Below, piece by piece: positions 1 through 64,000 of a stretch of DNA of 64,000 nt. A program made the position numbers and the translations under genes. This stretch comes from an uncultured Phaeodactylibacter sp. (GTDB lineage: Bacteria > Bacteroidota > Bacteroidia > Chitinophagales > Saprospiraceae). Numbering within the stretch: position 1 is the stretch's first letter; the number at the start of each line of letters is the position of its first letter. Location: the NCBI GenBank assembly GCA_913057245.1, contig CAJXNH010000010.1, positions 1 to 64,000 on the forward strand, written 5' to 3'. The notes beneath the pieces were generated by a model. The model saw only the letters and a list, made by a program, of their open reading frames with translations. It was not told the DNA's origin and searched no databases.

Positions 1-350
1 GTAGTGGTTCTGGAAGCATCCCAAAAAATAATAACTTTATTTTAAATTCTCAGCACACAGGCGTGCTGAATAGTTACGAGGAAGAAACCAAAGAGAGGAT
101 AGCTCCAACCCGGATTCCTGAGTTTTTGCTCTTACCGGCAAAACCCTTCACCGTACAGTCTAATTTGCCTATGGAAGCGACCATGCCACCTATTCGGCGC
201 GTTATTCCACCAACAGTGGCTCCAATACCCTCACGGGTGCCTGTTCCACTACCGGTAGCGGATGAACAGGCAGATACGACTTTGGAAGTCGATTTTGAAC
301 GTAAGCGCAACCGAAAGGCGCTATTTCCTGATGTAATTAAAAAATACTAA
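1..350 (+). CDS. C-terminal part of an unknown protein, cut by the window edge
   Basis: The reading frame is open from base 3 to the TAA at 348-350, so the gene starts before the window; the GTG at 63 is only an internal codon. About 115 residues are visible. The middle is proline-rich (runs of P, V and R around the segment coded at 175-270) and the end is basic and charged, ending in IKKY. No family is recognised. It lies 4 bases before the next gene, an outer-membrane barrel with a signal peptide, so the two are probably cotranscribed. A proline-rich linker would suit a periplasmic or anti-sigma type protein, but that is only a guess. Confidence 0.6.
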   Translation, partial: SGSGSIPKNNNFILNSQHTGVLNSYEEETKERIAPTRIPEFLLLPAKPFTVQSNLPMEATMPPIRRVIPPTVAPIPSRVPVPLPVADEQADTTLEVDFERKRNRKALFPDVIKKY

Positions 351-354
351 TCGT

Positions 355-1089
355 ATGAAGTTCTTACTTCGAACTATGTTTGCAGCCTGGCTGCTCCTGT
401 ATTCTCTGTGCCTTTCCGCACAGCCCGAACTGAGGGGCAACAGCAAATTTACAATAGGTATAGAAACAGGATTCAACACTGCTACATCCTGCCGGGCCTG
501 TACGTACAATGAGCTCAACAAATCGCGTATCCCTTTTGCACTTCGGGGGGAGCACCGCATCTTTCGGTGGCTTAGTGTACAACTTGAGGTTGGCCATCAA
601 AACATCCGTTCCAGCAGCGCACTGATCTCGGGAAATACCCTCATCCTTGAAGGCAACTACTCGATTTATCTGCAGTCCCAACTTACCAATCTGATGACGA
701 CTATCGGGCCACGCTTTCAATTAAGGATCGGACAGGGAGACCTGGGGGCAGAGTACAGAATTGGGGTTACGATGGAGACGCTGAGACAGCAATTAACGAT
801 TGGTGCAGAAGAGCCATTGGCACTCCATTACGGCTGGGCTACAGCCAGAGTAGACGCTTTTCGCATAAGTTACACTTATTGGGCTACCGAGCGCCTCGCG
901 ATAGCTATTGGGTTGGAAACCATGCAAACATTGAACATGGGTACGCTGCAGTTTCAGGGTGCCCCGCAGGCAAGCATTCCAGACAGCGCAGTCAGGGAAG
1001 CTTTAGTATTGGAAAACGGCACCTATAATACCCGGCAAAACTTCAACCAATTCCAGACCATCACCCTTGGCGTGCACTGCCGCCTTTAA
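355..1089 (+). CDS. Secreted outer-membrane beta-barrel-like protein
   Basis: A protein of 244 residues with a clear signal peptide (basic start, hydrophobic residues 8-21, cleavage after LSAQ). The mature part alternates polar and hydrophobic residues, with aromatic residues and glycine-rich turns, as in small Bacteroidota outer-membrane barrels. Three cysteines near residues 45-50 are unusual for a barrel. No enzyme motif is visible. It is the first of three consecutive envelope genes (gaps of 12 and 26 bases), which suggests one transcription unit. The barrel assignment rests on pattern only. Confidence 0.6.
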   Translation: MKFLLRTMFAAWLLLYSLCLSAQPELRGNSKFTIGIETGFNTATSCRACTYNELNKSRIPFALRGEHRIFRWLSVQLEVGHQNIRSSSALISGNTLILEGNYSIYLQSQLTNLMTTIGPRFQLRIGQGDLGAEYRIGVTMETLRQQLTIGAEEPLALHYGWATARVDAFRISYTYWATERLAIAIGLETMQTLNMGTLQFQGAPQASIPDSAVREALVLENGTYNTRQNFNQFQTITLGVHCRL

Positions 1090-1101
1090 ACAGTAACAAC
1101 T

Positions 1102-1821
1102 ATGAAAAAATCTATTTTATTTACCCTTGCCACATTGCTTTGGGCTTCTCTTTCCTACAGCCAGAAATCGCTTAGCGGAGGTATTCGCATGCAATTTAAT
1201 ATGCCTGTATCTTCCTTTAATACGGGTACCGGCAATGGTGGTGCCATCTGGGTCAATAAGGAAATCAGCAAGCGCAGCAACCTATCCCTTTCAATTGGCT
1301 ACCAGTACTACGCCGGCCTGGGTACTGGTTTTATAGAGGATTCAGAGCGCATAGGCCCTACTCAGGTGGTCAGTACAGTAGAAACTGCTGTGCTCGATGC
1401 GCTATCCTTTCTCACACTCGATGGCACTTATCATTTAAATACAGCTGCCTCTCCCTGGTCCTTTTCCCTGGGGTTCCGGCTGGCCAAAAGGATTCAATTT
1501 AAAGGAGAATCAGCGTTGCTTGCTGAAAACCGGGCTACTTTTCTGGAACCTGGTTTTCCTTCCTCCAACAACGTGGATATTATCAGCAATCATGTCAATA
1601 GCGGAGCCAGTATCACGGATAGGGTGGACAAGCTCGAAAAACAATTAAGCCCTGTGGATGCTGGCCTTCAACTTGGCGTACAGTATCAGCTCATCAAAGG
1701 GCTTACAGCTGAAGCCGGATTCTATCAGGGTATGCTCAATCAGTGGTCGCCGGAATTTAAAGGCGAAAATGGCTACTGGATCACTTCCTTTTCAATGGGG
1801 CTAAGCGCCCGCATTTTTTAA
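1102..1821 (+). CDS. Secreted outer-membrane beta-barrel-like protein
   Basis: A protein of 239 residues with a signal peptide (MKKS start, hydrophobic core, end near SYSQ). The body shows amphipathic strands such as the segment starting NLSLSIGYQYY and the last strand ending in an aromatic residue (ARIF), the usual end of a beta-barrel inserted by the BAM complex. It follows the preceding barrel by 12 bases and precedes a lipoprotein gene. Function unknown; possibly the outer-membrane component of a system with its neighbours. Confidence 0.6.
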   Translation: MKKSILFTLATLLWASLSYSQKSLSGGIRMQFNMPVSSFNTGTGNGGAIWVNKEISKRSNLSLSIGYQYYAGLGTGFIEDSERIGPTQVVSTVETAVLDALSFLTLDGTYHLNTAASPWSFSLGFRLAKRIQFKGESALLAENRATFLEPGFPSSNNVDIISNHVNSGASITDRVDKLEKQLSPVDAGLQLGVQYQLIKGLTAEAGFYQGMLNQWSPEFKGENGYWITSFSMGLSARIF

Positions 1822-1847
1822 TCTGTTCAACTTAAAAATTACTCTTT

Positions 1848-2574
1848 ATGAAAAATCTCATCCTTCTGCCTCTTATCGTTCTTGTTGCACTAGCCTGTGA
1901 AAAACAGACACTAGAAGTCTATACCCCACCCACCGATCGTGAGGATTTTTACATGCGCTTCGAAGCTAAAGATACCATGCATACAGCATTTCAGCCAGTC
2001 AACTATACTATCGGAAATACAATGCAGCTATACTATCCACCAGCTGAACAAACCCTTCTTTTCCGCTTTGCATGTGATCAAAATATTATCAGGAGGGACG
2101 GTAAGCTATACCTGCGCACAGGCATCTACAACCGGGGGTACAGCGCGGAATTGAATCCGCTATTTGGCTTCGAGTTTCATCTGCCGGAGCTGCAGCCTGC
2201 ACAGCTTCCTACCCGAGAAGCACTAAAAGCCTATTTTTACCCCGGTCGCACAATCGATTTTGGCGGCGGCCCGGATCAGGTCAACGCGCTGATGCGGTTG
2301 GATATTGGTTACCCGGTCACCATCTTCGCCTCCCAGAGCGCTTATCTTTATAATCCTACGGGTAGCCTGACCATCACAAAAGTGGAAGACTACGAATACG
2401 AATACGAAGAATTCCCCGAACGCACCCTGCGCGGCCTGCGTGCGGGTCGAGTGTGAGTTCCACGGCCAGATCGGCCGCTACCTGGGTGCCAACGGGCATA
2501 GTACGTTTCCGAACACGAATGTAGCGGTGGATATTCGCAATGGCAAAGGAGCCTTTTTGGTCGTTTATGAGTAA
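1848..2574 (+). pseudogene. Lipoprotein gene broken by a 4-bp tandem duplication
   Basis: The frame starts with a lipoprotein signal (VALAC at residues 13-17), giving 202 residues that stop at 2454-2456. The bases TGCG are present twice in a row at 2437-2444. Removing one copy restores a continuous frame (GLRVECEFHGQ...) that runs a further 40 or so codons to the TAA at 2572-2574, giving about 240 residues. The downstream frame is well coded. The gene is therefore either frameshifted in this strain, phase variable, or affected by a sequencing or assembly error. No family is recognised; the product would be an inner- or outer-membrane-anchored periplasmic protein. Confidence 0.7.
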
Positions 2575-2781
2575 AGCTTAAAACAACCATAGGCAAGCTG
2601 TACATGTCACTCTTAGCCCCTCCTGCAGCAAGAAATGGCTTATTTAGCAGCTTTTCCATCCCGGGCAAGGCACCAAAACGAGTTTCAGAGATAAATCAGG
2701 GCATACCTGAACAAGTACAAGCCGAATTGGTATAACCAGTATCCGCCCATACCGGAGTTTCAGACTGTAAACGCTATTCCT

Positions 2782-2789
2782 TACTTTTG
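2782..2789 (+). promoter_or_regulatory. Promoter -7 element TACTTTTG for the DUF481-like gene
   Basis: TACTTTTG fits the Bacteroidota -7 consensus TAnnTTTG and lies 26 bases before the ATG at 2816. The -33 element is not clear. Confidence 0.5.
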
Positions 2790-2815
2790 CAGCCGGACCC
2801 CGAAAACTGCTGCTG

Positions 2816-3610
2816 ATGAGAAACTGCCTTTTCCTTTTACTGTTTATGCCCGTCTTCCTTTCTGCCCAGGTGGTCAATACCGAAAAGCTCCGTTCCACCA
2901 ATGAAGACGGCTGGCTGGCGGAAGCGGGGTTGGATTTCGGGCTCACCCGCAACAAAGCCGGGCAAACCCTCAGCCTGGGCAGCCGCCTCAGGATGGAATA
3001 CGATACAGGCAAAAGCCGTTGGATGGTGCTCGGTGCCTACAACCTTACTCAGTTCAGAAATGTGGAAGACCCGGGCAGCGTGCCCCGCAATTTTGCTAAC
3101 AATGCCTTCGGGCACCTGCGGTACAACTACCTCGCCAATGACTGGCTGACCTGGGAGGCCTTCACGCAGTTTCAATACGACCAAATCCAGCAAATTGATG
3201 CAAGGGTGCTGACCGGTACCGGCCCCAGGGTGAAACTGCTGCGCACGGATAGCAGTCAGTTGTTCTTTGGGCTACTGTATATGTATGAGCACGAAGCCTC
3301 CACGGATGTTTTTGAAGTGCCGGAAGAGAGGAGCGTGAATGTCTTCCTGTATGACCACCGCCTGAGCACCTACTTGTCCGGTGGTTTTCAAATCACAGAG
3401 ACCTTCAACATCAATCACGTCACCTATTTCCAGCCCAATCTGGCTGACTTTGGCGACTTCCGGATCTCCTCCGAAACAAGTTTAACCTTCAAAATCAGTG
3501 AAAAACTGGCGTTTCGGACCTATTTCCAGCTGATGTATGACGAGCGCCCGCCGATACCGGTCCCAAACACCATGTACGTGCTTAATAACGGACTTGAAAT
3601 CACTTTATAG
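2816..3610 (+). CDS. DUF481-like outer-membrane protein
   Basis: A protein of 264 residues with a signal peptide ending FLSAQ. The sequence has repeated amphipathic strands (for example LGSRLRMEYDTGKSRWMVLG and the strand around WLTWEAFTQFQYD), typical of the DUF481 / YdiY family of predicted outer-membrane barrels. It ends with a strand of alternating hydrophobic residues (LNNGLEITL). It stands alone with its own promoter. The family assignment is from recognition of the pattern; the role in the family is not well defined. Confidence 0.65.
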   Translation: MRNCLFLLLFMPVFLSAQVVNTEKLRSTNEDGWLAEAGLDFGLTRNKAGQTLSLGSRLRMEYDTGKSRWMVLGAYNLTQFRNVEDPGSVPRNFANNAFGHLRYNYLANDWLTWEAFTQFQYDQIQQIDARVLTGTGPRVKLLRTDSSQLFFGLLYMYEHEASTDVFEVPEERSVNVFLYDHRLSTYLSGGFQITETFNINHVTYFQPNLADFGDFRISSETSLTFKISEKLAFRTYFQLMYDERPPIPVPNTMYVLNNGLEITL

Positions 3611-3675
3611 ATTGGGGTTTCACCCTGGGATTTATTATATTTACGGTTGCTTACTTTGATTGTACCATTACAAAT

Positions 3676-6123
3676 ATGCCTCGAGAAAGCTATTATTTAG
3701 AGACAGAGCTACTGTCTTACTTTTCAGATACCCCTGAGCTATTCCAATTCATTGAGCAAGCGGCAGCAGATGGCATTTGGTACTGGGACCTGGAGCGACC
3801 GGAAGAAGAATGGATGAATGCCCAATTTTGGCGCACCTTAGGGTACCCGCCGGAATCCATGGAACATACCCCTGCTTCCTGGCAGCAGCTTGTCCACCCC
3901 GATGACCTTCCCACTGTACTGGCAGATGCAGCACAAGCGCTGAAAGACCCTGTTTATAAATTTGCAAGAGATGTCCGCTACCGGCACTACAAAGGGTACT
4001 GGGTTAAAATGCGCTGCTTTGGTGTCGTGCTGAAAAACCAACAGGGGCTTGGTACGCGAATGCTCGGCGGGCACCGGTATCTGGGTGCTGTTCCGGAAGG
4101 GAAAGACCAACAGTTGCCGCACGATTTCCTTAGCCATCTGCTGCCCAATTTGCCCGGGGCATCTTACAAATACCGGCTCTACCCCGATGGCAGCGATGAG
4201 TTTTCCTTTCTCAGCCCGGAGATAAAAGCCTGGTTTGGCATTCCGGGAGAAACTGAGATCATTAAAAACACCGAAGGCATTTGGAAAGCCGTTCATCCTG
4301 AAGACACGGTTATGCTGGAAACAGCCATACAACGCTCAGCTGATGACCTCACCCCCTTTCAACTTGAATGGCGACTGATCACCCCCTCCGGCATGAAGTG
4401 GATCAGCACAACTGCTCAGCCGCATAAAAATGAGGACGGCAGTGTGGAATGGTACGTCTTTGTAAGCGATATTACGGATCGTAAAGAAGCCGAAGCGGCT
4501 CTGCGGGCGCAACTCCAAATGCAGGAAGCCCTGCGCAAAATTTCCACACAACACATCAGCCAGCCACTGGAAGACGCCGATGTGACCATCAATCAGGCGC
4601 TGGGCACCATCGGGCGCTTTGTCAACGCAGACCGGGTCTATATTTTTGACTACGACTTCAAAAAGCAAACCACCAGCAATACCTACGAGTGGTGCGCCGA
4701 GGGCATCGAACCTGAAATTGACAACCTACAGGATGTCCCTATGAGCTTTTTCCCGGACTGGCTGACCGCACACCTTAACAATGAGGTCATGCATATCCCA
4801 AATGTACAGGAGCTGCCTCAGAATATGCTTCGTGAAGTCCTGGAGCCCCAGGGCATAAAAAGCCTGCTGGCAGTCCCTATGTATCAGGGCGACCGATGCA
4901 CCGGTTTCGTTGGCTTTGATTCTGTAAAAGACTACCACGTTTATAACAAGCAGGAAATGGAGTTTCTCCGCCTCTCTGCTCAGGTACTGGTCAATATACT
5001 CACCTATACAGAGGAGCGGGTCAAACTGATCAACAGCAAACAGGAACTCCAAAAGCTCACCCAAAATGTGCCAGGTGCAATCCTGAAATTACAGATGACG
5101 CCTGAGGGCAAGTTTTCTGTGCCTTTTCTAAGTGAAGGCGCCCGCAGGCTCATTCCTAATTTGAACATCGAGCAGGTACATAATAACCTCGAAGAGCTGC
5201 TATTCCATATCTACCACGAGGACCTGAGTGCTTTTTACCACAACCTCCTGACTTCATCGGAAAAGCTATCCAAGTTTTACATGGAGTATAGGGTCCGAAC
5301 CACGGAAGACATTATCCGATGGCACCGTATTGATATGCGCCCCGAGCAGGAAGCCAATGGTGTAATTGCCTGGTACGGCATTGTCCTTGATGTTTCCGAA
5401 CAAAAAGAAATGGAACACATCAAGGATCAGCACCGGGCACTCAAAGACAAGTACAACGAAGTAGAAAACTTTGCCTTCATTGCCTCCCATGACCTGAAAG
5501 AACCTCTACGTACCATCGGCAGCTTTAGCCGGCTACTCCTGCGGCAATATCAGAGCCATCTGGACGATAATGCCAAAGAATACCTGAAGTTTATCACCGA
5601 TGGTAGTGTCCGGATGAGCAAACTCATTGACGGCCTTCTTGAATTCAGCCGCCTGGGCAGGAACCGCACTCAGGAAATGGTCAGCTGCCAGGCTATAGTA
5701 GAAGAAATCCTCTCAGACTTTGATACCATACTCCGGGAGTCCGGGGCGGTGGTAAAATATGCCGATCTGCCTACCATACAGGGGTTTCCAATGGAACTCC
5801 GGCAGCTTTTCCAGAACCTGATCAGCAACGCGATCAAATTCAGGAAGCAAGGCCATATACCTGAGGTAGAAATTAACGCCCGGCGCCGGGAAAAAGCATG
5901 GCTGTTTGAAGTCAAAGATAATGGCATAGGCATCCCGAAAGAGCATCAGGAACGTATATTCGAAATCTTTAGCCGCCTGCACAGCCGGCAGGACTACGAA
6001 GGTACGGGCATCGGGCTGGCCAACTGCAAAAAAATTGTGGACCTCCACAACGGCGATATCTGGGTGGAATCTACACCCGGAGCGGGCAGCACCTTTTACT
6101 TTACGATCCCTGATAAGCAGTAA
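3676..6123 (+). CDS. Cytosolic PAS/PAS/GAF/PAS sensor histidine kinase
   Basis: A protein of 815 residues without membrane segments. In order it shows a PAS domain (about 15-130), a second PAS with a PAC end (about 150-275, ending DITDRKEAE), a GAF domain (about 285-450), a third PAS (about 455-585), then a phytochrome-type HisKA box SHDLKEPLRTI with the phospho-acceptor His605, and a HATPase_c domain with the N box (QNLISNAIKFR), G1 (DNGIGIP) and G2 (GTGIGLA) motifs. It lacks a receiver domain, so it must pass its phosphate to a separate regulator; none is adjacent. The ligand sensed by the PAS/GAF modules cannot be told from sequence. A near-consensus TATATTTA lies at 3636-3643. Confidence 0.93.
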   Translation: MPRESYYLETELLSYFSDTPELFQFIEQAAADGIWYWDLERPEEEWMNAQFWRTLGYPPESMEHTPASWQQLVHPDDLPTVLADAAQALKDPVYKFARDVRYRHYKGYWVKMRCFGVVLKNQQGLGTRMLGGHRYLGAVPEGKDQQLPHDFLSHLLPNLPGASYKYRLYPDGSDEFSFLSPEIKAWFGIPGETEIIKNTEGIWKAVHPEDTVMLETAIQRSADDLTPFQLEWRLITPSGMKWISTTAQPHKNEDGSVEWYVFVSDITDRKEAEAALRAQLQMQEALRKISTQHISQPLEDADVTINQALGTIGRFVNADRVYIFDYDFKKQTTSNTYEWCAEGIEPEIDNLQDVPMSFFPDWLTAHLNNEVMHIPNVQELPQNMLREVLEPQGIKSLLAVPMYQGDRCTGFVGFDSVKDYHVYNKQEMEFLRLSAQVLVNILTYTEERVKLINSKQELQKLTQNVPGAILKLQMTPEGKFSVPFLSEGARRLIPNLNIEQVHNNLEELLFHIYHEDLSAFYHNLLTSSEKLSKFYMEYRVRTTEDIIRWHRIDMRPEQEANGVIAWYGIVLDVSEQKEMEHIKDQHRALKDKYNEVENFAFIASHDLKEPLRTIGSFSRLLLRQYQSHLDDNAKEYLKFITDGSVRMSKLIDGLLEFSRLGRNRTQEMVSCQAIVEEILSDFDTILRESGAVVKYADLPTIQGFPMELRQLFQNLISNAIKFRKQGHIPEVEINARRREKAWLFEVKDNGIGIPKEHQERIFEIFSRLHSRQDYEGTGIGLANCKKIVDLHNGDIWVESTPGAGSTFYFTIPDKQ

Positions 6124-6128
6124 CGCAC

Positions 6129-6479
6129 TTATCTCAGCTTCTCATTATTCGCGTGCCGGTCGGCATCTCGTTTCGTCTTTTTTGCGAGGTTCTGGTGTAG
6201 CGCTTCGGTGAGGTCCACGCCGGTCTGATTCGCAAGGCAGATCAGTACAAAGAGGACATCCGCCATTTCATCTGCCAGTTGTTGCGGGGCAGCCTCGGCA
6301 TCCTCCGGGCGCTTGAAGCTTTGTTCGCCGTATAACCGGGCCATCAGCCGGGCCATTTCGCCCACTTCTTCCATAAGCACAGCGGTATTGGTCAGCTCGT
6401 TGTAGTAACGCACGCCGATGGTCTTGATCCAGTCGTCTACAGTGGCCTGGGCTTCGCGCAGGGTCAGTTCTTGTGGCAT
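6129..6479 (-). CDS. MazG-like nucleotide pyrophosphohydrolase
   Basis: A protein of 116 residues with the MazG-type metal-binding pattern: EEVGE near residue 37 and DEMADVLF near residue 70, that is, the ExxE...ExxD carboxylates that bind Mg2+ and hydrolyse nucleoside triphosphates to monophosphates. The length fits single-domain MazG homologues (iMazG type) rather than full MazG. It lies 4 bases downstream of dtd on the same strand, so both are likely cotranscribed; both act in housecleaning of aberrant metabolites. The exact substrate is unknown. Confidence 0.88.
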   Translation of the reverse strand: MPQELTLREAQATVDDWIKTIGVRYYNELTNTAVLMEEVGEMARLMARLYGEQSFKRPEDAEAAPQQLADEMADVLFVLICLANQTGVDLTEALHQNLAKKTKRDADRHANNEKLR

Positions 6480-6483
6480 AGGG

Positions 6484-6936
6484 CTATTCAGGGTTTTTGC
6501 TGTCTAAGAAAATGGTAACCGGCCCATCATTGAGCAGGCGCACCTTCATATCTGCGCCAAACTCACCTGTCTCCACCGTACGGCCGGAAGTGATTTCCAG
6601 TATTTTGATAAACTTCTCATACATCGGAATGGCATATTCCGGGCGTGCCGCTCCCATAAAGGAAGGGCGATTGCCTTTCTTCACGCTGGCATGCAGGGTA
6701 AACTGGCTGACTGCCAAAATATCGCCGTCCACGTCTTTGACCGAGTGGTTCATCTTGCCTTCCGCATCGCTGAAGATGCGCATTTTGGCAATCTTACCGG
6801 CGAGCCACTCCAGGTCTTCGTCCGTATCCTCGTCCTCAATGCCCACAAACAGGAGCAGCCCTGGACCAATCTTACCGACGATCTTCTCGTCTACCGTTAC
6901 AGATGCTTCGCTAACACGTTGCAGAATAATTCGCAT
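6484..6936 (-). CDS. dtd: D-aminoacyl-tRNA deacylase
   Basis: A protein of 150 residues, the normal length of DTD. It hydrolyses D-amino acids (and glycine misattached to tRNA-Ala) from tRNA, preventing their use in translation. The diagnostic motifs are present: SQFTL at 77-81 and the Gly-cisPro motif NDGPVT at 136-141. The start MRIILQRV is the family standard. It precedes the MazG-like gene by 4 bases on the minus strand. Confidence 0.96.
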   Translation of the reverse strand: MRIILQRVSEASVTVDEKIVGKIGPGLLLFVGIEDEDTDEDLEWLAGKIAKMRIFSDAEGKMNHSVKDVDGDILAVSQFTLHASVKKGNRPSFMGAARPEYAIPMYEKFIKILEITSGRTVETGEFGADMKVRLLNDGPVTIFLDSKNPE

Positions 6937-7004
6937 AGTAAAGTCAAGTTTGTGGTTGAACAGGCTAACTTACTGATAGTTCTGAATTGGTGTGTGGTCA
7001 AGCG

Positions 7005-7682
7005 CTAAAATAACCGCCCCTGTTCCCCAACCTTCTCATGCAGGTCGGGCGTATTATTGCGCACGTTGTTCACGCGGTCGGATACCTGATATTTTTTGAG
7101 CAGGCCATCCGGTGGCGGCTGCAGCATATCCATCACCTCCTCTACGCTCAGGTCGGAAATCCAGCGCTGCTGATCCTTGGGCTTGGGCAGGACCAGGGGC
7201 ATGCGGTTGTGAACGGGCGCAACTTCGGCATTAGGAGGCGCCGTAAGGATGGAAAAGGTCTTAACAGGATAGTCGCCATCGTGCCAGATGTCCCATATCC
7301 CAGCCATTACAAGCAGGCTATCATCTTTAGGCAGTATACGGAAGGGCGTTTTCTGTTTACCCTCGGTACGCCATTCGTAGAAACTATCCGCAATGACCAG
7401 GCAGCGCCGCTTGCGGATGGGCACCCGGAAGGAAGGCTTGGCGCCAATGCCCTCCATGCGCGCGTTAATCAGCTTAGATGCATTTTTGCTGTCCTTTGCC
7501 CAATGCGGAATAAGGCCCCAGCGGTAGTAGTTGAGTTGGCCAGGCTGCTCATTAGTTAAAACGTATGAATGCTGCGTTGGGGCTACGTTAAAGCTAAGCT
7601 TTAGGTTTTGCCCGGTCTCAATATCGCCCAGCTGCTGCCTGAGCTTCTCGGGAGAGGTCACAAATGAGAAACGTCCGCACAT
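7005..7682 (-). CDS. SRAP (YedK/HMCES-type) abasic-site DNA-protein crosslinking protein
   Basis: A protein of 225 residues beginning MCGRFSF. The start at 7682 is chosen because the catalytic Cys2 must be exposed at the N-terminus after removal of Met; a longer in-frame start at 7718 would bury it. The family forms a covalent thiazolidine link with abasic sites in single-stranded DNA, protecting forks. Other conserved parts are visible: the ARMEG region (NARMEGIGAKPSF), the DSFYEW segment and the PVHNRMPLVL segment with the active-site His. It is the last gene before the origin-like region. Confidence 0.95.
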   Translation of the reverse strand: MCGRFSFVTSPEKLRQQLGDIETGQNLKLSFNVAPTQHSYVLTNEQPGQLNYYRWGLIPHWAKDSKNASKLINARMEGIGAKPSFRVPIRKRRCLVIADSFYEWRTEGKQKTPFRILPKDDSLLVMAGIWDIWHDGDYPVKTFSILTAPPNAEVAPVHNRMPLVLPKPKDQQRWISDLSVEEVMDMLQPPPDGLLKKYQVSDRVNNVRNNTPDLHEKVGEQGRLF

Positions 7683-7739
7683 GTTTGCATCTTTTTGTTG
7701 GCTATGGGGTTGGAGCATGGGGCTGTAAAAAACGCTTAA

Positions 7740-8310
7740 TCAGGGTGTTCCGGCTTTATCCACGACTGCTCACACGGTTATGCTATTTCAGATCGTTGGA
7801 CAAGGCATTATTATTGGAACACAGCGTTGGGCCGCCTTGTTTCCAGGGTTTTCCACACCTGCTTTTCAGGCCCCGCCTAAAGGTAAGAAAACCAAGGGTT
7901 CACAAAAACGCTTTTCCACATCAATTGTGGGCCGTGGCCTTAGTAACCACCCCAATGGCCCACACTGGCCAAGAATGGCTATTTGCCATATGTAATTTTA
8001 CGTTATATCAAAGGAGCTTTGGGGATATCCACATCTGTTTTCGACATTTCAATAAGGCCGCTGAAGGGGGTGTGGAAATAAAAGTTACTGAGGCCTGTCC
8101 TTTTGAACAGGTTGTGGACAAGTGGCCTAAAATCCTGATAGCTCAGCAGTAAGCGATGTGCAAAACAAGTGTAAACTTTACAGGCCTGGTGTTAACAATG
8201 GATTAACCTAAAATTTACATTGATTTTTATCCACCTTTCCACACGACTGATGATAATAAGAGAGATTAAAAAAATTGATAATAAAAACTATTAAAGGGGA
8301 TCAGCTTCCA
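7740..8310. other. Candidate chromosomal replication origin (oriC)
   Basis: This 570-base stretch lies within a gap of about 730 bases with no convincing gene. It holds six 9-mers with one mismatch to the DnaA box TTATCCACA: 7756-7764 (TTATCCACG), 7849-7857 and 7912-7920 (TTTTCCACA), 8025-8033 (ATATCCACA), 8113-8121 (reverse strand, TTGTCCACA) and 8227-8235 (TTATCCACC), plus weaker ones at 8071-8079 and 8235-8243. The last boxes are followed directly by an AT-rich tract at 8250-8296 that could serve as the unwinding element. By count of possible 9-mers, well under one such box would be expected here by chance. dnaA itself is not in the window. The call is an inference. Confidence 0.6.
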
Positions 8311-8345
8311 TTTAGTTTACTTCTGCATGGCCAAACAATTGGATG

Positions 8346-8353
8346 TATATTTG
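8346..8353 (+). promoter_or_regulatory. Possible promoter -7 element TATATTTG for ctaA
   Basis: TATATTTG fits TAnnTTTG and lies 58 bases before the ctaA ATG. No good -33 element is visible, so the call is tentative. Confidence 0.4.
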
Positions 8354-8411
8354 TTCCCCATTTGAAAATACGATTTGGAGCGCAGTGCTCTACTTTATAA
8401 AGCAATAGAAA

Positions 8412-9515
8412 ATGGAAGCAGTAACAACACCGCCTTCATCCCGGCGTACTTCCCCCGGCACCACCAAAGGTTACCCTACAGCGGTAAAGGTTTGGCTATG
8501 CATCGGGCTGTTCATGATCTTCGTGCAGGTGGTCGTGGGCGGTATCACCCGCCTGACTGGCTCCGGCCTGTCCATCACCAAATGGGAAATTGTCACCGGC
8601 ACCCTGCCGCCTATGAATGAAGCCGCCTGGGAAGCAGAGTTTGCAGAATACCGCGCCACCCCGCAGTACCAGAAGATCAATGAAGGGATGTCGATGAGCG
8701 ACTTTAAGTTCATTTACTTCTGGGAGTATATCCACCGGTTGTGGGCGCGGCTCATGGGCTTCGTCTTTATTATACCTCTAGGATTCTTTGTGGCGCGCGG
8801 CATGGTCGACAAACCGCTTTTAAAACGCCTGGGCGTTGTCTTCCTGCTGGCCACGCTTGTGGCCTCTTTCGGCTGGATTATGGTCGCCAGCGGGCTTATA
8901 GACCGTCCCTGGGTCAATGCGTACAAACTGACCATGCATTTGTCGCTGGCGCTGATCCTGTTCAGCTATTTATTTTGGACCACTTTAAAGGTCATACAGC
9001 CCGATCCGGAAGTAATCCACAATAAAATGTTGAAAAAGGGGGCAGTCGCCATCACAGCCCTTGCCGCGGTGCAGATCATCCTGGGCGGCATTATGTCGGG
9101 TATGAAAGCCGGGCTCTATTTCCCGACCTGGCCTGATATGAATGGCGTGGCGGTGCCAGAGGTTTTGCTCGCCGCTTCCAACTGGACTGTGGAAAACTTT
9201 GTGGATTACGATGCCACGCTCTTTATGCCGGCTTTAGTACAAATTTTACACCGGACAACGGCATATGTACTGACAGCGCTGGTTTTGTGGTTTGCCTACC
9301 GCGGATTGAAAGCACAAACCACGGCGCATTTCCGTACTGGTTTATACCTGTTGGTAAGTATGTTGATAATACAAGTAGGCCTCGGTATCTTTACTTTGAT
9401 CAATTGCGTGGGCACCGTTCCGGTCGGTCTCGGCGTGTATCATCAGGCCGGCGCATTGATATTTTTAAGCATCGTTTTATTTGTAGATTATCAAGTGCTG
9501 AAAACCAGCAATTAA
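8412..9515 (+). CDS. ctaA: Heme A synthase (COX15/CtaA)
   Basis: A membrane protein of 367 residues with about eight hydrophobic helices. It oxidises the C8 methyl of heme O to give heme A for cytochrome aa3-type oxidases. Family marks are the segment GGITRLTGSGLSITKW in the first helix/loop, the WEYIHRLWARLMG heme-ligand region, a second conserved His in LTMHLSLALILF, the long periplasmic loop with PTWPDMNG, the LQILHRTTAYVL-like segment (here ALVQILHRT), and a last His in GVYHQAGAL. It stands alone, between the origin-like region and a strong terminator. Confidence 0.95.
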   Translation: MEAVTTPPSSRRTSPGTTKGYPTAVKVWLCIGLFMIFVQVVVGGITRLTGSGLSITKWEIVTGTLPPMNEAAWEAEFAEYRATPQYQKINEGMSMSDFKFIYFWEYIHRLWARLMGFVFIIPLGFFVARGMVDKPLLKRLGVVFLLATLVASFGWIMVASGLIDRPWVNAYKLTMHLSLALILFSYLFWTTLKVIQPDPEVIHNKMLKKGAVAITALAAVQIILGGIMSGMKAGLYFPTWPDMNGVAVPEVLLAASNWTVENFVDYDATLFMPALVQILHRTTAYVLTALVLWFAYRGLKAQTTAHFRTGLYLLVSMLIIQVGLGIFTLINCVGTVPVGLGVYHQAGALIFLSIVLFVDYQVLKTSN

Positions 9516-9519
9516 CAAA

Positions 9520-9540
9520 TGTGGAAAAGTTTGTGGAAAA
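9520..9540 (-). other. Two DnaA-box-like 9-mers in tandem, 12 bases apart
   Basis: TGTGGAAAA occurs at 9520-9528 and again at 9532-9540; the reverse complement TTTTCCACA is the same one-mismatch box seen twice in the origin-like region. They lie directly after the ctaA stop codon, in the same helical face and orientation. They may be outlying origin boxes or DnaA-titrating sites (inference). Confidence 0.4.
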
Positions 9541-9575
9541 GTAAATGCCTGATTTCAGACTCTTTTTTACATTAG

Positions 9576-9614
9576 AAATCCCCCATTCAGCGCACTTGTC
9601 TGAATGGGGGATTT
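9576..9614. terminator. Bidirectional terminator between ctaA and yqeY
   Basis: A perfect 15-base stem (AAATCCCCCATTCAG at 9576-9590 with its complement at 9600-9614) closes a 9-base loop. The arms end in A- and T-rich bases on either side, and the genes converge here, so it can stop transcription from both directions. Confidence 0.85.
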
Positions 9615-9637
9615 TACGATATTAATCGACACGAGGC

Positions 9638-10084
9638 TTACCCCAAAATAGCTTTCACTTTAGCAGAAATAGCCTTGCCCTCTGCCCGGCCTGCAAAGCG
9701 CTGAGAAGCCAGCCCCATGACTTTGCCCATGTCCTTCATAGACGTGGCGCCTACTTCCTCCACAATGGCTTTGACTTCTTTTTCCAGCTCCTCGTCTGAC
9801 ATTTGCTCAGGCAGGTAGCGCTGAATGACTTCAATTTCTTCGGCTTCCTTGGCGGCGAGGTCTTCCCGGCCTTCCTTTAGGTAGATTTGCTCGGAATCCT
9901 TGCGCTGCTTGACGAGTTTTTGCAGCATCTTGATTTCATCTGCTTCTGTGATTTCCTTGCCGGAGCCACTGGTCTTTTCCAGCAGGATGGCAGATTTGAT
10001 GGCCCGGATGCCGCGCAGGGCAGCCTGGTCTTTGGCTTTCATGGCGTTCTTGAGGTCCGTCATGATGGTCTTTTCAAGGCTCAT
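9638..10084 (-). CDS. GatB/YqeY domain protein
   Basis: A protein of 148 residues, the usual length of free-standing YqeY proteins, which resemble the C-terminal tRNA-binding tail of GatB. Recognisable parts are the N-terminal LKNAMKAKDQAALRGIRAIKSAI, the central helical EEIEVIQRYLPEQMSDEELE and the C-terminal GKVMGLASQRFAGRAEGK. Its precise role is not settled; binding to charged tRNA or translation-linked functions have been suggested from the GatB relation. It converges on ctaA. Confidence 0.92.
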   Translation of the reverse strand: MSLEKTIMTDLKNAMKAKDQAALRGIRAIKSAILLEKTSGSGKEITEADEIKMLQKLVKQRKDSEQIYLKEGREDLAAKEAEEIEVIQRYLPEQMSDEELEKEVKAIVEEVGATSMKDMGKVMGLASQRFAGRAEGKAISAKVKAILG

Positions 10085-10209
10085 ATTATAGTTCTGTTTT
10101 GCTTGTCAATCATTTTTTTGCCCGGAAAGTTCAATCCTGGTACGACCGGGCTGAATTAATTGCTAGTCTTTTATCTCTTTACCCCTTGCTGGTACTGGAT
10201 TGCAAAGGG

Positions 10210-10989
10210 TTAGGCATTTTGCCAGTCTTCCACCCATTTGGCGAGCTGTATAAAATCGTCCAGCCCCAATTGCTCCGGGCGCTCACTAAACAAAGGCTCC
10301 TGTAACAGGGGCGACCCTTTGAGCAGGCTTTTCATGGTGTTGCGCAGCATTTTCCGGCGCTGGCTGAATGCCTGTTTGACCACAATCCGAAAGGTGCGCT
10401 CATTGCAGCCCAGGTCCTGATCCGCTTTGCGGGTAAGGTGGATCACTGCAGATTCAACTTTAGGAGGGGGGGTGAAACTCCCTTTACCTACAGAGAAGAG
10501 GTACTCGCCTTCGTAGTAAGCCTGCACAAGCACACTGATCACGCCATAGGTTTTGCTGCCTGGCCCGGCCACGACCCGTTCGGCCACTTCCTTTTGGAAC
10601 ATACCCACCATTTCCGGGATGTAGGACCGGTTGTCGATCATTTTGAATAAGATCTGGGAAGAAATATTGTACGGGAAGTTACCGATCAACCCAAACGCAT
10701 CCTCTTGCTGCAGGGCTGGCAGGTCTGCCCGAAGGAAATTGCCCTCTACAATATGCCCTTTAAGTTCCGGGTAGTGTTTATGGAGGTACAGGACCATGTC
10801 GCGGTCGGCTTCCACCACAATAAGCTGCTCCGGGCGCTGCAGCAGGTACTTGGTCAGCATGCCCCGCCCCGGGCCCACTTCCAGCAGTTTGTTATACGCT
10901 TCGCCACCCAGCTGCAGGCTTAGTGCAATGCGCTCCGCGATAGACTCGCTGTTGAGGAAGTGTTGGCCGTAGGATTTCTTCGCTTTCAA
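10210..10989 (-). CDS. rsmA: 16S rRNA A1518/A1519 dimethyltransferase
   Basis: A protein of 259 residues, normal for RsmA/KsgA. It uses S-adenosylmethionine to dimethylate two adenines in helix 45 of 16S rRNA late in small-subunit assembly. Motifs: the N-terminal KKSYGQHFL, the SAM-binding EVGPGRG at 37-43, the acidic end of strand 2 (VVEAD), and the catalytic NFPYNIS at 104-110. The C-terminal QAFSQRRKMLRN is also typical. A minus-strand -7 element TATTTTTG lies at 11044-11051. Confidence 0.96.
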   Translation of the reverse strand: MKAKKSYGQHFLNSESIAERIALSLQLGGEAYNKLLEVGPGRGMLTKYLLQRPEQLIVVEADRDMVLYLHKHYPELKGHIVEGNFLRADLPALQQEDAFGLIGNFPYNISSQILFKMIDNRSYIPEMVGMFQKEVAERVVAGPGSKTYGVISVLVQAYYEGEYLFSVGKGSFTPPPKVESAVIHLTRKADQDLGCNERTFRIVVKQAFSQRRKMLRNTMKSLLKGSPLLQEPLFSERPEQLGLDDFIQLAKWVEDWQNA

Positions 10990-11019
10990 ATGAGGGCTGC
11001 TATTGGTGAATAAAATTTA

Positions 11020-11027
11020 TATTTTTG
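11020..11027 (+). promoter_or_regulatory. Possible plus-strand -7 element TATTTTTG (towards pdxA)
   Basis: TATTTTTG matches TAnnTTTG. It would give a leader of about 225 bases before pdxA, containing the large inverted repeat at 11037-11158. The long leader makes the assignment uncertain. Confidence 0.35.
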
Positions 11028-11036
11028 CATTTTGAG

Positions 11037-11158
11037 GACGGAGCAAAAATAAATGATGCAATTTTGATTTGCTAAAATTTTCTAAGCAACAGGACAGAGG
11101 GAGGTTGTGTGAAAATATTAGTGAATCCTAAAAGAAAATTGCATCATTTATTTCCGTC
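11037..11158. repeat. Large inverted repeat between rsmA and pdxA
   Basis: A perfect 19-base arm (AAATAAATGATGCAATTTT at 11047-11065) recurs inverted at 11135-11153. Outside it, GACGG at 11037-11041 is matched by CCGTC at 11154-11158, with five extra bases (AGCAA) on the left side. The 69 bases between the arms code for nothing visible. It could be a miniature inverted-repeat element, a footprint of a transposon, or a long stem in the pdxA leader. Confidence 0.7.
11044..11051 (-). promoter_or_regulatory. Minus-strand -7 element TATTTTTG for rsmA
   Basis: The minus strand reads TATTTTTG here, 55 bases before the rsmA start. It overlaps the left arm of the inverted repeat, so a factor or structure at the repeat could affect this promoter. 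Confidence 0.45.
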
Positions 11159-11258
11159 AAACTACTCAGTGAATCCCTCACCGCTGTGCTGTTGTGCCTA
11201 AAGGTACGACGATGAAGCGGAAGAGCGAAGACAGCACGGATAAATCACAACTGCAGGA

Positions 11259-12341
11259 ATGAGCAAACTTAAAATAGGCCTGAGTATAGGCGATATCAAT
11301 GGCATCGGACTGGAAGTAATCCTGAAGACTTTTCTCAATGGGCAAATGTTCAAACAGTGCACTCCAATGGTGTACGGATCTTCCAAGGTCGTTTCCTACC
11401 ATAAGAACATCATTGAAGGCAATATCGAGTTTCATGCCCTCCGCCCGGGCGACCGGCCACAGGAGGGGAAGCTCAATGTAGTGAACTGTTGGAACGAAAA
11501 CGTCAACATCACTCTGGGCAAAGCCACAGAACTGGGCGGGCAGTACGCTGGCCGCTCCCTTGAAGCCGCTGTTCAAGCCTTAAAAGCTGGGGAAATTGAT
11601 GCACTCGTCACTGCTCCGATCAACAAGGAAGCGATGAAGCTCGCACAGTTCCCCTTCCCGGGGCATACCGAATACCTGGCGCGCGAACTCGACCGGGGCG
11701 AGCACCTCATGCTGATGATCAACGATGGCCTCCGCATTGGCTTAGCGACCAACCACCTGCCGCTACGAGATGTGGCAGATGCCATCGATAAGAATGTGGT
11801 CAAACGCAAAGTGGAGGTAATGGAGGAGTCCCTTCGCGTGGACTTTGGTATAGAGCGCCCGACAATTGCTGTATTGGGCCTCAACCCGCACGCAAGTGAC
11901 GGGGGCGTCATCGGTTCTGAAGAAGAGACTTTCATTCGCCCTGCGATCGTAGAGCTCAAGAAGAAAGGCATGATGGTGCTGGGGCCATTCCCGGCAGACG
12001 GCTTTTTTGGTGCCGGCCACCACACCAAATTTGATGGTATACTGGCCATGTACCACGATCAGGGGCTGACACCATTCAAAGCCCTTTCCTTTGGTAAAGG
12101 GGTGAACTACACTGCTGGCCTTACGCACATCCGGACTTCCCCGGACCACGGTACGGCTTACGACCTTGCAGGCAAAGACGAAGCCGATCCGGCCTCTTTC
12201 CGGCAGGCCGTCTATGATGCGATAGACATTGCCCGCAACCGGAAACAGTACCTGGAATTGCACGAAAATGCGATGAAGGACCTGCAAAAGCCAGCCGATA
12301 TCGATGGGGAAGATGAGGTGCTGAATGAGGATGAAGATTAA
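11259..12341 (+). CDS. pdxA: 4-hydroxythreonine-4-phosphate dehydrogenase
   Basis: A protein of 360 residues, slightly longer than usual because of an acidic tail of about 20 residues (ending DEVLNEDED). It oxidises 4-phosphohydroxy-L-threonine in the DXP-dependent route to pyridoxal phosphate. The metal-binding histidines fall in their standard motifs: His166 in ATNHLPLRDV, His211 in LNPHASDGG and His266 in YHDQGL. The substrate-binding FPGHTEYL and the TSPDHGTAYDLAG segments are also present. It is divergent from rsmA, a pairing also found in other bacteria. Confidence 0.97.
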   Translation: MSKLKIGLSIGDINGIGLEVILKTFLNGQMFKQCTPMVYGSSKVVSYHKNIIEGNIEFHALRPGDRPQEGKLNVVNCWNENVNITLGKATELGGQYAGRSLEAAVQALKAGEIDALVTAPINKEAMKLAQFPFPGHTEYLARELDRGEHLMLMINDGLRIGLATNHLPLRDVADAIDKNVVKRKVEVMEESLRVDFGIERPTIAVLGLNPHASDGGVIGSEEETFIRPAIVELKKKGMMVLGPFPADGFFGAGHHTKFDGILAMYHDQGLTPFKALSFGKGVNYTAGLTHIRTSPDHGTAYDLAGKDEADPASFRQAVYDAIDIARNRKQYLELHENAMKDLQKPADIDGEDEVLNEDED

Positions 12342-12487
12342 CAGCTGTCGCTCCCCGCACAAAAATTATCGTAATCTTCAAAACAATTGGTAGCCCTTAC
12401 CGGATTACTTAGTTGAGCAAAATGATGCGATGGCCGGTTTTAAACCTCCGTTGGTTGATTAAATCAAGTCAATCGCTGGCGCGCTCG

Positions 12488-12495
12488 TACATTTG
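12488..12495 (+). promoter_or_regulatory. Promoter -7 element TACATTTG for the TonB receptor gene
   Basis: TACATTTG fits TAnnTTTG and ends 27 bases before the ATG at 12523. It covers an apparent in-frame TTG start at 12493, which argues that translation starts at 12523 instead. Confidence 0.65.
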
Positions 12496-12522
12496 CACCT
12501 TCAACTACACAATTGTTTTTTC

Positions 12523-14871
12523 ATGATACGATTGCTACTCCTGTTTTCGGGGCTACTCTTTACCCTTTTTATACAGGCACAGAATGTCACCATAAGTGGC
12601 ACCATCAAGGATGGAGAGAATGGGGAAGACCTCATCGGCGCTACCGTTGCAGTACCGGAGCTTGGCCTCGGCACTTCTTCCAATGCTTACGGTTTCTATT
12701 CCCTCTCTGTACCCACGGGAGATACCCTGAAAGTCGTTTTCAGCTATGTGGGCTTTCAGTCTCAGACTTTTAGCCTGCTGCCCCTGCAGGATACCACCTT
12801 TAATATCAACCTGACCACGGGGGTACAGCTGGATGAGGTGGTAGTCAAAGCCAACTCTTTCCAGGAGCAAATCAACTCCACGGAAATGAGCGTGGAAGCA
12901 ATTACCACGCGGGAGGCCAAACTGGTACCGGTGCTACTCGGCGAGAGCGATATCCTAAAAACGATCCAACTGAAGCCGGGGATCCCCTCGGGCAGCGAAG
13001 GGCGTACCGGGCTGTTTGTGCGGGGCGGGGCGCAGGATCAAAACCTCATTGTGCTCGATGAGGCGGTGGTGTACAATGCCAACCACCTCTTCGGCTTTTT
13101 CAGCACCTTCAATACGGATGCAGTCAAGGACCTCAAAATCTATAAGGGCGGCTTCCCGGCAGAATACGGTGGCCGCCTTTCTTCTGTCATTGATGTCAAA
13201 TTGAAGGATGGCAACAATCAGAAATTTGCCGGTTCCGGAGGACTGGGGCTCATCTCTTCCCGTCTGACCCTGGAAGGGCCCATTCAAAAAGATAAATCCA
13301 GCTTTATCGTTTCCGGCAGGCGTACTTATGTGGATCTGCTGACGCGGCAGGTCAACCGGGCGAATGAAGACAACGAAGATTTTTCACCCATCCCGGACTA
13401 TTACTTCTACGATCTGAACGCGAAAGTTAACTTCCAGCTCAGCGACAAGGACCGTCTTTTCCTGAGCGGCTATTTTGGGCGGGACGTTTTTGGCTTTAGC
13501 AGTGACTTTTTCAATTTTGACTTTGATTGGGGAAATGCTACAGGCACGGCACGCTGGAACCACGTCTTTAACCCCAGGTTATTTGCCAATACGACTTTCA
13601 CGTATTCGGATTACCAGTATAATATCAATAACGAGATCACCGGCTTTTCCTTTGGGTTGGGCTCCAATATTGCGGATGCGAACCTGAAAACGGACTTCTT
13701 CTATGCTGCCAATAATCAGCACACCATACGCTTTGGCGCGATGGCAACGCACCACACCTTTACAGTAGGCCGATTGCAAGCCGGTAGTGATGACGGATTG
13801 GTCAGCTTTTCGGCAGGGCAGAAATTTCAGGGCGTGGAATTTGGGGCCTACGTTTCTGACGAAATGGAGCTTTCCGATGCCCTGAGTGTCAATGCCGGGC
13901 TTCGGTTTTCCGGATTTAACAATGACGGCAAAACGTACGTGGGGCTGGAGCCCCGGGTCGCTGCCCGGTATAAACTCTCAGACCGCTGGGCGCTGAAGTC
14001 GAGCTACGCCCGAATGTATCAGTACCTGCACCTGATTGCAAATGCCGGAGTAGCTCTGCCTACCGATATCTGGTACCCTTCCACTCAGCGCGTACAGCCA
14101 CAACGTTCTGATCAGGTGGCAACAGGGGCATCCTATCTGCTGGGCAGTAAGTATTTTCTGAATTTCGAGCTGTACTATAAATGGCTGGACAATCAGCTGC
14201 AGTTTGTGGATGGCGCGCAGATTTTTGTCAACGATGAACTGGAGGACGAATTTGCAGTAGGAGAGGGTCGCGCCTACGGCATGGAATTTAGCATAGAAAA
14301 GAAAGAAGGGCGGCTCACTGGCTGGATTGGTTACACCCTTGCGCTTACCCGCCTGCAAAACTTCGAAACCCTGGACCCTGGCGGCCGCTTCGCACAGGAA
14401 TCAGAAGGCTTTGGCCCTTTCAACCCGATTTACGACCGCCGGCATGATATTTCCGTGGTCGCATTATATGAATTGAGCAAACGCTGGACGGCTTCCGCAA
14501 CCTTCGTCTACGGATCGGGCGATCTGACATGGCTGCCTCCGGGGCGGTTTACGTTTCAGGATGTGCCCGGGGCTGGGTTTGAAGCGGTGGTGCCCGATTA
14601 CCGGGAGCGGAACAATTATCGCCTCCCGGCTTATCATCGCCTGGACCTCGGGCTGGTCTATAAGTTTTTCCCAAAATGGGGAGAAAGCGACCTCACGCTT
14701 AGTGTAGTCAATGCGTACGACCGCCGCAATGCCTTTTTCATCTTCTTCGAACCAGAGTTTGAAGGGGAGGAGTCCAACACCGGCGGGATCGACATTCCGA
14801 ACCGGATTGCGGCCAATCAGGTGTCCCTGTTCCCGATCCTGCCTTCACTGACCTGGAATTTTAAATTTTAA
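12523..14871 (+). CDS. TonB-dependent receptor with N-terminal carboxypeptidase-regulatory-like domain
   Basis: A protein of 782 residues from the ATG at 12523 (MIRLLLLF...), which gives a proper signal peptide ending QAQ. After it comes a CarboxypepD_reg-like beta domain (about 20-105, GTIKDGENGEDLIGATV and GFYSLSVPTGD), then the plug domain (VFVRGGAQDQNLIVLDEAVVYN, KGGFPAEYGGRLSSVIDV), then a 22-strand-type barrel. It is FecA/CirA-like rather than SusC (shorter, no SusD next to it). The downstream DUF4249 lipoprotein, 29 bases away, is its likely partner at the cell surface. Substrate unknown. Confidence 0.92.
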   Translation: MIRLLLLFSGLLFTLFIQAQNVTISGTIKDGENGEDLIGATVAVPELGLGTSSNAYGFYSLSVPTGDTLKVVFSYVGFQSQTFSLLPLQDTTFNINLTTGVQLDEVVVKANSFQEQINSTEMSVEAITTREAKLVPVLLGESDILKTIQLKPGIPSGSEGRTGLFVRGGAQDQNLIVLDEAVVYNANHLFGFFSTFNTDAVKDLKIYKGGFPAEYGGRLSSVIDVKLKDGNNQKFAGSGGLGLISSRLTLEGPIQKDKSSFIVSGRRTYVDLLTRQVNRANEDNEDFSPIPDYYFYDLNAKVNFQLSDKDRLFLSGYFGRDVFGFSSDFFNFDFDWGNATGTARWNHVFNPRLFANTTFTYSDYQYNINNEITGFSFGLGSNIADANLKTDFFYAANNQHTIRFGAMATHHTFTVGRLQAGSDDGLVSFSAGQKFQGVEFGAYVSDEMELSDALSVNAGLRFSGFNNDGKTYVGLEPRVAARYKLSDRWALKSSYARMYQYLHLIANAGVALPTDIWYPSTQRVQPQRSDQVATGASYLLGSKYFLNFELYYKWLDNQLQFVDGAQIFVNDELEDEFAVGEGRAYGMEFSIEKKEGRLTGWIGYTLALTRLQNFETLDPGGRFAQESEGFGPFNPIYDRRHDISVVALYELSKRWTASATFVYGSGDLTWLPPGRFTFQDVPGAGFEAVVPDYRERNNYRLPAYHRLDLGLVYKFFPKWGESDLTLSVVNAYDRRNAFFIFFEPEFEGEESNTGGIDIPNRIAANQVSLFPILPSLTWNFKF

Positions 14872-14900
14872 TCATCACCCGACCAATCATCTTTAGTGCT

Positions 14901-15761
14901 ATGAATAAATTGCATCTTAAACTATTGATGGGGCTGATTGCCCTAAGTGCCTGCAACCTGGAGCAGGAAGTAGAGATCAACCTGCCCGACTATGAGGTCC
15001 GGCCTGTGCTTGAGGCTTATGTGGAACCCGGAGAACGTTATCGCCTGCTCCTCACGCGAAGTGCGGGCTACTTTGCTCCTTTGCCTTCGCTGGACAATTT
15101 GCTAGATGAGTTGTTGCTGGACAGTGCAGAGGTGAGTATTACCCACGATGGAGTGACCTATCAACTGGAAAATACGCTGCTGTTTGATCCCACCACTCAG
15201 AAGATTTACAACTACGCTGCGGGTTCTAACGACTTGGTGCCCACCGAGAGCGATTTGCCCTTTGAGTTGAATATCACTTTGCCCAACGGGGAGACTATCA
15301 TGGCTGAGACCCGGTTGCTGCCACAGGTGGAAATTGACAGTGTGGTGATCGAGTTTCCGGAAACGGGTAATCCCGGCGATACTTTGGCCCGGGCGCTGAC
15401 TTACTTTACCGATAATCCGAATACGGACAATTTTTACCGGCGCATGTTGCAGCTCAATTCACTGGATAGCCTGCCGGAGCAGGATTTTGTTACCGATGAC
15501 CGGCTGGTGGAAGACAGTACCATCGCGTTTGGTACTGGATTTAACTATAAGGTAGGAGATACCCTGATCACCACGCTTTACCACATTTCCGAAGACTACG
15601 CTACTTTTCTGGAGAGCGTTGACGGGGCAGCGGCGGCAAATGGCAACCCTTTCGGGCAGCCCAGCCCGGTGATCTCCAACCTGGAGGGCACGGCTAATGC
15701 GCTGGGTATTTTTACCGGCCTGGTGAGCTTTCGGCGAAATGATATCGTGATGAGAAATTAA
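14901..15761 (+). CDS. DUF4249-type lipoprotein, partner of the TonB receptor
   Basis: A protein of 286 residues with a lipoprotein signal (LIALSAC). The start of the mature part (EQEVEINLPDYEVRPVLEAYVEPGERYRLLLTRSAGYF) is the standard opening of DUF4249 proteins, which are almost always encoded next to a TonB-dependent receptor in Bacteroidota. By that context it is a surface lipoprotein in the same uptake system. The gene is followed by a terminator. Confidence 0.88.
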   Translation: MNKLHLKLLMGLIALSACNLEQEVEINLPDYEVRPVLEAYVEPGERYRLLLTRSAGYFAPLPSLDNLLDELLLDSAEVSITHDGVTYQLENTLLFDPTTQKIYNYAAGSNDLVPTESDLPFELNITLPNGETIMAETRLLPQVEIDSVVIEFPETGNPGDTLARALTYFTDNPNTDNFYRRMLQLNSLDSLPEQDFVTDDRLVEDSTIAFGTGFNYKVGDTLITTLYHISEDYATFLESVDGAAAANGNPFGQPSPVISNLEGTANALGIFTGLVSFRRNDIVMRN

Positions 15762-15784
15762 GACGGGAAGAGCGCAAAATAACA

Positions 15785-15827
15785 AAGCCGGTAGGTTCCC
15801 AAAAGGACACTACCGGCTTCGTTTTTT
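15785..15827. terminator. Terminator between the DUF4249 and OmpA genes
   Basis: AAGCCGGTAG at 15785-15794 pairs with CTACCGGCTT at 15810-15819 and is followed by GTTTTTT at 15821-15827. The flanking genes converge, so it may act in both directions. Confidence 0.8.
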
Positions 15828-15853
15828 ACTTTAAGGCTTTTAGAAAGTACGGA

Positions 15854-16621
15854 TTAGTTACCCGCTTTCATCAGACCACCCAGCTTTGCGTTTGGCTGGA
15901 TTACGGTGCGGCGGTTTTCAGCACGGCCTTCAGCAGTTTCGTTGTCACCTACTGGCTCATACTCCCCTGCACCAGCGATGGTCAGCTGATCAGGATTAGC
16001 ACCTTTGCTAATGAGGTAGCGTACAACGCGGCTGGCACGAGCAACGCTCAGGTCCCAGTTGTCACGGTAAGCAGCACCTTCGATCATCTTTTCGTCGTCA
16101 GTGTGGCCTACTACCATCATTTTCAGCTCAGGGTTTTCCTTCAGCGTCATCGCAAGCTCTTCCAGTGCACCACGCTCATCAGCGCTCAGTGCGGTAGAAC
16201 CGCTACGATAAGAAATAGCCTCAGAAGTTACAACGTACAGGTTGCCGTCACGCTCTTCCATTTTCAGACCAGAATCCACATAAGCACCGAAGATACCGTC
16301 GATTTCTTCCTTGATGGCATTCAGTTCTTTCTCAGTCATGTTCAGCTTCTCCTGCACTTTAGACATCTGGCTTTCCATGTTTGCCATTTTGCCTTCCATG
16401 TCAGAAATTTTGCCTTCCATTTCTGCTTTTGTAGCTTCAAACTCTTCCTGAAGTGCTGCTTTTTCCTCCTCGAGGGTCTTCAGGTTAGCCTGAGTTTCAG
16501 CGAGTGCTTGATCAGTAGCCTCCTTAGCAGCTGCCAGCTCGTCATATTTCTTTTTAGAAACGCAAGACTGCAGCGCGCCAATGGCAAGTGTGAAGATCAG
16601 TAATTTTACTATCAGACGCAT
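15854..16621 (-). CDS. OmpA-family lipoprotein with coiled-coil stalk
   Basis: A protein of 255 residues. A lipoprotein signal (GALQSC) is followed by a coiled coil with heptad repeats (about 25-110, rich in E, K, A and M) and an OmpA C-terminal peptidoglycan-binding domain (about 125-240) with VVGHTDD, NWDLSVARASRVVRYL and GRAENRRT, which hold the Asp and Arg that bind diaminopimelate. It likely anchors the outer membrane to the cell wall. A textbook promoter stands upstream on the minus strand. Confidence 0.93.
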   Translation of the reverse strand: MRLIVKLLIFTLAIGALQSCVSKKKYDELAAAKEATDQALAETQANLKTLEEEKAALQEEFEATKAEMEGKISDMEGKMANMESQMSKVQEKLNMTEKELNAIKEEIDGIFGAYVDSGLKMEERDGNLYVVTSEAISYRSGSTALSADERGALEELAMTLKENPELKMMVVGHTDDEKMIEGAAYRDNWDLSVARASRVVRYLISKGANPDQLTIAGAGEYEPVGDNETAEGRAENRRTVIQPNAKLGGLMKAGN

Positions 16622-16692
16622 GTTCGTTTGGTTTGATTAGTGAATTATATTGGTTTTAACGTTTGCCCGCTCAATGGACGAATTACATGGCT

Positions 16693-16725
16693 CAAAGGTA
16701 AAAAAAGCTTGTAATATTTTACAAA
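16693..16725 (-). promoter_or_regulatory. Promoter of the OmpA-family gene (TTTG-N21-TACCTTTG)
   Basis: On the minus strand TTTG (16725-16722) is followed after 21 bases by TACCTTTG (16700-16693), an excellent fit to the Bacteroidota sigma factor consensus. It gives a leader of roughly 65 bases. The rest of the 361-base gap to the hydrolase gene (16622-16982) is AT-rich and shows nothing else except the plus-strand element at 16942. Confidence 0.75.
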
Positions 16726-16941
16726 TACTACGATTTGATTGGTGACAGGGGCTGGAATAATTGCTGAAGGGGTTAGAAAATTACCGGGTTGACCATATAA
16801 ATTCAAATGTGGAACGTCATGCCGGGCTGTTTGTTTGCTTATTTGGCGTTAAGCCACAAGAATTTGCCCTTTTGTTTTTGCCAAGTATTATTGCATGATA
16901 TACCTCAGGGCTCAAAAAAAGACTATTTTTCTGTAATTACC

Positions 16942-16949
16942 TATTTTTG
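16942..16949 (+). promoter_or_regulatory. Promoter -7 element TATTTTTG for the alpha/beta hydrolase
   Basis: TATTTTTG fits TAnnTTTG and lies 33 bases before the ATG at 16983. Confidence 0.5.
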
Positions 16950-16982
16950 TGCCTATATTACTGCCTAACCAGAAATAGTTAA

Positions 16983-17759
16983 ATGGAACACCGGATTAAG
17001 GAAGAAGGTAAATTTAAATACATTGAGACCCAGGGTGAGGGGCCTAACCTTCTGTTATTGCATGGGCTTTTTGGCGCGCTAAGCAACTTCGAGGGCATCA
17101 TTGAGCACTTTAAGCAAACGCACAATGTAGTTGTGCCCATACTCCCTATTTTTGAACTTCCCATCCGGAAAGTATCCGTTACCGGGCTCGTCGATTATGT
17201 GGTGGACTTCGTAAACTACAAAGAATACGAAAAGGTGAACGTGCTCGGCAACTCGCTGGGTGGGCACATCTCACTGCTGTATGCGCTGGCTCAGCCGGAT
17301 AAGATCAGTTCAATTATCCTTACCGGTAGTTCAGGCTTGTTTGAAAGTGCGATGGGGACGAGCTTCCCCAAGCGCGGTGATTACGACTTTATCAAAACTA
17401 AAACAGAAGCGACTTTCTATCGCCCTGAAGTAGCCACAAAAGAACTGGTGGATGAGGTTTTCGATATTGTCAATGACCGCAACAAAGCCATTCGTGTGAT
17501 CGCCACTGCCAAGTCAGCCGTGCGCCATAACCTGGGGGACAAACTCCATCAGATTGAAGCGCCGACTCTGTTGGTGTGGGGTAGAGATGACAATATTACA
17601 CCGGCATTTGTAGGTGAAAAATTCAATGAGCTGATCGAGAACTCCCGCCTGGTCTTTTTAGAAAAATGCGGGCATGCACCAATGATGGAGTACCCGGAGG
17701 TTTTCAATAAGCACCTGGAGGGCTTTTTGTCAGAAGTAGCGGCTAAAGAAAACGCTTAA
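16983..17759 (+). CDS. Alpha/beta hydrolase
   Basis: A cytosolic protein of 258 residues with the alpha/beta hydrolase fold. Visible are the oxyanion HG motif (LLLLHGLFGAL, 23-32), the nucleophile elbow GNSLGG with Ser91, the acid in VWGRDDNITP (near 200) and the catalytic His in CGHAPMMEYPE. The closest look is to MhpC/BioH-like esterases and C-C hydrolases, but the substrate cannot be told. It stands alone with its own promoter. Confidence 0.92.
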   Translation: MEHRIKEEGKFKYIETQGEGPNLLLLHGLFGALSNFEGIIEHFKQTHNVVVPILPIFELPIRKVSVTGLVDYVVDFVNYKEYEKVNVLGNSLGGHISLLYALAQPDKISSIILTGSSGLFESAMGTSFPKRGDYDFIKTKTEATFYRPEVATKELVDEVFDIVNDRNKAIRVIATAKSAVRHNLGDKLHQIEAPTLLVWGRDDNITPAFVGEKFNELIENSRLVFLEKCGHAPMMEYPEVFNKHLEGFLSEVAAKENA

Positions 17760-17927
17760 CCGCTGGTCGCGCGATTTATAAACAGGGAGACTATCTTGCC
17801 AATTTTTACGTTACAGGGTTACTTAAGTGCTGTTAACTTCTGATTCCTTTATCTTTACAGGAAGCGAATACATTGCTGTTGTATTTCAGCACGGTGTATC
17901 TATTTGTATTGTAAAACATAACCATAC

Positions 17928-20537
17928 ATGTCTATTCTAAGAACGTTAATGATTGGTAGCGCGCTATTGCTGTTGGGTAGCTGCGGCAGCCAGCAGAAAG
18001 TAGTGCAGCCTGCTGAGGAACCTGTAATGGAGACAGAGTTCCGGCAACTGGATACCATGTTCGTCTCTGCATCCCGTGACCCGGAGCCGGAAAATTTCAC
18101 CCTGCCAACCTACCGGGCCAGCCATACCCGTACGCACGATTTGATGCATACCATTCTCGATCTGCAGTTTGACTGGGAAGCAGAACAGGTCCTGGGCGTA
18201 GCTACACTCACGCTGTCTCCCTATTTCTACCCTTCTGATGAGGTCACCCTTGATGCCAAAGGCTTTGAATTCGAATACATCCGGTTGAAAGACAGCGACA
18301 GTAACCTGGAATATGACTACGATGGGCGGCAGGTGAAAATCAACCTGGGAAAGACTTATAAAAAAGGTGCATCTTATACCCTGGAGATCAAATACGTGGC
18401 TACGCCGGCAGCGTCCGGCGGCAGTTCTGCCATTACCTCCGACAAAGGGCTGTTTTTTATTGACCCCCGGGATGAAGACCCGGACAAGCCTACTCAAATC
18501 TGGACACAGGGAGAGACCGAGCACAACTCCCGCTGGTTCCCAACCATTGATAAGCCTAATGAGCGGACCACGCAGGAAATGTACGTGATTGTTGAAGAAC
18601 AATACGAGGTGTTGTCTAACGGTGTACTCGAAAGTGTGGAGGAAGAAGCAGGTATGAAAACCTGGCACTGGGTGATGGATCAGCCACATGCGCCCTACCT
18701 TTTTATGCTGGCCATTGGGGAGTTTGCTGTGGTGGAAGACACCTGGGAAGGCAAGCCGGTGACCTACTACGTTGAACCTGAATATGAAGCGGATGCCGAA
18801 GCCATTTTTGCCCACACCAAGGAAATGCTTTCCTTCTTTTCGGATAAGCTGGGCGTAAAATACCCCTGGCAAAAGTATGCACAGGTGGTGGTGCGCGACT
18901 ATGTTTCCGGAGCTATGGAGAACACCACTGCTGTCATATTCGGTGACTTCGTACAGCGCCACAAACGCGAGCTCATCGATAATGGCAATGACCGTATCGT
19001 TGCGCACGAGCTTTTCCACCACTGGTTTGGTGACCTGGTGACCACCGAGAGCTGGTCTAACCTGACTATGAACGAGGGGTTTGCCAATTACAGCGAGTAC
19101 CTCTGGTTTGAGCACAAATACGGGCGGGACTATGCCGACCACCATCTGTTGGGCGAATGGTCAGGTTATCTGAGCTCAGCCCAAGGTAATCTCCACCCAC
19201 TCATCCACTTCGGGTATGAAGACAAGGAGGATATGTTTGATGCCCACAGCTACAACAAAGGTGGCTCGGTGTTGCATATGCTGCGCAACTACGTAGGCGA
19301 TGATGCCTTCTTCGCCGCCCTCAACCTCTACCTGACGGATAACGCATACACCGCAGTGGAAGCCCACAACCTCCGGTTGGCCTTTGAGGAAGTGACCGGC
19401 GAAGACCTCAACTGGTTCTTCAATCAATGGTACTTCGAGCAGGGGCATCCGGAGCTGTCTGTGACTTATGATTTTAATGAAGCGACCGGGCAGGCAAATA
19501 TCACGGTAGAGCAAACCCAAAATCCGGAAATTATGCCTGCCATTTTCCAGCTGCCTGCCGCCATTGATATCTACAAAGCCAATGGCGAAAAGGTACGCCA
19601 CGAAGTTATGGTGAACGAGCGTAGCCAAACATTTACTTTCGAACTGGAAGAAGCACCCGCTTTGATGCAGTTTGATGCGGACCGGGTGCTGCTGGCAGAG
19701 ATGCAGGACAATAAAACTTCAGCACAATACTTATTTCAGTACAAAAATGCCCCGCTGTTCCTGGACCGCTACGAGGCCGTGCTTGAACTACGAGGCGAGC
19801 AGAGCCCTGAGGCACAGCAAGTCATGACCGCTGCACTCGAAGACCCGTTTTGGGCCATCCGGGTAGCCGCCATGCAAAACCTCTCACCGGAAGCGGCTGC
19901 TGATGCAGGTGCTATGCTTTCCAAAATGGGCAGTGAAGACCCCCATTCTGAGGTCCGTGCTATGGCCTTCTCTATGTTGGCCGAGCTGGAAGATGCAAGT
20001 GCGGTCAGCCTTGCTCAACAGGCCATTCAGCAAGACTCCGCCTACAGTGTGATTGGGGCCGCGCTTCAGTACCTTACGGTGCTCGATCCGGAAGCCGCCC
20101 TTGAAATTGCGGATGACCTGGAACAGCACTCTTCCAGCGATATCCTGCTGGCGGTCGGAGAATTGTACGCCAGCACCGGCGATGCCGAATACTTGCCGTT
20201 CTTCAAAAAGAACCTGACTGAAGTTAGTGGATTTTCTGCTATCTATTTTGTGGATGCCTATGTGGAGTTGGCTGTCAACAGTGACATGGAAACCTCCAAA
20301 ACTGTCGCGGATCACCTGAATTCCTTCGCGCTTGGAGAAAGCACTTCCCCCTGGCTTAAATTTGGGGCTACCCGCGGGCTGAACGAAATGCGGAAAGCCT
20401 TCGGGCAGGCGGAAGATAAGGAGCAGCAGGCTTACGCCGAAGTACTGCTGGAAAGGCTCAAGACCATAAAAGCCAGCGAGAAAAACCCACAGCTGCTTTC
20501 TTTTTACAATCAGATGTTGTCAGATATCAAACCCTGA
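17928..20537 (+). CDS. M1-family aminopeptidase, lipoprotein with HEAT-like tail
   Basis: A protein of 869 residues with a lipoprotein signal (LLLGSC, Cys19-20 region), so it acts outside the cytoplasm. The peptidase part has the exopeptidase motif GAMEN (in VSGAMENTTAV) and the zinc site HELFH at 360-364 with Glu383 (NEGFANY), as in M1 gluzincins that remove N-terminal residues from peptides. After about residue 600 the sequence turns into alpha-helical repeats of about 30 residues with DPFWAIRVAAMQNL and EVRAMAFSMLAEL, typical of HEAT repeats. It probably digests imported or external peptides. Confidence 0.94.
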   Translation: MSILRTLMIGSALLLLGSCGSQQKVVQPAEEPVMETEFRQLDTMFVSASRDPEPENFTLPTYRASHTRTHDLMHTILDLQFDWEAEQVLGVATLTLSPYFYPSDEVTLDAKGFEFEYIRLKDSDSNLEYDYDGRQVKINLGKTYKKGASYTLEIKYVATPAASGGSSAITSDKGLFFIDPRDEDPDKPTQIWTQGETEHNSRWFPTIDKPNERTTQEMYVIVEEQYEVLSNGVLESVEEEAGMKTWHWVMDQPHAPYLFMLAIGEFAVVEDTWEGKPVTYYVEPEYEADAEAIFAHTKEMLSFFSDKLGVKYPWQKYAQVVVRDYVSGAMENTTAVIFGDFVQRHKRELIDNGNDRIVAHELFHHWFGDLVTTESWSNLTMNEGFANYSEYLWFEHKYGRDYADHHLLGEWSGYLSSAQGNLHPLIHFGYEDKEDMFDAHSYNKGGSVLHMLRNYVGDDAFFAALNLYLTDNAYTAVEAHNLRLAFEEVTGEDLNWFFNQWYFEQGHPELSVTYDFNEATGQANITVEQTQNPEIMPAIFQLPAAIDIYKANGEKVRHEVMVNERSQTFTFELEEAPALMQFDADRVLLAEMQDNKTSAQYLFQYKNAPLFLDRYEAVLELRGEQSPEAQQVMTAALEDPFWAIRVAAMQNLSPEAAADAGAMLSKMGSEDPHSEVRAMAFSMLAELEDASAVSLAQQAIQQDSAYSVIGAALQYLTVLDPEAALEIADDLEQHSSSDILLAVGELYASTGDAEYLPFFKKNLTEVSGFSAIYFVDAYVELAVNSDMETSKTVADHLNSFALGESTSPWLKFGATRGLNEMRKAFGQAEDKEQQAYAEVLLERLKTIKASEKNPQLLSFYNQMLSDIKP

Positions 20538-20588
20538 TGTTCTGCTCTCTTGACTTTTCGGTAAAAGCAGCTTATTTTACCCACGTTT

Positions 20589-20620
20589 GATTAGGGCCCC
20601 GGCACGCCGGGGCCCTAATC
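20589..20620. terminator. Strong hairpin after the M1 aminopeptidase
   Basis: A 32-base near-perfect palindrome: GATTAGGGCCCCGGC at 20589-20603, two bases, then its complement at 20606-20620. It lacks a T tract, so it may be an mRNA 3' stabiliser or a factor-dependent stop rather than a classical intrinsic terminator. Confidence 0.6.
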
Positions 20621-20789
20621 ATTCACTTGCACGCATCATCATCCCCTTAAGACCAGCGTATTTTTACTTAAAAGCAACCCTTCTGGCAAGTAAAAGTCTG
20701 TTAAAGCAGGCTGTTTGCCAATCTTTTAAGGCACTGGGCTCGTTATTAGTGGGTCTGTTCACGATTAGATTTTTGAGGAAAAAAGCAAC

Positions 20790-23700
20790 ATGGCAACGCA
20801 AGACAATTATCAGCTGCTCATCGAAAAGCTGGACCAGTTTATCCGCAAGTACTATATCAATCAACTGATCAGGGGCGCGCTGTATAGCGTGGGGCTGATT
20901 TTGTTCCTGTTCCTGGCTATCAGTGTTCTGGAATATTATTACTACTTCAGTTCGGGCGTGCGCAAGCTGATGTTCTTCTCCTTCATCGGAGTGAGCGCAC
21001 TGGCCGTAGGCTTCTGGGTGGCTTTGCCGCTGGCCCGTTACTTCCGGCTCGGGCAGGTCATTTCGCATGAGCAGGCTGCTCAGATTATCGGTCAGCACTT
21101 TGGGAATGTACAGGATAAATTGCTCAATGTTCTGCAGCTCCGTTCACAAGCAGAAGCAGGCAGTAGCCGCGAGCTCATCATGGCGAGTGTGAACCAAAAA
21201 TCGGAAGAGATCAAACCGGTCCCTTTCAAAAAAGCTATCGATCTGCGGAAGAACCGCAAGTACCTGCGTTATGCCTTGCCTCCGTTGGCCCTGCTGCTCA
21301 TCATCCTTTTTGTGAATGCCAACCTCATTACCGACAGTACCACCCGACTGATCAAAAACAATGAGGAGTTCGAAAAGCCTGCTCCCTTTAGTTTTATCCT
21401 GGAGGAAGAAGCGCCATCGGTCGTGCAGTTTGAGGATTACCCGCTGACCGTGAAAATCGATGGGGACCAATTGCCGAATGAGGTGTTTATCGATGTGGAC
21501 AATGTGCAGTACCGGCTTGTAAAGGAGTCTCCGAATACCTTCTCGTACCGCTTTAGCAGTGTACAGAAAAGCACAAAATTCCAGCTATTTTCCAGCGGCG
21601 TGGAGTCTAAGCCTTACGAGCTGAACGTACTCCGCAAGCCTAACGTACTGGGTTTTGATGTTGAGCTGGACTTTCCGGCCTATACTCAGCGTAAAGATGA
21701 AAAGCTGTCAAGCATCGGTGACCTTGTCGTTCCGCAGGGTACCAACATCGACTGGGTCTTCAATGCAGAGCATACCGATGCAATCGACCTTAAGTTTACC
21801 GGTTCTGATGACCGGGTGGAAGCCAAGCGCTTTTCTGATGACCTTTTCACCTACCAAAAACGGGTGATGGAAGATCAGGGCTACAAGCTCTACATCTCGA
21901 ATAAGGCGCTTCCCAACGCGGATTCCATTTCTTACACTATTTCGGTAGTACCGGACCTGCACCCTAATATCTCCGCCAAAAAATTTATTGACAGCACACA
22001 GCAAAAGGTGCTGTTCTTTGTCGGTGAAGCCTCGGATGACTACGGGCTGCGCAGCCTGACGTTCAACTACCACATCAAGCCCGCCAAAGGAGAGCAGGGG
22101 GAACTGCAAACCGTTGTGCTGGATAAGCCGGCTGGTAAGCAGATTCAGTACGATCATGTTTTCGATATCAACACCCTTGGCCTCGAGCCGGGCGATGAAG
22201 TCACCTACTACTTTGAAGTGGCTGACAACGATGGGGTTAACGGCAGCAAAACTGCACGTACCAACCTCATGGTCTATGCTACGCCCACCGTTGAGGAGTA
22301 CAAGGAAATGGCCGAGCAGAACGACAACAAGATCAAGGACGAGCTAAAAAAGGCGCTGGAGGAATCCAAAAAGATACAGGACGAAATGCGCAAAATGCGG
22401 GAGAAACTCCTGCAGGAAAAAGAACTGGACTGGCAGCAGCGCAAGGAACTGGAAAAGCTCCTGGAACGCCAGAAAGACTTGGAAAAGAAAATTGAAGAAG
22501 CCAAAAAAGCCTTCGAAGAAAACCGCAAAAACCAGGAAGAATACAGCGAACAGGATGAAAAAATCCTGGAAAAGCAGGAGAAGCTGCAGGAAATGATGGA
22601 AGACGTCATGAGCGAGGAAATGAAAGAGCTCATGAAGCAGCTTGAGGAGCTGATGCAGGAACTCAACAAGGATGAAGCGCTGGAGATGATGGAAGACATG
22701 GAAATGTCAGACGAGGAAATGGAAATGGAGCTCGACCGCATGCTGGAGCTGTTCAAGCAAATGGAGCTGGAGCAGGAAATGAACGAGGCCATTGACGAGC
22801 TCAACAAAATGGCGGAAGAACAGGAAAAGCTCAGTGAGGAAACCGAGCAGGCAGAAGAAGAAAAAGCGGAGCAATCCCCTGAAGAGCAGGAAGCCAAACA
22901 GGAAGAGCTGAAGCAAAAGCAGGAGGAGCTCAATAAAGACTTCGAAAAGCTTCAGGAAAAAATGGAGAATATCCAGAAGAAGAACGAAGAAATGGAGTCT
23001 CCTCAGGAAATGGAAGACCGGGAGCAGGAAATGGAAGACGTTAAGCAGGACATGGAGCAAAGCCAGGAAAGCCTGGAGCAAAAACAAAATAAAAAGGCGT
23101 CAGAATCTCAGAAGAAAGCTTCAGAGAAGATGAAGAACATGGCCAACTCCATGCAGATGGAAATGCAGTCGCAGCAGATGCAACAGATGGAGGAGGACAT
23201 GGACGCCCTGCGTCAGTTGCTGGAAAATATTGTGGGGCTGTCCTTCGAGCAGGAAGACCTCATCGATCAGTTTGAAGCGGCAGAAATCAATACCCCGCGC
23301 TACGTAGAGCTGGTGCAGGAACAATTTAAGCTGGAGGATGATTTCCGTCTGGTGGAAGACAGCCTTCAGGCACTGAGCAAGCGCGTATTCCAAATCGAAT
23401 CCTTCGTAACAGAGAAGGTAACAGCCATCAAGAGCAACCTCAAGGAAAGCCTTGAAGAACTGGAAGAGCGCCACAAGCCACAGGCAGCCAATCATCAGCA
23501 GCGCAGTATGAAAAACCTGAACGACCTGGCCCTTATGCTCAGCGAGGTCATGAATCAGATGCAGCAGCAGATGGCTGGTCAAATGGCGGGCAATCAGATG
23601 TGCGACAAGCCAGGCGGAAGCGGTCCGGGCGGTAAGCCTAAAGACAAGATCAGTCAGGGGCAGCAGTCGCTTAATCAGATGATGGAGCAAATGAAAAAAC

Positions 23701-24158
23701 AAATGGAGGAGGGCAAAGGCAAAGGTGGGCCCGGCGCCAAGGAATTTGCTAAGATGGCTGCCCGGCAGGCTGCCCTTCGCAAAGCCCTGAAAGAAAAACA
23801 GCAAAAACTGAAGGAGCAGGGCCAAGGCAGCCGCGAGCTTGAGAATATCATGGACCAAATGGACAAAATCGAAGAAGACCTGGTCAACAAGCGACTGTCC
23901 AATGAAATGATGACCCGGCAGCAGGATATCCTTACCCGCCTGCTTGAGCATGAGAAAGCCGAGCGCGATCGCGAATACGAGGAGAAACGTAAAGCAGAGC
24001 AGGCGAGTCAGCAGGAACGGGAAGTGCCCCCTTCGCTCGAGGAGTACATCAAAAAGCGGGAAGCCGAAATCGATCTGTATAAAACAGTCAACCCTTCCCT
24101 CAAGCCGTACTACAAATTTATCGTTGAAGAATATTTCAAAACCCTGAAAACGGACTAA
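20790..24158 (+). CDS. DUF4175-family giant membrane coiled-coil protein
   Basis: A protein of 1122 residues. The N-terminus holds two hydrophobic helices (about 26-48 and 57-80) and a third near 160-180, then a beta-rich domain (about 190-490) and a long charged coiled coil (about 500-1120) dominated by E, K, Q and M, with one Gly/Pro break (GGSGPGGKPKDK). This matches DUF4175 proteins, found in Bacteroidota and alphaproteobacteria, whose role is unknown. The large membrane-anchored rod would fit an envelope-spanning scaffold. The unusual methionine content (motifs such as QMQQMEED) sets it apart. It is flanked by hairpins on both sides. Confidence 0.85.
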   Translation: MATQDNYQLLIEKLDQFIRKYYINQLIRGALYSVGLILFLFLAISVLEYYYYFSSGVRKLMFFSFIGVSALAVGFWVALPLARYFRLGQVISHEQAAQIIGQHFGNVQDKLLNVLQLRSQAEAGSSRELIMASVNQKSEEIKPVPFKKAIDLRKNRKYLRYALPPLALLLIILFVNANLITDSTTRLIKNNEEFEKPAPFSFILEEEAPSVVQFEDYPLTVKIDGDQLPNEVFIDVDNVQYRLVKESPNTFSYRFSSVQKSTKFQLFSSGVESKPYELNVLRKPNVLGFDVELDFPAYTQRKDEKLSSIGDLVVPQGTNIDWVFNAEHTDAIDLKFTGSDDRVEAKRFSDDLFTYQKRVMEDQGYKLYISNKALPNADSISYTISVVPDLHPNISAKKFIDSTQQKVLFFVGEASDDYGLRSLTFNYHIKPAKGEQGELQTVVLDKPAGKQIQYDHVFDINTLGLEPGDEVTYYFEVADNDGVNGSKTARTNLMVYATPTVEEYKEMAEQNDNKIKDELKKALEESKKIQDEMRKMREKLLQEKELDWQQRKELEKLLERQKDLEKKIEEAKKAFEENRKNQEEYSEQDEKILEKQEKLQEMMEDVMSEEMKELMKQLEELMQELNKDEALEMMEDMEMSDEEMEMELDRMLELFKQMELEQEMNEAIDELNKMAEEQEKLSEETEQAEEEKAEQSPEEQEAKQEELKQKQEELNKDFEKLQEKMENIQKKNEEMESPQEMEDREQEMEDVKQDMEQSQESLEQKQNKKASESQKKASEKMKNMANSMQMEMQSQQMQQMEEDMDALRQLLENIVGLSFEQEDLIDQFEAAEINTPRYVELVQEQFKLEDDFRLVEDSLQALSKRVFQIESFVTEKVTAIKSNLKESLEELEERHKPQAANHQQRSMKNLNDLALMLSEVMNQMQQQMAGQMAGNQMCDKPGGSGPGGKPKDKISQGQQSLNQMMEQMKKQMEEGKGKGGPGAKEFAKMAARQAALRKALKEKQQKLKEQGQGSRELENIMDQMDKIEEDLVNKRLSNEMMTRQQDILTRLLEHEKAERDREYEEKRKAEQASQQEREVPPSLEEYIKKREAEIDLYKTVNPSLKPYYKFIVEEYFKTLKTD

Positions 24159-24163
24159 ACTTG

Positions 24164-24204
24164 TAGCCTCAGTCTGGTAATTGTGCCAGGCTGAGGCTAT
24201 TTTA
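24164..24204 (+). terminator. Terminator after the DUF4175 gene
   Basis: TAGCCTCAGTCTGG at 24164-24177 pairs, with one mismatch, with CCAGGCTGAGGCTA at 24186-24199, followed by TTTTA. Confidence 0.8.
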
Positions 24205-24269
24205 GCCCGCCTGCTTTTCAGGTACACTTGCTTTTTACTGAAATTTGACCTACATTACAGGAAGTAACA

Positions 24270-24674
24270 ATGAGTTTGGAGCCTATTATGCTGAAACTTT
24301 CCTCTGATACCAGGAACATCGCCCTGGTAGAGTCTTTCGTAGAACGTGCGGTCGAACAGTACCAGATAGCCCCGGATATTTATGGTAATATTCTGATTAC
24401 CCTCACCGAAGCTGTCAACAACGCTATTATCCACGGCAATAGCAATGATGAATCCAAAACGGTACAGATACAGTTAAGGCGCAATAACAATTGCCTTGCC
24501 GTGCGCGTAACGGATGAAGGAGAAGGATTCGATCATTCTGCTGTACCTGATCCGACCGCTCCGGAAAACCTGTTGCAGGTAGGTGGGCGTGGCGTTTTCC
24601 TCATGCAACAGCTTTCTGACAGCGTGCACTTTCACAACAACGGCTCCACCGTTGAAATGCGCTTTAATCTTTAA
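24270..24674 (+). CDS. RsbW-like serine kinase / anti-sigma ATPase
   Basis: A protein of 134 residues of the GHKL ATPase type: N box LTEAVNNAIIHGN (near 50), G1 VTDEGEGFD and G2 GGRGVFLMQQL. The length fits RsbW/SpoIIAB-like anti-sigma factors that phosphorylate an anti-anti-sigma partner; no such partner lies nearby. Its stop codon overlaps the ATG of ybeY by one base (TAATG), so the two are translationally coupled. Confidence 0.88.
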   Translation: MSLEPIMLKLSSDTRNIALVESFVERAVEQYQIAPDIYGNILITLTEAVNNAIIHGNSNDESKTVQIQLRRNNNCLAVRVTDEGEGFDHSAVPDPTAPENLLQVGGRGVFLMQQLSDSVHFHNNGSTVEMRFNL

Positions 24675-25150
24675 TGACTACAGACTGGCCTTTCGATACA
24701 GACGCTGAACTGGAAACAGGTATCTCCTTTCACGATGAGGGTGCCGGTTTTATGCCTGCCCATCCTGAAAAGCTATACACCTGGATTGAAGAAGTCATCC
24801 ACCGGGAAGGCGGTCAGCTCCGGCAGCTCACTTATGTCTTTTGCTCCGATCAGTACCTCCACCAAATTAATTTGGAATATCTAAACCACGATACCTACAC
24901 GGATATCATTACCTTTCCTTACGCTGAACCACCGGTCATTCACTCAGACATTTTTATCAGCGTGGAACGGGTGCGCGAAAATGCGGATATGCTAAAGATT
25001 CCCTTTGAGCAAGAGCTTCACCGGGTGATCATTCACGGGGTACTCCACCTCTGTGGTTATCCGGATAAGTCGGAAGCCGAAGCCCTAAAGATGCGTTCGA
25101 AAGAAGACGAGGCCCTGGCACTGCTTAATTCCGGATTTTCAGTGGATTAA
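24674..25150 (+). CDS. ybeY: Endoribonuclease YbeY (rRNA maturation)
   Basis: A protein of 158 residues, the normal length. It is a zinc-dependent endoribonuclease needed for 16S rRNA 3'-end maturation and ribosome quality control. The motif HGVLHLCGYPD (121-131) supplies His121 and His125; the third ligand position, usually His in GYDH, is occupied by Asp131 in the form GYPDKSE, a variant I recall as common in Bacteroidota. The DIITFPY segment (77-83) is also typical. The start overlaps the stop of the RsbW-like gene. Confidence 0.93.
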   Translation: MTTDWPFDTDAELETGISFHDEGAGFMPAHPEKLYTWIEEVIHREGGQLRQLTYVFCSDQYLHQINLEYLNHDTYTDIITFPYAEPPVIHSDIFISVERVRENADMLKIPFEQELHRVIIHGVLHLCGYPDKSEAEALKMRSKEDEALALLNSGFSVD

Positions 25151-25186
25151 AAGGCCTGATGCTTTAGTTGGGCTGCTTTGGCGTTG

Positions 25187-25194
25187 TACCTTTG
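25187..25194 (+). promoter_or_regulatory. Promoter -7 element TACCTTTG for the MFS transporter
   Basis: TACCTTTG is a full consensus element. It lies 34 bases before the ATG at 25229 and downstream of an apparent in-frame start at 25178, which supports the later start. A TTG at 25168-25170 could be part of the -33 element. Confidence 0.6.
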
Positions 25195-25228
25195 TGCGGA
25201 TTTCCATCATTCAGAAGCTACGCTATCC

Positions 25229-26431
25229 ATGCGCCATACCCGACTGCTCCGTGACAGCCTGCCCCTTTTAGCGTTCGGATTACTGCTCACCTTTTTCTCC
25301 AGTTTTGGGCAGACCTTTTTGCTTTCCCTTTACGTGCCTGCGATTGAGGCCTTGCTGGGCATCAGCAATACCGTTTTTGGTAGCTTGTATGCTGTAGCAA
25401 CGCTCTCGAGTGCATTTACCCTGCCCTGGCTGGGCGGGCGGTTTGACCGTATGCCTATTCGTGCTTACACGCTCATGGTGTTGGTGGGGCTGGTGGCAGC
25501 ACTTTTGTTACTTTCTTCGGCTCGTCACCTCGTAGTCGTGGTCATCGCCTTTTACGGGCTTCGGTTATTCGGGCAGGGGCTGATGAGTCATACTGCAGTT
25601 TCCGCTATGGCGCGTTACTTCGAGGCCAACCGGGGCAAAGCCATTGGCATTGCAACGTTGGGGCACCCGCTGGGCGAGGCCACCCTGCCACTTTTGGTGA
25701 CCTTACTCATTGGAGGTTTTGGATGGCGCTCAACTCTACAGTTCTCTGCTTTGAGCGTTGCTATTGTGGTGTTGCCTGCCACGCTACTGTTGCTTCGCGG
25801 GGCGAAGTCCAGGTTGAAAAAATTTGAGGCCAGCAGTGATACGGATACTGCAGGAACAGCACACCAAAGCATTTGGAAGCTGATAGCTGAGCGCCGGTTC
25901 TGGATTATTACGCCACTGGTATTCATGACCGGCTATACGAATACGGCTTTGTTTTTCTTCCAGCTTAAGCTGGGAGCAGCGAGGGGATGGACACCGGAAT
26001 GGGTAGCCGGTTCTTTGTCAGCTTTTGCACTGGCCAGTGCTTTGGGAATGGCAGGAGCAGGCCCACTGGTAGACCGGCTTTCGGGGCGGCAGTTATTTCC
26101 GGGCTATATGATTCCCTATGTGGCCGGCTTGCTCGTGCTGGTATTTTTTCATCAGCCTATTGCCTATCCTGTAGCGCTCCTGCTCATGGGATTGGCAAAC
26201 GGCTCTGGGAGCACGGTTAAGAATGCCATGCTGGCAGAAATTTATGGCATTCAGGTTATCGGAAAAGTACGCAGTGTCTTTACGACCATTATGGTAATCA
26301 GTACGGCTCTCGGGCCCATCAGCTTTGGTGTGCTTCTGGATGCCAATCTTTCTTATACCTGGATATTCGCATTGGTAGCTGTTATCATTGTGCTTACTAT
26401 TGTGAATGGATGGCGGCGGCTGGCAGGCTGA
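25229..26431 (+). CDS. Major facilitator superfamily transporter
   Basis: A protein of 400 residues with 12 predicted membrane helices. The loop between helices 2 and 3 reads GGRFDRMPIR, the MFS signature (GxxxDRxGRR-like), and a degenerate second copy (GPLVDRLSGR) follows in the second half. It resembles the oxalate/formate- or monocarboxylate-type and CynX-like branches, but the substrate cannot be assigned. The start at 25229 (MRHTRLL) is used because the promoter element at 25187 lies between it and the upstream frame start. Confidence 0.88.
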   Translation: MRHTRLLRDSLPLLAFGLLLTFFSSFGQTFLLSLYVPAIEALLGISNTVFGSLYAVATLSSAFTLPWLGGRFDRMPIRAYTLMVLVGLVAALLLLSSARHLVVVVIAFYGLRLFGQGLMSHTAVSAMARYFEANRGKAIGIATLGHPLGEATLPLLVTLLIGGFGWRSTLQFSALSVAIVVLPATLLLLRGAKSRLKKFEASSDTDTAGTAHQSIWKLIAERRFWIITPLVFMTGYTNTALFFFQLKLGAARGWTPEWVAGSLSAFALASALGMAGAGPLVDRLSGRQLFPGYMIPYVAGLLVLVFFHQPIAYPVALLLMGLANGSGSTVKNAMLAEIYGIQVIGKVRSVFTTIMVISTALGPISFGVLLDANLSYTWIFALVAVIIVLTIVNGWRRLAG

Positions 26432-26532
26432 TGTCGAATTTTTTTAGAAATTACGGCCGCCAACGTTCAATCAAGCAGCTAAGGCAGAGTCATTTCTATT
26501 GCCTGACTGCCCAACAATCCAACAAACCTGTA

Positions 26533-26540
26533 TACATTTG
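26533..26540 (+). promoter_or_regulatory. Possible promoter -7 element TACATTTG of the thr operon
   Basis: TACATTTG fits TAnnTTTG and lies 88 bases before thrA. The leader contains a small hairpin (ATCGG...CCGAT around 26562-26579) but no run of Thr or Ile codons. Confidence 0.45.
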
Positions 26541-26628
26541 CCAATACCAGGCTGCTGACATATCGGGGTGAATTCCGATGGCACCAGGAAAACTTTATCA
26601 TCTACAGACTTTTGAATTGAGTTAACCC

Positions 26629-29085
26629 ATGAAAGTATTAAAATTTGGCGGCTCTTCCGTCGCGAAACCGGAGCGCATTAGAGGCATCGTAGATATCCTC
26701 AAGGGCTATTATACGAAAGGCGAGAAATTTACGGTAGTGTTCTCTGCTTTTGGAGGGGTAACCGATTCCCTCATCGAGATGAGTACCCTTGCCGCGAAAG
26801 GTGATGAAGCTTATCAGGCTGCCTTTGATGCCTTTCGGCAAAGGCACCGGGATGCTGTCACCGAGTTGCTCAATGAAGAGTTCCAGGCTATAGTGCTCCC
26901 GGAGCTGGAGCGTAGCCACGAGGTCCTCAAGAATCTGCTCTATGGTGTTTTCCTGGTTCGGGAAGCCTCATCGCGTACGATGGACTATGTGCTTAGCTTT
27001 GGAGAACGCAACTCAGCTTTCATCATCGCAAATGTTCTGCGCCAAAGCGGGATTAGTGCGAGTTACCTGGATGCGCGTCGGGTCATTAAGACGGATAAGG
27101 CCTTCGGCTCGGCACGGGTGGATTTCAAACTGACCTATCAGAAAATCCGCGAGCACTATGCGCAGCACCCGGATGTGCAGGTAGTCACTGGGTTTGTGGC
27201 CTCTGCGAAAGGGGGATTGACGACTACGCTGGGACGTGGCGGGTCAGACTACACCGCAGCCCTGATTGCCGCCGGGCTTGACGCGAGCGTGATCGAAATC
27301 TGGACTGATGTCGATGGCGTACTCACGGCTGACCCCCGTAAGGTGAAACGGGCTTTTACCATCCCGAGTATGACCTACGCAGAAGCGATGGAGATGTCTC
27401 ACTTCGGCGCCAAGGTTATCTATCCGCCCACCCTGCAGCCGGCATTGCTTAAAAAGATTCCACTTTATATTAAAAATACTTTTAATCCGTCTTTTGAAGG
27501 CACCCTTATTTCCGATCATGCAGATCCGGATGGGCACGCCGTAAAGGGGATTTCCTCCATCAGCCACGTAGCGCTGCTGACCCTGTCGGGTAGCGGGCTC
27601 TTTGGGGTACCGGGTATTGCGGGCCGCCTGTTTTCTTCCCTGGCAGCAGCGGGTATTAACATCATCCTGATCACACAGGGCTCTTCGGAGCATTCCATAA
27701 GCTTCGCTGTTCAGCCAGCTGTGGCGAACAAAGCCCGCAAGCGTGTAGAGGAGGAGTTTGAGTATGAAATGAGCATGAAGGTCATCTCGCCGGTTAAGAT
27801 AGAAGAGGATCTTTCGGTGGTCGCCATCATCGGTGAGAATATGCGGTATCAGCCGGGTATCTCAGGCCGGCTTTTCCAGGCGCTTGGCCACAATGGTATT
27901 AATGCAGTCGCTATCGCCCAGGGGTCTTCTGAGCTGAATGTATCGGTGGTGATCAACCGGGCGGATGAGGCAAAAGCTCTCAACGCGCTGCACGAGTCTT
28001 TCTTCCTTTCGGATACCAAAGAGCTGCACTTGTTTATGATCGGTGTCGGGCTCATCGGTAGTACGCTGATTGAACAGATCAAGGATCAGAGTGCCTACCT
28101 CAAAGAAAAACGGGGGCTGGAAGTCCGGATTGTGGGTATGGCCAACAGCCGACAAATGCTTTTTCAGGAAGAGGGCATTGACCTGGACAACTGGAAGGCT
28201 GCTCTGCAGGAGAAAGGTATGGATATGGACTCTGCCATTTTCATCGGTAAGATGAAAGAGTTGAATCTGTCGAACACCATATTTATTGACAATACAGCAA
28301 GTGCTAAAATCGCTGCCTTTTATGAGGACATCCTCAACTCGAGTATCAGCATATCAACGCCTAATAAGATTGCCGTCTCTTCTGGCTTCGTACAGTATCA
28401 GCGGCTGAAAGCCATTGCCGTCCGCCGGGGTGTACAGTTTATGTACGAAACCAACGTAGGTGCAGGCCTGCCGGTGATCTCAACCTTAAATGACCTCATC
28501 ATCAGCGGTGATCAGATACTGAAGATTGAAGGGGTCGTCTCGGGCTCCTTATCTTTCATCTTCAATAATTTCAAAGCAGGCACAAGCTTTAGCGAGATCG
28601 TAAAGCAAGCTCAACAGCTGGGCTACACCGAGCCGGATCCGAGGATCGACCTCAACGGGTTGGATGTACAGCGCAAGCTAATCATCCTGGCCAGAGAAAC
28701 CGGTTTGCCTTTGGAAGCAAAGGATGTGGAGATTGAGAATATCCTGCCCACTGCCTGTCAGGAAGCGGATACGGTAGAAACCTTCTTTAATGCCCTGGCT
28801 GATGCGAATCCGCACTTTGAGCAGTTGAGGGCAGAGGCGGAAGCGGAGGGCAAAGCCCTGCGGATGATCGCGAAGCTGGAAGGGGCTAAAGCCACTATTG
28901 GGCTGGAGGCCGTCGATTCAGATCATCCATTCTACAATCTAAGTGGCAGTGACAACATGATTGTATTTACCACTGAGCGCTACAAAGACCGCCCCCTTGT
29001 GGTACGTGGGCCTGGTGCCGGAGCGGCAGTAACGGCAGCCGGGGTTTTTGCTGAAATCATCACCATTGGAAACTACCTCAGTTAA
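26629..29085 (+). CDS. thrA: Bifunctional aspartokinase / homoserine dehydrogenase
   Basis: A protein of 818 residues, as in E. coli ThrA. Residues 1-300 are aspartokinase (KFGGSSVAKPERI at the N-terminus, FGERNSAF, TLGRGGSDYTAA). Two ACT domains follow (about 315-460; VPGIAGRLFSSLAAAGINIILITQGSSEHS and a second copy ending QGSSELNVSV), which normally bind threonine for feedback control. Homoserine dehydrogenase begins near 468 with the nucleotide-binding GVGLIGS and includes NVGAGLPVI and the YTEPDPRIDLNGLDVQRK active-site segment. It phosphorylates aspartate and later reduces aspartate semialdehyde to homoserine. Its stop overlaps the thrB start. Confidence 0.97.
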   Translation: MKVLKFGGSSVAKPERIRGIVDILKGYYTKGEKFTVVFSAFGGVTDSLIEMSTLAAKGDEAYQAAFDAFRQRHRDAVTELLNEEFQAIVLPELERSHEVLKNLLYGVFLVREASSRTMDYVLSFGERNSAFIIANVLRQSGISASYLDARRVIKTDKAFGSARVDFKLTYQKIREHYAQHPDVQVVTGFVASAKGGLTTTLGRGGSDYTAALIAAGLDASVIEIWTDVDGVLTADPRKVKRAFTIPSMTYAEAMEMSHFGAKVIYPPTLQPALLKKIPLYIKNTFNPSFEGTLISDHADPDGHAVKGISSISHVALLTLSGSGLFGVPGIAGRLFSSLAAAGINIILITQGSSEHSISFAVQPAVANKARKRVEEEFEYEMSMKVISPVKIEEDLSVVAIIGENMRYQPGISGRLFQALGHNGINAVAIAQGSSELNVSVVINRADEAKALNALHESFFLSDTKELHLFMIGVGLIGSTLIEQIKDQSAYLKEKRGLEVRIVGMANSRQMLFQEEGIDLDNWKAALQEKGMDMDSAIFIGKMKELNLSNTIFIDNTASAKIAAFYEDILNSSISISTPNKIAVSSGFVQYQRLKAIAVRRGVQFMYETNVGAGLPVISTLNDLIISGDQILKIEGVVSGSLSFIFNNFKAGTSFSEIVKQAQQLGYTEPDPRIDLNGLDVQRKLIILARETGLPLEAKDVEIENILPTACQEADTVETFFNALADANPHFEQLRAEAEAEGKALRMIAKLEGAKATIGLEAVDSDHPFYNLSGSDNMIVFTTERYKDRPLVVRGPGAGAAVTAAGVFAEIITIGNYLS

Positions 29086-30020
29086 TGAATCAGGAAGTAC
29101 GCGTTTTTGCACCGGCTACCGTAGCGAATGTAGCGGTAGGTTTTGATATACTCGGATTTGCGATTGATGGGCCGGGGGATGAAATTATTGCCAGGCAAAG
29201 TGATGCTTCAGGTGTTACGATCTCTTGCATAACGGGTGATGGTGGTAGGCTCCCTTTAGAGGCAGAGAAGAATACAGCAGGCTTCGCCGCCATTCGTTTG
29301 CTGGAGCAGTTGGGCAAGACAGAGCTGGGCGTAGAGCTGGAGATTCATAAAAAGATGCCTTTTGGAAGTGGGCTGGGATCGAGTGCGGCAAGTGCGGCTG
29401 CCGGGGTAATGGCGGTTAATGCGCTGCTTGGCATGCCTGTGCCTAAAATAGAATCCCTGCACTGCGCTGTCCTGGGCGAGCAAATTGCGGATGGGGCTTA
29501 CCATGCGGATAATGTAGCTCCTTCTTTATTGGGCGGAGTTATCCTTATCCGGGCGAATGAGGGCTTAGATGTCCATAGCCTGCCTATTCCGGACGAACTG
29601 CATGCGGCTGTGGTCTATCCCCACGTAAGTATCCTTACCAAGGATGCCCGTGATGTACTCAGTCCCACCACTACCCTGCCCCAGTGCATTCAACAAACCG
29701 GTAACCTGGGCGGACTGGTTGTTGGCCTATACGAATCAGACTATGAATTAATTGGGCGGTCCTTGCAGGACGTGATCATTGAGCCGCAGCGCGCTCAGCT
29801 CATTCCCGGTTTCAGCACCGTCAAGTCTGCTGCTTTGGAAGCTGGTGCGCTGGGATGCAGCATATCCGGAGCCGGCCCGTCTGTATTTGCATTATGCAAA
29901 GGGCGTGAGATAGCTCAGTCAGCCGGGGCTGCCATGCAGCAAGCTTTTTTAAATCAGGATATTCCCTGCGATCTATTCGTCTCCCCTATCAACAAGGAAG
30001 GCGCCAAAATACTAGCTTAG
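29085..30020 (+). CDS. thrB: Homoserine kinase
   Basis: A GHMP kinase of 311 residues. It phosphorylates homoserine to O-phosphohomoserine. The ATP-binding GHMP motif is PFGSGLGSSAASAAAG (about 87-102), with the N-terminal VFAPATVANVAVGFD and the C-terminal SISGAGPSVFAL also typical. The ATG overlaps the thrA stop by one base (TTAATGA), indicating translational coupling; thrC follows after 2 bases. Confidence 0.97.
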   Translation: MNQEVRVFAPATVANVAVGFDILGFAIDGPGDEIIARQSDASGVTISCITGDGGRLPLEAEKNTAGFAAIRLLEQLGKTELGVELEIHKKMPFGSGLGSSAASAAAGVMAVNALLGMPVPKIESLHCAVLGEQIADGAYHADNVAPSLLGGVILIRANEGLDVHSLPIPDELHAAVVYPHVSILTKDARDVLSPTTTLPQCIQQTGNLGGLVVGLYESDYELIGRSLQDVIIEPQRAQLIPGFSTVKSAALEAGALGCSISGAGPSVFALCKGREIAQSAGAAMQQAFLNQDIPCDLFVSPINKEGAKILA

Positions 30021-30022
30021 CG

Positions 30023-31339
30023 ATGAGACTATACAGTACAAAAAACAGAAGCGAATTTACCAGCCTCCGGGAAGCCGTACTACGTGGCCTGCCCCCTGAT
30101 AATGGGTTATACATGCCCGAGTCTATCCCCGCTCTGCCCGAGCCTTTCATTCGCAACCTGAAGGATTATTCCTTTCAGGATATCGCCTTCACCGTAACGA
30201 AGACCCTTTTTCAGGGCGTTATTCCGGATGAAGATCTGCGAAAGATTACGGATGATGCGGTGAATTTTGAAGCGCCGGTCGTGTCTCTGAATGAGCATCA
30301 GCATATCCTGGAATTATTCCATGGACCTTCACTGGCCTTCAAAGACTTTGGTGCCCGCTTCATGGCGCAGCTCATGAGTTATTTTAATCAGGGAGCGTCC
30401 CGGGAATTGGTCATATTGGTTGCCACTTCCGGTGATACAGGAGGTGCAGTAGCTGCTGGTTTTTACCAAACACCGGGTACGCGGGTGGTCATCCTCTACC
30501 CTAAGGGCAAAGTTTCCGACCTGCAGGAAAAGCAGCTCACCACCCTAGGGCACAACATTAGTGCCCTAGAAGTGGAAGGCACTTTCGACGATTGCCAGGC
30601 GATTGTAAAGCAAGCTTTTTTGGATGAAGAGCTCACGAGCCGTATCCGCCTGACCTCTGCCAATTCCATCAATATTTCCCGTCTGGTACCACAGTCTTTC
30701 TACTATTTCGAAGCCTTTAAGCAATTAGAAAATCAGGAAAACGTCGTTTTTTGCGTGCCCAGCGGCAACTTTGGCAATCTCACCGCCGGTCTTTTTGCAC
30801 AACGCATGGGTCTGCCCGTGCAGCACTTCATCGCTGCGACGAATATCAATGATGTCGTACCGGAATACCTGGAGTCCGGCGCGTATACACCCCGCCCCTC
30901 CCAGCGCACCCTGAGCAATGCGATGGATGTAGGCAACCCTTCCAACTTCGCGCGCATGCAGGATCTTTACCATGATCTGGAGGAACGTTCCACGTGGAAC
31001 AGTATGAAAGCCTCTATTAGTGGTTACGCGTACACAGATGAAGCTACCCGCAAAGCGGTTAAGGAAGTGTATGACCGTTATGGTTACGTGATTGACCCTC
31101 ACGGGGCTGTGGGGTATCTGGCACTTCAGGAGTATCAGGAAAAGAATCCTGGCACCAACGGTGTCATCCTGGAGACGGCTCACCCGGCTAAATTCCTGCC
31201 GGATGTAGAGGTCATTCTTGGTCAAAGCATACACGTACCGGAGCGGTTGGCTGCACTGGCTGACCAGGAAAAAGTAGCCGATCTAATGCCGCCAGAGTAC
31301 GGTCCGGTGAAGGAGTGGCTCCTGGAGTACTTGGGATAG
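30023..31339 (+). CDS. thrC: Threonine synthase
   Basis: A PLP enzyme of 438 residues, converting O-phosphohomoserine to threonine. The PLP lysine lies in SLAFKDFGARFM (near 107), followed by the phosphate-binding TSGDTGGAVA and the conserved SANSINISRLVPQS and CVPSGNFGNLTAG segments. This is the longer (yeast / E. coli type) class. It ends the thrABC operon. The codons for STWN near its 3' third contain a parS-like palindrome (30987-31000). Confidence 0.97.
   Translation: MRLYSTKNRSEFTSLREAVLRGLPPDNGLYMPESIPALPEPFIRNLKDYSFQDIAFTVTKTLFQGVIPDEDLRKITDDAVNFEAPVVSLNEHQHILELFHGPSLAFKDFGARFMAQLMSYFNQGASRELVILVATSGDTGGAVAAGFYQTPGTRVVILYPKGKVSDLQEKQLTTLGHNISALEVEGTFDDCQAIVKQAFLDEELTSRIRLTSANSINISRLVPQSFYYFEAFKQLENQENVVFCVPSGNFGNLTAGLFAQRMGLPVQHFIAATNINDVVPEYLESGAYTPRPSQRTLSNAMDVGNPSNFARMQDLYHDLEERSTWNSMKASISGYAYTDEATRKAVKEVYDRYGYVIDPHGAVGYLALQEYQEKNPGTNGVILETAHPAKFLPDVEVILGQSIHVPERLAALADQEKVADLMPPEYGPVKEWLLEYLG
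30987..31000. other. parS-like site 1 (inside thrC)
   Basis: GTTCCACGTGGAAC, a perfect 14-base palindrome with the CACGTG core and GTT/AAC ends of ParB/Spo0J-binding parS sites. It differs from the B. subtilis-type GTTTCACGTGAAAC by one symmetric pair of bases. A second copy lies about 400 bases downstream. Confidence 0.65.
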
Positions 31340-31361
31340 CACGTCAAGTTCAGCATGTATT

Positions 31362-31400
31362 AAATGCCGTTCGATGAATATACCATCGAACGGCATTTTT
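31362..31400 (+). terminator. Terminator of the thrABC operon
   Basis: A perfect 15-base stem (AAATGCCGTTCGATG at 31362-31376 with its complement at 31384-31398) and a 7-base loop, ending in TTTTT. It stands 22 bases after the thrC stop. Confidence 0.9.
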
Positions 31401-31415
31401 GTTCCACGTGGAACA
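31400..31415. other. parS-like site 2 (after thrC)
   Basis: TGTTCCACGTGGAACA, a perfect 16-base palindrome, directly behind the thr terminator in noncoding DNA. Same core as the site in thrC. Two such 14-mers within 430 bases are extremely unlikely by chance and point to a ParB-loading region, expected near a chromosomal origin. Confidence 0.7.
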
Positions 31416-31472
31416 TTTTGCAGCTACACAACCAAGCCCTCTTTTTAGCTGTTAGAAAACTATTGCAAAAGC

Positions 31473-31480
31473 TACCTTTG
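31473..31480 (+). promoter_or_regulatory. Promoter -7 element TACCTTTG for the second M1 peptidase
   Basis: Full consensus TACCTTTG, 39 bases before the ATG at 31520. Confidence 0.65.
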
Positions 31481-31519
31481 CATGTACACGATAATATTAA
31501 ATTCAAACTAAAAATTAGT

Positions 31520-33862
31520 ATGAAGCAGCTATTGTTATTGCCGCTCCTGTCTTGCCTGGCATTAGGGGCATGGGCGCAACAAGAAAATACCAACACCAAT
31601 AAATTTAGGCAGCTTTACACCGAACTGCCTACGCCTAATGTATACCGGAATGCCGCAGGCGCGCCCGGGCATGAATACTGGCAGCAAAAAGCAGACTATG
31701 TCATCGACATAGAGCTTGACGATGAGCAGCAGCGGATATATGGTGAGGAAACAGTTACCTATACTAATAATGCTCCGGACCCACTGGAGTATATCTGGGT
31801 ACAGCTCGATCAGAATATGCGTGCCAAAGACTCGGATACTTACAAAATTCAGCAGAGTGAGATGAGTGACCGGATGTCTTCCGGACAGCTCAAGCGCCTG
31901 ACGCCTACTTTTGATGGTGGCTTTAAGCTGGACTACGTACGGGATGCCAATAATAAGCCATTGCCACACATCGTCAATAAAACAATGATGCGCATCGACC
32001 CCCCCGCTCCTATTCAGCCGGGCGAACAGTTTGTGTTCAAGGTAAAGTGGTGGTACAATATCAATGACCGTATGGAAATTGGCGGGCGCTCCGGGTATGA
32101 ATACTTTGAAGAAGATGACAATTATCTGTACACTATTGCTCAGTTTTTCCCGCGCATGGCCGTCTACAACGATGTAGAGGGCTGGCAGAATAAGCAGTTT
32201 TTGGGCCGTGGCGAGTTTACCCTGCCCTTTGGCGACTACAAAGTGAATATCACGGTGCCGGCGGACCACCTCGTGGCTTCCACAGGTACTTTGCAAAATG
32301 CCAATGATGTCCTTCCGCGCGACAAGCGCAAAAAACTGGAAGAAGCCCGTGCAGAAAGAGAAATACCGGTCATTATCTATTCGGAAGAAGAAGCCCGCGA
32401 AAACGAAAAAACGAAGTCTGATAAGAAGAAGACCTGGACCTTTGTTGCTGAGAATGTGCGCGACTTCGCCTTTGCTTCCTCCCGGAAATTCATCTGGGAT
32501 GCTATGGGCGTAGAGCAAAGCGATGGCAGTGTAGTCATGGCGATGTCGATGTACCCTAAGGAAGGTAATCCGCTCTGGGAGCGCTATTCTACCAAAGCAG
32601 TGGCTCATACACTGAAGTGGTATTCGCACTATACTTTCGACTACCCCTACCCGGTGGCATGGTCGATTCATGCGAAGTCCATTGGTATGGAATACCCCAT
32701 GATCTGCTTCAACTTCGGGCGCCCGGAGAGCGATGGCACCTACAGCGAGCGTGTGAAGTACGGTATGATCGGTGTGATTATCCATGAGGTAGGGCACAAT
32801 TATTTCCCGATGATCGTCAACTCGGATGAGCGGCAGTGGACCTGGATGGACGAAGGGCTGAACTCTTTCCTGCAGTACCTGGCCGAACAGCAATGGGAGC
32901 GCGACTACCCAAGCCGCCGCGGGCCTGCTTACAAAATTGTTGACTACATGAAAGGTGACAAATCCAAGATTTCACCAATCATGACCAACTCGGAGTCCAT
33001 TTATCAGTTCGGAAACAATGCCTATGGCAAGCCGGCTACTGCTTTGAATATCCTTCGGGAGACGATCATGGGGCGTGAGCTCTTCGACTATGCCTTTAAG
33101 GTATATGCCAATCGCTGGATGTTTAAGCACCCCTCTCCTGCTGATTTCTTCCGGACTATGGAGGATGCCTCTGCGGTGGACCTTGACTGGTTTTGGCGGG
33201 GCTGGTTCTTTACCACTGATCATGTGGACATCGCATTGGAAGACGTGAAGTACTACCGTATGGATACCAAAGACCCACTGGTGGAAAGTAAGATTTCTAA
33301 AGAACAGCGTAGCGAGTCTCCACAATATATCAGCAGTATCCGGAATGCCCGCGATATTGAACAGACACAGGATGAGATCGACCCTTCTCTGAGGGACTTC
33401 TACACCGATTACGACCCACTGGATTTCGATATCCTGGATAAAGAAGCCTACGATCGTTACCTCAATAGCCTGACTGCCGAAGAGCGGGAAATGCTGAAAG
33501 CGGGCCGGAATTTTTACGAAATGTCTTTCCGGAATGCAGGTGGTTTGGTGATGCCAATCATCGTTCAGTTGCAATTTGAAGATGGTACAACCGAAGATCA
33601 CTACATCCCCGCTGAGATTTGGAAAATGAATGACGAGGTGGTAAAGAAGGTTTTTATTACGGATAAAGAGATAACGCAGGTAGTGCTCGACCCTTATCTG
33701 GAAACTGCAGACGTTGATACCGGCAACAATTACTATCCGCCGCGTACACAACTGAACCGCTTCGAAATGTTTAAGCGGCAAGGTACAAGCCGTTGGGGTG
33801 GTGGTGAAAACCCGATGCAGCGTGCCCGCCGGGCAAAGGAAAAAGAAGAGGGTACAAATTAA
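31520..33862 (+). CDS. Secreted M1-family metallopeptidase
   Basis: A protein of 780 residues from the ATG at 31520, which begins a signal peptide ending GAWAQ; the frame is open further upstream but that part overlaps the thr terminator, parS-like site and the promoter. The gluzincin zinc site is HEVGH at 422-426 with Glu445 (WMDEGLNSF). The N-terminal part is the beta domain of M1 enzymes (YVIDIELDDEQQRIYGEETVTYTNN). The typical GAMEN is replaced by a GMEYP segment (KSIGMEYPMICF), so the peptide preference may differ from classical aminopeptidases. Likely periplasmic or secreted. Confidence 0.92.
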   Translation: MKQLLLLPLLSCLALGAWAQQENTNTNKFRQLYTELPTPNVYRNAAGAPGHEYWQQKADYVIDIELDDEQQRIYGEETVTYTNNAPDPLEYIWVQLDQNMRAKDSDTYKIQQSEMSDRMSSGQLKRLTPTFDGGFKLDYVRDANNKPLPHIVNKTMMRIDPPAPIQPGEQFVFKVKWWYNINDRMEIGGRSGYEYFEEDDNYLYTIAQFFPRMAVYNDVEGWQNKQFLGRGEFTLPFGDYKVNITVPADHLVASTGTLQNANDVLPRDKRKKLEEARAEREIPVIIYSEEEARENEKTKSDKKKTWTFVAENVRDFAFASSRKFIWDAMGVEQSDGSVVMAMSMYPKEGNPLWERYSTKAVAHTLKWYSHYTFDYPYPVAWSIHAKSIGMEYPMICFNFGRPESDGTYSERVKYGMIGVIIHEVGHNYFPMIVNSDERQWTWMDEGLNSFLQYLAEQQWERDYPSRRGPAYKIVDYMKGDKSKISPIMTNSESIYQFGNNAYGKPATALNILRETIMGRELFDYAFKVYANRWMFKHPSPADFFRTMEDASAVDLDWFWRGWFFTTDHVDIALEDVKYYRMDTKDPLVESKISKEQRSESPQYISSIRNARDIEQTQDEIDPSLRDFYTDYDPLDFDILDKEAYDRYLNSLTAEEREMLKAGRNFYEMSFRNAGGLVMPIIVQLQFEDGTTEDHYIPAEIWKMNDEVVKKVFITDKEITQVVLDPYLETADVDTGNNYYPPRTQLNRFEMFKRQGTSRWGGGENPMQRARRAKEKEEGTN

Positions 33863-33891
33863 CCGCCCTCTTTCACTGATTTTTCTCCGTT

Positions 33892-33934
33892 AATGGGAGG
33901 TGGGCTGTTTTTTCAGCCTTCCTCCCATTTTTTA
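33892..33934 (+). terminator. Terminator after the second M1 peptidase
   Basis: AATGGGAGG (33892-33900) pairs with CCTCCCATT (33921-33929), with an inner GGCTG/CAGCC stem, followed by TTTTTA. The remaining gap up to 34180 is AT-rich and shows no gene. Confidence 0.85.
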
Positions 33935-34182
33935 TGGATAAATGTTAAAATTTGGACTGAGAATGGATTTAAAGAGGCTGGTTTTGATAAATGGCATTAC
34001 GTATCGTGGTTTTTGTTAAGGTGTTTTGTTTTTGGTTTGATTATTAGTGATTTATGTCTTTTTTGATGACTGTATTTTTGTTATAAAAGGCGGTTTTAGC
34101 CTTGTTTAAAGCCCGGATAATTCGCGTATTTTTATTCAGCCTTTACAAGGGGCTTGTCTGTGGCGAAGAAAAAAGCAAAAAA

Positions 34183-34207
34183 AAGGAGCCATCTTTGATG
34201 ACTCCTT
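34183..34207 (-). terminator. Terminator of the Asp-rich lipoprotein gene
   Basis: On the minus strand AAGGAGTCATC, a 3-base loop and GATGGCTCCTT (one G-T pair) are followed by a run of T. It lies about 57 bases after the stop of the gene at 34264. Confidence 0.75.
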
Positions 34208-34263
34208 CTACAATTGAATACGGGGGGAAAACTAAATCTGTGTTTTCATAGCGTTTGTGTCGT

Positions 34264-35355
34264 TTAGTCTTCGAAGCTGCAAATGATGCTGCCATCGGCA
34301 GTTAGTACCACATCGTACTCGTCTTCGTCATCATCATCGTCGTTTTCTACTTCTACCCAGTACTGAATACTACCGTCAGGAAGAGTTAGCATCTCGGCAT
34401 CGTCAATTTCGTAGCCAGGGTACTCTGCATTCAGGGTGGCAACTACTGCTGCAGGCAGTGAAGCGGTGCTGATCTCATCTCCTTCGAAGAGGAAGTTGCC
34501 GTCGAGGTCGAAGTACAGGTCAATATCCTGACTGCCCATTTCGATTTCCACTTCAAGGATGTTAGTGTTGTTGCAGAACTCTTCAGTATAGGCTTCGTCG
34601 ATTTGGTAGCCAGGGTAGTTGCTGTTGATGAATTCGGTTACGCTGGCGGGCAGGTCATTGACTTGGTTGTCGTCGTCGTCATCATCGTCGTCCCCGTTGT
34701 CATCATCATCATCGTCGTCGTCATTGCCGTCGTCGTCATCATCATCATCGTCGTTACCGTTGTCGTCATCGTCTCCATAGTCATCGTCATCATCATCGTC
34801 ATTGCCATCGCTGTTTTCGCTACAGGCAAAGACGCCATCGATAGAGAAGTAGACTTCCAGGTCGTCGTTCAGTTCAACTTCGAAGAACTCCAGCCCGTAC
34901 TCCACGTCAATGCTGACTTCGTCAATCGCCATACCCGGGAATTCAGCATCCAGATAGTCGAGTACTTCCTGTGGCAGGTCGCTTATACTGATGTAAGTAT
35001 CGTCATCATCCGGTCCGGAGCTGATGAGGCTGCCGTTGGCATCAAAGAGCAGCTCATATTCGAAGTTGAGGCTGTCAAGCTCTACACCGAAGCGTACATC
35101 TCCGTTCTCCAGGTAGCGGTCCACATCGTCCACTTCCCAGTTGGCAAAGTTGGCCTGAATGTAGTCCTGTGCAGCTTCGGGCAGGTCACTGTAGCTGGCA
35201 TCAACACCGTCTTCGCATGGGCTGAAAACGGCATCGGGGTTAAAAACAGTACTGAAAGGGTTGCCTCCGGGCGAGTTGTTGTCGTCGAGCAGGTTGCAGC
35301 TTCCAAGTGTGAGGGCGGTGATGAGCGCGAGGGCTCCAAACATTAAATTTTTCAT
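34264..35355 (-). CDS. Lipoprotein with four PepSY-like repeats and a poly-Asp linker
   Basis: A protein of 363 residues from the ATG at 35355, chosen because it begins a lipoprotein signal (ALTLGSC). Four copies of a PepSY-like (DUF2874-type) unit can be seen, each opening with LPxxVxxxLxxxYPGYxIDxA or a variant and ending in a beta hairpin with a D-G turn (LTADGSI, FDLDGNF, FSIDGVF, FDANGSL). Copies 2 and 3 are split by a linker of about 50 residues that is nearly all Asp with Gly and Asn. Overall very acidic. Such proteins in Bacteroidota are periplasmic or surface lipoproteins of unknown role; the Asp linker may bind Ca2+ (inference). Confidence 0.85.
   Translation of the reverse strand: MKNLMFGALALITALTLGSCNLLDDNNSPGGNPFSTVFNPDAVFSPCEDGVDASYSDLPEAAQDYIQANFANWEVDDVDRYLENGDVRFGVELDSLNFEYELLFDANGSLISSGPDDDDTYISISDLPQEVLDYLDAEFPGMAIDEVSIDVEYGLEFFEVELNDDLEVYFSIDGVFACSENSDGNDDDDDDDYGDDDDNGNDDDDDDDDGNDDDDDDDDNGDDDDDDDDNQVNDLPASVTEFINSNYPGYQIDEAYTEEFCNNTNILEVEIEMGSQDIDLYFDLDGNFLFEGDEISTASLPAAVVATLNAEYPGYEIDDAEMLTLPDGSIQYWVEVENDDDDDEDEYDVVLTADGSIICSFED
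34669..34809. repeat. Trinucleotide repeat tract coding the poly-Asp linker
   Basis: On the plus strand the region is made of GTC and ATC triplets, broken by a few GTT, ATT, CCG and similar triplets (GAC/GAT codons on the coding strand). The triplet unit keeps the reading frame when copies are gained or lost, so the linker length may vary between strains. Confidence 0.85.
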
Positions 35356-35421
35356 AGCACAAATTAAGTTGATAAAGATTTGAATTTTGATTGGGATTGT
35401 ATTTCCCTTTTGATTACGATG

Positions 35422-35452
35422 CAAAGATGCAGGCAGAAAAACACCTTCACAA
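35422..35452 (-). promoter_or_regulatory. Promoter of the Asp-rich lipoprotein gene
   Basis: On the minus strand TTG (35452-35450) is followed after 20 bases by CATCTTTG (35429-35422), one mismatch from TAnnTTTG. The leader is about 65 bases. The rest of the 339-base gap up to 35694 is AT-rich and holds only the Kelch-gene terminator. Confidence 0.55.
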
Positions 35453-35660
35453 CTACAAAAAGAGTGATTTGTCAAAACAATAAAGTGTATTTTTTATAAA
35501 CCAAAGCTAAAACCCCTTTTTGATCCAATTTTATTATTATTTATTTTAATTTGTTTATGTTTTTTGTCATAAATGTGGTTGGAAAAATGCTCGATAATTT
35601 TCAAATTTGACATAAAAAAAAGTGGCATTTGCCCCTTTTCTGTACAAAAAAATGGAAATA

Positions 35661-35686
35661 CCAGCCTGGGATTACTTCCAGGCTGG
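35661..35686 (-). terminator. Terminator of the Kelch/T9SS gene
   Basis: CCAGCCTGG (35661-35669) and CCAGGCTGG (35678-35686) form a 9-base stem. Read on the minus strand it is followed by a T-rich stretch (TATTTCCATTTTTTTG), as expected for the gene ending at 35695. Confidence 0.8.
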
Positions 35687-35694
35687 CTTGTTCT

Positions 35695-36909
35695 CTACTG
35701 CTTAGTGACGCGTTTTACGGTACGCTCTTGCCCAATAGTCGCCTCAATGGTATAAATGCCGGCAGGTAAAAAGTCGAGTGTCAGATTGGGGAGGAGTTCT
35801 TTGGCCCGGTAAACTTCCTGTCCCTGATTATTAAGTACCCGGATGATACCTTCTGTTTCGCTGGTCAGCCAGTTGAGCTGCACCTGGCTGGAAAATGGGT
35901 TAGGGAAAGCCTCGAAAAGAGCGGGCTGTTTGACCAACTCCTCTGAGGTATTGCTGATTTCTTCCAGTTGATAACGGTAGTTATTGCTGGGAGCATAATT
36001 TAGCGTACCATTTACATTCGAGGGGCCGCCCAGCAGATAAACCCAGCCATCAAGCAGGAAAGAGGCAGGAGCCCAGCGGGAAACGCCCGGATGCGGCGGC
36101 AATTCTTCCCAAAGATCCAACTCCGGGTCATAAGACCAAAATTCGCCTTCTTCCATAGAAGTATGGTCTCCTCCGTCCCCACTCAGCACATAGCCTTTGC
36201 CGTTGTAGGAAAACTGGGTGCCGGCTACGCGCCCTTCAGCGGGCAGCGTGGCCACTTCGGTCCATTCTTCTGTAGCCGGGTCATACCGGTACCATTGGTT
36301 AGAAATAAAGTTGTCGCCATGCCCAAAGCCGGTATAGATATAGTCGCCCAGCCCAAATTGAAAAGGGTGGTGCCTGCGTGCACCAGGGAAGCTAGGCTTC
36401 TGGCTCCAGCTGTCTGTAGCCATGTCATATTCCCACCAGTCCCGGAGGTTGCCATTGGCCGAACCACCCATGCCTACAAAGATCTTATCGTTGTGCGCAA
36501 TAAATGCCGGATGTATTCTGGCCTGGCAGGGGCAAGGCGCGAGCTCTGTCCATTCACCGGTTTGAGGGTCAAAGACCCAGAGATCACGCATGTAAGCTGA
36601 ACCACTGAAACCAAAGCCAAAGTAAGCTTTGCCATTCCAGGTATCGCCAATGCCAAAGCCCCGGAATCCTCCGGGGAAATCATCCAGCTCTGTCCAGATA
36701 TCCGTTTCCGGGTCATACTGAAAGAAAATATCCAGGTAGCTGAATTCATCCGCACCGGCAACGAAGTAACCCTTACCATCCAACGCAAAGGCATAAGAGT
36801 GGTCGGTCACCAGGTTGTTTGGCAAGGGAGCTATAGTGTCCCATTCTGACTGAGCCGTCAGTAACAGAGGGGAAACAAGTAGGGCAATAAATAAGTAGAA
36901 TGGTTTCAT
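35695..36909 (-). CDS. Secreted Kelch-repeat protein with type IX secretion sorting tail
   Basis: A protein of 404 residues with a signal peptide (LLLTAQ). About six Kelch units follow, each with GKAYFGFG- or DYIYTGFG-like strands and a D-x-W strand end (YDPETDIWTEL, FDPQTGEWTEL, YDPATEEWTEV, YDPELDLWEEL), forming a beta-propeller. The last 75 residues are a type A T9SS sorting domain (FEAFPNPFSSQVQLNW, GQEVYRAKEL, LPAGIYTIEAT). It is exported through the outer membrane by T9SS and then released or anchored. Ligand unknown. Confidence 0.92.
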   Translation of the reverse strand: MKPFYLFIALLVSPLLLTAQSEWDTIAPLPNNLVTDHSYAFALDGKGYFVAGADEFSYLDIFFQYDPETDIWTELDDFPGGFRGFGIGDTWNGKAYFGFGFSGSAYMRDLWVFDPQTGEWTELAPCPCQARIHPAFIAHNDKIFVGMGGSANGNLRDWWEYDMATDSWSQKPSFPGARRHHPFQFGLGDYIYTGFGHGDNFISNQWYRYDPATEEWTEVATLPAEGRVAGTQFSYNGKGYVLSGDGGDHTSMEEGEFWSYDPELDLWEELPPHPGVSRWAPASFLLDGWVYLLGGPSNVNGTLNYAPSNNYRYQLEEISNTSEELVKQPALFEAFPNPFSSQVQLNWLTSETEGIIRVLNNQGQEVYRAKELLPNLTLDFLPAGIYTIEATIGQERTVKRVTKQ

Positions 36910-37163
36910 TTTGTTGAGATGATTATTAGGTCAATTAAATGGGTGTGCCTTGAAATAGGGTGTTGCTCAGGTTGGTTGTTGAAGGCAAAATCAATCTGAC
37001 GTATATCGCCGGTTGGTAAACAAGAGACACTAAAATGGCATTTTGGTTGAGGAAATCAAGTGAAAACCTCCAAATTGGTCGGCTACAGGTCAGGGTAAGC
37101 ACAGTACAGATCTAAATTTCCAGTATCTCCCCGCCGGCTTTCTTATCGTAAGGGTTTAAATCT

Positions 37164-37171
37164 TACTTTTG
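37164..37171 (+). promoter_or_regulatory. Promoter -7 element TACTTTTG for mvaD
   Basis: TACTTTTG fits TAnnTTTG. Its last base is the G of an apparent in-frame GTG start at 37171, so the true start must be further down, at 37192 or 37198. Confidence 0.6.
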
Positions 37172-37191
37172 TGAGACCCAAAACGCAACGC

Positions 37192-38283
37192 ATGTCAATG
37201 GACTATAAAAACCCAAAATTAGTACTCGAAACCGCCAAGGTGCAGCCCGGGCGTAGTGTATGGCGCAGCCCTTCCAACCTGGCCATCGTCAAGTACTGGG
37301 GTAAGTACGGGCGGCAGCTGCCGCGCAACCCTTCCATCAGCTTTACGCTGGACCGGGCTTATACCGAGACGGAAGTAGCCTACGCGCCCAAAAAGGGGGC
37401 GGACCGGGGTATTGCTCTTGATTTTTACTTTGATGGGAGGCCTAATGAAGCTTTCGCCAAAAAAGTCAAAGCGTTCCTGGAAAGCATCACTGAGGTTTTC
37501 CCCTTTCTGAACCAGCTGGATTGGACGATACGTTCCACGAATTCTTTTCCACACTCATCGGGCATCGCCTCATCGGCATCAAGTATGAGTGCGCTGGCCT
37601 TGTGCCTGTGTACGATAGAGGATGAACTCTTCGGCACGCTCAGCGACGATGATGCCTTTCGGCAAAAAGCCTCCTATATAGCCCGCCTGGGCTCCGGCAG
37701 TGCCAGCCGCTCGGTATACGAAGGGCTGGCGATGTGGGGGGAAATGGGCGAAGTGCCTGGGTCTTCTAACTTGTACGCCATCCCTATGGCTAATGAGGTG
37801 CATGAGGTGTTCAAGACTTATCACGATGCTATCCTTATTGTAAGTAAAGGAGAGAAATCAGTGTCAAGCCGGGCGGGGCACGGCCTGATGGAGGGTAACA
37901 TCTACGCCAGCAACCGCTATCAGCAGGCCCGGCAGCACATGCACGACCTGCTAAGCGCCCTCCGCACCGGTGATGAGGAACACTTTGGGCGTATACTGGA
38001 AAGCGAAGCGCTCACCCTGCATGCCCTCATGATGGCCTCTAATCCACCTTATATCCTGATGCAGCCCCACACCATTACACTTATTAATAAGGTGCAGGCT
38101 TACCGGAAGGCAACGGGGCATCCGCTGTACTTCAGCCTGGATGCCGGGCCGAACCTGCATTTGTTCTTCCCGGACCGAATAAAGGAAGAAGCCGAAAACT
38201 TTATCCATGCTGAATTGGTACCATACTGTGAAGACGGGCACTGGATTGCTGACCAAGTCGGTAAAGGCCCGCTTCAGCTCTAG
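37192..38283 (+). CDS. mvaD: Diphosphomevalonate decarboxylase
   Basis: A GHMP-family enzyme of 363 residues from the ATG at 37192. It converts mevalonate diphosphate to isopentenyl diphosphate in the mevalonate pathway. Marks: SPSNLAIVKYWGKYG near the start, PSISFTL, and the phosphate-binding loop [19 protein letters not shown]; the catalytic Asp lies in YFSLDAGPNLHLFF. No other mevalonate-pathway gene is in the window. The rhodanese gene follows after 25 bases. Confidence 0.93.
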   Translation: MSMDYKNPKLVLETAKVQPGRSVWRSPSNLAIVKYWGKYGRQLPRNPSISFTLDRAYTETEVAYAPKKGADRGIALDFYFDGRPNEAFAKKVKAFLESITEVFPFLNQLDWTIRSTNSFPHSSGIASSASSMSALALCLCTIEDELFGTLSDDDAFRQKASYIARLGSGSASRSVYEGLAMWGEMGEVPGSSNLYAIPMANEVHEVFKTYHDAILIVSKGEKSVSSRAGHGLMEGNIYASNRYQQARQHMHDLLSALRTGDEEHFGRILESEALTLHALMMASNPPYILMQPHTITLINKVQAYRKATGHPLYFSLDAGPNLHLFFPDRIKEEAENFIHAELVPYCEDGHWIADQVGKGPLQL

Positions 38284-38308
38284 TTTCCGTCACTTAAAAG
38301 TAAAAACC

Positions 38309-38833
38309 ATGCGTTTCCTTTCCGTCATTATTGGTGTACTCATGCTGGGCCGCCCGGGCTGTACACAACCGCCGGAAGACCGTCCGCCGGTGGGTAATCC
38401 GAAGTTTGATGAGCAGATCAGCAGCATGCTCCGGTTCACGGTCCCAACAATTGGCGTTCAGGAGGTTAGGGATATTCAGGATGAAGTTTATATCTTTGAC
38501 GCTCGAAACCGGGAAGAATACGACGTGAGCCACATTGAAGGCGCCCGTTTTCTCGGCTATAAAGATTTAGACGAACAAGCACTCAACGGAGTGCCCAAAG
38601 ATAGCACGGTGGTGCTGTACTGCTCCATTGGTTACCGCAGCGAGAAAGTTGCGGAGCAGCTCCGGGAGCGGGGCTTTACCAAAGTGTACAATTTGTACGG
38701 CAGTATTTTCGAATGGGTCAATCAGGGATTGCCTGTTGTGGATACCACCGGCGAGCAAACCAGAAAAGTCCATACCTACAATGCCAAATGGGGCAAATGG
38801 GTGGACAAAAAGCAGGCTGAAAAGGTCTGGTAA
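38309..38833 (+). CDS. Exported rhodanese-domain protein
   Basis: A protein of 174 residues from the ATG at 38309; the hydrophobic start and Cys18 suggest export, perhaps as a lipoprotein although GRPGC is a poor lipobox. The rhodanese domain (about 48-150) has FDARNREEYDVSHIEGA and the active-site loop CSIGYR (Cys105-Arg110) followed by SEKVAEQL. It could transfer sulfane sulfur to thiols outside the cytoplasm; the true acceptor is unknown. It lies between mvaD and the alpha-oxoamine synthase. Confidence 0.88.
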   Translation: MRFLSVIIGVLMLGRPGCTQPPEDRPPVGNPKFDEQISSMLRFTVPTIGVQEVRDIQDEVYIFDARNREEYDVSHIEGARFLGYKDLDEQALNGVPKDSTVVLYCSIGYRSEKVAEQLRERGFTKVYNLYGSIFEWVNQGLPVVDTTGEQTRKVHTYNAKWGKWVDKKQAEKVW

Positions 38834-38855
38834 TCATCATCAAATCAAATTCTTT

Positions 38856-40103
38856 ATGGATTTATTTGCAAAGTTTTTGGAAGACAGAGGGCCGCTGGGC
38901 AAGTGGTCCCGTACGGCGCACGGTTATTACACCTTCCCAAAGCTCGAGGGCGAGCTGGGCAGCCGTATGCAATTCCAGGGCAAAGAAAAAATTGTTTGGA
39001 GCGTTAATAACTACCTGGGCCTGGGCAACCACCCGGAAATCCGCAAAGTGGACGAAGAAGCCAGCCGCGACTGGGGCCTGGCTTACCCGATGGGCTCCCG
39101 CATGATGTCGGGCGAGACTTCCTACCACGAAAAACTGGAGCAGGACCTGGCAGAATTTGTTGACAAGGAGGAAGTCCTTCTGCTCAACTTCGGCTACCAG
39201 GGTATCATGTCCATCGTAGACTCCCTGTTGACACGTAAGGATATTGTGGTGTACGACAAAGACTGCCACGCCTGTATCTACGATGGCATCCGCATGCACA
39301 TCGGTAAGCGCCTGCCCTTCGAGCACAACGATATTGAAAGCTTCGAGAAGCAAATCAAGAAGGCGAAAGTATTCCAGGAGCAAACCGGTGGCGGTATCCT
39401 CGTGATCACAGAGGGCGTATTCGGTATGCGCGGCGATCAGGGTATCCTTAAGGAAATCGTTGCTTTCAAAAAAGAGTACGGCTTCCGCATGCTGGTGGAT
39501 GATGCGCACGGTTTCGGTACCCTTGGCGCTACCGGTGCCGGTGCCGGTGAAGAACAGGGCGTGCAGGACGACATCGACCTCTACTTCAGCACATTCGCGA
39601 AGTCTATGGCCAGTATCGGTGCCTTTGTAGGTGGCGACAGCGAAGTGATTGAGTTCCTGCGCTACAACCTGCGTTCTCAGATTTTCGCGAAGTCGCTGCC
39701 GATGCCCCTTACCATTGGCAATATCAAGCGCCTCGAGATGTTGCGCACCCGCCCGGAGTTTAAAGACAAGCTTTGGGAAAACGCCAACAACCTGCAGAAA
39801 GGCCTGCGCGACCGTGGCTTCGACCTGGGCAATACGTCCAGCTGTGTGACGCCCGTGTACATGCACGGCTCTGTGGAAGAAGCAATGGTGCTGGTGAAAG
39901 ACCTGCGCGATAACTACGATATTTTCTGTTCTGTAGTCGTGTACCCGGTGATTCCGAAAGGCATGATCCTGCTGCGCCTCATCCCGACGGCGGCACACAA
40001 TCAGGACGATATTGATCAGACCATTGAAGCCTTTACCGCGATTTCTGAGAAGCTGAAGTCCGGTGCCTATGCCAAGCAGGCTGAGTTGATCAAGCCCGAA
40101 TAA
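38856..40103 (+). CDS. Alpha-oxoamine synthase (serine palmitoyltransferase-like)
   Basis: A PLP enzyme of 415 residues from the ATG at 38856. The fold-type I signature includes SVNNYLGLGNHPEI, the GSRMMSGETSYHEKLE segment, DDAHGFGTLGATGAG and the PLP lysine Lys249 in STFAKSMASIG. It joins an amino acid and an acyl-CoA or acyl-ACP with loss of CO2. In Bacteroidota such proteins are serine palmitoyltransferases (sphingolipids) or cysteate acyltransferases (sulfonolipids); KBL- or BioF-type activity is less likely as no tdh or bio genes are adjacent. The choice cannot be made from the sequence alone. Confidence 0.85.
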   Translation: MDLFAKFLEDRGPLGKWSRTAHGYYTFPKLEGELGSRMQFQGKEKIVWSVNNYLGLGNHPEIRKVDEEASRDWGLAYPMGSRMMSGETSYHEKLEQDLAEFVDKEEVLLLNFGYQGIMSIVDSLLTRKDIVVYDKDCHACIYDGIRMHIGKRLPFEHNDIESFEKQIKKAKVFQEQTGGGILVITEGVFGMRGDQGILKEIVAFKKEYGFRMLVDDAHGFGTLGATGAGAGEEQGVQDDIDLYFSTFAKSMASIGAFVGGDSEVIEFLRYNLRSQIFAKSLPMPLTIGNIKRLEMLRTRPEFKDKLWENANNLQKGLRDRGFDLGNTSSCVTPVYMHGSVEEAMVLVKDLRDNYDIFCSVVVYPVIPKGMILLRLIPTAAHNQDDIDQTIEAFTAISEKLKSGAYAKQAELIKPE

Positions 40104-40221
40104 GGAAGACAGTAATTTTACTACATATTTTCGAATGGCCGCCTGTGATGGGCTGGCCATTCGTCTTTTGTTGCCATTTCAAGTTTATTCCCTTAAATTG
40201 AGACAGCCAATAAGTTGAAAT

Positions 40222-40791
40222 ATGGAAAATGCAGTGCAGGAAATACCTAAAAGCCTTGTCTACGAAATGGTGAATGGCCAGCCTGTTTACTACAAAGGCT
40301 ACCAGGATTACCTGTCTGGTAGTAAACAGATTGATGAAATAATGTGCAGTAGCAAAATACAGGCACTAATTGTAGCCGAACTCATCTTTTTGTTGAAAAC
40401 CTTTCTGGGTGATGATTATCTGATTTTTACCAATGAAGTAGGTTTGCAGTTCTCTAAAAAATCGTGGAGAGCAGCTGATATTGCAGTTGTCAAAGCGGGT
40501 TTAGTAGAAAAACTGGATGACAAGTACCTGGAGGTGCCACCTGAGCTTGTCATTGAAATAGATACCAAAGCTGCCCTGCATGATATTGAAAATCCACTGG
40601 GATATTATCAGGAAAAAACGGAGGAACTCCTTCAGTTTGGCGTGAAGAAAGTAGTCTGGATTTTTTCAGATACAGAAAAAGTGATGGTTGCCGAGCAAGC
40701 CAACCGGGCATGGCAAATTTACGACTGGGCAGACCCCATTAGCATAGAAGAAGGGCTGGTGCTGGATATGAACCGCTTACTGAGGCGCTAA
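40222..40791 (+). CDS. Uma2-family (DUF820) restriction-endonuclease-like protein
   Basis: A protein of 189 residues of the PD-(D/E)XK-like Uma2 family. The core is visible as NEVGLQFSKKSWRAADIAVVKAG, ELVIEIDTK (the D/E and K region), LGYYQEKTEELLQFGVKKVVWIF and the final KVMVAEQANRAW strand. Members are abundant in cyanobacteria and some Bacteroidota and have no proven role; nuclease activity is predicted only. It stands alone, tail to tail with the AraC gene. Confidence 0.8.
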   Translation: MENAVQEIPKSLVYEMVNGQPVYYKGYQDYLSGSKQIDEIMCSSKIQALIVAELIFLLKTFLGDDYLIFTNEVGLQFSKKSWRAADIAVVKAGLVEKLDDKYLEVPPELVIEIDTKAALHDIENPLGYYQEKTEELLQFGVKKVVWIFSDTEKVMVAEQANRAWQIYDWADPISIEEGLVLDMNRLLRR

Positions 40792-40799
40792 GCAGGGGC

Positions 40800-41708
40800 C
40801 TAGCATTTTCCCATCACTTGCTCCCGGTAAGCTTTTGGCGACAGCCCGTATTTCCGCTTGAAGACCCGGTTGAAGTACGACCCGCTGTTGAAACCAGCAG
40901 TAAGATAGACATCCTGCACCTTGCGGGTAGGGTCCTCCAGCATACGGCGCGCCAGTTTTATCCGCTCATTGTTAATAAACTCCACGGGTGTGACGCCGAA
41001 GTGGTCTTTGAATACCCGGTAAAAGTTGGATTCGCTCATATAGACTTTCTGGCTGATTTGTTCCACGGTCAGCGACTCTCCGAGATGCTCACGAATATAC
41101 CGTATAGCGAAAGACAAGCGGTTGCTGTCATCCACCTGCCCCTGTTCGATGTAATTGGCTCGCGCTTCCGCCTGCAGTATCCGCACAATCAGCTCCTGTA
41201 GCATCAGGTTGGCAAAGAGGTCTTTGGACGGGTGGTCTTCCGTGCATAGAAACAGCAGTCGCTGAATGATCTGCTTGATCGCCACCGTATTCGTAAAATG
41301 GAAACTGCTGGGGGTGAAAGCCCATTCCTCCCCATCACCCTTAGGTACTGACTCGTTGAGGGACTGAATGGTTTTACGGATCTGATCCTCCGAAAGTGTC
41401 ATCGCCAGGCAATGCGTGGGGTTGTCGGTTTGAGCTTCCGGAAAATTGATGCACATGGTCTCATCTGCCGGCAGTAGCAGCGACTCGCCCGGCAAAAACT
41501 CAAAAGAAGGTTGTTCGCGCAACTTCATCACCTTCTTGCCGCGGATCATACTGGCAAAAACCGGTTGGTGGAACTTCAGCAATACCTCTTCGGCCTGCTG
41601 ATGGGTTTCAAAAACATTGACTTCAGCCTGTTCCATGGTGAAGGACGTCTTGTTCTCCACCAGCGTGTCGAGGCGGCGGTACAATGAAAAGTTTTGAGGT
41701 AACTGCAT
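40800..41708 (-). CDS. AraC-family transcription regulator
   Basis: A protein of 302 residues. The C-terminal third holds the double helix-turn-helix (about 200-300): LTVEQISQKVYMSESNFYRVFKDHFGVTPVEFINNERIKLARRMLEDPTRKVQDVYLTAGFNSGSYFNRVFKR, shown here in parts as SESNFYRVFKDHFG and FNSGSYFNRVFKRKYG. The N-terminal part resembles the AraC_N (DUF1606-like) ligand domain. It is divergent from the aldehyde dehydrogenase gene 387 bases away and likely activates it in response to an aldehyde or alcohol (inference from context). Confidence 0.9.
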   Translation of the reverse strand: MQLPQNFSLYRRLDTLVENKTSFTMEQAEVNVFETHQQAEEVLLKFHQPVFASMIRGKKVMKLREQPSFEFLPGESLLLPADETMCINFPEAQTDNPTHCLAMTLSEDQIRKTIQSLNESVPKGDGEEWAFTPSSFHFTNTVAIKQIIQRLLFLCTEDHPSKDLFANLMLQELIVRILQAEARANYIEQGQVDDSNRLSFAIRYIREHLGESLTVEQISQKVYMSESNFYRVFKDHFGVTPVEFINNERIKLARRMLEDPTRKVQDVYLTAGFNSGSYFNRVFKRKYGLSPKAYREQVMGKC

Positions 41709-42095
41709 AAAAGGTCGCTATTTTCAGTGCCTAAGGCTGGGGGCTTACTTCATCAGCAGGATAGCTGATTTTGATGAGTAGTTATTCCAAAGTAAATTTC
41801 TCTACTGGTTCTTTCCTCTCCAAATATCCTATGAATAACCGGCCTTGCCAAATAAAATTACGATTTAGGCAACATATCATACTTTCTTTGCTAGGATAGT
41901 ACAAGTTTGTGAGAGAATACGTCAAACTTGCGGATGAAAACCCTCATAATTTTGCTTTCAGGAAGTTATTCCGTAAAAAATTCCGGAATGGCTTCGCGGT
42001 TGAAATTTGAATTCGACAAACCGGCGTTGCTCCGGAAAATGCATGGTTCGATTTTGAATTCAGGTATTACAAAAACAGAAAATGAAACTAAAATT
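41709..42095. promoter_or_regulatory. Divergent control region of AraC regulator and aldehyde dehydrogenase
   Basis: This gap of 387 bases holds no gene with a supported start. A weak -7 candidate TTTCTTTG lies at 41883-41890. The palindrome ATTCCGGAAT at 41980-41989 and a further ATTCCG at 41968-41973 could be an operator. An open frame from 41928 runs into the dehydrogenase, but its residues do not resemble the family, so it is taken as leader. Confidence 0.4.
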
Positions 42096-43619
42096 ATGAG
42101 TAGTGCATCCACTATTGCTCAGGATAAACTGAGCCCGCCAAAATTTAAAGCGCAATACGATAACTTCATAGGAGGCAAATGGACAGCCCCCGTAAAAGGA
42201 GAATACTTCGAAAACACCTCACCAGTAGACGGTAATACTTTCACTAATATTGCCCGCTCCACGGCAGAAGACATTGAGCTGGCACTTGATGCTGCCTGGG
42301 AAGCTGCCCCGGCCTGGAACACCTCCGCTGCGGCCTACCGCTCCGGCCTGTTGCTCAAAATCGCAGATGTGATGGAGCAAAACCTTGAAACCCTCGCCCG
42401 TGTGGAAACCTGGGACAACGGCAAGCCACTCCGTGAAACGATGGCCGCGGACATGCCACTGGCCGTTGACCATTTCCGCTACTTTGCCGGAGTCATCCGG
42501 GCAGAGGAAGGCAGTATGAGCGAGCTCGACGCCAATACGGTTTGTATCAATGTAGAAGAGCCTCTTGGTGTAGTTGGGCAGATTATCCCCTGGAATTTCC
42601 CCATCCTGATGGCGGCCTGGAAACTGGCCCCTGCGCTTGCGGCCGGCAATTGCGTAGTGCTGAAGCCCGCCGAGCAGACCCCTGTGGGTATTCTGGTGCT
42701 AATGGAAATGATTCAGGATATCCTGCCCGCAGGTGTGCTCAACATCGTGAGCGGCTTTGGCATTGAAGCAGGTAAGCCTTTGGCTTCTAATCCCCGCATC
42801 AATAAGGTAGCCTTCACCGGAGAAACAACCACCGGGCAGCTGATAATGCAGTACGCATCAAAGAATATCATCCCGGTTACCCTGGAGCTGGGTGGCAAAT
42901 CGCCCAACATTTTCTTCAAGAGCATCATGGATGCCGACGATGAGTTCTTTGACAAATGCTTGGAAGGTGCCGTCATGTTCGCCCTCAATCAGGGTGAGGT
43001 CTGTACCTGCCCCTCCCGTTTGCTGGTGGAAGAGAGCATTTTTGACGCTTTCATTGAGCGGGTCGTGGAGCGCACAAAGGCTATCAAACTGGGGCACCCG
43101 CTTGACCCATCCACTATGATGGGCGCACAAGCCTCAAGCGATCAGTACGAGAAGATCCTCAACTACATTGAAATCGGCAAAGAGGAAGGCGCCGAGGTCC
43201 TCTGTGGAGGCGAAGCGGCCTACAACGAAGGCCTGCAGGGCGGCTACTACATCATGCCGACCATTCTGAAGGGCAACAACAAAATGCGGGTATTCCAGGA
43301 AGAAATCTTTGGGCCTGTGGTTTGTGTGACCACCTTCAAGGACGAAGCCGAAGCGATCGAGATTGCCAATGATACGCTCTACGGGCTGGGCGCTGGTGTC
43401 TGGACACGTGATATGCATCAGGCGTATCAGATTTCCCGTGCTGTGGAGGCAGGGCGCGTATGGGTAAACAACTACCATGCTTATCCGGCGCATGCTCCAT
43501 TTGGTGGCTACAAAAAGTCAGGTATTGGCCGGGAGACCCACAAGATGATGCTCGCCCACTACCGTCAGACTAAGAATATGCTAATCTCCTATGATAAGAA
43601 AGCCCTTGGCTTCTTTTAG
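42096..43619 (+). CDS. NAD-dependent aldehyde dehydrogenase (ExaC/AcoD-like)
   Basis: A protein of 507 residues from the ATG at 42096, the usual length for ExaC-type acetaldehyde dehydrogenases. Family marks are [20 protein letters not shown], the cofactor segment IPWNFPILM, the general base Glu264 in LELGGKSPN and the nucleophile Cys303 in [11 protein letters not shown], where the extra Cys after Thr is typical of this branch. The C-terminal [12 protein letters not shown] is also typical. Upstream in the same frame there is no family-like sequence. It is controlled by the divergent AraC gene and followed by a DUF779 gene. Confidence 0.92.
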
Positions 43620-43642
43620 GGCACAGGTCAATGAGACTATGG

Positions 43643-43684
43643 CAGGCTTACCAAGCATCCGTGTATGGTAAGCCTGTCTTTTTT
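43643..43684 (+). terminator. Terminator between aldehyde dehydrogenase and DUF779 gene
   Basis: CAGGCTTACCA (43643-43653) pairs with TGGTAAGCCTG (43666-43676) around a 12-base loop, followed by TCTTTTTTTC. It may fully stop or only reduce transcription into the DUF779 gene. Confidence 0.85.
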
Positions 43685-43706
43685 TCTAACCAAAAAAGCT
43701 AAAGAA

Positions 43707-44099
43707 ATGGTACAACGCGTATTGGTCTCTTCTGAGGCCCGGGACGTCATTGATCAATTGAGGGAACAGCATGGCCCGCTGATGTTCCATCAAAGTGGCG
43801 GCTGTTGCGATGGCTCTGCACCTATGTGCTTTGCCAGGGGCGAATTACTGTTAGACGACAATGATGTGTGGATAGGCGAAATCCACGGCTGCCCCTTTCT
43901 AATGTCTAATGATCAGTTTGAATACTGGAAGCATACGCAGCTCACTGTAGGCATCACCAGGGGCAGGGGCTCCAGTTTTTCACTGGAAATACCACTGGGC
44001 ATTCGGTTTATCATCCGTTCCCGTTTGTTTACAGATGAGGAACTGGCGCAATTGGTACCGGTGAGGAAAGGGAGCGAGGTGGAGTCGTCGTATTTATAG
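43707..44099 (+). CDS. DUF779 protein, companion of aldehyde dehydrogenase
   Basis: A protein of 130 residues from the ATG at 43707 (MVQRVLVSSEARDVI). DUF779 marks are HGPLMFHQSGGCCDGSAPMC and the WIGEIHGCPFLM segment; the clustered cysteines and histidine look like a metal or redox site. DUF779 genes are regularly next to acetaldehyde dehydrogenase genes, here again 87 bases apart, so a supporting role for that enzyme is likely though unproven. The terminator before it suggests reduced expression. Confidence 0.9.
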   Translation: MVQRVLVSSEARDVIDQLREQHGPLMFHQSGGCCDGSAPMCFARGELLLDDNDVWIGEIHGCPFLMSNDQFEYWKHTQLTVGITRGRGSSFSLEIPLGIRFIIRSRLFTDEELAQLVPVRKGSEVESSYL

Positions 44100-44139
44100 C
44101 CGTCATTCCTGCAAAGCTGTTTTTGGTGCAACAAATGCT

Positions 44140-44147
44140 TACCTTTG
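44140..44147 (+). promoter_or_regulatory. Promoter -7 element TACCTTTG for rlmD
   Basis: Full consensus TACCTTTG, 19 bases before the ATG at 44167, giving a very short leader. Confidence 0.6.
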
Positions 44148-44166
44148 CCCCGAAAATCAGGAAAAA

Positions 44167-45573
44167 ATGGGCAGGAGAAAAAAGCCAAAAGTATATACCG
44201 ATGTCCGTTTTACGGGCATAGCGGATAAAGGCCGGGCGGTAGGCAGAGATGCCGAGGGTAAAGTCATTTTTGCAGACGGGGTAGCACCGGGCGATGTGGC
44301 CGATGTACTCGTCAAGCGCAAAAAGAAAGGCGTGCTTATGGGCACTGCCCAGGAAATCAAGTCTTACTCTTCCGACCGGGTGGAGCCGGTTTGCGAGCAC
44401 TTCTGGCTATGCGGGGGGTGTAAGTGGCAGCACCTCAGCTACGAGGCACAGGCGCGGGAAAAGGAAAAAGTGGTACGCGATACCCTAAGCCGCATTGGCA
44501 AAGTGGAGATCGAAGAATTCCAGCCCATCCTTGCGGCCAGGCAGACCACTTTTTACCGTAATAAACTCGAGTTTTCATTCTCCAACAAACGCTGGCTGAC
44601 CCGGGAAGAGATCGAGTCTGGCATCACCAATAAAGCCGATGTACTGGGCTTTCACCGGTCCGGCGCTTTCGATAAGGTCATTGATATTGATAAATGCTGG
44701 CTGCAGTCCGACCCTTCCAATGACCTGCGCAACGGAATTAAGGAAATTGCCCTGGAGCAGGGCCTGACCTTCCACGATGCCCGGGAGCATGAGGGCTTTA
44801 TGCGGCAGGTGATGTTCCGGATTACCACGCAGGGTGAAATCCTCGTGCTCTTCAGCTTCCATAAAGACGAGCCTAAGAAGTATCAACCATTCATGGATGC
44901 TGTGATGGAGCGCTTCCCACAAATCACAACGGTCTGCTACTGTATCAATACCAAGGTCAATGACTTTCTGTACGACCTGGAGATGCACACCTATGCAGGC
45001 AAAGGCTATGTAGAAGAAAAGTTAGGCGATGTCCGCTTCAAAGTAGGTCCTAAGTCCTTTTTTCAGACCAATACCTATCAGGCTAAGGAGCTGTATGATA
45101 CCGTAGTGGAATTTGCTGGCCTAAGTGGCACGGAAAACGTCTATGACCTGTACACCGGTATCGGTAGCATTGCACTGTACGTGGCTCAGGCCTGCAAACA
45201 AGTGGTTGGGATTGAGGAAATTCCGGAAGCCATCGCGGATGCGGAAGTCAATGCCCGTCTCAACGATATTAAGAATGCGGTGTTTTACGCAGGGGACGTC
45301 AAGGACATACTGACTGCGGACTTTGCCGAACGGCATGGAAAGCCCGATCTGCTTATTACCGACCCACCCCGTGCCGGTATGCATGCTAAGGTGGTGGACA
45401 TGCTGCTGGAGCTCGCTGCCCCGCGCATGGTGTACGTGAGTTGTAATCCGGCCACACAAGCCCGAGATTTGCAATTGCTGAGCGAGAAGTACCGGGTCGT
45501 TAAAGCCAGGCCGGTGGACATGTTTCCCCATACCCATCATATTGAAAATGTAGCCCTTTTGGAGCTGCGTTAA
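44167..45573 (+). CDS. rlmD: 23S rRNA (uracil-C5)-methyltransferase, RlmD/RumA family
   Basis: A protein of 468 residues. It begins with a TRAM RNA-binding domain (about 8-65), then the iron-sulfur ligands Cys76, Cys82 and Cys85 in VCEHFWLCGGCKWQHL, with the fourth probably in DKCWLQS. The methyltransferase part has DLYTGIGSIALYVAQ (SAM site), TDPPRAG and the catalytic Cys in VSCNPATQARDL. It methylates U1939 (or U747 in the RlmC branch) of 23S rRNA; the exact position in this phylum is not certain. Confidence 0.93.
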   Translation: MGRRKKPKVYTDVRFTGIADKGRAVGRDAEGKVIFADGVAPGDVADVLVKRKKKGVLMGTAQEIKSYSSDRVEPVCEHFWLCGGCKWQHLSYEAQAREKEKVVRDTLSRIGKVEIEEFQPILAARQTTFYRNKLEFSFSNKRWLTREEIESGITNKADVLGFHRSGAFDKVIDIDKCWLQSDPSNDLRNGIKEIALEQGLTFHDAREHEGFMRQVMFRITTQGEILVLFSFHKDEPKKYQPFMDAVMERFPQITTVCYCINTKVNDFLYDLEMHTYAGKGYVEEKLGDVRFKVGPKSFFQTNTYQAKELYDTVVEFAGLSGTENVYDLYTGIGSIALYVAQACKQVVGIEEIPEAIADAEVNARLNDIKNAVFYAGDVKDILTADFAERHGKPDLLITDPPRAGMHAKVVDMLLELAAPRMVYVSCNPATQARDLQLLSEKYRVVKARPVDMFPHTHHIENVALLELR

Positions 45574-45584
45574 TTAGTGTTGTC

Positions 45585-45944
45585 ATGAATAAGGAATTTA
45601 TACACGCCAAAATAGAGCGCCTGGAAACGGAGCTTAAGCCCTACCTGCCCGTCATTTCGAAGGCTGCGGATACCATTCTTGACCAGGACGTATCCTCCTA
45701 TCCTATATTTATCGTTCACCAGATGGACGCGGTGGATATTGGCATTGCCCTGCTAAGCCACGAAGCGCAGGATGGACCCGCGTGGTCGGTGCATGCGAGT
45801 ACGCTTGAAGAGCTTGCCACCAAGAAAGTGATAGAAATGAATAAAGTGGATAACTTTCGGGAAGTTTATAAAGATCCAAGAGAAAACCTTTGCCTTTTTG
45901 TCCTTAGCGATCTGGGTGCTAACTTTATGTTCATTTCCCGCTAA
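45585..45944 (+). CDS. Conserved-looking hypothetical protein
   Basis: A soluble protein of 119 residues with no signal peptide or membrane helix. The start resembles an alpha-helical segment (KEFIHAKIERLETELKPYL) and the rest alternates strands and helices. No family is recognised. It lies 11 bases after rlmD and 9 bases before the hybrid histidine kinase gene, so it is probably cotranscribed with both. Confidence 0.7.
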   Translation: MNKEFIHAKIERLETELKPYLPVISKAADTILDQDVSSYPIFIVHQMDAVDIGIALLSHEAQDGPAWSVHASTLEELATKKVIEMNKVDNFREVYKDPRENLCLFVLSDLGANFMFISR

Positions 45945-45953
45945 ACAGAAAGT

Positions 45954-47891
45954 ATGGACAGTAGCGCCAAAATCGAAAAGACACATCAGATTCTGTTGAT
46001 TGAAGATGATCCGGTTTTTGCGCGCCTGGTGCAGGTCTACCTTTCCGATGTTGAACTCCTCAACTGCAACATCACTCATGTTAGCAACCTGGCAGACGGT
46101 AGAGCAGAGCTTCAGGAACAGCCGAACAACTATGCAGCGGTCCTTCTCGACCTGAGCTTGCCAGATAGCCGGGGGTTTAGTACCCTTGAGACTTTGCTGC
46201 ACCAATTTCCGAACCTGAATATCATCGTGATGACGGGGCAAAATGACAAGTCCCTTGGCGTGGAGGCCGTGAAAGCCGGTGCTCAGGACTTTCTGGTGAA
46301 GGGAGAGTTTAATGAGGACGGACTGGCCAAATCATTGCGGTTTTCAATAGAGCGGAGTAGTATTCTCAATCGCCTGGAAGAAACCCAGCAGATGGCCAGG
46401 ATTGGGCACTGGGAGTGCAGCCCGAGTGAGCATTATTTCTCCGGATCAGAAGAGTTATACCGGATTTTCTGCAGGCCGTTCCATCAAAAAATTACCTGTG
46501 GAGACATTCTGGAACAGGATGGGCTATTCTCTATTTTTATGAAACTGCAGGGTCAGGCACTGGCAGATAAGAAAGCTCAAATTGATACCTGGATCCGGCC
46601 TGAAAATGGCAGCCCCCGCTTTGTGACCATGATTTGTACAGCGGCCAGGCTCTCCAACGGAGAGGCTTTTTTTAATGGGATCGTACAGGATATTACCGAG
46701 CGCAAGCAGGCACAGGAATTGAAGAAAGAGCGGGACGTTGCAGAGGAGGCTGCCAAGGTCCGCGAACAGTTCATTGCCAGCATAAGCCACGAAATGCGTA
46801 CGCCCATGAACGCCATTCAGGGCATGAGTAACCTCCTTATTGAGACCCCCCTGAATACGGAGCAGTTTGAATACGTTGATGCAATTAAACGGTCTTCAGG
46901 TTTGTTGCTCGGTATTATCAGCGATATTCTGGACATGTCTACCATTCAGAATGATAAGGTGACCATTACCCGCAAGTCTTTCAGTTTGGGAGAACTCCTC
47001 TGCAGTCTGATGAGTGTGCTTAAATACAAGGTCAGGGAAAAGCAGTTAAAATTTGAATTGAATATTGATGCAGATGTGCCCCCAACGCTAATTGGAGATG
47101 CTCTCCGGCTCAATCAGATCATGTATAACCTGGTTGGGAATGCCATCAAATTCACAGAGCAGGGCGAAGTCGAGCTCCGGGTTACGAGGCGTGGCCAGGA
47201 AGCTGGCCGGGTGAAGCTGTTGTTTGAAGTCCGGGATACAGGAGTTGGCATCCCTGAAGAGCAGCAGGATAAGATATTCGAGACTTTTGTCCGTGTACCG
47301 ATCGCTGACAAGATTTATGAAGGTACCGGTCTGGGACTGAGCATTGCGAAAGAGCTGGTAGAGCTTCAGGGAGGGCAGCTTAGGGTAGAAAGTACCCAGG
47401 GTAAAGGCTCTCGTTTCTTCTTTGAGCTTTGGCTGGATTACACAGACCAGCCCGCTACGCCCCGAAAAGTGGCTGCAAAGGTGCCGGAAGACCTGTCTTT
47501 CAACCTGCTGATCGTAGAAGATCACAAAATGAATCAAATGGTGGCACAGCGAACCATACAGAAAAAATGGCCGAATGTACAGGTGGAAGTCGCTGATAAT
47601 GGGCGGGTAGCCCTGGATATTCTGGAATCCAAACCCATCGACCTGGTCCTCATGGATATTCAAATGCCAGTATTGGATGGTATCGAAACCATCAAAATCA
47701 TTCGTAATCAAATGCCTGAGCCTGTGGCCAGCCTGCCGGTTCTGGCTATAACCGCTCATGCCAATATTGCCCAGCAGGCCCAGTTCCAGCAAATCGGTTT
47801 CAATGACCACGTATTTAAGCCCTTCGAACCGGACCAGCTGTTTGCAGCCGTGGAACGCCAGCTAAAGCAAAATCTTCGAAAAACAGAATAA
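45954..47891 (+). CDS. Hybrid histidine kinase (REC-PAS-HisKA-HATPase-REC)
   Basis: A cytosolic protein of 645 residues. It opens with a receiver domain (about 12-130, acceptor Asp66 in LLDLSLPD), then a PAS domain (about 140-255, ending DITERKQAQ), HisKA with His279 in SISHEMRTPMNAI, a HATPase_c domain (NLVGNAIKFTEQG, RDTGVGIPEEQQ, GTGLGLSIAKEL) and a C-terminal receiver (about 515-635, acceptor Asp568 in LMDIQMPVLDG). The layout needs an Hpt protein to pass the phosphate on, and an Hpt gene follows after 15 bases. Confidence 0.95.
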   Translation: MDSSAKIEKTHQILLIEDDPVFARLVQVYLSDVELLNCNITHVSNLADGRAELQEQPNNYAAVLLDLSLPDSRGFSTLETLLHQFPNLNIIVMTGQNDKSLGVEAVKAGAQDFLVKGEFNEDGLAKSLRFSIERSSILNRLEETQQMARIGHWECSPSEHYFSGSEELYRIFCRPFHQKITCGDILEQDGLFSIFMKLQGQALADKKAQIDTWIRPENGSPRFVTMICTAARLSNGEAFFNGIVQDITERKQAQELKKERDVAEEAAKVREQFIASISHEMRTPMNAIQGMSNLLIETPLNTEQFEYVDAIKRSSGLLLGIISDILDMSTIQNDKVTITRKSFSLGELLCSLMSVLKYKVREKQLKFELNIDADVPPTLIGDALRLNQIMYNLVGNAIKFTEQGEVELRVTRRGQEAGRVKLLFEVRDTGVGIPEEQQDKIFETFVRVPIADKIYEGTGLGLSIAKELVELQGGQLRVESTQGKGSRFFFELWLDYTDQPATPRKVAAKVPEDLSFNLLIVEDHKMNQMVAQRTIQKKWPNVQVEVADNGRVALDILESKPIDLVLMDIQMPVLDGIETIKIIRNQMPEPVASLPVLAITAHANIAQQAQFQQIGFNDHVFKPFEPDQLFAAVERQLKQNLRKTE

Positions 47892-47906
47892 AGCCCTATC
47901 TGCACA

Positions 47907-48257
47907 ATGGCCTACCAATTTCTAAACCTGGACTACCTTGAGCTCATGGCCGGCGGAGATCAAACCGACCGGCGGCGCTTGCTCGAAATGCTGGAAAAAG
48001 ACCTGTCAGAATACCCGCAGCTCATGCAGCAGACGCTGGAGGAGGAAGACTGGCAAAAGCTGGAACGTCAGGCTCATTATTTTAAGTCGACCCTCCCGTT
48101 TACGGGTTATCAAGCGTTGATTCAAACCCATCATTCCGTTTATCAGAACATTAAAGAGGCCGCCAACCGTACCAATATACCCAAACAACTAAGCCAGGTA
48201 GAGGCGTTCTGCCAGGCCGTGCGGGCAGAAGTACAGGAGGAGCTGGAGAAAGGTTAA
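47907..48257 (+). CDS. Histidine phosphotransfer (Hpt) protein
   Basis: A helical protein of 116 residues. The phosphorylatable histidine is likely His57 in RQAHYFKSTLPF, the AHxxKGS-like Hpt motif (HxxK with K60). The size and all-helix pattern fit a single Hpt domain. By position it takes phosphate from the hybrid kinase and hands it to the response regulator encoded 46 bases downstream. Confidence 0.85.
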   Translation: MAYQFLNLDYLELMAGGDQTDRRRLLEMLEKDLSEYPQLMQQTLEEEDWQKLERQAHYFKSTLPFTGYQALIQTHHSVYQNIKEAANRTNIPKQLSQVEAFCQAVRAEVQEELEKG

Positions 48258-48269
48258 TTTTTGTTTTAT

Positions 48270-48277
48270 TATCTTTG
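48270..48277 (+). promoter_or_regulatory. Promoter -7 element TATCTTTG for the response regulator
   Basis: TATCTTTG matches TAnnTTTG and ends 25 bases before the ATG at 48303, so the regulator and rfbA can be transcribed apart from the kinase. Confidence 0.6.
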
Positions 48278-48302
48278 GTTCAGACCTACCCAAAATGCTC
48301 CT

Positions 48303-48683
48303 ATGAAAGACGTTAAAAAAATCCTCATTTGCGAAGACGAGGAAATCTTGCTTACCGCGCTCAAATTCCGATTGCAAAAACAAGGGTATGAACTCTTTCT
48401 TGCTGCTGATGGTGCAGAAGCCGAAACCTTACTCAAAAAGGAAAAACCAGATATGCTGGTCACAGATATCGATGTCCCGGTTAAAAATGGGCTGGAACTG
48501 GTCGACTTCATACGGCAGGATCTGGAGTGGGACATCCCCATCGTCATGATTGCCCCGATGGAAGAGGGCGAAGACATCTTAAAAGCGAAAATGGCGGGCG
48601 CTACCGACTTTGTTACTAAACCTTTCAAGCCGGTTGAGCTGGTTCTGAGAATTCGTTGTATCTTTCAAGCACTTGAGCATTAA
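48303..48683 (+). CDS. Single-domain response regulator
   Basis: A receiver-only protein of 126 residues from the ATG at 48303. Acidic pair Glu11-Asp12, acceptor Asp55 in VTDIDVPVKNG and Lys106 in TKPFKP are in place; the usual Thr/Ser after strand 4 is replaced (VMIAPME). Without an output domain it must act by binding a partner, or serve as phosphate relay or sink for the hybrid kinase and Hpt protein next door. Confidence 0.93.
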   Translation: MKDVKKILICEDEEILLTALKFRLQKQGYELFLAADGAEAETLLKKEKPDMLVTDIDVPVKNGLELVDFIRQDLEWDIPIVMIAPMEEGEDILKAKMAGATDFVTKPFKPVELVLRIRCIFQALEH

Positions 48684-48701
48684 ACAAATGAAAACATACC
48701 C

Positions 48702-49574
48702 ATGAAAGGAATTATTCTGGCTGGCGGCCTTGGCACAAGGTTGTACCCGCTCACCATGGCTGTCAGTAAGCAGCTGATGCCGGTTTACGACAAACCGATG
48801 ATCTACTACCCGCTATCGACCCTGATGTCGGCGGGCATCAAAGATATTCTCATTATTTCCACGCCTCAGGATTTGCCCAATTTCCAAAAGTTGCTTGGTG
48901 ACGGCAGCGAACTGGGGTGCAACTTCTCTTACGTTCCGCAGTATGAGCCCAACGGGCTTGCACAGGCTTTTGTCCTGGGCGAATCCTTCATTGATGGCGA
49001 CCCGGCAGCGCTAATCCTGGGGGATAATATTTTCTATGGCGCAGGGCTTGAAGAACTGCTCCGCAAGAGCAATGACCCTACAGGCGGAGTGGTTTTCGCC
49101 TATTGGGTAGCTGACCCCGAGCGCTATGGGGTAGTCGAGTTTGATGAGAACGGCACTGCTATCTCTATCGAGGAAAAGCCCGCAAAGCCCAAGTCCAATT
49201 ATGCCGTTCCCGGCCTTTATTTTTACGACAATCAGGTGGTGGATATCGCTAAAAACCTGGAACCAAGTGCCCGGGGCGAGTACGAAATTACCGATGTCAA
49301 CAAGCATTACCTAAACAAAGGAGCGCTTCAGGTGGGGGTATTGGGCCGGGGCGTTGCCTGGCTGGATACCGGTACCCACAAGTCGCTCATGCAGGCCGGG
49401 CAGTTCATTGAGGTCATTGAAGACCGGCAGGGGCTGAAGATCGGGTGCATTGAAGAAGTCGCCTATGAGCGTGGTTTTATTGATGCTGAACAGCTTGAGC
49501 GCCTGGGGCACAAATACCTCAAGAGCGGCTACGGCGAGTACCTGCTCAATCTGCTGAAGCAGCAGGAAGGGTAG
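48702..49574 (+). CDS. rfbA: Glucose-1-phosphate thymidylyltransferase
   Basis: A protein of 290 residues, the normal length. It makes dTDP-glucose from dTTP and glucose 1-phosphate, the first step towards dTDP-rhamnose and related sugars of surface polysaccharides. Marks are [31 protein letters not shown] at the N-terminus (seen in parts as [12 protein letters not shown] and [11 protein letters not shown]), [11 protein letters not shown], and [10 protein letters not shown]. No rfbB, C or D is adjacent. The 3' end overlaps the convergent glycosyltransferase gene by 29 bases. Confidence 0.95.
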
Positions 49575-50640
49575 CCAAAAAGCGTTTTAAATTTTGGTGG
49601 AGCAATTTTCCGGAGTCTGCGGCCTGCAGGCCTGACGATGCTTTGGCATCCTCTATGCCTCTGACCAGTTGCAGGGTGCTTTGTTGTTGCACCGCAATCC
49701 TGCCTGCTCTATGGAGGCGCTGCGCCAGGTACTCCTGTTCGGTCTGCCCGGGCGTAGGAATGCAAAGCACTTTTTTTTGAGCTAGCCCCCAGTCCATCAA
49801 ACTGCTGTAACCGGGCCTTCCAATCACGACTGCTGTATGTTGAATGGCTTCCCAAAGGGCTTTCCCTTTTAGATAATTGATGATAGTGACCTTCCCTTCC
49901 TGCCGGTGAGGAGCTTCTTCGGGGATACCCCGTACAAGGGTATGATGGCCTGGGAGCTGCGGGTATTGTGCTAGCAAGGCGTCCTCAAGGTAGGTACGCT
50001 GGGGCTCGGGGCCGGAAAGGACCGCCAGGGTATCCATTGGTGCTTTCAGGGTCGTAGTAGCAAGTAATCCGGTAAACCGGGAAAGCCAACCTATGTAGTG
50101 GGTTGGAATACCGGCAAGGGGGGGATGGCTCAGTGCACCGCTCAGCCCGTTGGCACCCGGCAAATCAGGCACCCAGCATTCTTGAAAGCGGTAAAGGAAC
50201 GCCCGGTTGAGCCCATTGGCCAGGGGTTGCAGTGGAGGCATTGGTACGATCGGGTGAAGTTGGTGAGTAAGGAACACCCCCGGCACCTTACGGGAGAAAC
50301 AGCCAAAGCGGTTATCCGAAATGACCGCATCAATCTGGTGCGTTTTAATGTAGCGCTGCAATAGTTGATGCTCCCGCCAGGCGGTGTAGGCGAGTTTGGG
50401 GGCCTGCAAGGCCATGCTGGATACCATACTTCTGCTCCGGTAGTGAATATTATAAGCCGGCAGCGGCAGATACTTAAGTTCCGGCCGTTCTGCCCGCAGA
50501 AAAGCCCCCGCATTTCCGGCTGATGCCAGAATAGGCGTTGCCCCGAGTTCCTGCAAGGCATCCGCTACCGGCAGGCTCCGGGCGGCATGCCCCAGCCCCC
50601 AATCCAGGCAGGCGATAAGAACACGGGGGCGGTCTCGCAT
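49546..50640 (-). CDS. UDP-glycosyltransferase-like (GT28/MGT-type) protein
   Basis: A protein of 364 residues from the ATG at 50640 ([24 protein letters not shown]), where the GLGHAAR segment is the N-terminal glycine-rich motif of GT-B enzymes such as MurG-like and glycolipid transferases. The C-terminal half has the sugar-nucleotide-binding [36 protein letters not shown]. The acceptor is unknown; in this family it is often a lipid or an exopolysaccharide precursor. It converges on rfbA with a short overlap. Confidence 0.85.
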
Positions 50641-50692
50641 GGCGTTACGAAAGATTTTGATTAATTTTCCACAACAACAATATCGTAAATCT

Positions 50693-50827
50693 ATGCGCAA
50701 CACCTTCAAAGCCGGGCTGCTATTTTTGGGGCTTTCCCTCTTATCGGGCTGTAAAGCCTATAACTGCGGCTGCCCGATGAGTAGTCAGCCTGTTGGGAAG
50801 CTACCCCCTCTTCACCAGCCTGGTTGA
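50693..50827 (+). CDS. Small Cys-rich lipoprotein
   Basis: A protein of 44 residues from the ATG at 50693. It has a lipoprotein signal (LSLLSGC) and a short mature part with the cysteines in GCKAYNCGCPMSSQ. Such very short lipoproteins are frequent in Bacteroidota and have no known role. The start lies 52 bases from the divergent glycosyltransferase gene. Confidence 0.65.
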   Translation: MRNTFKAGLLFLGLSLLSGCKAYNCGCPMSSQPVGKLPPLHQPG

Positions 50828-50933
50828 TATGCGCTTAAGTGTAGCACTTAGGGCTTTTCTTTAGCTGATCCTGTATGAGGCTGTATGATCATAAGTGTGA
50901 TGCATATTTTGTTTGCAAATAAAACCCCAAAAA

Positions 50934-51992
50934 ATGAAAACACGAATCCTTCTTTTTTGCCTTACGATGCTTGTGGCATGTCTGCCTGAACCATACTACT
51001 GTGGGAGGGGCGGGGACCTCCTTGCCCCCGAAGGGTTTACTATTCAGAAACTGAATTCCTTAGCAATTAAAGGGAATCTGGAAAGGATTCAGTTTGTAAA
51101 TAAAGATGTAGGCTATATTTTAGTCGGGGGGTTACCAACTTTTCCCCATACTCAGATATTGAAAACAATAGATGGTGGTTACTCATGGGATAATCGTTGG
51201 ATATTCGGCAATACGGGCTCTTTTAGAGATATGTTATTTCTGGATGAAAATATTGGAATAATTACAGATTACACCTCCGATTATCCTGTAATAAAAAGAA
51301 CCGAAGACGGGGGGATAAGTTGGTCCGATCATAAATACCCTGAGTTGGGAGAAGGACGGATTACCCGTCTTCATGCCGACGCTGATCAAAACTTATATGC
51401 GAGTTTAGCATCGACATGGGTTGTCAAATCAACGGATAAAGGGAAGACATGGCAGGTCCTTCCTTTTGCGAGAAAAAAAATTTTGGCGCTTTATCAAGAC
51501 AGGCTTTATTTGCAAATTTCTTATGATGAAATGATGGTCACTGACCTGAATGGGAATCACATAAAAAACATTTTGTTACCTAGTGGCATAGGAGGCTCTG
51601 GTCTAAAAGACTTTGAAGTAATTGATGAAGATAATATCATTGCGACCGATAATTGCAGGACAGTTCAAACATCGGATGGAGGGGATACTTGGAGGGGACT
51701 TTTTAGGAACATTATGACCTATTGCCAAGCTAGAGTAGTTGGTTTCAATTCTCCTCAAGAGGGTATTATGATCTATGAAAAGGATTACTGTGGCGATTTA
51801 GCTGTACCGGACGCTACGATCGGGTTTACTACCGATGGCGGTGACTCATGGAAGGAAAGCGAATACTTTCTTAATGTGTTCTCTTCTTTGATAATTACGG
51901 AAAAAATCAACGAAGATAAATTCTTGATCTTTTTGAGGGATGGAGTCTTAGGAGATTTTGTTAATTATGAATTATGGTCATTAGAACGGTAA
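50934..51992 (+). CDS. Lipoprotein beta-propeller (YCF48/BNR-like)
   Basis: A protein of 352 residues from the ATG at 50934, with the lipoprotein signal MLVAC. It contains repeated strands with the Asp-box pattern: KTIDGGYSWDNRW, RTEDGGISWSDH, KSTDKGKTWQVL, QTSDGGDTWRGL and TTDGGDSWKESEY, spaced about 40-90 residues apart. This is the pattern of BNR or YCF48-like beta-propellers, often surface or periplasmic. The base composition is clearly more AT-rich than that of the neighbouring genes, which may indicate recent acquisition. Confidence 0.8.
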   Translation: MKTRILLFCLTMLVACLPEPYYCGRGGDLLAPEGFTIQKLNSLAIKGNLERIQFVNKDVGYILVGGLPTFPHTQILKTIDGGYSWDNRWIFGNTGSFRDMLFLDENIGIITDYTSDYPVIKRTEDGGISWSDHKYPELGEGRITRLHADADQNLYASLASTWVVKSTDKGKTWQVLPFARKKILALYQDRLYLQISYDEMMVTDLNGNHIKNILLPSGIGGSGLKDFEVIDEDNIIATDNCRTVQTSDGGDTWRGLFRNIMTYCQARVVGFNSPQEGIMIYEKDYCGDLAVPDATIGFTTDGGDSWKESEYFLNVFSSLIITEKINEDKFLIFLRDGVLGDFVNYELWSLER

Positions 51993-52239
51993 CGGATAAA
52001 CGGTATGCATATACCTCTTCTTACATACATTTATCTTATTTCTAGTTGTACTTTATCCTGTATAGATACGGTTGTCTTTACTCTGGCAGCCGCCTTTGAT
52101 CCGTAGCACATTATAGGACTTTCTAGGTGGTGAGTGTGGTGTTGAAAGTCTATCAGTGCATTTTTTAAACTTTGGTCGTATGGAATGTACTTGTTGTAGC
52201 CTTTTGTACAATCTTTAAGATCTTTGCAGAACCTTAATC

Positions 52240-52743
52240 ATGAAAGCAAATACACTCTTATTCCTTATTATCCTAATACTTTCAGGTTGTGCAGCAGAGG
52301 CAGAGGATACCCAGTCCACAACAGACTCCCCATCGGAAAAAGCTGAGGTAACCTGGCTGGAGCTATCAGACGCACTAAAACAACAACGCCACCGCCCCAA
52401 ACCCATTTTCATTGACCTGTACACCGATTGGTGCCGCTGGTGCAAAGTCATGGATCAAAAAACATTTGCTGACCCTGAGGTAGCCAGGTATCTGCAGGAA
52501 AACTTCTACCCGGTTAAGTTCAATTCAGAGAAAGCTCCGCCGATCAACATCAATGGAAAAGAGTTTGAACTGGTGAGTACCGGTCGGAAATCACTGCACA
52601 GCCTGGCTTATGCGCTCATGAAAGGCGACATTAGCTACCCATCCTACGTCATCCTTGATGAACGGCAGCAGACCATCAGCCGCTTTAAGGGCTTCCGGGA
52701 CGCTCAGGATTTTATGGTGGAACTGGAAACCGCACTGCAATGA
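52240..52743 (+). CDS. Thioredoxin-fold lipoprotein
   Basis: A protein of 167 residues with lipoprotein signal (LILSGC, Cys17). The thioredoxin-like domain has the active-site motif WCRWC (Cys65, Cys68) preceded by FIDLYTD, as in the thioredoxin_7 / DsbD-gamma-like families. It probably reduces or isomerises disulfides outside the cytoplasm. Its last four bases overlap the start of the VWA gene (ATGA). Confidence 0.88.
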   Translation: MKANTLLFLIILILSGCAAEAEDTQSTTDSPSEKAEVTWLELSDALKQQRHRPKPIFIDLYTDWCRWCKVMDQKTFADPEVARYLQENFYPVKFNSEKAPPININGKEFELVSTGRKSLHSLAYALMKGDISYPSYVILDERQQTISRFKGFRDAQDFMVELETALQ

Positions 52744-53882
52744 GCACGCCCTTAATTCAGCGACAGACTTCCCTTTCGGCGAATATTGTGGCTTTTTGCC
52801 GTTTTCTCCGGCAAAAGGGGTTTACCATCGGGCCAAGGGAGGAGGCTGATGCACTACGGGCATTAAGCACGCTGGGTGCTTTCGATGCGCCGGAGCAATT
52901 GCAGCTTTGCCTTCGGGCCACCCTTGCGCGCACCTACGCTCAGCTTCGGGTCTTTGATGAATTGTACACGCAGTACTGGCGGGAGCTGGACAAGGCTGTA
53001 GATTCTAAGCTAAAACATGCAAAAGAGAAGCGCAATCAAAGCACCCGCAAGACCGGCACGCCAGGGTTGCAGTCGATCAAAAGCTGGCTGCAGGGCAATA
53101 CTTCTACGGAAGAAGCGGAGATGGCAACGTACAGTACACAGGAAGTGCTGAGCCGTAAAGATTTTTCCCTCCTTGCCGAGGAAGAGCTGAGTGAAATGGC
53201 AGCGATGATTCATCGTATCGCCCGCACCCTTGCCCTAAGAGAAAGCCGTCGGCGCAAAGCCTCCAATAAGCCCCTGCGGTTGGACCTGCGCCGTACCCTG
53301 CGCCAAAACATGAGACGTGGAGGGGAGCTGCTGGAGCTGTCCCACTTCAAGCCCGCGCGTCAGAAAAAACAAATTGTGCTGTTGTGCGATGTGAGCAAGT
53401 CGATGGATTTGTACAGCCGTTTTCTCCTGCAATTCGTGTATGCCTTTCAGTCCAACTACCGGCGCATAGAGGCCTTTGCGTTCAGCACCCAATTGTACCG
53501 GGTGACACCTGCCCTGCGGCAGCGCGACTTCAAATCGGCACTGGAGGAGGTGGCCCTTCAGGTCAGCGGTTGGTCAGGAGGGACAAAAATCGGCGCCAGC
53601 CTTCATCATTTTTACCGGCAGCATGGCAACCGCCTGCTTAACCGGCAGACCGTGGTCATCATTATGAGCGATGGCTGGGACACGGGCGATATAGCGCAAT
53701 TGGAAAACACAATGCGCCGCATTCAGCATAAAGCTGCAAAAGTCATTTGGCTCAATCCTCTGGCTGGCAGTGCCCGCTATGAGGCTAAAACACAGGGCAT
53801 GCAGGCGGCGATGCCATACATTGATGTGTTTGCGCCCGGGCATAGTGTGGAGAGCCTGCGGCAACTGTACCACCGGCTATAA
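52740..53882 (+). CDS. VWA domain protein of the CoxE-like family
   Basis: A cytosolic protein of 380 residues. The C-terminal half is a von Willebrand A domain of the CoxE-like type (VWA_CoxE): the metal-ion site DVSKS (217-221), then the conserved GGTKIG and MSDGWDTGD motifs. The N-terminal half is helical and charged. Family members usually act with a MoxR-type AAA+ ATPase in metal-centre or complex assembly, but no such gene lies adjacent. Start overlaps the thioredoxin-lipoprotein gene, so both are translated together. Confidence 0.9.
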   Translation: MSTPLIQRQTSLSANIVAFCRFLRQKGFTIGPREEADALRALSTLGAFDAPEQLQLCLRATLARTYAQLRVFDELYTQYWRELDKAVDSKLKHAKEKRNQSTRKTGTPGLQSIKSWLQGNTSTEEAEMATYSTQEVLSRKDFSLLAEEELSEMAAMIHRIARTLALRESRRRKASNKPLRLDLRRTLRQNMRRGGELLELSHFKPARQKKQIVLLCDVSKSMDLYSRFLLQFVYAFQSNYRRIEAFAFSTQLYRVTPALRQRDFKSALEEVALQVSGWSGGTKIGASLHHFYRQHGNRLLNRQTVVIIMSDGWDTGDIAQLENTMRRIQHKAAKVIWLNPLAGSARYEAKTQGMQAAMPYIDVFAPGHSVESLRQLYHRL

Positions 53883-53949
53883 TGGGGCTTTTTGAACCTC
53901 CATCTGCTGCCTTTGTTGTAAAGGCATTGCAAACCAAAATGCATCAAAA

Positions 53950-54414
53950 ATGACAACTTTGAAGGAAGGTGATAAGGCGCCGGATTTCACGGGTATTGAC
54001 CAGAATGAAAATACCATTTCCTTATCCGACTACAACGGAAAGAAGCTCATCCTATTTTTCTACCCCAAAGACAATACGCCCGGCTGTACGGCAGAAGCCT
54101 GTAACCTGCGCGACAACTTTGAAGATCTCAAAGCTAAAGGCTACGAGTTACTTGGTGTGAGCCCGGACAGCGCCAAAAAGCACCAAAACTTCATCAAAAA
54201 GCACGACCTGCCTTTCCCGCTGCTGGCGGATACGGAGAAGGAAGTACTGAACGCCTACGAAGTATGGGGCGAAAAGCAGTTCATGGGCAAGACCTACGAT
54301 GGGGTACACCGCACTACCTTCATTATTGACGAGGAGGGTAAAATTGAGAAGGTTTTCAAAAAAGTGAAGACCAAAGCCCACACGGAGCAGATTCTGGAGG
54401 AAATGGAAGGGTAG
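53950..54414 (+). CDS. bcp: Thioredoxin-dependent peroxiredoxin (PrxQ/BCP)
   Basis: A protein of 154 residues. It reduces peroxides with electrons from thioredoxin. The peroxidatic Cys46 sits in TPGCTAEAC and the resolving Cys51 five residues later, as in atypical 2-Cys BCP enzymes; the FFYPKDNTPGCT segment and HRTTFIIDEEGKI are family marks. A near-consensus -7 element TGCCTTTG lies at 53908-53915. A terminator follows. Confidence 0.96.
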   Translation: MTTLKEGDKAPDFTGIDQNENTISLSDYNGKKLILFFYPKDNTPGCTAEACNLRDNFEDLKAKGYELLGVSPDSAKKHQNFIKKHDLPFPLLADTEKEVLNAYEVWGEKQFMGKTYDGVHRTTFIIDEEGKIEKVFKKVKTKAHTEQILEEMEG

Positions 54415-54438
54415 GCCTCCCGTGTTTTCCAAAAAAAG

Positions 54439-54479
54439 AAGCTCCTGCAGGCATTAGTTGCTTGCAGGGGCTTTGTGTT
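54439..54479 (+). terminator. Terminator after bcp
   Basis: AAGCTCCTGCA (54439-54449) pairs, with one G-T, with TGCAGGGGCTT (54463-54473), followed by TTGTGTT. Confidence 0.75.
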
Positions 54480-54500
54480 ACAGGCTCAGAACTATGCTGA

Positions 54501-55427
54501 TTAGAGTTCAATATCGGCATCGAAGTTGACCAGGTCGACAAACCGGGCGATGCGCTTATTGATGGCTTTGTTGTTCAGCTCTTTCATCCGCTCGATGCCA
54601 AACTTCTCTACGCAGAAAGAAGCCATAGCAGAACCGTAGATCACGGCACGCTTCATGTTTTCGAAGGAAAGGTCGCCGGTACGGGCAATGTAGCCCATAA
54701 AGCCACCCGCGAAGGTATCTCCGGCACCGGTGGGGTCGAAAACTTCCGCCAGTGGCAGCGCCGGTGCAAAGAAGACCTTCCCGCCTTCAAAGAGCAGAGC
54801 ACCATGCTCTCCTTTCTTAATCACAAGATGCTTAGGCCCCATTCCGTGGATCACTTCCGCTGCTTTCACCAGGGAGTGTTCTCCTGATAGTTGCCGGGCT
54901 TCCTCGTCGTTAATGATCAGGCCATCAATTTTATTGAGCACCTGCAACAGGCTTTCCATCGCTGTGTCCATCCAGAAATTCATAGTATCCAGCGCGATAA
55001 ACTTCGGCCGGTTATTCAATTGGTCGATCACCTCTGACTGTACAGATGGGGTCAGGTTGCCCAGCATCAGATATTCCGCGTCCTTATAATGATCAGGAAG
55101 GACCGGCTTAAAATCCGCCAGTACGTTGAGTTGGGTATCGAGGGTGTCCCGGTCGTTCAGGTTATCGTGGTATTTACCGGCCCAAAAGAAAGATTTTTCA
55201 CCTTCTTTTACCTGCAGTCCATCAAGGTCAATGCCCCTTGATGCCATAAAGTTCAGTTCCTGTTGCGGGAAGTCATCCCCGATCACGGATACGATTTTGA
55301 GGTGGTCAGTAAAGTAAGAAGCAGCGAGTGTAATGTAGGTTGCAGCACCGCCTACCACCTTTTCGGCTCGTCCAAAGGGGGTTTCGATGTCGTCAAAAGC
55401 TACAGTTCCAACGGCTAATAAGCTCAT
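54501..55427 (-). CDS. PfkB-family carbohydrate/nucleoside kinase
   Basis: A ribokinase-like protein of 308 residues, taken from the ATG at 55427 (MSLLAVGTVAFDDI). The N-terminal substrate region has GGAATYITLAASYF and the C-terminal ATP and anion-hole motif is DPTGAGDTFAGGFMGY, with Asp as catalytic base. Substrate unknown; adenosine-kinase-like, sugar or nucleoside kinases share these motifs. It is transcribed away from the tRNA-Asn locus. Confidence 0.9.
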   Translation of the reverse strand: MSLLAVGTVAFDDIETPFGRAEKVVGGAATYITLAASYFTDHLKIVSVIGDDFPQQELNFMASRGIDLDGLQVKEGEKSFFWAGKYHDNLNDRDTLDTQLNVLADFKPVLPDHYKDAEYLMLGNLTPSVQSEVIDQLNNRPKFIALDTMNFWMDTAMESLLQVLNKIDGLIINDEEARQLSGEHSLVKAAEVIHGMGPKHLVIKKGEHGALLFEGGKVFFAPALPLAEVFDPTGAGDTFAGGFMGYIARTGDLSFENMKRAVIYGSAMASFCVEKFGIERMKELNNKAINKRIARFVDLVNFDADIEL

Positions 55428-55461
55428 CTGAATTATTTTTAAAATTTTTCTGCTGCAAAGA

Positions 55462-55492
55462 TTGCACATTTATTTTAGATGGTATAACTTTG
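55462..55492 (+). promoter_or_regulatory. Promoter of the tRNA locus (TTG-N20-TAACTTTG)
   Basis: TTG at 55462-55464 and TAACTTTG at 55485-55492 are spaced by 20 bases, a full match to the Bacteroidota promoter. It lies 83 bases before the first tRNA-like sequence and most likely drives the tRNA genes. Confidence 0.65.
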
Positions 55493-55575
55493 CACTCGCC
55501 TTTTGAAAGAAAGAGGATTTAAGTATAAACAATCACTTCGAAATCATTGATTTTTGAGGTGAGTCCAAGCAAATT

Positions 55576-55657
55576 GCCTCAGTAGCTCAGCTGGTTAGAG
55601 CGGTCCCGGTAGACCGGGATTAATCCGCAGGTCATAGGTCAAGTCCTGTACCCACCA
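55576..55657 (+). pseudogene. Broken tRNA-Asn copy with palindrome in the anticodon arm
   Basis: The 5' acceptor strand, D arm and the start of the anticodon stem (bases 55576-55603) are identical to the intact tRNA-Asn gene at 55684. Then the 7 bases CGGACTG are replaced by TCCCGGTAGACCGGGA (55604-55619), a hairpin. TTAATCCG continues as in tRNA-Asn, but the T loop has lost a base and the 3' end (ACCCACCA) does not pair with the 5' acceptor strand. The outer pair GCGG/CCGC of the anticodon arm is kept. It cannot form a normal tRNA. Confidence 0.75.
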
Positions 55658-55683
55658 GCAAAAAGAGCTTTGAAATAAAAATT

Positions 55684-55760
55684 GCCTCAGTAGCTCAGCT
55701 GGTTAGAGCGGCGGACTGTTAATCCGTAGGTCATAGGTTCAAGTCCTATCTGAGGCGCCA
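55684..55760 (+). tRNA. tRNA-Asn (anticodon GTT), CCA encoded
   Basis: A complete cloverleaf: acceptor GCCTCAG with CTGAGGC, D stem GCTC/GAGC, anticodon stem GCGGA/TCCGT around loop CTGTTAA (anticodon GTT), variable loop AGGTC, T stem ATAGG/CCTAT with loop TTCAAGT, discriminator G (55757) and encoded CCA at 55758-55760. A terminator follows directly. Confidence 0.95.
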
Positions 55761-55797
55761 AGCCCCGGAGCGTAAAGCTTCGGGGCTTTCGTGTTTA
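55760..55797 (+). terminator. Terminator after tRNA-Asn
   Basis: AAGCCCCGGAGC (55760-55771) pairs, with one G-T, with GCTTCGGGGCTT (55777-55788) around loop GTAAA, followed by TCGTGTTT. It sits between the tRNA and the GIY-YIG gene; a copy with one stem mutation is at 56205-56242. Confidence 0.8.
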
Positions 55798-55809
55798 CCC
55801 CCATCGCGC

Positions 55810-56097
55810 ATGCATTACGTCTACATACTTTACTCACCTGGCTCAGACAAGTACTACGTAGGGCAGACCGCAGATGTTAGTCAGCGCTTGCAGTACCACA
55901 ACGAGCTTTCGACCAAGTCCTACACCTCGCGCCACCGGCCGTGGGAGCTTCGGGCAGTGCTGGAAGTACCATCGCGAGGGCTGGCCATGCGCCTGGAGCG
56001 TCACATCAAAAGCTATAAAGACCGGGGCTATATCCGGGAACTGATAGAATCGGAGTCAGCGCGCCGAGCCCTGGAGGAACGTTTTGGGCAGGAGTAG
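55810..56097 (+). CDS. Small GIY-YIG nuclease
   Basis: A stand-alone GIY-YIG domain of 95 residues. The two name motifs read YVYIL (3-7) and YYVG (15-18); Arg26 (QRLQYHN) and Glu63 (RLERHIKSYK) take the places of the catalytic Arg and metal-binding Glu, so the enzyme looks active. It starts 50 bases after tRNA-Asn, behind the tRNA terminator and with no promoter of its own that I can see, so expression may depend on readthrough. Related short GIY-YIG genes (UPF0213/UvrC-N type) are common in Bacteroidota. Its first 55 bases are repeated at 56255. Confidence 0.9.
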   Translation: MHYVYILYSPGSDKYYVGQTADVSQRLQYHNELSTKSYTSRHRPWELRAVLEVPSRGLAMRLERHIKSYKDRGYIRELIESESARRALEERFGQE

Positions 56098-56136
56098 CGA
56101 TGCCAGGGTTCATCCCCGATAGCTATTGGTGAACCG

Positions 56137-56205
56137 TTTAGAGCGGTCCCGGTGTTACCGGGATTAATCCGTAGGTCATAGGTTCAAGTCCTATCTGAGG
56201 CGCCA
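56137..56205 (+). pseudogene. Second broken tRNA-Asn copy with palindrome in the anticodon arm
   Basis: The D-arm end TTTAGAGCGG is followed by TCCCGGTGTTACCGGGA (56147-56163) in place of CGGACTG. From 56164 on, the 3' half of tRNA-Asn is identical up to the encoded CCA (56203-56205). The 5' acceptor and most of the D arm are missing; the bases before contain an imperfect hairpin (GGTTCA...TGAACC, 56108-56135). No mature tRNA can form. Confidence 0.75.
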
Positions 56206-56309
56206 AGCCCCGGAGCGTAAAGCTTCAGGGCTTTCGTGTTTACCCCCATCGCGTATGCATTACGTCTACATACTTTATTCACCGGGCTCAGACAAGTACT
56301 ACGTAGGGC
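56164..56309 (+). repeat. Direct repeat of tRNA-Asn 3' half, terminator and GIY-YIG start
   Basis: These 146 bases match 55719-55864 with only four substitutions and no gap, at a distance of 445 bases. The copy covers the tRNA 3' half, the terminator and the first 18 codons of the nuclease gene. The high identity indicates a recent duplication or gene conversion. Confidence 0.9.
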
Positions 56310-56335
56310 CAGGCATATTTCAATATTCGGTATAA
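56255..56335 (+). pseudogene. Truncated GIY-YIG gene fragment
   Basis: The first 18 codons (MHYVYILYSPGSDKYYVG) are those of the gene at 55810. Similarity ends at 56309, after which eight unrelated codons lead to a stop at 56333-56335, overlapping the 3' end of the pirin gene on the other strand. Confidence 0.85.
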
Positions 56336-57186
56336 AAGCCCATTTTACCCATTTGATAATCCCGCATGGCCTCCATGATTTCGGTCTGAGTGTTCATCAC
56401 ATAGGGGCCCCACTGGGCGACCGGTTCTTTGATGGGCAGGCCTGAGAGCAAGAGCACCTCGCTATCCGCCTCAGCTTGGAGTGCAATGCCCTCTCCGTCT
56501 GAACGGAATTGTATCGCATGTTCTTTTGCATAAGACCAGTTCTCATTGAGTTGAACTTTACCGCTGACGATGTAGATCATGGTATTGTGCTCCCGGGGGA
56601 CAGGTAGTTGCACAAATCCTGTTTTGGAAAGGGCGACCTGTAGTACTGTCAATTCGGTATGAGAGCGTACTGCACCTTTTACGCCATTGAAGGGCCCTGC
56701 CACCACTTTAATACGGACCTTCGCATCATCATAATCTATCAATGGCAAATCTGACGATCTGATATTTTGGTAATCCGGCTGTACCATCTTGTACTTCTTA
56801 GGAAGGTTGATCCAAAGTTGAACGCCTTCCAATATACCGCCCTGCTCCAGGAAATCACGGCTGGTGCGTTCACTGTGAATGATGCCCATGCCGGCCGTCA
56901 TCCACTGTACATCACCGCTACGGAGTATACCCTCGTTGCCCCGGCTATCTTTATGCCTTAGCTCGCCCTGATAAAGAAAGGTGACAGGAATGAACCCCCG
57001 GTGAGGGTGCGGGCCGATATCGAGAGGATCGAATGGGGGCTCGACTTCATATGGGCCAAAATGATGCAGGAGCAGGAAAGGGTCTACTCGTTCCACTCTA
57101 ATGGTGGGCAAGGGTTGCTTTACCGTTATGTTGCCCATTTCGATGGGCTCACCCGGTAGTATAGCTGCGACAGAACGATACTTCAT
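56320..57186 (-). CDS. Pirin-family protein
   Basis: A bicupin of 288 residues. The metal-binding residues are His60 and His62 in GPHPHRGF, and His104 and Glu106 in GIIHSERT, as in pirins with iron-dependent quercetinase-like or redox-sensing activity. The second cupin is degenerate, as usual. The true substrate is unknown. Its stop codon is 11 bases from the end of the GIY-YIG repeat, so the rearrangement ended just short of this gene. Confidence 0.93.
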   Translation of the reverse strand: MKYRSVAAILPGEPIEMGNITVKQPLPTIRVERVDPFLLLHHFGPYEVEPPFDPLDIGPHPHRGFIPVTFLYQGELRHKDSRGNEGILRSGDVQWMTAGMGIIHSERTSRDFLEQGGILEGVQLWINLPKKYKMVQPDYQNIRSSDLPLIDYDDAKVRIKVVAGPFNGVKGAVRSHTELTVLQVALSKTGFVQLPVPREHNTMIYIVSGKVQLNENWSYAKEHAIQFRSDGEGIALQAEADSEVLLLSGLPIKEPVAQWGPYVMNTQTEIMEAMRDYQMGKMGFYTEY

Positions 57187-57331
57187 AGTACAGTGGAATG
57201 GGTTCCTTTAGAAAACACTTTTGCCAGCCCTGGAGTTGCAGGCATTGCAGTAGCGAACATGGCATAAAAGCGCCCGTTTAAAAGGTGATTCATAAACAGG
57301 AGGGGTAATCCTTCCCCAAAACCAAATGATT

Positions 57332-57496
57332 ATGTTACGTTACGCCTTGATTTTTTTTATTATTGCCTTAATTGCAGCTGTGTTCGGATTTGGTGGTATT
57401 GCCGCAGGAGCCGCAGCGATAGCCAAAGTCATTTTCTACATTTTCCTGGTACTGTTAGTCGTATCCCTGATCATGAATTTTGTCAGAAAGGCCTAA
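57332..57496 (+). CDS. DUF1328 small membrane protein
   Basis: A protein of 54 residues ([20 protein letters not shown]...), with two hydrophobic helices around a [14 protein letters not shown] turn, the DUF1328 / YtjA pattern. An in-frame ATG at 57326 would add two residues (MI); 57332 is the family standard. Members are common, often stress-induced, and of unknown role. A terminator follows. Confidence 0.88.
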
Positions 57497-57520
57497 TCGG
57501 TCCGAACTTCAATTAGAAAA

Positions 57521-57554
57521 GGCTGATAGCGCATCACGCACTGTCAGCCTTTTT
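57521..57554. terminator. Terminator between DUF1328 and CDGSH genes
   Basis: GGCTGATAG (57521-57529) pairs, with one mismatch, with CTGTCAGCC (57541-57549), followed by TTTTTT and preceded by AAAA, so it can act on both converging genes. Confidence 0.8.
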
Positions 57555-57581
57555 TAATTCTGGAGCAAACCAACATTGAGA

Positions 57582-58043
57582 TTAGCCTTCGAATCCAATC
57601 TTTTTGTGGGAACCGTCGCAGAATGGCTTATTGGAGGAAGCTCCGCAGCGGCAAAAGGTCGTTAGCTTTTCCTGCACAGTGGTGTTGCCTTGGCCATCTT
57701 TAAGCGCGATCGTCCCTTTGACCATTAACGGGCCATTAGGGATTACTTCTGCCTCGGTTGCCCCTGTCGGCACCTGCTTGTTAGCTTGTGCGGCCTGCTT
57801 ATTCTCGTCGTTGTAGTAAAAGGTCAACGCTCCCGACGGGCACTTTTTGACTTGCTCAGCGATCCGTTCGCTATCAGCCCCTTCTGCATTCACCCATGGG
57901 CGGGCCTGAGGGTCGAATACTTCGGGCAGGCCGTTAAAGCAGAGCCTGGAATGCATACATAGCTTCGGCTTCCAAACGATAGTGATTTCCCCGTTGCTGT
58001 ACTCTTTTACTATGGATTTTTCCTGGCTCATATTGGTAGGCAT
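57582..58043 (-). CDS. Fer4_19 (YjdI-like) plus CDGSH iron-sulfur protein
   Basis: A protein of 153 residues with two iron-sulfur modules. The first (about 10-75) is the YjdI-like divergent 4Fe-4S domain with CMHSRLCFNGLPEVF and KKCPSGALTF. The second is a CDGSH [2Fe-2S] domain, CRCGASSNKPFCDGSHKK (130-147), with the 3-Cys 1-His ligand set. A linker rich in Q, A and N joins them. Such fusions are widespread; a role in electron transfer or iron-sulfur handling is likely but not established. Confidence 0.92.
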   Translation of the reverse strand: MPTNMSQEKSIVKEYSNGEITIVWKPKLCMHSRLCFNGLPEVFDPQARPWVNAEGADSERIAEQVKKCPSGALTFYYNDENKQAAQANKQVPTGATEAEVIPNGPLMVKGTIALKDGQGNTTVQEKLTTFCRCGASSNKPFCDGSHKKIGFEG

Positions 58044-58298
58044 TTAAGAGATAAACCCGGCTTAATGGATATGGTTCGTACTGGGCGCTGAATTTGTTTT
58101 AAACAAAATAGTGAAAAAGAGGGAAAAATTATTGAAATTTGGATGCAGTGGGCTGATCAATCAAAAGAATGCAAAATTTGCATGGTCTGATTTCCGTTTT
58201 GGAGATGTACCAGGCAACAATCCCGCAGCATATGCACCGGTGTACGCAAAAAAAGAACAACGAGTGCGTACAGCCACTTTTCAAAAAACAAGAAAACC

Positions 58299-60113
58299 AT
58301 GATGAAACTTTGGCAAACCACTTTAGCCGTTTTGTTCCTCACTCTCTCATTGGCACAGGCTCAAAATGAATCCTTCTACACCGTTCAGGTCGGGACATTT
58401 ATTGACGCAAAACCAGAAGATTTCAGTGCGCTGCGTGAATTAGGCTTTGTCCACGCACAAGACTTGGGGAACAACCTGATGGAAGTTTACGTTGGCGGTT
58501 TTGAGAGCCGCCCCCCTGCCGAACAGCTCGCTGCAAGTGTCCGCCAGAATGGCTACGCTAATGCTTTCGTGCAGGAGCGTGCCATTGACCCCAATGCTCC
58601 GGCCGCCATAGTACAAATGGCCACCCGGCAAATCAACCGCCCTATAGAGTGGGAAAGCCTTATGAAAGCGGGGCCGCTTTATGGTATACTGGAGGGCAAT
58701 CTTATCAAAATTGCCACCGGCCCTTTCACCAGTGAAGCGGCTGCTCAGGCGGTACTGCCCGGAATTCGGGACCTGGGCTATAAAGATGCCTTTGTCAAAA
58801 ACGTGCCCAGCGGATACCTGCTGCCTTTGACAGCATTCGAAACCGGCACAAAGAAACCGCTCATTCCGCTGGCAATGAATGAAAACCCTGTACCTGCCAC
58901 ACAACCGCAGAGTTACGATCAGACAAAGGGCGAGCGCCTGCCGAACAACAGTAATTCCACTCAACCCTATACTACACCTGCCGATGCCAATGAAGTGCTT
59001 CAGGCCCGTCAGCCCACAGTACCGCCCCCTCCTCCCCCTGTGCCTGACCTGCCCTCCAGCTACGACTACTACGCGGGGGATGTCGCCTCGACAACAGGTA
59101 CAGCACCCGCACCTGCGCTTCCAGCCATTGATGGCAGCGTAAAGCGGGGCTCTGCTCTTGACCTGCAACGTATCCTTAAAGCCGCCAAAACTTACACCGG
59201 ATCATTGGATGGCTACTACGGGCCGGGCACGCAGGCTGGCTATGAAAAATACTTTGCTCAAAACCGCACCCTTCAGCAGTATCAGCTTGTCGCCGAGCAA
59301 TCGCCACTGCCCGGACAGGAAGGCGCAGACAGTGAGCTACAGGAGGTAATCAATGAAATGGGCTACAGCGCTGCCGCTGCTGCCCGCCTGGACGACTACA
59401 GCGCAGACCCGCTGGCTAAGGCTTACCAGGCTTACCAGCTGTTCCAGAATTTTGGCCCGGGGCAGGAAGTCAACAAGCGCATGAACACCGCCATCCGGGA
59501 GGCTTTCCAGGGCAAAAAACTCGAAGGTGTGGCTTTTGACCCCAGCTTTACCTATGCTTACGAGAATAACGGACAGTTGATTCAGCATCTCCTGTTTGTA
59601 CACGCCGCACCGGCAACGGAAGAAGCCGCCCCCTGCTGGCTGGCGGCCCGCCACCCGGCAGAATCAGCAGAAGCCTACACTTCATTGTCTACATTAATCG
59701 GAGATGAATTAAAGCTACAGGGCTGCGGACAGTTCGAAAGCTGGCCGGAGGTTCGCATTATGGTTACGCTGGCTGCAGATTTGGGTGCCCGGAGCTCATT
59801 CGACCAGAAGCGGTTGGCGCAAGCGGCTACAGAGCGCTCCCGTTTATACACCGCCCCCAAGGCCCTCAATGACAAGGAGCGGGAATCGGTGGAGAACTGG
59901 CACGAAAACCTGATGAAAGGTGTCAGCAACTGGTCAAAAAAAGACCCGCTTACGGAGCAGCTGGGTACGGCTTTCCAGGCGATGTATTTCCAAAGCCAGG
60001 TAAGGCTTGAAGATTACTTTATGGACAAGGGGTATAAGCCCAAAGAAGCCAAAGCACTGGCACTCGCTGCTTTGCATACGCTGGTGGCTTACCACATGCA
60101 GCGTTTCGTGTAG
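58299..60113 (+). CDS. Secreted SPOR-like and peptidoglycan-binding-like protein
   Basis: A protein of 604 residues with signal peptide (SLAQAQ). Residues 25-95 and 125-200 resemble two SPOR-like units (FYTVQVGTFIDAKPEDF, IKIATGPFTSEAAAQAV), which in other proteins bind denuded glycan. A proline-rich stretch (PPPPPPVPDLP) leads to a motif LQRILKAAKTYTGSLDGYYGPGT near 290, like PG_binding_1 domains. The C-terminal half is helical with no known family. Probably periplasmic and wall-associated (inference). Confidence 0.75.
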   Translation: MMKLWQTTLAVLFLTLSLAQAQNESFYTVQVGTFIDAKPEDFSALRELGFVHAQDLGNNLMEVYVGGFESRPPAEQLAASVRQNGYANAFVQERAIDPNAPAAIVQMATRQINRPIEWESLMKAGPLYGILEGNLIKIATGPFTSEAAAQAVLPGIRDLGYKDAFVKNVPSGYLLPLTAFETGTKKPLIPLAMNENPVPATQPQSYDQTKGERLPNNSNSTQPYTTPADANEVLQARQPTVPPPPPPVPDLPSSYDYYAGDVASTTGTAPAPALPAIDGSVKRGSALDLQRILKAAKTYTGSLDGYYGPGTQAGYEKYFAQNRTLQQYQLVAEQSPLPGQEGADSELQEVINEMGYSAAAAARLDDYSADPLAKAYQAYQLFQNFGPGQEVNKRMNTAIREAFQGKKLEGVAFDPSFTYAYENNGQLIQHLLFVHAAPATEEAAPCWLAARHPAESAEAYTSLSTLIGDELKLQGCGQFESWPEVRIMVTLAADLGARSSFDQKRLAQAATERSRLYTAPKALNDKERESVENWHENLMKGVSNWSKKDPLTEQLGTAFQAMYFQSQVRLEDYFMDKGYKPKEAKALALAALHTLVAYHMQRFV

Positions 60114-60140
60114 CGCAAAATCTCAGGAGTAATGAACCCG

Positions 60141-60178
60141 CAGGCCGTGTGCACAAAGATGCATACGGCCTGTTGTGT
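60141..60178 (+). terminator. Terminator after the SPOR-like gene
   Basis: CAGGCCGTGTGCA (60141-60153) pairs, with one G-T, with TGCATACGGCCTG (60160-60172), followed by TTGTGTT. Confidence 0.75.
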
Positions 60179-60204
60179 TCCTTCACCTGCCTGATATGCT
60201 CAAC

Positions 60205-60212
60205 TAAATTTG
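60205..60212 (+). promoter_or_regulatory. Promoter -7 element TAAATTTG for the RND-family transporter
   Basis: TAAATTTG matches TAnnTTTG and lies 51 bases before the ATG at 60264; it covers an in-frame TTG at 60210, which is therefore unlikely to be the start. Confidence 0.6.
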
Positions 60213-60263
60213 CCCGGCGTGGTTATACCGTCGAACAAGTCAAAAATTGAGCATCAAACTCGC

Positions 60264-62507
60264 ATGAAAAGCAAACTGCGGATTATCTCTGTCGCCACCT
60301 TTCTGGTACTGGCAGCCATCAGCGGGTACTACGTTACCCAATTGCAATTCTCTTTCGATTTCGAACAGTTCTTCCCGGAAGGGGACGAAGACTTGGAGTT
60401 CTTCCGGGACTTTGTGGAGAACTTCGAGGGGGATGACAACTTTCTGCTCGTCGCAGTACGCCGGGAGCAGGGCGTCTTTGAACAGGATTTCCTGGAGCGG
60501 TTTCACGATTTTACGCTGTCCACCCGCGATTTGCCTTATATCGAAGAAAGCCAGTCGCTGACTAAGTTTTCCTACCCGGTACGTACGCCATTCGCGATCA
60601 CTACCGTACCAGCCATTCACATCGATCAACCGGAACGCCTCCCGGCCGATAGTGCCCGTATTCTTTCGGACGAGCGCTTTGTGCACAACCTGATTTCAGA
60701 GGACGGTAAAACGCTCGTGGTATTCCTCAAGACCATTCCCAGCATACAACTCGATCAGGCACGCGAGCTCATGGCCGCTCTGGATGAGCAGATCAATACC
60801 TACGGTTTCGAAGAATACCACTACCTCGGGCGGCCCTATTTTCAAAAGGAACTGGTGGATATGCAAAAGCGGGAAATCACCGTATCTGCTATCATCTCGG
60901 GTCTTTTGGTTACGCTGATTATGTTCGTCATCTTCCGCAAGCCCTGGGGCATCTTCGTAGCGCTGGTGTCTATTGGGCTGGGTATGTTGCTATTTATGGG
61001 GCTGCTGGGCGCTACCGGGCGGGAGCTGAACGCCATGGCTGCGCTCTACCCTGTGCTGATGATTATCGTGGGGACTTCGGATGTCATCCACATCATGTCC
61101 AAATACATCGATGAACTGCGGAAAGGCGAGCGGCAGGACAAAGCCATCGTAACCGCCATCAAGGAAATCGGGCTGGCCACGCTCCTGACTTCCATCACTA
61201 CGGCGATCGGATTTGCCTCCCTGCTCACCAGCAAGGTGGGGCCTATTCGTGAATTTGGCATTAATGCTGCTATTGGAGTAATGGTGGCTTACGTGACCGT
61301 AATTTTCTTCACCACAGCGGTGCTTTCCTGGTTCCGTGCCGATCAGATTATCAAACTGGGCAAGGGGCAGGCTTTTTGGGAAAAGTCCATGGACTGGGCA
61401 TACCACTTCACCCTGCGCCACCCCAGCCGCATTGCACTGGCTGCCGTGGTGACTTTGGGCATTGCCTTCTGGGGCATTTCCCGCATTACGACCAACTACG
61501 GCATCATCAACAATATGCCAATTGGCGAGAAAATTACTGAGGATTTCAAATTTTTTGAGAAAAACCTGACCGGTTTCCGCCCCATGGAATTCGCAGTATT
61601 TGCCAAAGAGGGCTACAAAGCCACCGACTGGGCTGTGATGCGGGAAATTGCCAAAGTGGAAAACCACCTGAAGGAGTATCCCTCCGTACAAGCCGTAGCT
61701 TCGATCACGGCCGTCTACAAGAGCATCAATCAGATGATGAAAAATAACGCGCCCGAAGCCTACGCCATGCCTGAAACGGAGGCAGACTTTGAGCGCTATC
61801 AGCGGATGGCCCGCCGGGTGCCCAAGCTGAATGTGAATGTGCTCCTGAGCAAAGATGAGACCAAAGCCCGCATCACTTCACGGGTGCAGGACATCGGCGC
61901 AGACAGCATCAAAGCCATAGGCGAGGACATCGACCGATGGATCACCATGAATACGGACACTTCGGTGGTGGCCTTTCAGCGGACCGGCACCGGGCTGATT
62001 ATCGATAAGAATGCCGAGTATGTGCGTCGCGATCTGCTCTATGGGCTCGGCATGGCCATTCTGATTGTGAGCGTGCTGATGGCCATACTTTTTCAGAATA
62101 TCAAGATGCTGCTGATTTCCTTGTTGCCCAATATTTTCCCCCTGATACTGGCGGGGGCGCTGCTGGGTTTCCTGGGCATTGAGCTGGAAGCCGGTGTGTC
62201 CATTGTCTTTGCCGTGATTTTTGGCATCGCTGTAGATGATACCATACACTTCCTCAGTAAATACAAACTAGCTAAAAACAAGGGGCTGGAACTGGAGCCC
62301 GCTATGCGCATCACCTTTTTGGAAACGGGGAAGGCCATCGTGCTGACCTCCATTATCCTGTTTTTTGGCTTCCTGGTGATGCTGTTCTCCATCCACCCGC
62401 CGAGTGTGACGATTGGGCTGCTGATCAGCCTGACCCTTTTGAGTGCCCTGATTAGTGATTTGCTGCTCATCCCATTGCTGATCCGCTGGATTATGCCGAA
62501 ATCCTAG
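60264..62507 (+). CDS. RND/MMPL-family membrane transporter
   Basis: A protein of 747 residues from the ATG at 60264 (MKSKLRIISVATFLVL). It has the RND plan: one helix, a periplasmic domain (about 40-200), five helices including GTSDVIHIMSKYIDEL, a second large periplasmic loop (about 400-590) and five more helices with the matching AVDDTIHFLSKYKLAKNKG. The GTSD/AVDD Asp residues in the helix-4-type segments are the proton-relay pair seen in MMPL and HpnN-like exporters. The cargo is probably a lipid or hydrophobic compound (family knowledge). Confidence 0.92.
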   Translation: MKSKLRIISVATFLVLAAISGYYVTQLQFSFDFEQFFPEGDEDLEFFRDFVENFEGDDNFLLVAVRREQGVFEQDFLERFHDFTLSTRDLPYIEESQSLTKFSYPVRTPFAITTVPAIHIDQPERLPADSARILSDERFVHNLISEDGKTLVVFLKTIPSIQLDQARELMAALDEQINTYGFEEYHYLGRPYFQKELVDMQKREITVSAIISGLLVTLIMFVIFRKPWGIFVALVSIGLGMLLFMGLLGATGRELNAMAALYPVLMIIVGTSDVIHIMSKYIDELRKGERQDKAIVTAIKEIGLATLLTSITTAIGFASLLTSKVGPIREFGINAAIGVMVAYVTVIFFTTAVLSWFRADQIIKLGKGQAFWEKSMDWAYHFTLRHPSRIALAAVVTLGIAFWGISRITTNYGIINNMPIGEKITEDFKFFEKNLTGFRPMEFAVFAKEGYKATDWAVMREIAKVENHLKEYPSVQAVASITAVYKSINQMMKNNAPEAYAMPETEADFERYQRMARRVPKLNVNVLLSKDETKARITSRVQDIGADSIKAIGEDIDRWITMNTDTSVVAFQRTGTGLIIDKNAEYVRRDLLYGLGMAILIVSVLMAILFQNIKMLLISLLPNIFPLILAGALLGFLGIELEAGVSIVFAVIFGIAVDDTIHFLSKYKLAKNKGLELEPAMRITFLETGKAIVLTSIILFFGFLVMLFSIHPPSVTIGLLISLTLLSALISDLLLIPLLIRWIMPKS

Positions 62508-63071
62508 CAGCATATCTCCGACAGGCTGCTAGAGCTTTGTTGGGCGTGGATGAAGGCTAAGGGCAAATTGTATTGGCAATAAGAATTCAGAGAAGCTGCA
62601 GGTTATCCCAGCTGTAGAAAGAAAATGCTTGTAGTGCCCGAGCTTTAAGAGTCATGCGCTTGTGGCTCAATCCAGTGATTAGATTCTTGCCCGATGGGAT
62701 TCGCTGACAGGGGGGCGAGTCCCTTGGGGGATATGTGGGTAATCTCCAATCTACTAAGGTTTCTCCCCGCGCCATAGGTGCGGAATGTGTTTTCCCCAAG
62801 GGATTGATGCCAAGCCCCAAGCAGCATGAAAAAGTTATGGAGCGCAGTCGCCTCTACAGGTTCAGTAGCTTACCTTCCGCACCTAACGGCGCGGCACCTG
62901 TGCGTTGGCATTTGGGTTACCGATATACGCATGGTTTAGCGATGGGCATCCAATGGCGCGGCAGCCCCAAATATAGCTACCCATTTCAAGCTTGACAAAA
63001 CACCGTGAAGTCTACAAAAAAACCTATCTTTCAGGGAGCCCCAAGTCGAAACCTATACTAAGCCCCCTAAT
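62508..63071. repeat. Gene-free gap with two interleaved inverted repeats
   Basis: No supported gene lies in these 564 bases. Arm pair A is TCCCTTGGGG (about 62719-62728) and CCCCAAGGGA (about 62795-62804). Arm pair B is CCGCGCCATAGGTGCGGAA (62767-62785) and TTCCGCACCTAACGGCGCGG (62875-62894). The order A, B, A', B' would give a pseudoknot-like fold. A short open frame at 62735-62995 has no family and no promoter. The region looks like a dispersed noncoding repeat, but only a whole-genome search would tell. Confidence 0.5.
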
Positions 63072-64000
63072 ATGGACTTCCGGCGATTATTCGACATCTT
63101 GCCCTATCAACAGCACTGCTTTCCCAACAAGAAAGCCCTTGCCATTCGCGAAAGCGTAGGCTGGCAATATTTTAGTACTCAAGACTGCGAGCAGATTGCT
63201 GCCCGTATTAGTGCCGGCTGGCTGGCGCTGGGGCTCAGGCGGGGCGACCGCGTGGCAATCCTGGCCGAACGCTGCAGCCCGCGCTGGCTGCTCATGGATA
63301 TCGCCCTGATGCAGGCCGGGCTCATCCCGGTGCCTGTACATAGCCACTGCAGCGACCGGGAGTTACAGTTCATCCTCAGGGAAGCCGGTGTAGGCTACGT
63401 CGTAACGGCCAACCGGGAGGCTACCGAAAAAGTACAGCAGATCAAGGAGCAATTACCGGATTTGAGGGAAGTGTATTGCATGCAGCCCCTGCCCGATCAT
63501 CCGAGTTGGGACGACCTGCTGACCGAGCCTACCGCCTCCGATCAGGAAAAACTGCAGGTACTCCGGGCCGCTATCCATGAAGAAGACCTGGCGACCATCG
63601 TCTACACCTCCGGTACTGCCGGCGAGCCTAAGGGCGTCATGCTTTCCCACCGCAATATCGTCAGCAACATCAAAGCCACCATCAGCCTTGTACCGGTCAA
63701 TGCGAATAGCCGGGTGATCAGCTTCCTGCCGCCAAGCCACATTTTCGAGCGCATGGTCAACTACGCTTACCTGGCCTGCGGCGCTTCGGTGTACTACTCC
63801 AATAACCCCGAAGAAACCCGCTATCTGATGCGCAAAGTGAAGCCGCATTACTTTACGGTAGTACCCCGCTTGCTGGAACGCGCCTACGACGAAATTCAGG
63901 AACGCATAGGGCAATTGCCCGTGCTGCCCCGCTGGGTGGCGCATTGGGCCATTCGGTTAGGGATGCAGTACCGGATGCGGCATCGGGGCCATCTTTTGTA
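63072..64000 (+). CDS. Long-chain acyl-CoA synthetase (AMP-forming), cut by the window edge
   Basis: The frame is open from the ATG at 63072 to the window end (309 codons). The AMP-binding phosphate loop is YTSGTAGEPKGVMLSHRNIV, present near residue 178, followed by SFLPPSHIFERMV and the PRLLERAYDEI segment typical of FadD-like enzymes of the FAA1 branch. It activates fatty acids as acyl-AMP and then acyl-CoA. The C-terminal half lies outside the window, so the specific branch cannot be fixed. Confidence 0.93.
   Translation, partial: MDFRRLFDILPYQQHCFPNKKALAIRESVGWQYFSTQDCEQIAARISAGWLALGLRRGDRVAILAERCSPRWLLMDIALMQAGLIPVPVHSHCSDRELQFILREAGVGYVVTANREATEKVQQIKEQLPDLREVYCMQPLPDHPSWDDLLTEPTASDQEKLQVLRAAIHEEDLATIVYTSGTAGEPKGVMLSHRNIVSNIKATISLVPVNANSRVISFLPPSHIFERMVNYAYLACGASVYYSNNPEETRYLMRKVKPHYFTVVPRLLERAYDEIQERIGQLPVLPRWVAHWAIRLGMQYRMRHRGHLL

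Follow-up and report, generated by a model that had tools for sequence, protein, structure and literature searches.

The GIY-YIG nuclease domain is marked by a conserved Tyr, a Tyr/Gly position, an Arg and a Glu, and in homing endonucleases of the SegB / I-TevI type a separate DNA-binding domain lies behind the catalytic domain. In T-even phages, the free-standing homing endonuclease SegB is of the GIY-YIG type, and its gene is located among tRNA genes (PMC13096335, PMC2988022). One of these papers reports that SegB cuts inside tRNA genes and causes a tRNA and a truncated segB to be amplified in tandem, with the donor allele cited as being cut inefficiently (PMC13096335). No preference for particular tRNA isotypes is reported for SegB (PMC13096335 / PMC2988022). 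In the system of REP palindromes and RAYT transposases, the palindromes are described as short sequences dispersed in bacterial genomes including those of Bacteroidetes, with GTAG or CGTC tags defining the REPs (PMC3733652). Finally, a genomic island integrated at a tRNA gene is bounded by the intact tRNA on one side and by a displaced fragment of tRNA on the other.

Here, we describe a locus in a 64,000-nucleotide stretch of DNA from an uncultured Phaeodactylibacter sp. (contig CAJXNH010000010.1; hereafter the window, meaning the whole stretch analysed), in which one small GIY-YIG gene lies between an intact tRNA gene and a partial copy of the same tRNA, part of an arm of the copy being replaced by a palindrome. 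This plan recurs across Bacteroidota and in several other phyla. The genes of the family are tied to tRNA genes, form isotype-specific lineages, tandem arrays and truncated copies, and show empty loci and turnover in close relatives. A search of the open-access literature, outside which most subscription papers lie, found no account of bacterial chromosomes in which GIY-YIG units are linked to tRNA genes.

The tRNA-Asn locus and its nuclease gene

The intact tRNA-Asn(GTT) occupies positions 55684..55760 on the + strand, and is followed on the same strand by a terminator-like hairpin read from the sequence (55761..55793) and by a gene for a small single-domain GIY-YIG nuclease of 95 aa (55810..56097; Pfam PF01541, E 8.5e-16). 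A broken tRNA-Asn copy (tRNA*) lies upstream on the + strand at 55576..55659, in a repeat of about 108 bp shared with the start of the intact tRNA; positions 55576-55647 are 84% identical to it across tRNA nt 1-64, and a perfect palindrome, TCCCGGTAGACCGGGA, at 55604..55619 stands in for tRNA nt 29-35. The second broken copy, downstream of the nuclease gene (56138..56205, + strand), is without its 5' part; here, 56164-56205 is 100% identical across tRNA nt 36-77, and another perfect palindrome, TCCCGGTGTTACCGGGA, at 56147..56163 stands in for the same nt 29-35. The DNA folding energies of both palindromes lie beyond those of most shuffled sequences (z -2.82 and z -3.10, respectively). Between the nuclease stop codon and the right tRNA copy sits an imperfect hairpin, GGTTCA...TGAACC (56107..56135), the core of which resembles a dispersed palindrome, TCCCGATAGCTATCGGGA; it is weak, its predicted folding being within the range of the shuffles (z -1.39). 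Behind the downstream tRNA* follow, on the + strand, a second copy of the terminator-like hairpin (56206..56238) and, at 56255..56308, a truncated copy of the nuclease gene that comprises its initial 18 codons (MHYVYILYSPGSDKYYVG) and is fused to the region behind the pirin gene.

The original prediction, made from the letters of the window, had listed the intact tRNA-Asn, the GIY-YIG reading frame, both broken copies, the copied terminator and the 18-codon gene start, together with a 146-base direct repeat differing at four positions; this inventory was borne out, with the repeat at 55719-55864 and 56164-56309 containing exactly four mismatches. The palindromes in both broken copies and the hairpin at 56107-56135 are additions to it. 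The prediction had also described a nuclease gene behind a tRNA, duplicated along with part of that tRNA: the truncated gene copy exists, but it belongs to a recurrent tRNA*-GIY array and is not a one-off duplication.

At E<=1, the Rfam tRNA model matched the intact tRNA-Asn copy alone and neither tRNA* of the window. A type-P5 twister ribozyme was considered for the upstream tRNA* (55594-55648), and this reading was provisionally rejected because the Rfam score is below threshold (22.4 bits versus a gathering cut-off of 37.6, E 0.042) and because tRNA sequence plus a hairpin accounts for the match. A near-full-length tRNA-Asn has a single match in the draft genome of the window and one each in the related genomes G001, G002, G003 and G005; G004 yielded no such match, and its contig starts within the locus.

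We give almost no credence to the idea that the arrangement is an assembly artefact of a repeat. Many matches to the family do lie at contig ends, and the genome of the window is a 61.9% complete draft in 63 contigs; however, the repeat copies in the window have four differences, and the same plan is found in an isolate genome (Phaeodactylibacter xiamenensis KD52) and on single contigs of 2.6 and 3.7 Mb.

The window protein belongs to the GIY-YIG superfamily (PF01541, 58.5 bits versus a cut-off of 22.6). The Pfam match spans residues 1-70 of 95, the predicted model is compact (mean pLDDT 92.5), and the residues Y5, Y16, G18, R26, H30, T39 and E63 are invariant across 46 family members. Its nearest solved relatives, both by sequence and by fold, are UPF0213 / YhbQ-like proteins (PDB 1zg2, E 8.8e-17; 1ywl, E 9.8e-14), with which it shares the single GIY-YIG domain and the size range (approximately 80-110 aa). 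To our knowledge, no tRNA linkage has been described for UPF0213 / YhbQ-like proteins, and a literature search on these names found no paper. SLX1 is the next relative (sequence E 9.4e-8, Foldseek E 3e-3); it is a larger protein, partnered with SLX4, and carries a GIY-YIG domain related in sequence and fold. According to PDB titles, SLX1 acts on branched DNA, an activity that would fit substrates of the hairpin or cruciform kind. Neither Pfam nor the predicted model revealed a second or extra DNA-binding domain, and the family is for this reason not filed as a SegB member. Against the group I intron endonuclease model (NCBIfam TIGR01453), the window protein scored 19.9 bits versus a cut-off of 56.05, and 13 of the 46 members gave matches below the cut-off; for a possible defence role, PADLOC returned weak matches in the same 46 proteins to PDC-S14 (15/46) and UzuA (6/46). 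A phage or plasmid origin was rejected: tblastn with the window protein found no match among 50,697 phage records and 72,556 plasmid records. A viral-contig scan with it returned no relative, and a scan with a protein of the tRNA-fMet lineage returned one match of 27 residues (L236).

Association with tRNA genes, isotype lineages and turnover

Relatives of the window nuclease were detected in 35 of 59 genomes around the window genome, and a profile built from 46 proteins had matches in 99 of 148 Bacteroidota genomes, with up to 22 in one genome and none in 49. From the listed matches in this 148-genome sample, we took the 68 best-ranked distinct places, a set that is not random and excludes the window genome and G054. 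Of these best-ranked 68 loci, 59 had an intact tRNA on the same strand within 800 bp, and an opposite-strand tRNA was the only neighbour at none. Among the nine tRNA-less loci of this set, seven lie at contig ends and seven retain tRNA fragments; L197 and L202 alone showed no convincing fragment. The two that lie inside contigs are L172, which has a tRNA-Asp fragment, and L202. As a control, we used UvrC, a different GIY-YIG gene; none of its 30 loci has a tRNA within 800 bp.

Two smaller sets were counted in the same way. In the order sample of 45 loci, from which duplicates, the three loci with truncated genes (L035-L037) and a locus outside the family (L042) had been removed, a tRNA was found at 32; eight loci without one lie at contig ends, two (L043 and L045) lie inside contigs, and three others lack a full-length gene. 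For 19 of 22 named loci (L071-L073 duplicate L035-L037), the corresponding numbers were 11 with a tRNA, three without at contig ends, one without inside a contig (L059) and four lacking a full-length gene. Loci not labelled Bacteroidota had a tRNA nearby in all six cases (Verrucomicrobia, Kiritimatiellae, Moranbacteria, Saganbacteria, Peribacteria and one further bacterium). Members of the family without a close tRNA (L043 and L045 of P. xiamenensis, L059 and L202) could be relatives with a different life style. At L012, L014 and L048, the nuclease reading frames run on into the broken tRNA, all gaining the false tail ALAQLVRVPHVRD, which calls for caution in annotating such genes.

The nuclease gene typically lies about 45-60 bp 3' of a same-strand tRNA or immediately in front of one; for 119 proteins with a tRNA, the gene follows the tRNA in 89 cases and precedes it in 30, the latter being the mirrored order tRNA*-GIY-tRNA. 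At least two full nuclease genes were present at 16 of the best-ranked 68 loci, and in G187 three exact 317-bp units, each a broken tRNA-Pro with a nuclease gene, stand in tandem before an intact tRNA-Pro on a 3.67-Mb contig. These observations bear on the possibility that the locus is what remains of a larger integrase-borne island at a tRNA, the broken copy then marking the far attachment site. The locus does resemble an island in that an intact tRNA bounds it on one side and a displaced tRNA 3' end on the other. However, the unit is only about 445 bp long (about 0.3-0.45 kb across the loci), its ORFs are the nuclease and the truncated copy of it and no other, no integrase is present, the nuclease being the sole ORF of at least 60 aa wholly between the tRNA copies, and the same single gene recurs over many genomes and in both orders; we therefore regard an island origin as highly improbable.

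To follow the locus in relatives, we used the PfkB gene, which adjoins tRNA-Asn in a conserved arrangement in the family. Twenty-two PfkB loci were fetched, tRNA-Asn was visible in 17, and 16 could be judged (the contig of G003 ends 23 bp behind the tRNA). A nuclease gene or a piece of one was present at five of the 16 (G000, which is the window genome, G001, G005, G019 and G025), and the remaining 11 contained neither a nuclease gene nor a tRNA remnant. In P. xiamenensis (G001), the 445-bp unit is absent, and the flanks are 93-96% identical; this genome keeps the 18-codon nuclease piece at the same junction as the window and has two or more broken tRNA copies upstream, more than the window. 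Since the unit could equally have been lost there through recombination between the repeats, the comparison indicates turnover and not gain. The tRNA-Asn is identical over 75 nt between the carrier G000 and the empty locus of G002. A target confined to the tRNA gene would thus be present in the carrier as well, and cutting would be suicidal unless the donor allele were spared; the inefficient cutting of the donor allele cited for SegB softens this objection.

The original prediction had placed a small, putatively homing or tRNA-targeting unit at a tRNA gene, had proposed a comparison of tRNA-adjacent GIY-YIG genes and a search for empty sites, and had named as signs against it an arrangement unchanged in related strains or genes without a bias to tRNA neighbours in the clade. 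Both comparisons favoured the tie to the tRNA gene: the bias is strong and clade-wide, the UvrC control shows nothing of the kind, most of the comparable PfkB/tRNA-Asn loci are empty, and the arrangement changes between close relatives, as in P. xiamenensis.

We next consider which tRNA each nuclease accompanies. On a tree of 119 proteins, built by a quick method from few columns and with many forks unresolved, tRNA isotype required 41 changes, compared with 89 when shuffled (0/200 as low). When the set was reduced to a single row for each combination of genus and isotype (82 rows), the isotype label required 35 changes versus a shuffled mean of 63.0 (0/500), or 60.0 when shuffled within host families (0/500). 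The signal of host family was weak (56 changes versus 62.0, 0/500), and host genus did not cluster in this set (72 changes versus 72.7, 210/500). When the nearest protein from a different host family was taken, the isotype was shared in 40 of 78 cases against 5.9 expected. These results together indicate that nuclease lineages are tied to tRNA kinds; prolonged vertical inheritance at old sites, combined with losses, could account for part of the clustering. The genes are also under purifying selection in the three ortholog or paralog pairs that were measurable (dN/dS 0.23, 0.14 and 0.17), two of which are Glu-linked orthologs including the window genome; the Asn pairs, including the window gene, gave no usable dS.

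The isotype lineages, the unaltered intact tRNA and the purifying selection in three pairs are also what would be expected of a host enzyme, namely an isotype-specific tRNA nuclease or a protein of tRNA maturation or surveillance whose gene adjoins that of its substrate; the duplications would then be neutral noise. We consider this quite unlikely, given the patchy occurrence (many Bacteroidota genomes without a match and most Asn loci empty) and the high copy numbers within single genomes, the identical tandem copies and the truncated copies, which are usual for selfish genes.

Palindromes in the broken tRNA copies

A remnant of the neighbouring tRNA was present in 53 of the 59 tRNA-bearing loci among the best-ranked 68. 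A palindrome with a stem of at least 6 lies within 4 nt of 104 of 205 internal remnant boundaries; at random positions of these loci, the figure is 364 of 11,134 (3.3%). Counted by locus, a palindrome was found at one or more remnant boundaries in 43 of the 53 and at none in 10, and a strict test, in which 7 nt of collinear tRNA had to stand on each side of the palindrome, was passed by 29 of the 59 loci. Of the 67 palindromes listed, a few (e.g. L184 49-66, L068 and L054) resemble ordinary tRNA arms or chance.

The positions in the tRNA tend to follow isotype. Palindromes in tRNA-Asp copies lie at nt 50-58 in five genera, with a single exception at 35-44; those in tRNA-Ala occupy nt 27-44, the entire anticodon arm, in three genera; those in tRNA-Arg are insertions at nt 22 in two genera; those in initiator tRNA-Met lie at nt 37-47 in two genera; and those in tRNA-Asn have their right edge at nt 35 in two genera, other Asn loci being different. 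The cores of the palindromes vary while these sites recur between genera. Since the palindromes vary from locus to locus, no universal end sequence was found, and a single fixed palindrome as the end of the element was rejected, the pattern GGTCCCGGTNNNACCGGGATT having one match in the window genome.

A different account is that the gene is linked to the tRNA, that arrays arise by local tandem duplication through unequal recombination, and that REP-like palindromes land in the dispensable tRNA copies independently of a possibly active nuclease. The palindrome TCCCGAN6TCGGGA is indeed dispersed genome-wide, with 395 occurrences in 147 genomes compared with 23 for the reversed control, and is also found at tRNA-free sites. 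A related palindrome, TCCCGATANNTATCGGGA, is present 15 times in G008, which gave no nuclease match in a single-protein search. Against this account, palindromes with different cores occupy the same tRNA site for the same isotype in different genera, and genomes with more palindromes tend to have more nuclease genes (rho 0.41; P 0.002 on permutation within families; host relatedness is only roughly controlled, and the palindromes of nuclease loci are included in the count). The exact form TCCCGAN6TCGGGA occurs only seven times, in five of the best-ranked 68 loci, so that this correlation lends a link between palindrome and nuclease weak support. We regard this account as unlikely, while giving it real weight.

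The window palindromes of the form TCCCG..CGGGA carry neither the GTAG nor the CGTC tag that defines REPs. At L013, L041, L050 and L062, the tRNA remnants are interrupted not by the short palindrome but by longer inserts of about 60 nt that have the ends GCTGACG...CGTCAGC; these do contain CGTC, like one REP superfamily. At palindrome sites without a tRNA (L077-L113), TCCCGATAGCTATCGGGA often lies within a different inverted repeat or a simple tandem repeat, in the manner of an insertion into a hairpin loop. At L011, a broken tRNA-Met pair (34-120 and 537-623) has strand-exchanged T stems (CCTTGG/CCAAG versus CCAAGG/CCTTG), both of which can pair. A nuclease-free locus of P. xiamenensis (L237; G001:C19:160700-161700) has an intact tRNA-Met(CAT) preceded, at 300-665, by a tandem array of three broken tRNA copies, which are about 115 bp long and each contain a palindrome around CCCGTACGGG. 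G004:C275 has a similar array; the L237 array is possibly a nuclease-free derivative.

The tRNA* copies might themselves be functional RNAs, for example decoys or antitoxins that counteract either the linked nuclease or defences directed at tRNAs. At several loci, the palindrome exactly replaces the anticodon arm (17 nt) and leaves a tRNA-like outline, and the terminators are copied along with the tRNA*. However, many copies are missing the 5' or 3' half, the sites and extents vary widely, and the Rfam search described above left both window copies unmatched, so that we hold a function of this kind to be very unlikely.

Proposed mode of spread and its implications

The reading that we prefer, with a probability of roughly 0.55, is that these are free-standing nuclease units of the chromosome, each specific for an isotype, which spread and multiply via recombination at their own tRNA gene; the cutting, the homing and the role of the palindromes are what we infer from the arrangement of the loci. 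The nuclease would cut its cognate tRNA gene, at the gene or close by, and the break would be repaired through recombination with tRNA sequence as the homology. Such repair would insert or tandemly amplify [tRNA - nuclease] units. One tRNA copy would remain intact, as we propose, because the cell needs it, and the remaining copies would be interrupted by a palindrome at the former cut site, which would abolish that site. By these proposed steps, the unit would act as a free-standing homing or amplifying nuclease specialized on one tRNA gene, and the palindromes may mark former cut sites.

We think, by analogy, that the units work like SegB. A GIY-YIG gene among tRNAs is common to both, and the tandem tRNA and truncated segB strikingly match the anatomy of the present locus. 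The placement also agrees with the SegB / I-TevI type, as the gene stands beside its putative target (59 of the best-ranked 68 loci near tRNAs), occurs patchily and leaves empty sites (11 of 16 for Asn). SegB is, in contrast, phage-borne and larger, whereas the present genes are chromosomal, encode about 80-100 aa, are isotype-specific by lineage and accompany tRNA copies that are interrupted by palindromes.

A more ambitious and tentative proposal, which we would call possible and not yet probable, is that a structure-specific GIY-YIG nuclease and the short palindromes form one system, a minimal mobile unit. In such a system, each lineage would be devoted to one tRNA gene, a cut in one arm would be sealed by a palindrome, arrays of arm-exchanged tRNA copies would build up around one protected tRNA, and the dispersed palindromes would be further products of the enzyme, in several bacterial phyla.

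If the preferred reading of spreading, isotype-specific nuclease units is true, many Bacteroidota genes annotated merely as 'GIY-YIG' would be selfish units on tRNA genes, with one isotype for each lineage, and the same would apply in some other phyla. The idea known from phage SegB would thus extend to bacterial chromosomes, and a reason would be provided for the tandem tRNA remnants and for the palindromes in tRNA-like sequences. These units would then offer a simple test case of a gene that parasitizes an essential gene without breaking it.
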